This document shows positions 1 through 34,945 of a stretch of 34,945 nt of DNA, in pieces. Position 1 is the first letter of the stretch; each line of letters opens with the position of its first letter. The notes under the pieces are model-generated. The model had not been told where the DNA came from and searched no databases. It worked only from the letters and a program-made list of their open reading frames with translations. The stretch spans positions 1-34,945 of the IMG/VR virus record IMGVR_UViG_3300010885_007907. The stretch is one strand, 5' to 3'. This stretch comes from a virus. The translations under genes were made by a program, and so were the position numbers.

Positions 1-370
1 ACCAGTATACAGATACGCCGCTGCTATCAATTAATTGTTTACTTCCCCAATCTACACTTGTTAATTGTGCTCCATCAACTAATAATCTGTTAGACCAGTT
101 AACTGAAAGGATAGCAGATGCATCGTTTAAATAACTATTCCCTGTATCTATCCCGCCATTACTTCCCGATACTAGTAATGACCCTGTAATTACGGTGTTA
201 CCTATGACATCTAAAGAACCGGTTATTGCAGCAGATCCGGTATATGGGAATACAGAGGGCAGTGAAAACAATGAACCTGTGCCGTTATATATATTAACAC
301 CGTCGGTTTGAAGAACACGTTGATACGTGTTTTGAATATTCTGACCTGTTAGGTCTGGTAATCCTGGCAT
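1..370 (-). CDS. Tail-fibre-like protein, N-terminal part (runs off the left edge)
   Basis: An open frame starts at the ATG at 370-368 and stays open to base 1, giving 123 codons of the amino end of a longer protein. The start reads MPGLPDLTGQNIQNTYQRVL and is followed by 'LQTDGVNIYNGTGSLFSLPS', then Ser/Thr/Gly-rich sequence with repeated 'ITGSL' steps. This style is typical of fibre and adhesin shafts in T4-like environmental phages, and it echoes the ITGSL/TGSL steps in the fibre encoded at 1490-4384. The gene begins 6 bases after the stop of the upstream 188-residue gene, so it probably shares its transcript. The carboxyl end, where a receptor-binding or chaperone domain would lie, is outside the window. 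The fibre assignment rests on composition and remembered family resemblance; receptor specificity cannot be inferred. Confidence 0.7.
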   Translation of the reverse strand, partial: MPGLPDLTGQNIQNTYQRVLQTDGVNIYNGTGSLFSLPSVFPYTGSAAITGSLDVIGNTVITGSLLVSGSNGGIDTGNSYLNDASAILSVNWSNRLLVDGAQLTSVDWGSKQLIDSSGVSVYW

Positions 371-376
371 AACTTA

Positions 377-943
377 TTATTTTGGTAAATGCTTTAACAA
401 TCCATCGATTATTTTAGCTGTTTGTGTTTTTGTAACTGTATTTTCTTGCAAGTAAGTTGCAATAATTGTATTCAATTTATTTTTCTTAATTGATAAGTTT
501 GAAAGCTTAATATCTTCTTTAATTAACATTTTAATAAGACGTATAATGTGTTCTTTGATCGGCGAACCAATATCATTTTTAACATTTGTAACAGCAACTT
601 TTGGTGTAGCCGATTCCATAATAACATTGGCGTCTTGTGATTTAACTTCTACAGTTATACCTTTAGATGCCAATACTGAAAAGTTTGAACTCCATGGAAC
701 AAAGTAAGTATCATCAGCAATTACTTCTAGCTTTAATTTACCGGTAGTATTTTCGCCTAATAAACCTGACAATTTCTTGATAGGGACTTTGCATTTACCT
801 TGGCTATCAATTGTACCAGTAAACAGTAAGTTAATATCTTGAGATTCAATTACTATACGAGCAACACTATTTCTTAAAGATGCTCCTTCCAATTTAATAT
901 TGCATTCGAATATTTCGGTCTTGTCGGTAAACAGTTTATACAT
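377..943 (-). CDS. Conserved phage protein, 188 aa, unknown function
   Basis: I do not recognise a named function. The first ~105 residues look like a beta-rich domain (for example 'KLFTDKTEIFECNIKLEGAS', then alternating hydrophobic residues and 'GKLKLEVIADDTYFVPW'). The last ~65 residues look helical and Lys-rich, with 'KEHIIRLIKMLIKEDIKL' and a short terminal helix. Similar two-part proteins occur, as I recall, beside structural genes of T4-like environmental phages, so a virion or assembly role is plausible. Its ATG overlaps the stop of the upstream 108-residue gene by one base (TAATG at 945-941), which suggests translational coupling. It is the last of three small genes that follow the 964-residue fibre. 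Confidence 0.75.
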   Translation of the reverse strand: MYKLFTDKTEIFECNIKLEGASLRNSVARIVIESQDINLLFTGTIDSQGKCKVPIKKLSGLLGENTTGKLKLEVIADDTYFVPWSSNFSVLASKGITVEVKSQDANVIMESATPKVAVTNVKNDIGSPIKEHIIRLIKMLIKEDIKLSNLSIKKNKLNTIIATYLQENTVTKTQTAKIIDGLLKHLPK

Positions 944-1269
944 TATAGTTCCAATTCTACTTTAGTCATTACGTCTTTAACGACCATATCTATATCAGAT
1001 ATAAATATCTTGTGCTCTTTTATTTCTTTGATTTCTTTAATATCTTTACCTTGTACTTGGCATAACAACTCTACAAACCGTTTTTTCTTGGCAGGTTCTT
1101 TTTGAAAAAGCTTTTCAACTTCTACAATGCCGCCGCCGGAAGCTATCTGCGCAACTTCGGTTACTAAAGCTACATCATTCCATTTAAATGGAGATACGCT
1201 TTGATTTGGAAATGGATTAGTATTCCAAGCAAAGTTTGCAGTGTTCCAAGTAAACGGTGTAGTTGCCAT
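943..1269 (-). CDS. Small phage protein with Trp/Asn-repeated N-terminus, 108 aa
   Basis: Function unknown. The amino end carries an imperfect aromatic repeat: FTWNTANFAWNTNPF, then FKWND about ten residues later, which may be a short strand or interaction motif. The middle has a hydrophobic helix-like stretch (VALVTEVAQIA). The rest is charged and Lys-rich with a short 'KEIKEIKE' run. The start ATG (1269-1267) overlaps the stop of the upstream 74-residue gene (TAATG), and its own stop overlaps the next start in the same way, so the three small genes are probably translated together after the fibre gene. A structural or fibre-accessory role is inferred from position only. Confidence 0.7.
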   Translation of the reverse strand: MATTPFTWNTANFAWNTNPFPNQSVSPFKWNDVALVTEVAQIASGGGIVEVEKLFQKEPAKKKRFVELLCQVQGKDIKEIKEIKEHKIFISDIDMVVKDVMTKVELEL

Positions 1270-1493
1270 TAATATTGTAGTCCAATGGCAGTAATAAATT
1301 CTTCAATTGAATTATAGAACGTGCCGTTAATAGAAATAAAGGTATAATCAAAAAATACTACTCCATTATTAAATTCTATATAAAATTGTACGTCACTGGC
1401 AATAAGATATCCTTTTGAAAACTGCTCGTTTGCAAAAAGTCTGTTTTTGTCGTTTAAAATTACACCACCTGGTATTGTTGTTATGTCAATCAT
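1269..1493 (-). CDS. Small hypothetical protein, 74 aa, downstream of the fibre gene
   Basis: Function unknown. The protein is short, acidic to neutral and rich in aromatic and beta-forming residues (YLIASDVQFYIEFNNGVVFF, FISINGTFYNSIEEF), so a small all-beta fold is likely. It has no signal peptide, membrane segment or cysteine. The ATG at 1493-1491 overlaps the TGA stop of the 964-residue fibre gene (ATGA at 1493-1490), and its stop overlaps the following start. Such tight coupling to a fibre gene is what one would see for a small fibre-attachment or assembly protein, but nothing in the sequence proves it. Confidence 0.65.
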   Translation of the reverse strand: MIDITTIPGGVILNDKNRLFANEQFSKGYLIASDVQFYIEFNNGVVFFDYTFISINGTFYNSIEEFITAIGLQY

Positions 1494-4384
1494 ATGCGTT
1501 CTATAGTTACCATTGTTGAATACGCCGAATCCGCCGCGTTTGTGTTTGATATGGCTATAATAATAAATGAAGATAAGAAAAAATCCGTCGACGTAATTGT
1601 TCTATTAGTTGCTGCATTATCTGTTGCTAACGAAGTACCTACACCGGCAGATTCTACATCAGAAGATAAACTAACACCCGCCTGAGGTAGTAAATTATAG
1701 GTTCGTTCTAATTGCATATATGTAGTATTACCTGTAAGTATTCCTAAACTGTTCGCACCTAATATAGTATTTGTATAATTATGAAAAATAGTAACTGTAG
1801 TATTACCGCCAGTGGCTACTTTTGCAATACGAGCCTTAACTCTAACCATATCTCCGGGTTTAAAAGTGTAAGCAGGTATAGCTAATGACACCGATGCGGT
1901 TGCTGCACTTCCACCCGGGCCTATAATTGATCCGGTATTAAAACTTCTAATTACAGATAATCGTCCAGATAAGAATGAAGCTGTTGCTGCAAATGAAGCA
2001 CTTGTAACAGATCCTAATAGGAATGAAGCTGTTGCTGCATTTGTAGCCCAACTTGCAGTTCCTTGTAATGAGCCTGTTATAGATGGGGCTATGAGTGAAC
2101 CTGTTACAGTTACATTACCAATAAAGTTACTAGATCCAGATACATTTAATATATTAGACCATGTTGTTCCATTACCGGTATCATAAGGTCCTATTAATAC
2201 ACCAGCACTTGGTGATGGTTTCATTATAATACTTCTAGTATATGAACCAGGAGATGCTATCAGTGAGATATTTCCATTTCCATCATATATAGAAATGCTG
2301 TTATTATTTACAGCATCTGTCCAAGCATTATTTAATGTAAATGACCCATAAGATGGATATCTATATAATATGGAACCAGTTACTGTTAGGTCATTAGTGA
2401 AAATTGAACTACCATCATCTCTTATTGTTAAACTTGCACTTCCATTTGTATTTTCTACACGTAACGCTGTTGTTGCGCTTGTAGCACCCGCGCCTTTAAT
2501 ATGTACTTTAGAAGAAGGAGATGAAGTACCTACTCCTAATTGTTCTGTACTTTGCACAAATGTAGACCATACACCTCCGGCTGGTGTAGCGAATATTTGG
2601 TCACCCCATACTTCCATTGTAGAATTAGGATCACCGGTAGCACCTACTCTAAGTCTTGCGCTAATACCGACTCTCCCAGAAACACTTAATGTAGAAGCAG
2701 GTGTTAAAGTACCAATACCAACTTTACCACTACTACTTGCAAATAATAAAGGAATTGATCCATGATTAAATGATATACTACCACTAGTGGTTTCTATTGC
2801 TCTATAATCAGCGGCTGATGTTAATGTAGGTTGAATATATAAACCTCTTGTTATACCATTTGCACCTCCAGATTGGCTTACAGCTTGAACAAGATATATA
2901 CCCATATGTTCACGAGTACCACTTGTTGGGTTAAATGTATTAGTAAGTCTTACACGTTCATCTGTTCCCGAGGTACCAGTGTCAGTTGTGCCTGTCATTT
3001 GTAGACGGCCTGTAGCTGTTATTAAAAATCTATTTACAGCACTTGCATCATACCCTTGTATAATATAGTTTCCGCCTCCACTTCCATTAGCTGTAATTGC
3101 TAAAGCTGTGTTTAATACTCCAGTATTACCAATTCCAACAGTACCACTTCCACTGATACGCATTCTTTCAGTACCACCAGTTTGGAATATATGATCTTGA
3201 ACACCTGAGGTATTAATATTATATATAGCTCCACTAGTACCACCTGATAGTTCTACATAGTTAGCATTATTATTACCACGTGTTAAGCGTAAAGTACCGT
3301 TACTGCTTCCAACACCATAAATTTCTAAATCACTATTAGGGACTATGTTTCCAATACCTACTCTTCCACTACTAGAAACAAACATTCTTACAGAACCGCT
3401 AGTTTCAAATGCTAATGATTGATTATCATTAGTACCTAATAAAGCAGTAGTACCAAAACTATTTCCATTTTGTACAAACGCATTTGTACTTGCAGTATTG
3501 ATAAATGATGCTGTTAGTGCATTTGTAGCCCAACTTGCAGTACCAAATAATGATCCTGTAAATAAACCATTAAATGATCCACTAAATGAACCTGTGTTTG
3601 ATAAAAATTGATCTACACGATTTGCTGTTAATATTACAGATGGTATTCCGGGGTGTGTGCCTGAAATTGGTTCTGCAAGTAATCTTAGATCAGTATCAGC
3701 AGATAGCCATATAATTTGGTAATAATCTCCAGCTGCTGATGTTACAAACCAGTTCCAAGCTGCTACTTGTTTATCATTATTACCACTTAATGTTAAGGTA
3801 GTTGCTGTATCAGTTAAATCAATTCCATTTTTACGTAACCATATTACTATTTCATCTGCTCCACTATCTGTTTTATCTATTTGTGCTGAGAATTGAATAT
3901 TGTATATTCCGGCATTTTTTGTTTTAACATATGTGTTAAAAGGATTTGTTGACCCAGATATTGATACTCCGTTTGTTATGTCTGTTGAATCAAAAGACAT
4001 TGAACGAGGTACATTAGCTACAGGATTAGTTTGAGTTGTTGTATCATAAAAACTACCATATGATCCTGTTGCTGTATTAAATCCTCCCCCACCCGCTGTT
4101 GAAGAAACAGTAACTTGACCTAAACCATTTGTTGGTGATAAAGTAATATTAGGACCCGCTAGTAATTGAGTCACACCACCATTAGAGGCATATGAAGCTG
4201 TTAAGGCGTAAGAAGCACTTATAGCACTTCCACCCCCACTACCAGTAAATTCTTTTACAATATTTCCAGATCCGCTGCCGTAAAATAGCCGGCCGTCTTT
4301 AGTATTAATGGCTAATTCGCCTTGTTGTAATGAAGTAGGTGTAACTCCTACGCCGGTACTATTTTTTATTATTATTGTAGCCAT
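1490..4384 (-). CDS. Tail fibre protein, 964 aa, with VGIG repeats
   Basis: A likely receptor-contacting fibre. The amino end contains 'LQQGELAINTKDGRLFY' (residues ~19-35), a common opening of phage fibre proteins. Residues ~155-235 look like a C1q/TNF-like jelly roll ('AGIYNIQFSAQI', 'IVIWLRKNG', 'VAAWNWFV'). The shaft is low-complexity with GTASWATNA/TASF steps (around 281-294 and 775-804) and four degenerate repeats of the 'GxVGIGtxxPxSxLxV' type near 340, 414, 553 and 615, a motif shared by many phage and bacterial adhesins. The last ~130 residues form a separate beta-rich tip. There is no visible peptidase-S74 chaperone domain, which often follows VGIG repeats. The start is only 3 bases after an ATATTTATAT motif and I see no ribosome binding site, which is unusual here. 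The stop overlaps the next gene as ATGA. Confidence 0.85.
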   Translation of the reverse strand: MATIIIKNSTGVGVTPTSLQQGELAINTKDGRLFYGSGSGNIVKEFTGSGGGSAISASYALTASYASNGGVTQLLAGPNITLSPTNGLGQVTVSSTAGGGGFNTATGSYGSFYDTTTQTNPVANVPRSMSFDSTDITNGVSISGSTNPFNTYVKTKNAGIYNIQFSAQIDKTDSGADEIVIWLRKNGIDLTDTATTLTLSGNNDKQVAAWNWFVTSAAGDYYQIIWLSADTDLRLLAEPISGTHPGIPSVILTANRVDQFLSNTGSFSGSFNGLFTGSLFGTASWATNALTASFINTASTNAFVQNGNSFGTTALLGTNDNQSLAFETSGSVRMFVSSSGRVGIGNIVPNSDLEIYGVGSSNGTLRLTRGNNNANYVELSGGTSGAIYNINTSGVQDHIFQTGGTERMRISGSGTVGIGNTGVLNTALAITANGSGGGNYIIQGYDASAVNRFLITATGRLQMTGTTDTGTSGTDERVRLTNTFNPTSGTREHMGIYLVQAVSQSGGANGITRGLYIQPTLTSAADYRAIETTSGSISFNHGSIPLLFASSSGKVGIGTLTPASTLSVSGRVGISARLRVGATGDPNSTMEVWGDQIFATPAGGVWSTFVQSTEQLGVGTSSPSSKVHIKGAGATSATTALRVENTNGSASLTIRDDGSSIFTNDLTVTGSILYRYPSYGSFTLNNAWTDAVNNNSISIYDGNGNISLIASPGSYTRSIIMKPSPSAGVLIGPYDTGNGTTWSNILNVSGSSNFIGNVTVTGSLIAPSITGSLQGTASWATNAATASFLLGSVTSASFAATASFLSGRLSVIRSFNTGSIIGPGGSAATASVSLAIPAYTFKPGDMVRVKARIAKVATGGNTTVTIFHNYTNTILGANSLGILTGNTTYMQLERTYNLLPQAGVSLSSDVESAGVGTSLATDNAATNRTITSTDFFLSSFIIIAISNTNAADSAYSTMVTIERI
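1973..2039. repeat. 19-base direct repeat in the fibre gene (1973-1991 and 2021-2039)
   Basis: The 19 bases GAATGAAGCTGTTGCTGCA (plus strand) occur at 1973-1991 and again at 2021-2039. They encode the Ala/Thr/Ser 'AATASF' steps near the carboxyl end of the shaft. A perfect copy at the nucleotide level suggests recent duplication or ongoing homogenisation. Confidence 0.85.
2037..3541. repeat. 23-base dispersed direct repeat in the fibre gene (2037-2059 and 3519-3541)
   Basis: An identical 23-base sequence, beginning GCATTTGTAGCCC and ending ACTTGCAGT on the plus strand, occurs at 2037-2059 and 3519-3541, about 1.5 kb apart in the same orientation. It encodes TASWATNA in both shaft segments. 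Recombination between the copies would delete the jelly-roll-distal half of the shaft, including all four VGIG repeats, in frame, so this could be a site for fibre-length change. Confidence 0.85.
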
Positions 4385-4387
4385 TTT

Positions 4388-4397
4388 ATATAAATAT
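4388..4397 (-). promoter_or_regulatory. ATATTTAT motif before the fibre gene
   Basis: The coding strand reads ATATTTATAT, ending 3 bases before the ATG of the 964-residue fibre gene. It is one of seven near-identical sites placed just before genes in this window. This copy is too close to the start codon to leave room for a ribosome binding site. Confidence 0.45.
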
Positions 4398-4402
4398 TAA
4401 CA

Positions 4403-7186
4403 TTAGAATGTACCGCCGTCTATATACGAAGCTGTTGCAACTGATAGCGACGATAAATCTATAGCATCGAATGTCCCGTCACCTTTATATAATAATAAGG
4501 CTATATTTGCAAATACGGACGGGGCAGGTGTTGATACATAGAACGAGCCAGTATTGATCGAACCAGCGCCCCCTATGGCCGATGAGCCAGTATAAAATAA
4601 TTGACCAGAGCTATTAATAACTAATACGTTATTAGCTGCCGGTGAAGTTGTTAAGCCGTTAAAATAAATAGAACCCGATAACGTCGATGTTGTCGTGCCT
4701 TTAATAGACCTTAAATCAAATCCTGGTGACTTTATTCTAAACTCATTTTCAGCTGAACTAATACGTATGTACGATGATGTATTAGCCATAGCTTGAAATC
4801 CAATCCCGCCACTAACAAATTCATTTGTAACGTTACGTAATACAGACCCGGAGTAAAATATAAACCCTGCATTAGAGCCAGTATCTATGCCGGTGTAACC
4901 AACCGATCGGATGAATCCAGAACTTACACCGGCTAATTCGATACCACTATTAGTTTGATTACTTAAGAATATAGAACCGGTAATTAAGTTATTAGTACCG
5001 TCGATATAAGTATTATCACCGTCAAATACTGCACCGAATGCAATACTTTCTAAATCTGCTTTATTACCGCGGTAATCAAAATACTGAAATTTAAATGTTA
5101 TAGGTGTATTTAAATGCTCAGTCGGTATACGTTTTGCTAATCGTGTATAGTTAGGTGAGAATCCGGTTTCTTTATCCGCTAATAATTGAATATCCGCAAT
5201 AATAAATGAACCACGACGGGTAACAAACTTAATATCAATCGGGCCGTTATCTTCTGCTTTAAATCTAAAAACTACATTACCATATGCATTTGGTACATGT
5301 TTAATTTGGTATGTACCGATACGTGTCCCTAACGGTCCATTATCTCTGAAATTACCGGTTAATGTAGCATTTATATTAGGTACAGTTACTATCTCACCTG
5401 CCTGCGAATAACGAAAATCTTCTTGAAATGAAACGCGAGAACCGGATACATATACATCTAAACGTGCATTTGGTATATTTGTATCAGCTGATGAATATAA
5501 ACCTATATTCGGGTCATTTGCAATTCTAAATTTTACTAAATACTCTGTATTCTTAGTTACATATGGCCGATATTGTTGTTGTATATTAAATATACCCGCA
5601 TCTCCAATATTAGCAAGGTATTGAGTAGCAGGACTCCAATTGGAATTAAATCTAGCTCCGCCTATAATAGTATTATTATCATAAGTTATTGCAAATGGAT
5701 TCGTTACTGACCCATATGAGCTTGACATCCAATATTGATTGATCTCTGCTAGACTATCAAATCGTCCGTAATTTTCATAATATGAACCTATAACAACGTT
5801 AGTTTCTAATGAACCCGAATCAATTAATAAATCTGTTTGTTCTAGTATTGAATCGCCCAGGTCAATAAAGTCGCCAAAGAATCCACTAGGCTTATAAAGT
5901 GTTTTAATCTTATATACATCGCCAGTCGCCGGTTCAATATCAGTCAAGATTATATCAGCAAAGCTAGCAGAGTTTTGTGTTAATACTGTAGCAGTAGGTT
6001 GTATAAAACTAGCGGTAAAGTTTGTAGAAGCTTTAAGTGCTGTAATATTGTAATTAGTATACCCACCACCCCCAGTTCCGCCGCCAACTGGTAAAGTTTG
6101 TAATTTACGTACTAATACATTAAAAGGCCCAAATGTATTATCCGAATCATTTTTAAATCCAGCAAACTGGGCCACTAATGCTTGTGTCGAATTAATAACA
6201 TTAACAACAGCGAATTTTATAGATCCGCTTAATTGATTAGGTGAAGTTGAATAACTGGCATTTGTTTCATTAATCTGTGAATTTGGATATATTAAATTTC
6301 CTTTACCACGTGTTAATGGTTGTATGTTAATGCTAGGATTTGTCACTACAATAACACCACCTTCCATTTGAGCTGTTAATGGAAACCCAGTTGTTGTAAG
6401 TAATGAATAACCGTTTAATGTATTCAATGGAGGCGACAATGCCGTTGTTCCATTAGATAAAGCTAATGTATTTTCCGTAGAAGTTAAATCATAGAACTGA
6501 TTACCAAATGACGGCGTACCCGCAGATTGTGCCCCTTGTGGTGTAGTGGTTCCTGGTCCTACTGGACCGCCTAAAGACGTATTAATTATACTACCTATAA
6601 CCTGAGATGGCGCAGGTGATATTGTCATTGTACCACCCGACGCTGATATTTGAGTAAAGACGTTGTATATGCTAGTAGGTTGTGTATATGCTTGTACAAC
6701 TTCAGAAACTACTAGCGACGGATATTGTGTAAATATAATTTCAACATCGTTACGATCATCTGGTGCGATAGTAATGTTACGTGACCATATTACGTTTGGC
6801 TGATTTCTATTATTTAATGAAGACGGTATTTCTATTCCCGTTGTTGGGTCAACAGCAGTACGGCCGGCTAAATATACAGTACAATTATCAGGTGATGTAT
6901 CTTCATAGATATATACAGCTATTACACGTGTACCATCTTTTTCAACGTAATTTAACGGCTCGTAATAAATCGGATTACCGTTAAAATCTAAAATTTCAAC
7001 GAAGATTTCACTATTATGTACTAAATTAGATGGATGAGCACGCATCTTAAACAAGTTCTTACCAGCCTTAAATTTTTCTGGGAAGTGTACAATGTTAAAG
7101 AAGTCCGGAGATGTTAGACTAGTATCTCTTATTAAATAATCATAATCTTTTAATCCTACGTATGAGACTTTTTTACGTAACGGCAT
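4403..7186 (-). CDS. Large tail/fibre structural protein, 927 aa
   Basis: A probable virion structural protein of the tail-fibre or baseplate periphery. Residues 1-170 form a compact beta-rich amino domain with 'FKAGKNLFKMRAHPSNLVHN', 'VEILDFNGNPIYYEPLNYVE' and 'RVIAVYIYEDTS', an Ig-like pattern that I associate with structural proteins of T4-like environmental phages. A long Ser/Thr/Gly/Asn-rich middle follows. Residues ~470-700 are a second globular region with aromatic beta strands, and the last ~200 residues are shaft-like with GSxxxSG steps and the ending 'ATASYIDGGTF', comparable to the TASYA steps of the next gene. Coding sequence starts after an AGGAA-type ribosome binding site about 8 bases upstream. 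It precedes the 964-residue fibre gene by 18 bases, so the two are probably assembled together. The exact location in the particle is not known. Confidence 0.75.
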   Translation of the reverse strand: MPLRKKVSYVGLKDYDYLIRDTSLTSPDFFNIVHFPEKFKAGKNLFKMRAHPSNLVHNSEIFVEILDFNGNPIYYEPLNYVEKDGTRVIAVYIYEDTSPDNCTVYLAGRTAVDPTTGIEIPSSLNNRNQPNVIWSRNITIAPDDRNDVEIIFTQYPSLVVSEVVQAYTQPTSIYNVFTQISASGGTMTISPAPSQVIGSIINTSLGGPVGPGTTTPQGAQSAGTPSFGNQFYDLTSTENTLALSNGTTALSPPLNTLNGYSLLTTTGFPLTAQMEGGVIVVTNPSINIQPLTRGKGNLIYPNSQINETNASYSTSPNQLSGSIKFAVVNVINSTQALVAQFAGFKNDSDNTFGPFNVLVRKLQTLPVGGGTGGGGYTNYNITALKASTNFTASFIQPTATVLTQNSASFADIILTDIEPATGDVYKIKTLYKPSGFFGDFIDLGDSILEQTDLLIDSGSLETNVVIGSYYENYGRFDSLAEINQYWMSSSYGSVTNPFAITYDNNTIIGGARFNSNWSPATQYLANIGDAGIFNIQQQYRPYVTKNTEYLVKFRIANDPNIGLYSSADTNIPNARLDVYVSGSRVSFQEDFRYSQAGEIVTVPNINATLTGNFRDNGPLGTRIGTYQIKHVPNAYGNVVFRFKAEDNGPIDIKFVTRRGSFIIADIQLLADKETGFSPNYTRLAKRIPTEHLNTPITFKFQYFDYRGNKADLESIAFGAVFDGDNTYIDGTNNLITGSIFLSNQTNSGIELAGVSSGFIRSVGYTGIDTGSNAGFIFYSGSVLRNVTNEFVSGGIGFQAMANTSSYIRISSAENEFRIKSPGFDLRSIKGTTTSTLSGSIYFNGLTTSPAANNVLVINSSGQLFYTGSSAIGGAGSINTGSFYVSTPAPSVFANIALLLYKGDGTFDAIDLSSLSVATASYIDGGTF

Positions 7187-7202
7187 CTAGTATTCCTGTT
7201 TC

Positions 7203-7212
7203 ATATAAATAT
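7203..7212 (-). promoter_or_regulatory. ATATTTAT motif before the 927-aa structural gene
   Basis: The coding strand reads ATATTTATAT and ends 16 bases before the ATG at 7186, with an AGGAA ribosome binding site between them. The motif overlaps the TGA stop of the recombination nuclease gene by one base. It marks the junction between the DNA-metabolism island and the fibre module. Confidence 0.5.
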
Positions 7213-10200
7213 CAAGAATAACTTATTTTAGAATATCCGCTATCTTTCTTAATTTCAATAAGTTTATCTACAATGTCTCTCATAGCATCAATATGTGATA
7301 TACACATAATAAAACCGAACTGAGACTTAAGGTAATCAAATAACGCAAACATGCTGTTTAAATTATCAGAATCTAATACCCCAAACCCTTCGTCTATTGC
7401 TAAGAAGTTTGGTCTCGGTAAACTAGATATTTTAATTAATGAAGTACGTATCGCTAATGAAGCAACAAACTTTTCCATGCCAGATGTTAATTCCAATGGC
7501 CAAAAGTTATCATGATCGTATACAATATAGCCATTGATATTCTTTCCATCAGTTTCTAATAGAATAGAAAAATCTACAATTTGCGCTAATATATTATTTA
7601 TTTCAGCTTCAATCTGCGGAAGTGCCTTTGTTATTAATCGATACGGTACTCCATCTCGTTTAACCGATAACAAATAATATTCATAACCTTTATATTGTAT
7701 TTCTAAATCATGTAACCTTGTAATAGCTTTTTCAGCATCTTGCTTAGCCTGTTCTGCCATTAGTATCTTTCCAGAAATCTGTAATATATTTGATTCTAAA
7801 GATTTTATTTCAGTTGCTAAATCAGCAATCTCTTGTTGATGCTCTAAAATTTCTTCACTCTTTTCTTCATTAAACTTAAGGTCATCGATATGTTGTAATG
7901 AATCGTTCAGCAATCGATTCAATTCTTGTAATTCTGAGTTAATATTTTGAATTGCCAATTTTATCTTTTGATCCTTCAATTGCAATTCAGACTGCTTTAA
8001 AATATATTTTCCTTCAAGGGCTTTTAATTCATTTATTGCTATATAAGCTTTATTGACGCTGTACATGTCACACTTTGGCCAGATCATATCAATTTCTGTT
8101 TGTAATGCCGCATATTCTTTTTGTAATATTGGTAATTGTTCACTAGCTTTTTTAGTATCTTGTAACCACGGATTAGCCATACAATATTTACAGTTCGGAT
8201 CCCATTGATGCTTTTCTAATTTAGAAACCATTTTTTCTGCATGTGCAATATCCATTTCTAATAATTTTGCCTTTGAAGTTAATTCACGATGTGTATCAAT
8301 GTTACTTAAAATTATTTGTTTCTCGGCGTCTATAGAATCTAAATCGTACTTACTAAGTGTTTGAGCTGTACTAGCAATATTGATAATCATAGTATCAATT
8401 TGATCTGTTATATCATTAGATTGTTCTAATAAACTATCCAATTCAGTTTGTTTCTTATCAAGCTTGACACGTATATTATCCGGCTTTTCGATACCAGTAC
8501 CAATAGTCTTTAGTTCTTTAGTCATGTTAATAACTATTTCAGTTAGATCATCCTTCATAGATTCCAACTCAGACTTTTGTTTAGTAATATTTGCTAACGA
8601 TTTAGATAAATTTGTTATAGATTGGTCAGCTTCTGCTAGTGATGTACTATGATCTATACGCTTATACTCTCTAATTAACGCAGCTGTCTCGCGAATCTCT
8701 TCGTTTGCTATCTGGTATTGTTGTTCAAATACATCGATATCTAAAAACTGAGTAAGTAGTTCTTTACGTTCGCGTTGTGACATATCAATAAACCCAGTAT
8801 TATTACTTTGTAATGATAAAGCTGTTAATACAAAGTCTTCATATGAACCAAGATACTGACGAATGATTTTATTTGTAGTGTCCCGTTGGTCTCCGTTTAA
8901 TAATATCTCCTCACCATTCTCATCAATATACCAAAAGTTAACATCGACTTTAACATGGCCTTTATTATTCTTTTTACCAGTACGTTGTATAAAATAATCT
9001 TTACCGTCTAATTCAAATTGAAACTTACAATCAAACGTAGTACGTTTATTATTTAGTACATGTATTGCTTTTGTAGTACGACTACATCTATCAAAACAAC
9101 AAAATGCTAAAGCATCTAATAATGTAGACTTTCCGGAAGCGTTAGGAGCAAATAATCCGTACGAGCCATTTAGTGTAGAAAAATCAATAACATTATCATT
9201 ACCATAGCTGAACATGTTACTAAATTCAAACATTTTAGGCGTCCATAATGCGTTTCTAGTTATTTCAGATTCAGGTAATTTACCATGTACTGTACGATTG
9301 ATATGCCTAACACAATCTAACAATTCTTCATCCAATGCATATTCATCATTTAAGTAATCAGTAATAGCAGTGTTTTGCCATTCTACATCTCTAATATTAC
9401 CAAAGTTAACTTTTTGCTTAGGATCGTAATTACTTAATGCATTTACTTTATGAATTGTAATTTCTTGTACTTTATATTGCTTACGTAATTCTGATACTAT
9501 AGTTTTTAATACAGATGTCTCAGTATCCTTAACCTTTAATCTTAATTTAGGCTTCTTAGGTACATCCATCGACGGATTAAGAATAACACCGTTATCTACT
9601 TCAAACGTATAATACCCATGGTCATTAACAATTTCAACAAACTCAGAAGAGCTAGTTGCTAAGTCCCATACTAAAATACCATGATGTAAAGCTTCTCCAT
9701 GATTTTGTTGAATTAAACTTCCTGGATATGCAATCGTTTTTTCAGCATCTAAGAATTGTAACTTATGAATATCACCTAGCAATACTAAATCATGTCCTTC
9801 GAACAATTCATTCGTAACATGTGTATTACTTAAGGTCATTCCGATATCAGTTTGAGCTAAATTTACAGCTCCATGATGTAAAGCAATCTTATATTTTCCA
9901 TCAAAATCCTTAGCTTTTATGTATTCAGATGGCTTATTAAAAATGGACATAACGTTAAAGTGTACATCGGATATACAATATATCCCGTTGTCTTTAAGAT
10001 AATGTAATTGAGGGTGGTTAAGGGCCTTAACAATAGGGGAAATGGCATCTAAACGATTAGCGTTATTAAGATTACAATCATGATTTCCGCAAATTACTAT
10101 TGTAGGTGCAATATCTGCTAAATTCTGAAAGAAATCTGATACTACATGCACTAGTTCCGGTGACATATCTGTCTTAGCATGTACAATATCTCCAGCTACA

Positions 10201-10358
10201 TATATAAGACTATCTTTTGTTTTCGTCTTTTTAATATACGCATATAACTTTTTGAATACTTGTTGATATTCATCGTGTCGTTTAACATTTCTAACATGTA
10301 CATCTGCAATGTGATAAATTTTATCAATATGCTCTAATCCAATATCTATAGTAAACAT
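7212..10358 (-). CDS. Fused Mre11/SbcD (gp47-like) nuclease and Rad50/SbcC (gp46-like) ATPase, 1048 aa
   Basis: In T4 the gp47 nuclease and gp46 ATPase are two proteins that together process DNA ends for recombination-dependent replication and degrade host DNA. Here both lie in one open frame. Residues 1-~345 are a calcineurin-like nuclease: DVH (19-21), GD (56-57), GNHD (91-94), LHHG (160-163) and GDIH (195-198) give the metal ligands. From ~375 a Rad50 head begins, with Walker A APNASGKS (404-411) and a Q-loop-like 'LSLQSNN' (515-521). Coiled coils then flank a zinc-hook CKYC (723-726). The second half-head has signature LTSGMEKF (957-964), Walker B 'FLAIDEGFG' (985-993) and the SH switch (1021-1022). 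All key motifs are intact, so the fusion should be active. The start overlaps the primase stop by 13 bases. Confidence 0.93.
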   Translation of the reverse strand: MFTIDIGLEHIDKIYHIADVHVRNVKRHDEYQQVFKKLYAYIKKTKTKDSLIYVAGDIVHAKTDMSPELVHVVSDFFQNLADIAPTIVICGNHDCNLNNANRLDAISPIVKALNHPQLHYLKDNGIYCISDVHFNVMSIFNKPSEYIKAKDFDGKYKIALHHGAVNLAQTDIGMTLSNTHVTNELFEGHDLVLLGDIHKLQFLDAEKTIAYPGSLIQQNHGEALHHGILVWDLATSSSEFVEIVNDHGYYTFEVDNGVILNPSMDVPKKPKLRLKVKDTETSVLKTIVSELRKQYKVQEITIHKVNALSNYDPKQKVNFGNIRDVEWQNTAITDYLNDEYALDEELLDCVRHINRTVHGKLPESEITRNALWTPKMFEFSNMFSYGNDNVIDFSTLNGSYGLFAPNASGKSTLLDALAFCCFDRCSRTTKAIHVLNNKRTTFDCKFQFELDGKDYFIQRTGKKNNKGHVKVDVNFWYIDENGEEILLNGDQRDTTNKIIRQYLGSYEDFVLTALSLQSNNTGFIDMSQRERKELLTQFLDIDVFEQQYQIANEEIRETAALIREYKRIDHSTSLAEADQSITNLSKSLANITKQKSELESMKDDLTEIVINMTKELKTIGTGIEKPDNIRVKLDKKQTELDSLLEQSNDITDQIDTMIINIASTAQTLSKYDLDSIDAEKQIILSNIDTHRELTSKAKLLEMDIAHAEKMVSKLEKHQWDPNCKYCMANPWLQDTKKASEQLPILQKEYAALQTEIDMIWPKCDMYSVNKAYIAINELKALEGKYILKQSELQLKDQKIKLAIQNINSELQELNRLLNDSLQHIDDLKFNEEKSEEILEHQQEIADLATEIKSLESNILQISGKILMAEQAKQDAEKAITRLHDLEIQYKGYEYYLLSVKRDGVPYRLITKALPQIEAEINNILAQIVDFSILLETDGKNINGYIVYDHDNFWPLELTSGMEKFVASLAIRTSLIKISSLPRPNFLAIDEGFGVLDSDNLNSMFALFDYLKSQFGFIMCISHIDAMRDIVDKLIEIKKDSGYSKISYS

Positions 10359-11272
10359 AGTATTTTTTCTTCTATTAATTTATTTGCAGTTAACTGCGGT
10401 GTTAAGTCTAATAATTCTTTTATCTTTAAGAACCCTAATTTGCTAGGATCTTTATCTGTTAAGTCTACAAAGTATACAGTTACGCCGTTACTGATAAAAT
10501 ACTCGGCAGCTTCTAATGCTTGCTTACGAGCATCTAGATCTAAACATATATAAATGTCTTTTACTCCCTTCTCTACAATTCGTTTCTTTAAAGTATTTGA
10601 TATAGTCTTTCCAAATAGTGGAATGGCATTACGTTTAATCGCGACAGCGTCAAACGCTCCTTCGACTAATATAATCGGCATACTCCAGTTAACATGTAAT
10701 TCAAAGCCTACTATATCTTTTGATACTTTAGGATTCTTATGTTTATATGTATCAGTATCATAGTATGCACGAGCTACGAAATAATTTAAGCTTCCGTTAG
10801 CATCATAACTAGGAATTATAATTTTATTTGCATAAGGACCTTTTCTACAATACCCCATTCTATACTTAAGTATATCTTTAATAGTTATACCACGATTTTT
10901 TAGATAGTATATAGCATTCCTATATTCAGGTGATGTTTTATCTATTACCCATAACGGCCTATATTCTTCTGGTAATGTTACAACCGGAGTATCTGTTGTA
11001 GTTTTAGTAGGCTTATATTCTGTTTCATCAACTAGCTTAAGTAATTGTGCAATCTTATCTCGTTGAACATTTAGCTTACGAAATAAGACACTTAACTTTC
11101 TACCAGATGCATTACAAACCCAACAATGCCAATATTGTGTTACAAGATTAACTTCAAGCTTCTTCTTTTGAGTATGGCAGAATGGGCAACAATAAGCTAT
11201 GTTATCATTGGAATTCGTTTTGCCTTTACCTAAGACAGAATCTAACAAAGTGATCAAAGAGTACTTACTCAT
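10346..11272 (-). CDS. DNA primase, DnaG/T4 gp61-type
   Basis: Synthesises RNA primers for lagging-strand DNA replication, normally together with a replicative helicase that is not in this window. The amino end holds a zinc ribbon: CPFC at 29-32 and CWVC at 50-53. The catalytic TOPRIM domain shows the acidic 'VEGAFDAVAI' (203-212) and 'CLDLDA' (243-248) motifs that coordinate magnesium. The region between (about 110-195), with 'YLKNRGIT' and 'YMGYC'-like sequence, fits the RNA polymerase subdomain of DnaG-type primases. The length of 308 residues is short, in line with phage gp61-type primases lacking a helicase-binding tail. It follows the endonuclease gene after a 110-base AT-rich gap and overlaps the nuclease/ATPase gene at its 3' end, so these two are co-translated. 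Confidence 0.9.
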   Translation of the reverse strand: MSKYSLITLLDSVLGKGKTNSNDNIAYCCPFCHTQKKKLEVNLVTQYWHCWVCNASGRKLSVLFRKLNVQRDKIAQLLKLVDETEYKPTKTTTDTPVVTLPEEYRPLWVIDKTSPEYRNAIYYLKNRGITIKDILKYRMGYCRKGPYANKIIIPSYDANGSLNYFVARAYYDTDTYKHKNPKVSKDIVGFELHVNWSMPIILVEGAFDAVAIKRNAIPLFGKTISNTLKKRIVEKGVKDIYICLDLDARKQALEAAEYFISNGVTVYFVDLTDKDPSKLGFLKIKELLDLTPQLTANKLIEEKILCLL

Positions 11273-11382
11273 TATAATATTATAACATTATATAATTAGC
11301 AACGTTATTATATAACATTGTTTTATTCAATAACTTTCATAAAAATTTATTAATATGAATTTATTAAAAAAATCTCATAAGA
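11273..11382 (-). promoter_or_regulatory. AT-rich intergenic region before the primase; possible promoter/operator
   Basis: This is the longest gap between genes in the window and is extremely AT-rich. It contains two copies of the palindrome TTATATAA (11288-11295 and 11308-11315) whose centres are 20 bases apart, close to two helical turns, and a direct repeat TATAACATT (11281-11289 and 11311-11319). The coding strand also has TATAAT-like -10 sequences within 30 bases of the primase ATG. A promoter for the replication genes, possibly with a regulator site, is plausible but unproven. It lacks the ATATTTAT motif seen before other genes. Confidence 0.35.
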
Positions 11383-11790
11383 TCAAGAGATTAGCCAACT
11401 TTCCGGAATCTTTTTTTCTGCCCATTGAATTCCATGCTTATCGCAAAAGTCTGCATATGATGTTTTCGACCCTTTACGAATCTTGGTTTTTGGGCTCTGA
11501 AAGAGAATGCGTATATCGAGCTCCGGGTGTTGTTCTTTAACTAATAGATGCTTTTTACGGTCTTCTGTAGTCCAACGACCCTTCGTCTCTACTAGTATTC
11601 CATTCGGCAATGTGAAATCAACTGTATACTTAGATTGACGTTCCGGTACTGTATACTTAACAACGGTCTGTTCATACTTAGGATCTATATTTAATTCTTC
11701 TAACTGTTCAGATATCTTATGTTCAAACCCAGACCGGTAACCATATTTGATAGCGTTTGCTCGTATTTTAGACTTTACATTCCATGCCAT
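11383..11790 (-). CDS. T7 endonuclease I-like Holliday junction resolvase
   Basis: Resolves branched DNA such as Holliday junctions and replication intermediates before packaging. The 135 residues align closely with T7 gp3: a first acidic residue in 'SGFEHKI' (E23), 'YTVDFTLPNG' (D58) and 'LVETKGRW' (E68, K70). Their spacing (35, 10 and 2 residues) equals that of E20, D55, E65 and K67 of the T7 enzyme. The following 'DRKKHLLVKEQHPELDIRI' and 'KGSKTSYADFCDKHGI' are also hallmarks of that family, which acts as a domain-swapped dimer. T4 itself uses an unrelated resolvase (endonuclease VII), so this is a replacement of function. The start has an AGGAATAAGTT ribosome binding region and an ATATTTAT motif 14 bases upstream. 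It opens the DNA-metabolism island. Confidence 0.93.
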   Translation of the reverse strand: MAWNVKSKIRANAIKYGYRSGFEHKISEQLEELNIDPKYEQTVVKYTVPERQSKYTVDFTLPNGILVETKGRWTTEDRKKHLLVKEQHPELDIRILFQSPKTKIRKGSKTSYADFCDKHGIQWAEKKIPESWLIS

Positions 11791-11804
11791 AACTTATTCC
11801 TTTT

Positions 11805-11814
11805 ATATAAATAT
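11805..11814 (-). promoter_or_regulatory. ATATTTAT motif before the endonuclease I gene
   Basis: The coding strand reads ATATTTATAT in the gap after the 615-residue tail gene, 14 bases before the endonuclease ATG, with AGGAA between. It sits exactly where transcription would need to restart for the DNA-metabolism island. Confidence 0.5.
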
Positions 11815-11819
11815 ACTGA

Positions 11820-13667
11820 TTAGTAATCCCAACGAAGTATTATATTTGTCGGTATATCATCGCGTTTCTGTACTGGTTGAGCTAACTTGCCGATTACTAA
11901 TAACTGGCCTTTAGGATTAAATAGACCAATGGTTGTAATATATGGTAATATACTACCAGATAAAAATCCTGTTAATCTAAATTCTCCAGGTTCATTGTAT
12001 CGTTCAGCTCCTGCTCCAGGTCCAGCTGTATTACAATTGTTATCCGGGCCACTACCTTTACGGAAAGTTGCAGTTGGATTAACACTAACATTCATGGCAT
12101 CTGCCGGAATTCTTAGCATTACTTCATTTTCATAAATAGTTCGTTGACCACGATAATTTAATATCCAATCTTGTGCAAATAATCCAGATCCTGAATTATA
12201 TTTAGGCATAGGAGATGTTATTACAATTTGTTCATTGCGATAAAAAGAATTACCAGCTACATTTGTTTGATATAACGAGCCTGTTAAGAAATGACGATTA
12301 GCTAATGATCGAATTGCATCATCTGAAGCGCAATAATCATAAAATCTTATTTCAGCAATGTTACCTTTATAACCATACTTAAAATTAGTATCAGTTGCAC
12401 CTACCATGATATCAGCAGCATTAACTGATGCATACTTCGGTAAAGGAGCTGATATACCAGATGGCTGGCCGTTACGGAATATTGTAACGTAATCACCGTT
12501 ATATACTATAGCATAATGTTGCCATTCAGACCCTGATATCGGAGCACGAACTTCGGAAGTTGATATACCATCACTAGCTCTAAACATGATAGCAGGACTT
12601 CCAGCTAATGACTCGGCGTAACTACTAGAAACATAACCTGACTCTACATATAATACATCTAATGCAGTACCAACAGAGATTTCCATTGGTGTTTTATAAT
12701 TACTCCAATCGCCAGTGAATGGGTTAGGCCTGTTATATACCGTATCACTATAACCCATTATTGTGCCGGTATTATTACTATTTGGTATTGGCTGTAATTC
12801 TCGTATTACAGAACCTTTTGATATAATAGTTCCTGCACTTGATGTTGCAGCTGCTAAAGAAGCAGAATCAGGATTCAACCAAAAAGAAATAGTCCATCTA
12901 TCACAATGATTGAAGCGATTAAATACGGTATTGTTAGGTATTCTAATATAGCTTTGCCCATCGAAATACCCAGATAGTCCGGAGTTATGAATTGCATTTA
13001 ATCCGTTAGTTAACGTAACCCCCGGTTGTATATCTACATTTTTTACAGTACTATCAACATCACGTCGTTGTAATTTATATGACAACGTACTATCCGATAT
13101 CATACCAAAGTTTAAATTGAATTTACGGAATGCATTATTGAAAGAATAATACATTTGGCAATAACTCGCGGATGCAAAAGAAGCTGTTAGTATTAATGGG
13201 TCACGTAAACTTCCATAGCCATCATCATATAGACTAATATACTGTTTTGATGATGTTGCAAATAATTGAACTGACCCAGGCTTAATACGTTCACCAGTAT
13301 TTAAATATGGTATAGCTAATGTCGAAGCTGAATAGAATAAAAACTTATAGTTTTGCGAAGGATTTGTTAATTCACTAGATCTAGCCCAGTCATATGGGTA
13401 TCGATAAAAACGATGATCTAAACTACGCCATTCAATATTCTGATCAGAGTCGTCAGTATTAAGTAAAAACGTAGATGTAGGGTCGCCAGTGTTAATTAAG
13501 TCTGTATTATGTACCGCAGTACGTGCATAATATGCCGATGCTGTATTTGCTACAGTACAAAACGATCCGGTTATATTACTTACTTGATAATGTTTGTAGA
13601 CATTAAATGGTCGTACATGTACGTCATTCGGTCTGACAATCCTAAATACAGATGGCGTAGTTGACAT
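11820..13667 (-). CDS. Tail structural protein with LamG/concanavalin-like domain, 615 aa
   Basis: Probable adhesive virion protein. Residues ~232-460 form a LamG-type jelly roll: 'SGYFDGQSYIRIPN', 'WTISFWLNP', 'WQHYAIVYNGDYVTIFRNG' and 'YKGNIAEIRFYD' follow the strand order and conserved turns of that fold, which often binds sugars. The amino 230 residues are of unknown fold. The carboxyl end (about 575-601, 'PYITTIGLFNPKGQLLVIGK' followed by LAQPVQK) matches the carboxyl end of the next protein downstream in this list (474 aa), so the two share a domain, probably a docking module. No classical ribosome binding site precedes the start; it lies 12 bases after the previous stop. Ligand and position in the particle are unknown. 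Confidence 0.8.
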   Translation of the reverse strand: MSTTPSVFRIVRPNDVHVRPFNVYKHYQVSNITGSFCTVANTASAYYARTAVHNTDLINTGDPTSTFLLNTDDSDQNIEWRSLDHRFYRYPYDWARSSELTNPSQNYKFLFYSASTLAIPYLNTGERIKPGSVQLFATSSKQYISLYDDGYGSLRDPLILTASFASASYCQMYYSFNNAFRKFNLNFGMISDSTLSYKLQRRDVDSTVKNVDIQPGVTLTNGLNAIHNSGLSGYFDGQSYIRIPNNTVFNRFNHCDRWTISFWLNPDSASLAAATSSAGTIISKGSVIRELQPIPNSNNTGTIMGYSDTVYNRPNPFTGDWSNYKTPMEISVGTALDVLYVESGYVSSSYAESLAGSPAIMFRASDGISTSEVRAPISGSEWQHYAIVYNGDYVTIFRNGQPSGISAPLPKYASVNAADIMVGATDTNFKYGYKGNIAEIRFYDYCASDDAIRSLANRHFLTGSLYQTNVAGNSFYRNEQIVITSPMPKYNSGSGLFAQDWILNYRGQRTIYENEVMLRIPADAMNVSVNPTATFRKGSGPDNNCNTAGPGAGAERYNEPGEFRLTGFLSGSILPYITTIGLFNPKGQLLVIGKLAQPVQKRDDIPTNIILRWDY

Positions 13668-13679
13668 ATCATGGTTTTA

Positions 13680-15104
13680 TTAGAAATCTAATTTAACTTT
13701 TATTAACGCTTCTCTAGTAAACGATTTTAATATAGGTTTACTAAGTTTAGCTACAGCTAATAATTCTCTACGACTATTATATAAACCTACAGTTGTAATA
13801 TATGTTTGAGGATCATTATAAAAAGTTGAATATCTTAAATCTCCGTACGAACCAGATACAAATGAAGGATTATTCGAATAATTATATTCCGCATTTTTTA
13901 CACGTACAAAGTAATATGTTGATTTAACTTCTTCAGCTGATCTAGCTTGAATTCCATATGTAAATAACGTTGAGCCATCATCGATAGGAGCTGAACCTGA
14001 AATTGAAGTAAATAATTTCATGGCATTATCACCCTGTACTTGTGACCCGGTTACTGTATTAAATGAAGCTGACATATCTAAACGATTTGCATCTATAATA
14101 GCAACACCATGGTCTGGATATAATAATCCATAGTATTGTGGAGCACTTGGATTATAAATAGATGTACCACCATCGATAGTACCAGATACTATATCATAAC
14201 GCTTTCCAGCCTCACCCATAGTACCGGCTGATACAGATGAATTGTCAATTAATCGAAGTACTCGGTTTGTACCATTTAGTTTTACATTCGATCCGGTATG
14301 TACATTGTTAGCATAAAACGATCCAGATAAATGAGCTAAGTTAAATTCAATATTACCCGGGTCTATACGTTCTCTCCAACGAGCACGATTAAAGTTTAAT
14401 ACATAAATACTATCAGTATCAGTACCATTAATGGTAAATTTAAAATCATTAGGCTCTAATAACAATTGTGCATATTGTGCATAAATAGCTCTACTAGGAG
14501 TATCTTCATTTAAATTACCTGTTAAATCAACAGAACCTGACCCATTAAAGTTTCCATATGCAATAGAAAATTGAGGTTCAGTACCAGGCCCACCGCAATT
14601 ACAATCCGCGGTATAAATTTCACGGTAATATGTTTGCTGAGTAGTTGTTTGAGTAGAAGAAGTATAAAAATATTGCATACTTCCAGAATTGCATGAAAAT
14701 AATCCTTTAGTAACAGTTTCAACATTGTTAGGTAAAATATCATCATCTGGATTAAACATAGTCCAAATACGACCACCACGTGGCGGACGCATTTGTGGGC
14801 GCATTGGCGATGATCCAAATGGCATAGGTACTCCCACCGGGCCGCCTCTACCTGCTTGAGCTCCACCCATGACAGGTACACCAGCTCCGCCAATTACACC
14901 TGTTCCTCCGCCGGTCATTCCACCCGCATTTGATGCTAACCATGCACTATATAGTGAACTCATATATTGGTTAAATGACATTCCACCTGGCGGTAACGCA
15001 CCATTAATGGTACCGGTTTGAAAATTAACAGTGTATCCGTAAGTCGATGATAACCAACTTATGAAGCTAGGATTACTAAAATCGGAAGTATTATATGTTG
15101 CCAT
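13680..15104 (-). CDS. Virion structural protein with Gly/Met/Pro-rich linker, 474 aa
   Basis: No named function recognised. The first 55 residues are compact, with 'FISWLSSTYGYTVNFQTGTI'. Residues ~60-112 form a flexible Gly/Met/Pro-rich linker with GG, MRP and GVP repeats. The main body (about 115-474) is beta-rich, with a CNCGG cluster near 168. The carboxyl end, 'YITTVGLYNSRRELLAVAKL' then SKPILK, is paralogous to the end of the 615-residue tail protein transcribed next. This places both in the same sub-assembly, probably the baseplate rim or fibre-attachment region. The ATG follows an A-rich stretch with no clear Shine-Dalgarno sequence. Confidence in 'structural' is good from context; the precise role is open. 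Confidence 0.75.
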   Translation of the reverse strand: MATYNTSDFSNPSFISWLSSTYGYTVNFQTGTINGALPPGGMSFNQYMSSLYSAWLASNAGGMTGGGTGVIGGAGVPVMGGAQAGRGGPVGVPMPFGSSPMRPQMRPPRGGRIWTMFNPDDDILPNNVETVTKGLFSCNSGSMQYFYTSSTQTTTQQTYYREIYTADCNCGGPGTEPQFSIAYGNFNGSGSVDLTGNLNEDTPSRAIYAQYAQLLLEPNDFKFTINGTDTDSIYVLNFNRARWRERIDPGNIEFNLAHLSGSFYANNVHTGSNVKLNGTNRVLRLIDNSSVSAGTMGEAGKRYDIVSGTIDGGTSIYNPSAPQYYGLLYPDHGVAIIDANRLDMSASFNTVTGSQVQGDNAMKLFTSISGSAPIDDGSTLFTYGIQARSAEEVKSTYYFVRVKNAEYNYSNNPSFVSGSYGDLRYSTFYNDPQTYITTVGLYNSRRELLAVAKLSKPILKSFTREALIKVKLDF

Positions 15105-15151
15105 ATTATTTTTATTCTTTTTATTATTATAATTACTTTAATCTATGACTA

Positions 15152-15826
15152 TTATCCGCCAATTCCAATTGGGGCAGGTGAAGGCATATTACCTACTACT
15201 AATGGATTGATATGTACAATAATCGTTACACGTCCGCCAGTCTCATTACCTATAATCATTATTGTTGTATCTGTCGGTAATAATAAGTTAGAAGCAGTAA
15301 ACGTAAAAGTATTACCAACAACAGTTACTGTTTGTGCTGCTTCATTATCTCCAATATATTGCGGTACGGTTGGGCCTGACTGTATCGGAGCTTGTTGCGC
15401 CGCCGAAATTGTACCAGCATCGGAACTAGCCAATATCGCTGTATATCCATATTGGGAATTACCACCGCTAAAGTTAATAGTTTGCGGTGCAATTGTAAAT
15501 GACTGTCCAGGTTCTAATGTTATCTCCGTAGTTGCAACTGAAATAACTGGTATTCTAACAGTACCACGTGGTAACGTTACTAATTTATATTTCATCATTA
15601 ACGTTTCATCTGGTAATGCTTCTACAATCGGCATATTTTCAATAGCAGCTCCATAATAAGCAGTACCTAACGGATGTTCTGTATTGTACAATCCGTAATC
15701 AATCTCATCATCTGCTAATGCAAATTGTGTAATTACAAATTCGTTCTGTCCGCGAGCTAACAATTCTCTACCTTTCTTGGTTAGAATTGCATCTACTGTA
15801 ATCGAACTATTATCTAAATATCCCAT
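15152..15826 (-). CDS. Virion structural protein, 224 aa, baseplate/tail-associated
   Basis: The amino half reads 'NSSITVDAILTKKGRELLAR', 'EFVITQFALADDEIDYGLYN' and 'KYKLVTLPRGTVRIPV'. I recognise this as a block conserved in structural proteins of T4-like environmental phages next to baseplate genes, though no biochemical role is known to me. The carboxyl half (about 105-224) is a beta-rich, Ile/Thr/Gly-rich region ending in PSPAPIGIGG. There is no cysteine or membrane segment. An AAGGAA ribosome binding site lies about 5 bases before the ATG and an ATATTTAT motif further upstream, so it probably begins a transcript that continues into the 474- and 615-residue genes. Confidence 0.75.
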   Translation of the reverse strand: MGYLDNSSITVDAILTKKGRELLARGQNEFVITQFALADDEIDYGLYNTEHPLGTAYYGAAIENMPIVEALPDETLMMKYKLVTLPRGTVRIPVISVATTEITLEPGQSFTIAPQTINFSGGNSQYGYTAILASSDAGTISAAQQAPIQSGPTVPQYIGDNEAAQTVTVVGNTFTFTASNLLLPTDTTIMIIGNETGGRVTIIVHINPLVVGNMPSPAPIGIGG

Positions 15827-15843
15827 AAAATTCCTTATTTTTT

Positions 15844-15852
15844 AATAAATAT
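15844..15852 (-). promoter_or_regulatory. ATATTTAT motif before the 224-aa structural gene
   Basis: The coding strand reads ATATTTATT, 17 bases before the ATG, with AAGGAA between it and the start. It lies in the 40-base gap after the 1497-residue gene. Confidence 0.5.
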
Positions 15853-15866
15853 GTATATCATTAAAA

Positions 15867-18800
15867 TTACCGAACAATTAAGTTTCCAGGTTGTAAATTA
15901 CCTGGTCCAGGTCCTATATTACCAATCACCGGACCACCAGATCCCACATTACCACCAGGAGTTATTGTACCTGGTGTTAATGAATAAATTATTTGATTTG
16001 GATTTGTAGTCCATACTGTTACAACCGGAGAATATCCAATGCCGCCTAACGGTACAGATACATTAATATCCGGAGCAGTTATACGGCATCCTTCGTAATA
16101 TAAATTTTGTACAGAGGTGCGATAATCATCGTAGTACCAAGCACGTTTTATACTAGAACTATAATATAATCCTAATGACTGGCTTATAAAATGATCGGCA
16201 TTACGTAACTCACGTGTTGCATATGTATCACTTCCGGAATAATGTAATATATCACGATCGTATATATAACTTAGACGATAATCGTCAATGACAATATCTA
16301 ACCCTGTATGGCATACTTCACGTACTTGTCGTATAACCTGTATTTTATCAATTGATACGGTAACAACCATTGCACCAGATTTGTATCGTACAATGACTAT
16401 TAAATTATTGTATGAATTAATTAATACATCGGTAAATGTAAACCTATCCGTACGTAAATTAGTTCCAGTATATGTAAACGTTGAAGATCGTTCATCTAAT
16501 GTTATTTGTAAACCGTTTTCATCAATAGTCGCTAAAGTTACATAGCAATCAACTGTTCCAGCTGAATCCTGATCTTTTGATGTTATATCTACAATGAAAT
16601 TATAATGTACATCATGCTGTGTATTTGTATTTACGTTAAGCAATAACTCATCAGTATAACTATTAGCATCCATAGTTGAATATACGTATGACGAATCTGA
16701 TATGAATAAATTACTAGTACTTCCGCTCCATGCAAATGTAGGATTATGATTAGGGTCAGTATAAATACGTTGTGTAATAGTTTCAATTGATGCTGTACCT
16801 GCAGGATATTCATCTACCGGTGGAGTAAATATAGTACAATAGTCAGATGTTACTCCATATGCTATATTACCAATATGTTCTGGTAAATACTCGGAACTAG
16901 CAGTAGCTGGATGAGTCAATGTTCCTATAAGTTCCGGAATATAATCAGAACTTTGTGATATGGGACGTGTTATAACCGCAGTATAATCCGGAAAATATTC
17001 TCCGCTACTAGTAGCCTGTGCCGGCACTAGCGACATATTAATATTATTTTCAATTGCGTTTGCAAATCCCTTATATAAAGGAACTTTAACACGTTCTAAT
17101 GCATGCGGCTCAATTAATAAACCATATACATAATCAGCACGTTCTGGAATTAATTGTTTTATTTGTTCAAATAACGAAAAATCAAATTGACTAAAAATGC
17201 GTATATATGCATTTATATCATTTCTATCAGAAAATTTCTTCCAATAGTATTTAGCAAATTTACGTAGATCTGGATAATCATATTCAAATTCATCGTCAGG
17301 ATCGCCAATAAAATCGTCTATTTCTACACGTCCAATATGATTAAAAATATCTTTATTGAGTTGATCAGCTATACTATAAAACATCCCTAGTTTATTAGAG
17401 TCTACAGGGTATAAATCATATCTAGATCGTTCCGCTGTATTTATAGGTGACAAGTTACTAATCAACTCATTATCATCTAAACGTATTTTTTGCGAATAAT
17501 AATTATTTCCGCCTAATGATGTACCAGGTACGTAATATGTTTCTTCGACAATATTGAAATTACCACGTTGTGTATTAGATGGAATTTGGAATCCTCTAAC
17601 CGATCCGGAAGTTTCAAACGGTAAAGAATTACTACCAAAGTTAGTTACGCCACGGAATGGTTGACTGCCAGATATTACAGCCGCAGTCGATGTACTTAAA
17701 TCAACTGCCTTTGTTTCAGTACCTAATGTCCAATGACGTACTAATGTATCAAAACTACTACTAGGAGATAATGATGATGCATAACTTGTAGGATTAATAG
17801 TATGGTCATTAAACGTAACATCATCTACAAATTCTAACCATGCACGATATTCTTGTAAATTACCTTTGTACATTGTCGGCATACCGCCTATTGCCATTGA
17901 CGTAGATAAATAGGAATTTAATCCATATATATCCGCATCATTTAATGACCCGCTACTACCACCGATATTCAAGTTATATGATGAAGTCGGACTGCACCAA
18001 AATTGATAATGGCTACCTGATGTTGCTATAGCTGTCGATGCAGAAGCAGCATGTACAACTTTAGCATTAACAAAGTCAGACTTCTTCTGTACTTTTATTT
18101 CATAAAACGTATCTGTATTAGAACCAGAATTATAATGTTTACCAGTAGTAGGATTATATCTAAGTCTAAAATTCCACCAATCGCCGTCATATATTGGAAT
18201 CCATGGAGTTGTGGCATGTAACGGATCAATTACATATGTAGAACCGCCATCGGGCATTATAAAATGTACACGTCCGTAATTTCCAGAACCAGAATATGAA
18301 CTAGTATGTTCTAGTACTACATGCCATAAATTTGAGCCATTGCCATATAACGAAGTTACATATGCCGGGTCTACATATTCATCGTCAACATAAAGTGAAT
18401 CTGAAATATCTTGTGTATACGACAGCAACAGCATGGATTGAGTTACGCTAGGTTTAAATCGTATTTCATGGCTCATGATCGGTATTATACCACGGTTAAT
18501 ACCCCATCGACCCCCTATACTAGAAGATACATGGTGCATATGCGCATAAATTTGACTTTCGCCGGTCAATCTAACAGCATATGCAAACCGGTCTTCAATT
18601 AATGACGGAGAGTCATTTGTCGCAGCCGGTCCTCCATACTCTCGTATTGATAACAATGTTTGAGGAATGCCGTATGCATTCATTAAAGCTTTGATACTAC
18701 GACTAGTACCTTTAGTCTTTAAAAGATATGGTAAGTTATTTACAATACGTCGCCATACTTCTGTAGTAATATCTTCATTAGATTTACTAAATAAACTACC

Positions 18801-20360
18801 TGTACTTTGATAAGTACCATCGTAATTAGTACCTAATTTATATTTCCATAATGCAGTAGCTTGATTGCCATTAGTTAACTTCCAACCTAAACTTTCAGCT
18901 ATATGATATAATGTTTCACGGCCCCTTCCTAATTTAGGATTTTCTTCGGGGCGATATATATCACTTAAAGATTTAATATACGTGTATAGAATATCAAAAT
19001 GATGACCAATCATATTAATGAATAATTCATATTCACTATTATTAGCATCATTACGTATATGTTCTGGTACTGTTTTTACTAATGCATTATTATTCTGTTC
19101 ATCATATAACGAAGCTGAAGCAATAAACCCGTCATACCATGTAATTGATATTGGATCCGTTGTACTATATAAATAATACTTACTTCCAGATAAATACTTC
19201 GGCCATGGCGTTAATGCATAACTATCAGCTCCTATATAACTTCCGGATATTCCATGTGTAGTTAAACTAGCAGTAGGCTCTAAATACAGCCAACGTTCGA
19301 ATCCGTCAAATCCTCCGATGACATTATCTTTACGCTCTGTTGTTAATGCAATATTATTTTGTAGTGCCGTTTCATCAGTTCCTATTGCTACATTATTTAA
19401 TGTATTTAGTTGGCTGTCATAATATTCAACTAATCCTAGTTTGTATTTAAAATTAGCTAATCTTTCATATGCTGATGAATAAAATATAAAATTTTCAAAT
19501 GTAGTATAATCAATGTTTAATTGTGTACCGTCTAACGAGCCAGAAAAATATCTATCAATAATTTGTTGCGATGTTGATAAATTCGAGCCAAGTAACGAAT
19601 TCCAGTTCTGGAAATCAGTTTCAGTAGTCGTAGTTAAATCTTCAGCATATTCAAAATTAGGGCCACGTAATATATTTACTATACGATCATCCGGTACTGT
19701 TGTTACATTAACATTATCTGTAACTGAGTCTGATAATGATTCTATAATCCATAATGTATCATTGATAACAATATCTGTAGGCAATGGCTGATATAGTCTG
19801 AATGCAATAGTATTGTTTTCTAATGTATTTGATTCTGAATAATTACGTTGATTAATTACTTTTACTAAACGATCTTTACCAAAATTTAAAAATATATCCT
19901 TGCTAAATACAGAATTGTTATTTACTAGATATGCAGGAATTACATTACTATTGATAGATAGTCTTGTCGGGTCTAACGGTACTAACCGTACGATGATCTC
20001 ACGACGATCAGCTGATATATCTTTAACTTGAATAAGCTGATCAAGTTCAGACCCTAATAAATTACGATATATATTTGAGACTATTTCATAATATCCTCGT
20101 TCAATATCAATATTATTAAAAAACGCAGCATAATCTACTGATATTTTATCACGTTCAAATTGAAATGTAGTAGTAGCACCACCGGTAATGTACAGGCCTG
20201 TGGGAGAATATAAATGTAATTCGACTATCGGTCGTTCAGGCGGAGTTACTGTTTGTACACTAAGTTGTAACTGATCAACATCTTCCTGTTTCCAAGTTAT
20301 ACCACGTACAAACCCTTTTGTTGATAGTATATAATCTTTATTCGAAAATCTTTCTAGCAT
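15867..20360 (-). CDS. Giant baseplate/tail protein with lectin-like domain, 1497 aa
   Basis: The largest gene here. Residues 1-~230 are a conserved amino region. Residues ~440-575 resemble the tail protein I/baseplate periphery family: 'NSEYELFINMIGHHFDILYT', 'LGRGRETLYHIAESLGWKL', 'WRRIVNNLPYLLKTKGTSRS'. Residues ~590-880 look like a concanavalin/LamG-like insert ('RFAYAVRLTGESQIYAHMHH', 'DGDWWNFRLRYNPTTG', 'YKGNLQEYRAWLEF'). Residues ~950-1100 return to baseplate-like helical sequence ('IFSQFDFSLFEQIKQLIPER'). Residues ~1120-1172 carry three short tandem repeats built on (D/E)Y-P-. The rest is beta-rich and ends in Gly/Pro repeats. It sits 9 bases after the 838-residue gene. By size and order it may take the place of T4 gp7/gp10-type wedge proteins, but no direct homology to those is visible. 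Confidence 0.8.
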   Translation of the reverse strand: MLERFSNKDYILSTKGFVRGITWKQEDVDQLQLSVQTVTPPERPIVELHLYSPTGLYITGGATTTFQFERDKISVDYAAFFNNIDIERGYYEIVSNIYRNLLGSELDQLIQVKDISADRREIIVRLVPLDPTRLSINSNVIPAYLVNNNSVFSKDIFLNFGKDRLVKVINQRNYSESNTLENNTIAFRLYQPLPTDIVINDTLWIIESLSDSVTDNVNVTTVPDDRIVNILRGPNFEYAEDLTTTTETDFQNWNSLLGSNLSTSQQIIDRYFSGSLDGTQLNIDYTTFENFIFYSSAYERLANFKYKLGLVEYYDSQLNTLNNVAIGTDETALQNNIALTTERKDNVIGGFDGFERWLYLEPTASLTTHGISGSYIGADSYALTPWPKYLSGSKYYLYSTTDPISITWYDGFIASASLYDEQNNNALVKTVPEHIRNDANNSEYELFINMIGHHFDILYTYIKSLSDIYRPEENPKLGRGRETLYHIAESLGWKLTNGNQATALWKYKLGTNYDGTYQSTGSLFSKSNEDITTEVWRRIVNNLPYLLKTKGTSRSIKALMNAYGIPQTLLSIREYGGPAATNDSPSLIEDRFAYAVRLTGESQIYAHMHHVSSSIGGRWGINRGIIPIMSHEIRFKPSVTQSMLLLSYTQDISDSLYVDDEYVDPAYVTSLYGNGSNLWHVVLEHTSSYSGSGNYGRVHFIMPDGGSTYVIDPLHATTPWIPIYDGDWWNFRLRYNPTTGKHYNSGSNTDTFYEIKVQKKSDFVNAKVVHAASASTAIATSGSHYQFWCSPTSSYNLNIGGSSGSLNDADIYGLNSYLSTSMAIGGMPTMYKGNLQEYRAWLEFVDDVTFNDHTINPTSYASSLSPSSSFDTLVRHWTLGTETKAVDLSTSTAAVISGSQPFRGVTNFGSNSLPFETSGSVRGFQIPSNTQRGNFNIVEETYYVPGTSLGGNNYYSQKIRLDDNELISNLSPINTAERSRYDLYPVDSNKLGMFYSIADQLNKDIFNHIGRVEIDDFIGDPDDEFEYDYPDLRKFAKYYWKKFSDRNDINAYIRIFSQFDFSLFEQIKQLIPERADYVYGLLIEPHALERVKVPLYKGFANAIENNINMSLVPAQATSSGEYFPDYTAVITRPISQSSDYIPELIGTLTHPATASSEYLPEHIGNIAYGVTSDYCTIFTPPVDEYPAGTASIETITQRIYTDPNHNPTFAWSGSTSNLFISDSSYVYSTMDANSYTDELLLNVNTNTQHDVHYNFIVDITSKDQDSAGTVDCYVTLATIDENGLQITLDERSSTFTYTGTNLRTDRFTFTDVLINSYNNLIVIVRYKSGAMVVTVSIDKIQVIRQVREVCHTGLDIVIDDYRLSYIYDRDILHYSGSDTYATRELRNADHFISQSLGLYYSSSIKRAWYYDDYRTSVQNLYYEGCRITAPDINVSVPLGGIGYSPVVTVWTTNPNQIIYSLTPGTITPGGNVGSGGPVIGNIGPGPGNLQPGNLIVR
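16845..17003 (-). repeat. Short tandem protein repeat in the 1497-aa tail protein
   Basis: Residues ~1120-1172 consist of three successive units of about 16-19 residues: EYFPDYTAVITRPISQSS, DYIPELIGTLTHPATASS and EYLPEHIGNIAYGVTS, followed by a partial DYC. Each has an acidic-Tyr-x-Pro start, a hydrophobic middle and a Ser/Thr end. The DNA copies have diverged, so the repeat is old or selected at the protein level. Confidence 0.75.
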
Positions 20361-20369
20361 ATTTTAACT

Positions 20370-22886
20370 CTACGGCAAATAATTATCAAAAGTTTTACCT
20401 GGCAAGTACTTACGTATTATCGCGGCAGATTGCTCTGGCCATATGATTCCACGTGACCCATTATCTAATCCAACACGTTCATATACTATTCTACGTACAT
20501 ATTCTACAGCATCATAATACTTTTGCATTTGTACAGTAGCAACCGAATCTATTTGCATTTTAATATCTTGTATTGCAGGTAACGTTGTATTTATATAACT
20601 ATCCAATTCCCCGTCAATTGTCTGTAAATCTAATAATAATGCTTGAAATTCCTGTATACCTTCAGCTGTATAAATTCTATTGTCTAGTTCATTTATTGTC
20701 GGAGTTAATGTTAATACTGCTTGCCGTAATGCAATCAATGCCTCATCTGCTAAAGTAGAATTTATTTCCATTTGAGCAATTGTCCCGGCTAACTCGTTTA
20801 ATATCATTGCATTTGTATATGGGCCATTCATTAATGTTGTCATCCGATCATAACCACCTGCGCCCGGAGCTACATATATGTATTTATTTCTTGGTAAATC
20901 ATATTTATCATCTAAAGCTTCACCCATCAAAGTTTGTAATCCGGCATATAATACTCCGGCTGATACTACAACCGCAACCCCGGCCACGGCGCCGACTCCG
21001 GCAGACACTCCTCCGATAAGGCTAATTAATACGCCTGCTCCGCCAGCTGCTGCTGCCGAGTTTTGTACTAAATTTTCTGTATTACCTATACTAAGATTAC
21101 GTAATCTATCTTGACCTATTGTTTTACCCCATTTAGAAATATTAACAATATTCACTTCTTCGTCGCCATCGAACTTAATTAATATGACATTATTTTTTTC
21201 TAGCAAACGTAAAAAACTAGTCTGATCATCTAATACTTTTAGTTCATCATTACGTTTTTTACGTTTAACAAATTGCCATTTTTCTCCATACGGAGCATTC
21301 AGTACATTAAAAATATCTCCTGATTGGCCGTATATACTAAAAAAGTATTGAGTAAAATTACTTGGTATTGAATTAACTACATTTGAGATATTTGTAAACT
21401 TCGTAGCTACGGATTGCCATAACTCTGACAATTGAGGTCGTATAGCATCGATCTGATATTGATCGACTAATTGTTGTTGTAATAACATTAATCTGGAAAA
21501 TGGATAATATGCTACACTACCACGTGGCTCATAAGGATTTAGCCAATATACATCGAACATTTTATTACCATTACTCCAGTAATCTAAATATTGTGTATAA
21601 TCTAATAAATCAACATCATCTACATCGTATATATGTGTAAAATCATTCCATACCGGAGTAAACTCAGCACCCGAGGAATTAATAACAGTGATACCGCGCT
21701 GATTTACTAATATATTAATTAACCCAGTAGTACCTAACATCGGAGTACTACTATCATCAAAATCTGATAAATCGAAGTTATTAACTGTAGCATATAATTT
21801 TAATACCTTCGGATCAACTACTTGTTTCCAATAGCCATGTATCATCATACGTAAACCAAACTGATAACTGCTAGCTACATTAGTGCCGTCACCTAACTCT
21901 CCACTAGCGTAAGGTGTTGGCCAATTTAATATAATCATTTTACCTTCAAACTTTTCACGTAAACGTTCTTTGTAAGTTTGTTGTTGAAAAGTAGTATCAA
22001 AAAACGTATCCGTAGGATCTTCTGTTACAAATAAATCAGGTTGATTAGATGTTGTACCTACATACCCGACTGGCTTAATATAATCACCAGGGTCACGTGT
22101 AAATGGTAATGCAGGACGATACCCACTCTTATATCTAATTAATGTAGTCCATTCAGTACTACGATTTAATAAAGTACGGAATTGAAATTCTTCAACAGGG
22201 TCAGGTGCATATGTAATTGTCTGATCGCCAGCGAATGCTCCTTCCAATGTGAAATCATATTCAATCATCTCTTGCAAAGTAGCTTCTTTTATATCTGAAT
22301 ATGATTTGCCATTTTCTACTAACATTACTTCTAATGTTTTATAGTTTGGAATTGGATAAGCTTTGGAATCGCGAATAAAAAAGACGCAAAACGTATTCTT
22401 AATAACATCGTCAGATGCTTGTCCCGAGGCTATTCTAGATTCAATTGTCGAAGGACCATATAAAATATATGAAGCATGAAAATCTATAGGCGTATTAATT
22501 TCAAACGCTGTCTTAAATTCGCCGGTAACACCGGGCGCCCGTAATCCGGTTACAATATCCGGGCCGAAGTAGTTCCACTCATCGTCTAATACATCGTCTA
22601 TACGATCTTCAGTTACATTAGGAAACACTTTTTCTAATTTATACTTAACATAAGTATTAGGTATTTGAACATTAACGGATAATACATTCATACCGTCACG
22701 TTGTAATTCATTTAATGGATTACTATGAGCCGTTGGTGAAATCCAATACGGTCGACCATACGAGTCATATCGTATATTAGAAATTTGATCATCAGTATAT
22801 ACACCTGACGGTTGTGGATATTCTTCGTATGTATTACGTCTTCTCGTGTAACGATTATCGTATATATTTGGATTTGTTGTTGGCAT
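20370..22886 (-). CDS. Large virion protein with hydrophobic Gly/Ala/Val segment, 838 aa
   Basis: No named family recognised. Residues 1-~600 are soluble, mixed and rich in aromatic residues. Residues ~609-653 are a long hydrophobic Ala/Gly/Val stretch with GxxxG-like spacing ('VLISLIGGVSAGVGAVAG', then 'VAVVVSAGVLYAGL'), long enough for one or two membrane passes. Residues ~685-790 are predicted by eye to form helices/coiled coil ('LNELAGTIAQMEINSTLADE', 'LDLQTIDGELDSYI'). The ending has 'IIWPEQSAAIIRKYLPGKTF'. A tail protein with a hidden hydrophobic hairpin could be a tape-like, pore-forming or DNA-delivery factor, but this is inference. It overlaps the stop of the 381-residue gene (TAATG) and lies between wedge-type genes, so a baseplate location is likely. 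Confidence 0.75.
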   Translation of the reverse strand: MPTTNPNIYDNRYTRRRNTYEEYPQPSGVYTDDQISNIRYDSYGRPYWISPTAHSNPLNELQRDGMNVLSVNVQIPNTYVKYKLEKVFPNVTEDRIDDVLDDEWNYFGPDIVTGLRAPGVTGEFKTAFEINTPIDFHASYILYGPSTIESRIASGQASDDVIKNTFCVFFIRDSKAYPIPNYKTLEVMLVENGKSYSDIKEATLQEMIEYDFTLEGAFAGDQTITYAPDPVEEFQFRTLLNRSTEWTTLIRYKSGYRPALPFTRDPGDYIKPVGYVGTTSNQPDLFVTEDPTDTFFDTTFQQQTYKERLREKFEGKMIILNWPTPYASGELGDGTNVASSYQFGLRMMIHGYWKQVVDPKVLKLYATVNNFDLSDFDDSSTPMLGTTGLINILVNQRGITVINSSGAEFTPVWNDFTHIYDVDDVDLLDYTQYLDYWSNGNKMFDVYWLNPYEPRGSVAYYPFSRLMLLQQQLVDQYQIDAIRPQLSELWQSVATKFTNISNVVNSIPSNFTQYFFSIYGQSGDIFNVLNAPYGEKWQFVKRKKRNDELKVLDDQTSFLRLLEKNNVILIKFDGDEEVNIVNISKWGKTIGQDRLRNLSIGNTENLVQNSAAAAGGAGVLISLIGGVSAGVGAVAGVAVVVSAGVLYAGLQTLMGEALDDKYDLPRNKYIYVAPGAGGYDRMTTLMNGPYTNAMILNELAGTIAQMEINSTLADEALIALRQAVLTLTPTINELDNRIYTAEGIQEFQALLLDLQTIDGELDSYINTTLPAIQDIKMQIDSVATVQMQKYYDAVEYVRRIVYERVGLDNGSRGIIWPEQSAAIIRKYLPGKTFDNYLP

Positions 22887-24031
22887 TATCTAACTACTTT
22901 AAAATAATATCCGTTATCATGTATTTGAACGTTATCAGAACTATGTACAGCTTTTAATACTATTTTATAATAACGTTCCGGCATAAATGTATTAAAACGT
23001 ATTTTAAAATAATTTCCGTTTGAATCACATGATAATTGAGTTGCGGCTGTATCATACGGTATAATCGTCTCATCAGTTATAGTATCCTTTACAGTAAAAT
23101 AACTACTGGTCGGCAATCTGAAAAGGTTTAAGTAATATGAATTAGTAGCCGTATAACTAGACGTTGGATATTCGGGGCGAGCTCCAATACGTAACGTTGC
23201 AATATCAGACTCATGATAAGATTCACGTAGATTTTTTATATATGGTACATATAATTCATTGCTCGATATTTCAGTAACTGAACCTATACCGTTTAAATTA
23301 GTATCATTCCATGCTACTTCTAATCTTGGTACATATATAGTATTTGTCTCACGCGAAAAGAATTTTAAACTACCTAAAATATCGCCTGATGCTTCGTCTG
23401 CAAATGCACGTTTAACTATAAACCCGTAATTAGGTATAGTACCAGTAGTCCACTTATTTACAATGTTCGTAACATCCATACGAATATCTGGAGACTGAAA
23501 ACTAAACGATTGACTAGCTTCATATCCTGACCCAGTTATCCATGTTCCGCCGCCTGGCCTATTCGTTATTCCTAATTCTCCGCTGCTAGCAGCAGATGCG
23601 GTATTCCATACTGTTGCGATTTCATAGTCATCTCTATAATACCATGAAGCTCCGTTACGTATTTCAGGTAAATCGCTATAATTGCCATTACCATTTACCC
23701 ATGACTGTGATACTGGATAAGCTTTTAATGTATATGATAAAGGTAGATCAGAGGCATCGGCTGAACGTAAATTTAAGTATACAGATGCCGAACCTGGATT
23801 TTTTCCAATTGGCGGAATAGTACCATTTGCAATTGCAGTTGTTAACGCGGCTACTTGGCTACTAAAATCAATTAATATACGGCTATTGTATGTATTAGCC
23901 TGTATTACGCCATCTAATTTTGAACCAGATGTAATTTTAGTTAGTTCTAAAATAGCGTCTATCCCTGTATTGCGGTTGGGAAACCGTTCATATATTGTAG
24001 TATCTTTATCTACGAAATACAATTGATACAT
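22886..24031 (-). CDS. DNRLRE/CBM96-like beta-sandwich structural protein, 381 aa
   Basis: The amino ~240 residues resemble the DNRLRE (CBM96-like) carbohydrate-binding type beta-sandwich: 'DKDTTIYERFPNRNTGIDAI', 'SRILIDFSS', 'SVYLNLRSADAS', 'LKAYPVSQSWVNGNG', 'ASWYYRDDYE' and 'DVTNIVNKWTTGTIPNYGFI' appear in the family's order. The carboxyl ~140 residues form a second beta-rich domain ('YYLNLFRLPTSSYFTVKD', 'RYYKIVLKAVHSSD'). It follows the gp6-type wedge by 11 bases, after an AAGGAAG ribosome binding site, and overlaps the 838-residue gene. A baseplate-associated protein that could touch surface sugars is the best reading; the family call is by eye, so moderate. Confidence 0.65.
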   Translation of the reverse strand: MYQLYFVDKDTTIYERFPNRNTGIDAILELTKITSGSKLDGVIQANTYNSRILIDFSSQVAALTTAIANGTIPPIGKNPGSASVYLNLRSADASDLPLSYTLKAYPVSQSWVNGNGNYSDLPEIRNGASWYYRDDYEIATVWNTASAASSGELGITNRPGGGTWITGSGYEASQSFSFQSPDIRMDVTNIVNKWTTGTIPNYGFIVKRAFADEASGDILGSLKFFSRETNTIYVPRLEVAWNDTNLNGIGSVTEISSNELYVPYIKNLRESYHESDIATLRIGARPEYPTSSYTATNSYYLNLFRLPTSSYFTVKDTITDETIIPYDTAATQLSCDSNGNYFKIRFNTFMPERYYKIVLKAVHSSDNVQIHDNGYYFKVVR

Positions 24032-24042
24032 ATCACACTTCC

Positions 24043-25914
24043 TTATATAGTAATGGCTCTACCTACAATATCATTATCCGGATATTTAATTTCAAAAATG
24101 CACGGATCTAAACTAGGATATATAATATTGTTACGTGTAGCCAATTGTATATTATATACATTGCCAGAATATCCTGCAGTTGTATCATATAAATTATGTA
24201 TTTGTAATCTAGGTATACTTTGTACACCTTCTAATCTATCTAAATCACTAACAACATTAGAAATATTAATAGAACCGTTAATTTGCATTCGGTCATTATC
24301 AAACATTTTCTTTAAACGGTCAATACACTTTAAAATTACTTCGTTACTATTATAGTTAGGCTGAGGTATGACATCAAACTCAATACCAATGTTTATAATA
24401 TGAGCAGTTTTTATATTGATACCATCGGTTAACATACGGTAATTAGAAAGATATGTACGTAAATTTTCTTGTAACGCTGTATTCGGCGATACAAAGTTTT
24501 TATTTGCATCATATGCTAAAACATAAACATTTAAAGCTAATGGATTTGGAATGGTTTCGCGTGGATAAGTAATATCATTTGCATTCACTTGCGAATCAGC
24601 TACTACATACGCCTTAGCAACAGAGCCATATTTTACCGGCATTGAATAACAACGCACAATATAATCTTCTCTTGTTATTGCTCTGTTTTGTGCTGCAAAA
24701 CTAGCCATTGCATTTTGTCGTATACTTTCCTGTTCATCTCGTTGTTTACCACCTACAGCGGGCATTAAATTATTTACAGCTACAGACGATTTAACAAATG
24801 TAAGATCTACATCAAACGGATTTATAGCATATTCAATTGAATTAATAACAGTTAATACATTTGAAGATACATTATCATCAATACTACCTCCGATACTATA
24901 CTGAACCGTTAATGTAGTATTATACGGAGCCAATCCATATGTACTAGTATACAAAAAGTTTGACGGATCAATATTTGAATTTGTAGTACGTTCTAAATAA
25001 TCTAATCCCAAACCAACGTTTTTAGGATTTGGAATAATTTCTTCATCCGCATCCGAACTAATACCAGATCCAAACTGCAGTTCAGTACGATAATCTGCTC
25101 TTATACGTGTTACATATCTCCTAGGAGTCTTACGCAACTTTAAGATATATGGTACAGTGCTACGATAAACAGCTAAATCCGGATCATTATACGGAATATT
25201 TAAAATATCTTCAAATACAGTATCTTGTGCTAGATAATCTGTTTGATGCCATATATTACCTTCACTATCAGTTACTTTTATTATATCTAAAACATTTGAT
25301 TCTGGTAATGTAATTTTATCATACGGCTTAGGATCTCCGAATATATAATCAGATGTTATAATTCGTCCACTTACAGCACTAACATATTTTTTTAATAAGT
25401 AATATATTACATTGCCAGCATTATCTAATTCATATACAGAAATTTCTGTAGGATCATCGGCGGTATTATTATTAAAATCAATTGGCTGAACTGTTCTAAA
25501 AGTTATATTAGAAGTAGCAACCGAAACTTGCATACCAGCTTTAATAGATAACGCATATCGATAATCAGGTCGTGCATTGGCACCGCTACCAATAGCTGGC
25601 ATTAATTGATAAACTTCTAATGTCACTGTCGCCGGCGAGTTAAGTTTTGGTTTATAGCCAAATAACTGTGATAGCATTAATACGTTAGCATCTTCTTTAG
25701 AAGTTTTAAGTAACGACTCTCTAAAAGATTGGTCTGTATAATATGATAAAACATCGCCGACATATGATGCCATTTCAATAAACATCATTCCTGGAGATGA
25801 TTCATTAAAATCACTATAAGTATTAGGAAAATATTGACGTGTAAAATTTATAAGATTTTGTCTGAATTGTGCAAAATCTTTGTTTAAATATCTAACGTCT
25901 TTTTGTACTTGCAT
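24043..25914 (-). CDS. 6: Baseplate wedge protein, T4 gp6 / baseplate J-type
   Basis: gp6 dimers form the inner ring of the contractile-tail baseplate and couple wedge rearrangement to sheath contraction. The amino end 'RYLNKDFAQFRQNLINFTRQ' with 'FNESSPGMMFIEMASYVGDV' and 'LSYYTDQSFRESLL' is the classic opening of T4-like gp6. The middle contains baseplate-J features such as 'AAQNRAITREDYIVRCYSMP' (about 410-430), and the carboxyl part 'HIINIGIEFDVIPQPNYNSN' with 'SDLDRLEGVQSI' fits the same family. The length of 623 residues is close to T4 gp6 (660). The start overlaps the stop of the gp25 gene (TAATG), the same neighbour as in many contractile tail systems. Function is confident; the T4 gene number is used as the symbol. 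Confidence 0.92.
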   Translation of the reverse strand: MQVQKDVRYLNKDFAQFRQNLINFTRQYFPNTYSDFNESSPGMMFIEMASYVGDVLSYYTDQSFRESLLKTSKEDANVLMLSQLFGYKPKLNSPATVTLEVYQLMPAIGSGANARPDYRYALSIKAGMQVSVATSNITFRTVQPIDFNNNTADDPTEISVYELDNAGNVIYYLLKKYVSAVSGRIITSDYIFGDPKPYDKITLPESNVLDIIKVTDSEGNIWHQTDYLAQDTVFEDILNIPYNDPDLAVYRSTVPYILKLRKTPRRYVTRIRADYRTELQFGSGISSDADEEIIPNPKNVGLGLDYLERTTNSNIDPSNFLYTSTYGLAPYNTTLTVQYSIGGSIDDNVSSNVLTVINSIEYAINPFDVDLTFVKSSVAVNNLMPAVGGKQRDEQESIRQNAMASFAAQNRAITREDYIVRCYSMPVKYGSVAKAYVVADSQVNANDITYPRETIPNPLALNVYVLAYDANKNFVSPNTALQENLRTYLSNYRMLTDGINIKTAHIINIGIEFDVIPQPNYNSNEVILKCIDRLKKMFDNDRMQINGSINISNVVSDLDRLEGVQSIPRLQIHNLYDTTAGYSGNVYNIQLATRNNIIYPSLDPCIFEIKYPDNDIVGRAITI

Positions 25915-26471
25915 TAGTAAAATCCTCCAAATTCATTAACCTGTATTAATGTAGGTGTAATGTTAGTTGTATTCGCGGCTTGCGGAATAATTTGTATAGT
26001 ATTTTCAGATAACAATACATTAATGACTTGCTCAGCTGGAAAATTAGTTACACGATAAACTATTTTAACGGAGAAAATATGTCTATCTACGTTACGTGAT
26101 ATTAATAAATCTACTATTTCAATATAAGGTAACCAATATGTTACTGCATCTTTAATTACAGTTTCAACAGATGTTTGCAAATCTAGCGTATTTTGATTAA
26201 AAAGTACACGACGTAAATTAGTACCAAAGTTTGGTTGCATAATACGTTCGCCAATTTCGGTCAGCATTAAATTAACTAAATTGCTAGTAGCTTGTTCCTG
26301 TGTTGTTTTAGATAATGAAAATAGTCCGCCACCGTTAATATTACCAGAATATGAATCAGTTGCAGATCTAGAATTGTTTCCGGGTACGTTACGATTAAAC
26401 GGTAATTTAATACCAATCGTACGATCGGGGAATAAATTAATAGGTTGATATCTATATATCGGCCTAGCCAT
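25914..26471 (-). CDS. 25: Baseplate wedge protein, T4 gp25-type (GPW/gp25 family)
   Basis: gp25 links the inner baseplate to the first sheath ring and starts sheath assembly. The core of the family is visible: 'ATSNLVNLMLTEIGERIMQP' then NFGTNLRRVLF, the conserved 'gxR-P-xG' element, followed by 'TVIKDAVTYWLPYIEIVDL' and a beta strand pair ending 'VINVLLSEN'. At 185 residues it is longer than T4 gp25 (132) by an amino extension of about 45 residues containing 'NLFPDRTIGIKLPFNR', a form common in environmental T4-like phages. It overlaps both neighbours by one base in TAATG, so it is tightly co-translated with gp6. Confidence 0.92.
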   Translation of the reverse strand: MARPIYRYQPINLFPDRTIGIKLPFNRNVPGNNSRSATDSYSGNINGGGLFSLSKTTQEQATSNLVNLMLTEIGERIMQPNFGTNLRRVLFNQNTLDLQTSVETVIKDAVTYWLPYIEIVDLLISRNVDRHIFSVKIVYRVTNFPAEQVINVLLSENTIQIIPQAANTTNITPTLIQVNEFGGFY

Positions 26472-26938
26472 TATCTAACACCTTTCTTCTTATCAATTGC
26501 TTTCATTAATGCAGAATAATCTTTTGTCATAGCATTAACAATAGTAGCTACATTTTCGTTACTAGTATTAACTGGATTGCCGTTAACATCATGTGATGGC
26601 GCAACCGGCTGAACATATGGAATATCTGGCCCAGCGGATCGCATCATTCCAAATCCTTGTGCCATTTCAGCTTGGAAGTCCATTACCGGCCAATCATTAG
26701 CAACGGCTGATGGACTAGCCGCAGTTTCTGCTAACAAGTCATTAAGTAATGGATCTTTAGAAAATGTTTTATTACTCTTTTTCTTTGGTATAGCTTGAGT
26801 ATTCATACGTATACCATGGTCAACAACATGTTGTGAAGATTGCTCCGCTAACAGTTTCTTAACTTCAGTTCGAACTGCTTTTTGTACTTCCTCACGTACG
26901 ATAAGTTGTAAAGCTTTTAAAAATGATTTACTATCCAT
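26471..26938 (-). CDS. Small virion-associated protein, 155 aa, unknown function
   Basis: The first ~35 residues are an amphipathic, charged helix ('FLKALQLIVREEVQKAVRTE', then VKKLLAEQ) that could form a coiled coil. The middle is disordered and Pro/Ala/Met-rich. A short helix ('NVATIVNAMTKDYSALMKAI') and a basic tail KKKGVR end the protein. I recall comparable proteins directly before gp25 in T4-like environmental phages, but know no assigned role; a baseplate assembly factor or scaffold-like protein is possible. An ATATTTAT motif lies 15 bases before the ATG, so it may begin the gp25-gp6 transcript. Its stop overlaps the gp25 start. Confidence 0.7.
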   Translation of the reverse strand: MDSKSFLKALQLIVREEVQKAVRTEVKKLLAEQSSQHVVDHGIRMNTQAIPKKKSNKTFSKDPLLNDLLAETAASPSAVANDWPVMDFQAEMAQGFGMMRSAGPDIPYVQPVAPSHDVNGNPVNTSNENVATIVNAMTKDYSALMKAIDKKKGVR

Positions 26939-26953
26939 AAGTTTTCTATTTTT

Positions 26954-26963
26954 ATATAAATAT
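26954..26963 (-). promoter_or_regulatory. ATATTTAT motif before the gp25-gp6 gene group
   Basis: The coding strand reads ATATTTATAT 15 bases before the ATG at 26938, inside the 47-base gap after the cell-wall hydrolase gene. Position suggests control of the 155-residue gene and the gp25/gp6 genes behind it. Confidence 0.5.
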
Positions 26964-26985
26964 GTTATGAAGTAAATTACGGGAG

Positions 26986-28266
26986 TTATTTTTTAGGATG
27001 TATGAATCCCTTCATACGATTTCTACTACCGACTTTAAACCAACAATATAATCCATTACGATCGTAGCCGCTACTAGTATTACCTTCTATTGTATAAATA
27101 GATTTTATTACCCCATCTGTTTCTACTACACCAGCTACTATACCTATATGGCTAGCAGTATCCGCAGTATCGCCATAAACTACGGCTGACCCGACCATTG
27201 GCATTGTTGTACTAAACTGCCCGCGGGATCTACCCCACGATGGCCAATTTTTACAAGCAGCAGGCCCAGCCGGTACCGGGCATCCACATGCTTTCCACCA
27301 AGACGTAACAGCTCCAGCGCACCAATAATATCCATCGCCAGAGGAATTAAATTTAGATACAGTATTTAATCCTGTAGTAAGCATCATCTCCTCAATCCTG
27401 CCATCGCCTAATACATGTGCATAAGGTCTTCCCGGCCTAGTTCGCCCTGGGGGAATACCTCCCCAATTCGGTCCACTTTCTTTCATGCCTACATCTTTTG
27501 ATGCATCTAATACAATTTCATCGCCTACTGTAGTACGGTATTTAGCTGGCGTATTAATTAATATATCACGAATATTTTTCTGTGTAATTGCTTTAGCTGC
27601 CGCGGAAAATCTTTGCTGGTCTTCTAACTCAGCACTCCGACGTGCTATAAATTCTTCTGCATCCGTAGTAAATTCTGCATACGACAGATCTGTTAAAATT
27701 TGAATAGCCCGATCACGTTCATCGGTTAAGATTACATCATCTTCCGGCGCCCATAACGTAGCTATATTCTCAGACGTCATTCGAAATGATTCGGTATATC
27801 CAGTAGCCGAGCCGTCAAGTGTCCCCCATGGTACAACAACACCGCTAGAATTATTTACAGCTGTACCATTAGCTAGCCATGCATGTATTTCAGTTGATAG
27901 TTTATCTGCACATGCAGTAGCAGGATCTTTACTATCAGTATTACTTTGCATAATAGCACGAAAATCGGGTAGTGGCTGAGTTGGTACTACTCCAGTAAAC
28001 GCTGGCTGCATACCTAAAGCTAACTGTTGTGCATATATCGGTAATGCCGCGGTAAGTGCATCAGCTAACGAATGTTCTTTACCTTCATATGTATTAAACT
28101 GTGTAATTAAAAATTCTAAACTTGTCGCCGGTGCTGTGCTCGACGGCGTTATATTTAACGTATATTGCCAGATGATATTGGCAATTGCCGAACTACGGCT
28201 AGCAATTGTTGTCGAAGAAAATGTACTAGCTAACGCCGAGAATAGTTGTTCTTTAGATAATGGCAT
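26986..28266 (-). CDS. Baseplate-associated CHAP-type peptidoglycan hydrolase, 426 aa
   Basis: Probably digests the cell wall locally at infection. The carboxyl ~180 residues fit the CHAP (Cys-His amidohydrolase/peptidase) fold: an opening 'EIVLDASKDVGMKESGPNWG' (250-269), nucleophile Cys316 in 'YYWCAGAVTSWW', catalytic His373 in 'ASHIGIVAGV' and a third polar residue in 'TIEGNTSS' (Glu394/Asn396). The amino ~240 residues lack a recognised domain but have short helices and 'LALGMQPAFTGVVPTQPLP', similar in style to phage baseplate proteins. No signal peptide is visible, so it is not an ordinary secreted lysin. It lies one base after the OB-fold spike-like gene and before gp25, so it likely stands in for the lysozyme domain of T4 gp5. 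Confidence 0.82.
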   Translation of the reverse strand: MPLSKEQLFSALASTFSSTTIASRSSAIANIIWQYTLNITPSSTAPATSLEFLITQFNTYEGKEHSLADALTAALPIYAQQLALGMQPAFTGVVPTQPLPDFRAIMQSNTDSKDPATACADKLSTEIHAWLANGTAVNNSSGVVVPWGTLDGSATGYTESFRMTSENIATLWAPEDDVILTDERDRAIQILTDLSYAEFTTDAEEFIARRSAELEDQQRFSAAAKAITQKNIRDILINTPAKYRTTVGDEIVLDASKDVGMKESGPNWGGIPPGRTRPGRPYAHVLGDGRIEEMMLTTGLNTVSKFNSSGDGYYWCAGAVTSWWKACGCPVPAGPAACKNWPSWGRSRGQFSTTMPMVGSAVVYGDTADTASHIGIVAGVVETDGVIKSIYTIEGNTSSGYDRNGLYCWFKVGSRNRMKGFIHPKK

Positions 28267-28267
28267 A

Positions 28268-29269
28268 TTATTGTTTCATTGCTTTAAGCTGTGTTAATAC
28301 ATTTTGCAACGCCGTTAAATTAGTCGATATACCTGTAGGGCCGGCGCCCGTAGCGAACGTGGCAGTTCCTTGTGCTAAGTTAACTAACTCTTGAGTTAAC
28401 GATTCTACTATAGTAAAAAACTTATCCATATCCATAGCCCATGTAGGCGTAGCAACGTTAACAGTCGTTTTTGAAACTAACGATATATCATCGCGACGTG
28501 CATTTAAAAACAATCGATCAGATCCAATTATAATTTGTCCGTTAGAATAATTACTAGGAGGCTGTGCGGTACCGATCTTTTGCTGTGCTAATGTCATAGT
28601 AATACTTTGATCGCTTGCCAAGTAGATATAACTTTTATCTTCATCAGGCTTTTCAATAGTATAAAATTCATCAGATTTAGCCAGTCCAGATGTTAACATC
28701 ATAATAGGACTATTAGTACCAGATCCTTTCCATGGTGTAGTCGATTTAAAATATCTCGACTGTCCTTTATTGATATTAGACGAGAATCTGATAGCACTGC
28801 CGTATCTAGAACTTATTAAACGATCTCCTTCGTACGGCTGAAGTATTGGTATATTTTGATCTGTATGGGTAATATACGACGGCGCGGCTATATTAGCACG
28901 TGTTTTAATCGGTGACGAATTATACGTGTCAGTACTGGTAACGAGTTGCTCAAATGTAAAATAATTTGGAATACTATTACTATTTATCGTATTATGTATA
29001 TTAAAAATTTTAGAATAATAAAAACGTGTACCGCCAGAGTCATCAGGCCCAGATGTAATTAAAACTAACTCATCCATTAATGGCAGCGAAATATCTGATA
29101 AATCTAATGGAAAGGCGTATAAATCAAACGGTTGTTGTACACCACTAAGAGATTTACTACGTACTTTAATTGCCCCGGTTGGCAGTGCATTACCGTTTTT
29201 ATCAGTTGAAGGCCTATATGCTATTTTAGTATCTATCACACGACCTATCGTGGTTCTTCCGCTAGACAT
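28268..29269 (-). CDS. Baseplate hub/spike-associated OB-fold protein, 333 aa
   Basis: The amino ~110 residues look like the OB-fold domain of gp5-type hub proteins: 'GRVIDTKIAY', 'GAIKVRSKSL', 'LPLMDELVLITSGPDDSGG' (the PxxxExVxI pattern) and 'FYYSKIFNIHNTIN'. Next, 'LQPYEGDRLISSRYGSAIRF' (about 142-161) and the repetitive 'GQIIIGSDRLFLNARRDDIS' resemble beta-helix/spike strands that I associate with baseplate proteins of T4-like environmental phages. A carboxyl helix ('MDKFFTIVESLTQELVNLAQ') ends the protein. T4 gp5 carries OB-fold, lysozyme and spike in one chain; here the enzymatic part appears to be in the next gene (CHAP). Start and upstream stop are directly adjacent (TAAATG). Confidence 0.72.
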   Translation of the reverse strand: MSSGRTTIGRVIDTKIAYRPSTDKNGNALPTGAIKVRSKSLSGVQQPFDLYAFPLDLSDISLPLMDELVLITSGPDDSGGTRFYYSKIFNIHNTINSNSIPNYFTFEQLVTSTDTYNSSPIKTRANIAAPSYITHTDQNIPILQPYEGDRLISSRYGSAIRFSSNINKGQSRYFKSTTPWKGSGTNSPIMMLTSGLAKSDEFYTIEKPDEDKSYIYLASDQSITMTLAQQKIGTAQPPSNYSNGQIIIGSDRLFLNARRDDISLVSKTTVNVATPTWAMDMDKFFTIVESLTQELVNLAQGTATFATGAGPTGISTNLTALQNVLTQLKAMKQ

Positions 29270-29647
29270 TTATTTATCCTTAGATATATTAGTATCAGTA
29301 GCCTTAATAGCTTTTATTTCACTCTCCGCTTCTTGAATTAATCGTTTACGTTCTTCATCTGTAAGACCGAATTCATTTCCGTCTTCTTCGCCTTTACCAT
29401 TAGCTGAAACTATACGCTGCACAATAGATGCTAATTTAACTAACGCATCATCATTCCTAACAGATACTTCTAAGTATTCTGCAATTAACGGTACAATGAC
29501 TGTAGCATCTCCCACATTCTTTACTAATGGTTGTAGTTCTTGTATTAACGTATCAATTTGGCGCGATTTCTTTTTAGAATTATGATAAACATCACGCATC
29601 AGATCTGAAAACGTTGTTCCTTTAAATAGTTCGTACTCTGCACTCAT
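29270..29647 (-). CDS. Conserved small helical phage protein, 125 aa
   Basis: Function unknown. It is predominantly helical: 'YELFKGTTFSDLMRDVYHNS' at the start, 'KKKSRQIDTLIQELQPLVKN', 'ATVIVPLIAEYLEVSVRNDD' and 'ALVKLASIVQRIVSA', then an acidic linker and a final helix with 'LTDEERKRLIQEAESEIKAI'. I recall such a protein next to the gp5-like gene in environmental T4-like phages, which would make it a baseplate or assembly factor, but no activity is known to me. The ribosome binding site AAGGAG (29652-29657) is the strongest in the window, 4 bases from the ATG, and an ATATTTAT motif lies upstream. It probably opens the baseplate transcript. Confidence 0.75.
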   Translation of the reverse strand: MSAEYELFKGTTFSDLMRDVYHNSKKKSRQIDTLIQELQPLVKNVGDATVIVPLIAEYLEVSVRNDDALVKLASIVQRIVSANGKGEEDGNEFGLTDEERKRLIQEAESEIKAIKATDTNISKDK

Positions 29648-29660
29648 AAAACTCCTTTAC

Positions 29661-29670
29661 TAATAAATAT
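29661..29670 (-). promoter_or_regulatory. ATATTTAT motif before the baseplate gene run
   Basis: The coding strand reads ATATTTATTA, 13 bases before the ATG at 29647, with AAGGAG between. It lies directly behind the late sigma factor gene and ahead of the first baseplate gene, a natural place for a late promoter. Confidence 0.5.
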
Positions 29671-29675
29671 AGGGC

Positions 29676-30443
29676 TTATAATGAACTGTTAGGAAAACGT
29701 CCGGTCTTTTGATATACCGAAAACATTTTCATAAAGTCTCGGCGCATAATGGTTAATACTTTTGTAATATTTTGAGTCTTAAGTCCCGTACGTTCACGTA
29801 CTAAAATATATAAAGCCTTTTTATTAAAGTCTTCGATATTCTCTCGAATTCTAAATAACTCGACAATTGTATCAGCTACAACAATATCTTTGCGAGTACT
29901 AAATACGGCATTAGCATTTTTATCATACCAATCTGTCCATAAGTCTACAAAATCTTTTAAAGATTCTTGGTACGATGATAAACTTACTTCAGTCATTAAA
30001 TCACGTGAGTCATCGATTAAAGATGTATCCGCGCGTTGTTTGAACTTAGCGTAGTTAGAATTATTTTGTATAATCAAATAGTTTTTAGCAATAATACTAA
30101 AATAACTAAAAGCTTTACCCTTACCTTCAGTATACTTATGTATTTTTTCATTAAGGAATGCTACTACTTCACATTTAATATCTTCATATGGAATATCAAA
30201 GTAAGAAAATTTAAATGTATAATAGATATTTTCTACTAATTTATTAAATGGATAATCAATATACTCTCGATATATTTTATTACGTAAATATTGATCTGTC
30301 TCTTTATTATATGCTACAATAGCACGTTCCGTTGTTAATGTAAAATATTGTTTATTACTAGCTTTACGGCCACGCTTAGAAACGATAACCGTATTAGCAG
30401 CTTCAATTTCTATCTCTTTATAAAATTCTTCAACTGCACTCAT
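29676..30443 (-). CDS. 55: Late-transcription sigma factor, T4 gp55-type
   Basis: gp55 binds host RNA polymerase core and directs it to phage late promoters (TATAAATA in T4), usually helped by the sliding clamp. The protein has the minimal sigma architecture: 'LTTERAIVAYNKETDQYLRN' and 'REYIDYPFNKLVENIYYTFK' (about 36-78), then the region-2-like 'YTEGKGKAFSYFSIIAKNYL' (104-123), and a helical carboxyl part 'RTGLKTQNITKVLTIMRRDF'. This pattern is that of sigma factors of T4-like environmental phages. At 255 residues it is longer than T4 gp55 (185). No sigma region 4 for -35 contact is evident. Its ATG overlaps the stop of the 94-residue gene (TAATG). It stands just before the baseplate genes it would be expected to activate. 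Confidence 0.85.
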   Translation of the reverse strand: MSAVEEFYKEIEIEAANTVIVSKRGRKASNKQYFTLTTERAIVAYNKETDQYLRNKIYREYIDYPFNKLVENIYYTFKFSYFDIPYEDIKCEVVAFLNEKIHKYTEGKGKAFSYFSIIAKNYLIIQNNSNYAKFKQRADTSLIDDSRDLMTEVSLSSYQESLKDFVDLWTDWYDKNANAVFSTRKDIVVADTIVELFRIRENIEDFNKKALYILVRERTGLKTQNITKVLTIMRRDFMKMFSVYQKTGRFPNSSL

Positions 30444-30727
30444 TAAAAATCTCCGTTTAACTGTTCAACAATATCTTTAAGTTCTTTAAAGATAAAACCA
30501 GTCTCATCATCTGATTCGAACGAACCTAATCTATCAATATTTTTCATGCGCGAATATGCTTCACGTACTTTAGATTTTAAATTTGAAAAGAATGTATAAT
30601 AATCTACATTTGAATTTTCTAAATCGGCTACGTAATCTTCTAACGTTTCTACTTTACGTAATAAATTAAATATAATTAAACTACATCCAATTAGTAGTGC
30701 TGATAAACATATAACTGTAATTAACAT
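30443..30727 (-). CDS. Small membrane-anchored protein, 94 aa
   Basis: A single hydrophobic helix at the very amino end ('MLITVICLSALLIGCSLIIF') is followed by a charged helical region likely to form a coiled coil ('LLRKVETLEDYVADLENS') and 'RLGSFESDDETGFIFKELKD' near the carboxyl end. That last block, with 'F-SDDE-GF', recurs in small proteins of T4-like environmental phages, as I recall, with no known function. I chose the ATG at 30727-30725, one base after the stop of the HD gene; an in-frame ATG further upstream (30886) lies inside that gene and would bury the membrane helix. Its stop overlaps the sigma factor start, so its level is tied to that of the sigma factor. Inner-membrane location is inferred. 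Confidence 0.75.
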   Translation of the reverse strand: MLITVICLSALLIGCSLIIFNLLRKVETLEDYVADLENSNVDYYTFFSNLKSKVREAYSRMKNIDRLGSFESDDETGFIFKELKDIVEQLNGDF

Positions 30728-30728
30728 A

Positions 30729-31481
30729 TTAGTCCTTAAATAAGTCGTTAAATAATTTTGATGCGTCGATCGCTGATAGATCTGACTTAGTAGTCGCCTT
30801 TGGCTTTGACATTGTCGGTTTTGCAATTGCAGCTGAGCCATTAGCCCAACGTTCATATTCAATACGTGCTGCCATATGGTCTGCATGATGTAAAATCAAA
30901 GCTAAGTTATTTCTCATCTTAGCATCAGCACTTCTAGCAATGTAATAAGGTTTATTAGCATCATCATACAATCCGTCATGTATACGAATACCTAAATATT
31001 CATTCCATGACACTTGTATTCCAAAGTGTTGCAAGTTCCATAAACTTAAATCCGGTACCATAGTAAATGGATTGTTCGGATTATGTTTATACATCTTACC
31101 CTGATTCTTTCTATGCCATTCTGAATCATTAGGAATATAAATCTCACCACCTGGAGTAGGAAATCCTGCTTTACCTAAGTCATGGTGCATAGCAGCAAAC
31201 ATTAATTCTTCTTTTGTAAAGCCATCGATGCTAGCACCGGAAGCTTCCCAACTGTTTAATAATGTCTCCGCACAATCCATAACACGAAGTACATGGTCTA
31301 CATATCCACCTTCAAAGGCATTATGAAAATGATCGATACTCGATGCTGGCATCATAATCATTCTCTCTTCGAAGTAGTCGTACATTTTATTTAGAGCATC
31401 CTTACGTGTAGGGAAATACTCATTTACGCGCTTACGATATTCAATCCAATTATCGTGTATCTTTTCTGCTGTTAAACTCAT
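30729..31481 (-). CDS. HD-domain metal-dependent phosphohydrolase, 250 aa
   Basis: HD-domain proteins cleave phosphate esters in nucleotides or RNA using metal ions. The ligand set is present: H63 in 'GGYVDHVLRV', the HHD triad at 99-101 in 'FAAMHHDLGKAG', H168 in 'RIHDG' and 'LHHADHMAARIEYERW' (198-213, H199/D201). The layout resembles the YhaM-like/CBF1-type branch, and homologues are known in environmental T4-like phages as phosphohydrolases. The carboxyl ~40 residues are low-complexity Ala/Lys/Ser-rich. Whether the substrate is a nucleotide, a signalling molecule or RNA cannot be told. It is 4 bases after the ClpP-like gene and one base before the membrane-anchored gene, so all belong to one transcript. 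Confidence 0.85.
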   Translation of the reverse strand: MSLTAEKIHDNWIEYRKRVNEYFPTRKDALNKMYDYFEERMIMMPASSIDHFHNAFEGGYVDHVLRVMDCAETLLNSWEASGASIDGFTKEELMFAAMHHDLGKAGFPTPGGEIYIPNDSEWHRKNQGKMYKHNPNNPFTMVPDLSLWNLQHFGIQVSWNEYLGIRIHDGLYDDANKPYYIARSADAKMRNNLALILHHADHMAARIEYERWANGSAAIAKPTMSKPKATTKSDLSAIDASKLFNDLFKD

Positions 31482-31485
31482 AGTA

Positions 31486-32103
31486 TTAAATTATTTCGTC
31501 AATTATTCCAAATTCTAATAACTGTTCCGCTGTTAAAAATAAATCTGTTTTCTGTTGTTGTTTCCACCAATCAGCTGGCTTTTTAGTACGCTTAGCTAAT
31601 ACGGAACATACATCATCTTCGATTAATTTTAGATTGTTAATATAAGCTGTCATATCGCTCATCTTAACTCCATCTAAGTAACTACTAGATTCATGGAACA
31701 TGACACATGATCGTTTACTAACCATTCTAACGCCAGTACCACAAGCTAATATTACCGCGGCCGCGGAAAATGCTCTACCACGGCAAATTGTATTAACCTT
31801 AACATCTAAGGTTTCAATATAATCAATAATACCTAACATATCATATACATCACCTCCATTCGAGTTAATAATTAAATTGATAGGATCTGTATTACCTTCT
31901 TCTCTGTTATTTAAGATAGCACGTATCTTAATCATTAAATCAACTAAAGTAGTCCCAGTAACATCATCATTAAGATAAATTACCGAATCTTTAAAGTCAA
32001 TTAATGTTGTTAATTGTTCTGTAACCTCTGTATAAGGTGTCGTAGCCTCTTTATCATCCTTGATATCTGGCTTTTTTATATTGTCTTCTTCGTATATACT
32101 CAT
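31486..32103 (-). CDS. ClpP-like serine protease, 205 aa
   Basis: ClpP/crotonase-fold protease. The substrate-strand and oxyanion region 'INLIINSNGGDVYDMLGI' (75-92), the nucleophile Ser113 in 'CRGRAFSAAAVILACGTG' and catalytic His137 in 'CVMFHESSS' are clear. The carboxyl end has 'KTDLFLTAEQLLEFGIIDEI', which matches the end of ClpP; the third catalytic residue is not certain, because the Asp usually found just before this block seems to be replaced (the nearest is D187). The first ~35 residues are a charged extension. In phages such proteases mature the head or act on host proteins; here the gene is in an auxiliary block, not next to head genes. T4 uses the unrelated gp21 for head maturation. 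Target unknown. Confidence 0.88.
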   Translation of the reverse strand: MSIYEEDNIKKPDIKDDKEATTPYTEVTEQLTTLIDFKDSVIYLNDDVTGTTLVDLMIKIRAILNNREEGNTDPINLIINSNGGDVYDMLGIIDYIETLDVKVNTICRGRAFSAAAVILACGTGVRMVSKRSCVMFHESSSYLDGVKMSDMTAYINNLKLIEDDVCSVLAKRTKKPADWWKQQQKTDLFLTAEQLLEFGIIDEII

Positions 32104-32143
32104 AACTGTTCTTAATATAAGGTAGTTTTATTGATTTACCTAA

Positions 32144-32656
32144 TTATTTGTTAACTTTGTTTAATTGACGATTTAACTTCTTCATCTTTGATTGATGCTC
32201 CTTAATCTCCGTTTTCTTCGAAGATTTAAGTATTTGTCCACGTAAAAAGACTATTTGACTAAGGATTTGGTCTTTAAGATCAGCCTTTTCTTGTTTAGTC
32301 AATTTCTTTTTACCCTCAGTTGGCTCTATTTTAGTAACAGGTCTAGTTCCTTTAAGTTTAGGCTGTTCTATACCTTTATGGAATACATTACCATCACCAT
32401 CGACAAACTCAACCATGAACTGCCACCCACGTGGACGCCCTTTAGATACATATCCGCTACGGACTTCAGGTGCCCCTGCTATTTTAGCAGTACATGAAGT
32501 ACATAATACAGCTGTAGTTATTTCTCCTACTTCAGACCATTCATTACAAATATTACCTTTCCAATATTTGCCATCTGGAATACTATTACGGCAAATCATA
32601 TATCGTTTGCCATTGCGTTGTTTAGACTCAAAAAGAGTTTTTATTTTTTCTGCCAT
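32144..32656 (-). CDS. Four-cysteine, probably zinc-binding phage protein, 170 aa
   Basis: Function unknown. Cys22, Cys37, Cys52 and Cys55 ('YMICRN', 'NICNEW', 'LCTSCTAK') could bind one zinc ion. Next comes 'SGYVSKGRPRGWQFMVEFVD' with a GRP core similar to an AT-hook, and 'GNVFHKGIEQPKLKGT'. The carboxyl ~60 residues are very Lys-rich helices ('KKLTKQEKADLKDQILSQIV'). The combination of a zinc site, a basic GRP element and a basic helix suggests nucleic-acid contact, but this is inference. I recall similar proteins, with the 'SKGRPRGW' block, in environmental T4-like phages without assigned function. It lies between the membrane protein and the ClpP-like protease, in the same transcript. Confidence 0.7.
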   Translation of the reverse strand: MAEKIKTLFESKQRNGKRYMICRNSIPDGKYWKGNICNEWSEVGEITTAVLCTSCTAKIAGAPEVRSGYVSKGRPRGWQFMVEFVDGDGNVFHKGIEQPKLKGTRPVTKIEPTEGKKKLTKQEKADLKDQILSQIVFLRGQILKSSKKTEIKEHQSKMKKLNRQLNKVNK

Positions 32657-32672
32657 AAATTTAATTGTTTAA

Positions 32673-33764
32673 CTATGTCCAATATGCTATACGGTTAGGC
32701 TTATTATTGGTCTTATTAGAATCATTCGACTTATTGTCATTGACTTTTTCTTCGTAAATATCTTCTTTCGGGGCATCTTCGTCTGTATTAACTTCTTGCA
32801 CTTCTTGTAGGTCTAATAAATCTTCATTGAATACAATTTCATCATCTAAGCCATCATTTAATGTTTCATCAAAATCGTCAGTATCATCATCTTCATGAAG
32901 ATATGCCCCATCCGTTCCTATTTGAAAATCGTCTGGTACATATGGCTTAGTGTCATAGTGATGTTTTCGCGTCTTTTCAAATGCCATATTAGCTGCTACT
33001 ACTAGTGCAATTGCTAATGGATCGAATACAAATATAATAAGTAACAAGAACCAGTTAATAACTGTATCCATACTCTTACCGGTAAGATTACTTAAGTACT
33101 TTAACGGACCTAATTCTCCGGCTAGTTGTGCATTTGATTCTATATCTAATATACGCATATCCAGTGCCGTTAAACTATCACTGGTACTAGTTAATTTAAT
33201 GTCTAATGCATCTTTACTTGCAATTGCATTTGTTAATTGAGTTTCAAATGTTTTACGGTTAGCTTCATTAGCTCGTGTAACTAATTGCCCGGTATTTCTA
33301 TCAACGGTTTGAGTAGTACTACCAGTAGCCAATGCCGTACGTAATTGTGATATATCATTATCTAAACGCTGTTTCTCTGTTAAATAATCTGTTTTCGATT
33401 GTTCAAACCTAGTACGTTTAGTTTTAATAGTTTCAATTTGTTTTTCAACAACGCCTGACTTATTTGCAGTGTCTTGGTATGCACTAGATAAATATCCGTA
33501 TATACCACCACTAGTAATAAGCATTAATATAGTTATAGCACCTACTAAATATACCCGTAACACTTTGTTTATTGTTTCCCAGTACTGGTATAATAGTGAC
33601 GCGATAACTAATTTAGCAAATTCTAAACTACTTGCCATTACAACAACTTGTGTACTAGCTCCAGCAAACAATTTACTCAATCCATAGACTGAATAAAATG
33701 CTGCTGATGCTGATACTGCGAATGCACTTAGTGCAATAATGTATGGAAATAATTTTGACTTCAT
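32673..33764 (-). CDS. Four-helix membrane protein with long periplasmic-like coiled coil and acidic tail, 363 aa
   Basis: Hydrophobic helices at about 7-27, 38-60, 70-95 and 236-258 predict four membrane passes, so both ends would be on the same side, presumably the cytoplasm. The loop between helices 3 and 4 (about 96-235) is a long charged coiled coil ('KQIETIKTKRTRFEQSKTDY', 'LDIKLTSTSDSLTALDMRIL'). The carboxyl ~75 residues are strongly acidic (HEDDDTDDFDETLND and further Asp/Glu runs) and then Asn/Lys-rich. I recall comparable membrane proteins in T4-like environmental phages with no known role; a change of the host envelope, superinfection exclusion or lysis timing are possibilities. 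The ATG overlaps the stop of the 56-residue gene (TAATG). Confidence 0.78.
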   Translation of the reverse strand: MKSKLFPYIIALSAFAVSASAAFYSVYGLSKLFAGASTQVVVMASSLEFAKLVIASLLYQYWETINKVLRVYLVGAITILMLITSGGIYGYLSSAYQDTANKSGVVEKQIETIKTKRTRFEQSKTDYLTEKQRLDNDISQLRTALATGSTTQTVDRNTGQLVTRANEANRKTFETQLTNAIASKDALDIKLTSTSDSLTALDMRILDIESNAQLAGELGPLKYLSNLTGKSMDTVINWFLLLIIFVFDPLAIALVVAANMAFEKTRKHHYDTKPYVPDDFQIGTDGAYLHEDDDTDDFDETLNDGLDDEIVFNEDLLDLQEVQEVNTDEDAPKEDIYEEKVNDNKSNDSNKTNNKPNRIAYWT

Positions 33765-33934
33765 TAGCTAATTTCTACACGTTGCATTGCAAAACGAATT
33801 CTTCGACGGATTTCAGTTAAACGGCGTACTGCCTCGGTAGTGTCGATAGCCTTTTTATTAGCTAAATCGATTAAAATTTGAGCCATGTTATCAGCCTCAT
33901 CTAATTGTCTTAGAACATTGTCTTTGTCTTTCAT
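33764..33934 (-). CDS. Small helical protein, 56 aa
   Basis: A short gene with starts and stops that fit both neighbours: its ATG (33934-33932) overlaps the UvdE stop (ATGA) and its TAA overlaps the next ATG (TAATG). The product begins MKDKDNVLRQLDEADNMAQI and ends RRIRFAMQRVEIS; nearly all of it should form two amphipathic helices, acidic in the first half and Arg-rich in the second. No family recognised. The tight overlaps and helical pattern make it a real gene; a partner of the following membrane protein or a small regulator is possible. An ATATTTAT motif 27 bases upstream, within the end of uvdE, may provide separate transcription. Confidence 0.72.
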   Translation of the reverse strand: MKDKDNVLRQLDEADNMAQILIDLANKKAIDTTEAVRRLTEIRRRIRFAMQRVEIS

Positions 33935-34945
33935 ATTAAAACCTTTTGTTGATTATTATACTTATAAATATCTCTCCACTTTAAAAGTGCTAATTCTTTG
34001 GCTTTAGCCTCTATCATAATATCGACTTCGCATCCGTATGTATTGATAGGATGTATAATGTAATCGGCATGTGCCGTTACTTTGATCTTATCAAAGTCTT
34101 TTTTGTATTGGGCAAATGTCGGCCACGCTAGTAACTTATCTAACGGAATATTATGTTGATTGCTAACCTTTTCTAACATCAATTGATGCTCCGTGCGACG
34201 GGACTCGCTATAGTGGCAACATTGTGTAATACCTATAGGCCATGTACTACGAGCCATCTCAAATGCTTCTTGTTCAGATAAACTACCTGGGTGTAAACTA
34301 TGATGAAAATAGTCAAAGGTAATAGGAATGCCAATATTTTGATGAACAAATGAATATAGCATAGATACACTATACATACTAGGCTTGTCATCATTTTCTA
34401 CTACTAAGCGTGCTTTGCAGCTATCAGACAATCGCTCCCAATTTTTCATCCATCGATATGCAGTACCTTCAGGGTCGCCATATACACCACCGATATGAAT
34501 ATTGATCTTATTGTCATAAGACGGAGCAAAACCCATCATATCAAACATCTCAGAATGGCGCTCTAAACTAATAATACTTTTGTTAACAACATCCTCGCGA
34601 GTGCCGCCTAAAATATGGAACGGACCGGGATGTGTAGTAAGTCTATGGCCATGTGCTCGAGCAAACTCGCCACATTCGAAAAGTAACTTACTAATCTCGT
34701 CATAGCCTGGTAATGTATGTAACTCATAATGATCAGCCCATGGTATCAATTCAGAACCTATACGAAATAAACGAATGCCATTCTCCTCGTTCCACTTAAG
34801 GATATGCAAAAGATCTTTTGCGTTAAGAATAGCAATATCGCTAAGTTTCTTAAGGTCGTTATTAGGAAACCATGACTCTTTGCGTACCCCACGCCCGGTA
34901 AGGATACGACCACCTAACTTGTTAGGACGGGCTGCCAATGTATTA
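33931..34945 (-). CDS. uvdE: UV DNA damage endonuclease (UvdE/UVDE), 5' end outside the window
   Basis: Cuts DNA 5' to UV photoproducts and some other lesions, starting an alternative excision repair. The TIM-barrel metal ligands of the family are visible, numbering from a TTG at 34938: H103 in 'LTTHPGPFHILG', H148 in 'INIHIGG', E181 in 'LVVENDD', D209 and H212/H213 in 'ITFDYFHHSLHPG', H242 in 'CCHYSESR', H290/H296 in 'TAHADYIIHP' and E310 in 'DIMIEAKAKELALLKW'. The frame stays open to the window edge, reading NTL before AARPNKLGG; the usual LGYACIN-type first strand is missing, so the real start lies further upstream and the TTG is not the start. The 3' end overlaps the next gene as ATGA. 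Such an enzyme in a phage would protect its genome from sunlight damage. Confidence 0.93.
   Translation of the reverse strand, partial: NTLAARPNKLGGRILTGRGVRKESWFPNNDLKKLSDIAILNAKDLLHILKWNEENGIRLFRIGSELIPWADHYELHTLPGYDEISKLLFECGEFARAHGHRLTTHPGPFHILGGTREDVVNKSIISLERHSEMFDMMGFAPSYDNKINIHIGGVYGDPEGTAYRWMKNWERLSDSCKARLVVENDDKPSMYSVSMLYSFVHQNIGIPITFDYFHHSLHPGSLSEQEAFEMARSTWPIGITQCCHYSESRRTEHQLMLEKVSNQHNIPLDKLLAWPTFAQYKKDFDKIKVTAHADYIIHPINTYGCEVDIMIEAKAKELALLKWRDIYKYNNQQKVLI
33962..33971 (-). promoter_or_regulatory. ATATTTAT motif within the 3' end of uvdE
   Basis: The coding strand reads ATATTTATAA, 27 bases before the ATG of the 56-residue gene and inside the last codons of uvdE. It is the only one of the seven gene-proximal copies fully inside a coding region, which hints at selection for the motif, since it could also be explained by the codons used there. 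Confidence 0.4.

Follow-up and report, generated by a model that had tools for sequence, protein, structure and literature searches.

The fused gene and its neighbourhood

The window, a 34,945-base IMG/VR virus record that is a metagenomic fragment, carries a gene in which an Mre11 domain is followed by a Rad50/SbcC domain in one open frame. The original prediction gave its coordinates correctly; the gene is located on the minus strand and reads from 10358 to 7212. Its ATG is at 10358-10356 and its stop at 7214-7212, and a frame check found stops throughout the plus strand over 7212-10358. The features of the locus are as follows.

7212..10358, minus strand: fused Mre11-Rad50 gene, 1048 codons (open frame and Pfam)
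9621..10358, minus strand: Mre11 phosphodiesterase core, residues 1-246, with D19xH21, D57, N92H93, H162 and D196xH198 (Pfam, alignment, model)
9447..9620, minus strand: putative Mre11 capping domain, residues 247-304 (secondary structure of the model)
9282..9386, minus strand: predicted helix-loop-helix clasp by which Mre11 would bind Rad50, residues 325-359 (helices 325-340 and 344-359 of the model)
9249..9281, minus strand: linker, residues 360-370, in place of the stop and start of a two-gene arrangement (model coil, fixed spacing)
7215..9248, minus strand: Rad50/SbcC part, residues 371-1048 (Pfam AAA_23 and SMC_N; phrog_77)
9126..9149, minus strand: Walker A APNASGKS, residues 404-411 (N406, G409, K410 and S411 invariant)
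8181..8192, minus strand: zinc hook CKYC, residues 723-726, between two coiled-coil arms (sequence, alignment, model)
7467..7490, minus strand: ABC signature LTSGMEKF, residues 957-964 (S959, G960 and E962 invariant)
7389..7406, minus strand: Walker B FLAIDE, residues 985-990, with the D-loop next to it (D989, E990, G991 and D996 invariant)
7293..7295, minus strand: switch (H-loop) His1022 (invariant in 62 fusions)
10346..11272, minus strand: DnaG-type primase gene (Zn_ribbon_DnaG; phrog_47)
11383..11790, minus strand: gene for a T7 gp3-like endonuclease I, a Holliday-junction resolvase (Phage_endo_I, E 2.2e-53)

That one uninterrupted 1048-codon frame contains both the nuclease and Rad50 was borne out by the frame itself and by Pfam, which places Metallophos at residues 13-199 (E 1.9e-9), AAA_23 at 380-603 (E 9e-15) and SMC_N at 755-1040 (E 1.6e-8, under the SMC_N cut-off). 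The Rad50 part also matches phrog_77, an SbcC-like family, at E 4.6e-51. Since the curated SbcC, Rad50 and SbcD models all score below their cut-offs, the window fusion is a divergent member of the family. The 3' end of the primase gene overlaps the start of the fusion by 13 bases, and in most relatives the primase, endonuclease I and fusion genes are neighbours in the same order. Promoter and terminator scans gave chance-level results only. Elsewhere on the minus strand, 33931-34938 encodes an endonuclease matching phrog_8420, which looks like a UV-damage endonuclease, and 31486-32103 encodes a ClpP-like protein that matches phage head maturation protease families.

In an alignment of 62 fusions of 33-94% identity, the nuclease residues D19, H21, D57, H60, N92, H93, H162, D196 and H198 are invariant, as are C723 and C726 of the hook and Q328 and N354 of the clasp. 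Walker A, signature, Walker B, D-loop, switch His and CxxC hook, the whole ATPase set of Mre11-Rad50/SbcCD, are present and conserved, so that all five nuclease motifs and all the Rad50 motifs named beforehand were found. Motif V is GDIH (195-198) and not GHxH in 177 of 177 fusions, including one from a huge phage (L027). The GHxH form is usual in textbook Mre11 and SbcCD and is found in the Mre11 of T4 and Herelleviridae, but it is not universal; GDLH, for instance, is the form in the T5-type D12 of phage Stubb. The Asp that replaces His as a metal ligand could alter metal use or activity.

An AlphaFold2 model built from 61 fusions has a mean pLDDT of 84.6 and a pTM of 0.50, and because the pTM is only 0.50 the relative placement of the domains is uncertain. 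In the model, strands 247-255 and 269-277, helix 281-294 and strand 299-304 would form the capping domain, an assignment that follows the domain order of solved Mre11. After a low-confidence stretch at 307-316 come helices 325-340 and 344-359, and then a coil at 360-370 without helix or strand. The first strand of Rad50 begins at 371 and is followed by the coiled coils with the hook and by the C-terminal head. The two helices are consistent with the expectation that the Mre11 clasp lies within residues 290-370, from where it would dock on Rad50. The linker had been placed at about 345-375. A linker is indeed predicted there, but it appears narrower, with Rad50 starting at about 371 and much of the proposed stretch forming the second clasp helix. 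Thus the capping and helix-loop-helix regions are kept and the modelled linker has 11 residues.

A probable single-chain enzyme for double-strand ends

We consider it highly likely that the protein is a single-chain Mre11-Rad50 (SbcD-SbcC, gp47-gp46) of the R555 type, which handles double-strand ends in recombination-dependent replication and in repair. Two copies of the fusion would join at the ATPase heads and at the zinc hooks to make an M2R2 engine; the homodimer of fusions proposed in the original prediction is upheld on the basis of head dimerisation. ATP binding would shut the heads, and hydrolysis would open them and let DNA ends reach the Mn-dependent nuclease. This head cycle is suggested because of the analogy with studied Mre11-Rad50 complexes, in which, according to a passage of PMC13402864, the Rad50 heads close with ATP and, upon hydrolysis, open for Mre11. 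T4 gp46/47 supports recombination-dependent replication, and during infection the fusion, co-expressed with the primase and the endonuclease I resolvase, would act on double-strand ends in the same two processes, replication and repair. Most likely it works as a homodimer, a phage complex of the SbcCD/gp46-gp47 type with nuclease and ATPase activities that feeds a RecA/UvsX-like recombinase. A RecA-family gene is present in all eight of the larger related records.

A separate Rad50 might also be made from an internal start, as Met376 and Met382 are located at the beginning of Rad50. This is very unlikely: a Shine-Dalgarno-like sequence is absent from the 25 bases upstream of both codons, Met376 is substituted in many homologues, and Met382, though invariant, is inside the first strand. 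The fusion chain may be cut in the linker by post-translational cleavage.

It is likewise very unlikely that the protein, instead of serving recombination, is a defence SMC like LmuB of Lamassu that has borrowed a nuclease. The PADLOC LmuB profile does match the Rad50 half (E 2.5e-27), but this reflects the general Rad50/SMC fold, whereas the full Mre11 nuclease, the clasp and the CxxC hook are all present and a primase and a resolvase lie alongside the gene in nearly every relative. A Lamassu system has an SMC protein with an LmuA effector and without fused Mre11; here the nuclease is fused, and the adjacent genes of the window, primase and endonuclease I, are not Lamassu-like.

The fusion is virtually certain to be no artefact of assembly or sequencing in which a lost stop or a frame shift joined adjacent genes: the window does come from metagenomic data, as a 34.9-kb fragment in single copy, but the same fusion occurs in independent contigs and in the isolated phage Mel-JY01, and across junction codons 340-380 pN is 0, with pS of 0.66 and 0.54, against the nearest relatives L001 and L002 (13-15 silent changes and zero amino-acid changes). 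Because pN is 0 with such pS values, the frame is translated across the junction, which is under purifying selection. The original prediction had considered a stop or frameshift between residues 340 and 380 and relatives that are always two genes; neither was found, the relatives being fused. As it had also suggested, a search for other phage fusions with the same linker was made. Many were found, and the spacing between Asn354 and Trp372 is near-constant, with 17 residues in 61 of 62 fusions.

Distribution and relation to R555-type fusions

Well over 100 viral contigs, independent of one another, carry straight-through homologues of 33-94% identity. In the first round, each of 23 viral relatives matched both domains up to the limits of its contig; two of them, L022 and L023, turned out to be split inside Mre11. 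In a census of 368 loci, with distinct loci defined by a 300-base tag, 311 are fused (183 distinct) and 33 have their break inside Mre11 (24 distinct); as the queries bias the sample, these figures are counts and not frequencies. Breaks at the Mre11/Rad50 boundary were found in no member of the clade. All six outgroup phages fetched have two genes. In a tree, which is a quick search with long branches flagged, a supported branch separates the fusions of the clade and L027 from the two-gene phage proteins. Of eight related records, six (Mel-JY01, LR756508 and all but one of five IMG/VR records) encode a single AAA_23 protein, either the fusion or the split version of it. The remaining IMG/VR record, G004, has an intact fusion frame but zero AAA_23 matches at threshold, and a 735-kb phage has three AAA_23 proteins. 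Thus a whole phage clade lives on a single-chain Mre11-Rad50, usually its sole one, and the fusion family is common to a very large group of aquatic phages.

The nearest isolated relative, of another species, is Microcystis phage Mel-JY01. Its WWT39521.1 is a full-length fusion with 44.7% identity over 99% and an adjoining primase gene, and is annotated merely as 'AAA domain containing protein'. T4 gp47/gp46 and Herelleviridae SbcD/SbcC have the same two domains, the gene for Mre11 lying upstream of that for Rad50, and Herelleviridae also have a primase nearby, as for the window fusion; however, these are separate genes and show about 22-24% identity, mainly in the Rad50 part. The gp47-gp46 protein of Xanthomonas phage XacN1 (1099 aa) is also one chain with Metallophos and AAA_23. 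Since it clusters with two-gene T4-like proteins (98% SH-aLRT, long branches flagged) and retains GHFH, the XacN1 fusion probably arose independently. It lies at L218:2976-6275 and is annotated just as 'recombination endonuclease subunit'. Stenotrophomonas phages CM1 and RAS14 have a 56% relative, aligned along the full length in two pieces. Fusion homologues were also seen on contigs (L108-L111) in bacterial and archaeal MAGs, including 'Nitrosopelagicus' and 'Chloroflexi'; they look like phage contigs in MAG bins, because L108 and L109 carry phage neighbour genes.

Fusions of Mre11 and Rad50 were described by Yoshida, Claverie and Ogata in 2011 with Mimivirus R555 as the type (PMC3175470), and IMG/VR holds at least 591 matching stretches, so the rarity and novelty that had been implied are not supported. 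The window fusion is confirmed, but this kind of protein has been known since 2011. R555 and the window fusion have the same order, Mre11 then Rad50, in one chain with a short linker. According to its published description, R555 carries Asp at the first His position in motif V and His at the last Asp position in GDxxD (PMC3175470), and both substitutions are in the window fusion (GDIH and D57IVH60). With about 28 A between the C-terminus of Mre11 and the N-terminus of Rad50, a linker of 9-12 residues was estimated to be needed in R555-type fusions (PMC3175470), and the 11 residues modelled here fall in this range. The two proteins differ in length (1351 aa for R555 and 1048 aa for the window fusion) and in the virus that carries them, a giant virus in one case and, in the other, a tailed phage that has genes for a baseplate and a head protease. 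The best viral matches in a BFVD fold search are giant-virus repair proteins of about the length of the fusion, from Tupanvirus (top, 26% identity), Harvfovirus, Yasminevirus, Terrestrivirus and Catovirus; the best solved matches in the PDB are chains of the Mre11-Rad50 complex from Chaetomium and E. coli.

Marine phage scaffolds with R555-like genes also carried primases and gp3-like endonucleases of T7-like phages (PMC3175470), the same neighbourhood as in the window. Very probably these scaffolds came from the phage group of the window. Many full-length genes are now in place of the 2011 inference from partial marine scaffolds. With its fixed stoichiometry, a single chain would lend itself to structural and single-molecule study of ATP-controlled end processing. 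The new gene and the clade survey are modest additions; the recurrent breakage of Mre11 is the more interesting part.

Relatives split again within Mre11

A break in the fused gene follows GDIHKxQ in 24 distinct contigs, with the restart ahead of YxGSxIQQ. The site is always the same, inside the nuclease core of Mre11 between motif V and the next strand. L272 is among the split loci, for which several forms were seen. The frames overlap without an insert in L022, L113, L114, L312 and L305, and short spacers separate them in L023, L163 and L182. In LR756508 (L026:5692-6609) a 305-aa zinc-ribbon, HNH/TnsA-like ORF, putatively homing-endonuclease-like, lies between the pieces. The L283-L304 group has a conserved ORF of about 300 aa at the split site (L283:3543-4490; equivalents in L285-L304), which has zero Pfam or Rfam matches and, we presume, resembles a GT9 glycosyltransferase. 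N-terminal pieces end in related acidic tails, such as VSEDELDSYLSTGDYEL and PESKLDSYKLDGW, and eight distinct C-terminal pieces have a basic MKxYxxRKxxP-like head, a pattern absent from all other ORFs of more than 300 residues in the loci collected. The tails of split pieces were found on no other phage proteins by tblastn, which with a 34-residue query is weak evidence.

Group I introns and a split intein were considered at the split and rejected. In L022, L023 and L026 Rfam at E <= 1 gave a lone sub-threshold microRNA model, and L286, L299 and L293 had no Rfam match at the gathering threshold; the Cys/Ser or Asn-plus-nucleophile residues of an intein are absent from the boundaries as judged by eye. 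The literature on T4 reports homing-endonuclease insertions that divide nrdA and gene 60, and also a split gene 43; in these cases the pieces still make working enzymes. The homing-endonuclease-split nrdA of phage Aeh1 serves as the model here. We lean towards the idea that the fused gene has been repeatedly broken again within the Mre11 core by cassettes of stop, start and tail, and we hypothesize that the pieces reassemble in trans as in Aeh1. The recurrent splitting inside Mre11 is a new side finding that deserves its own study, and as a natural experiment the re-split relatives could show where the machine tolerates being cut.

The split is found on at least five branches of the tree: six changes between the fused and the split form are required, and starred branches force at least five of them. 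In one case, the split L163 (5062-5300) and the fused L349 (from 4447) have flanks of about 85-86% identical DNA, and a stretch of about 185 bases, which brings in a stop and a new start, takes the place of about 35 bases. Since this identity is found on both flanks, the break in L163 is comparatively recent.
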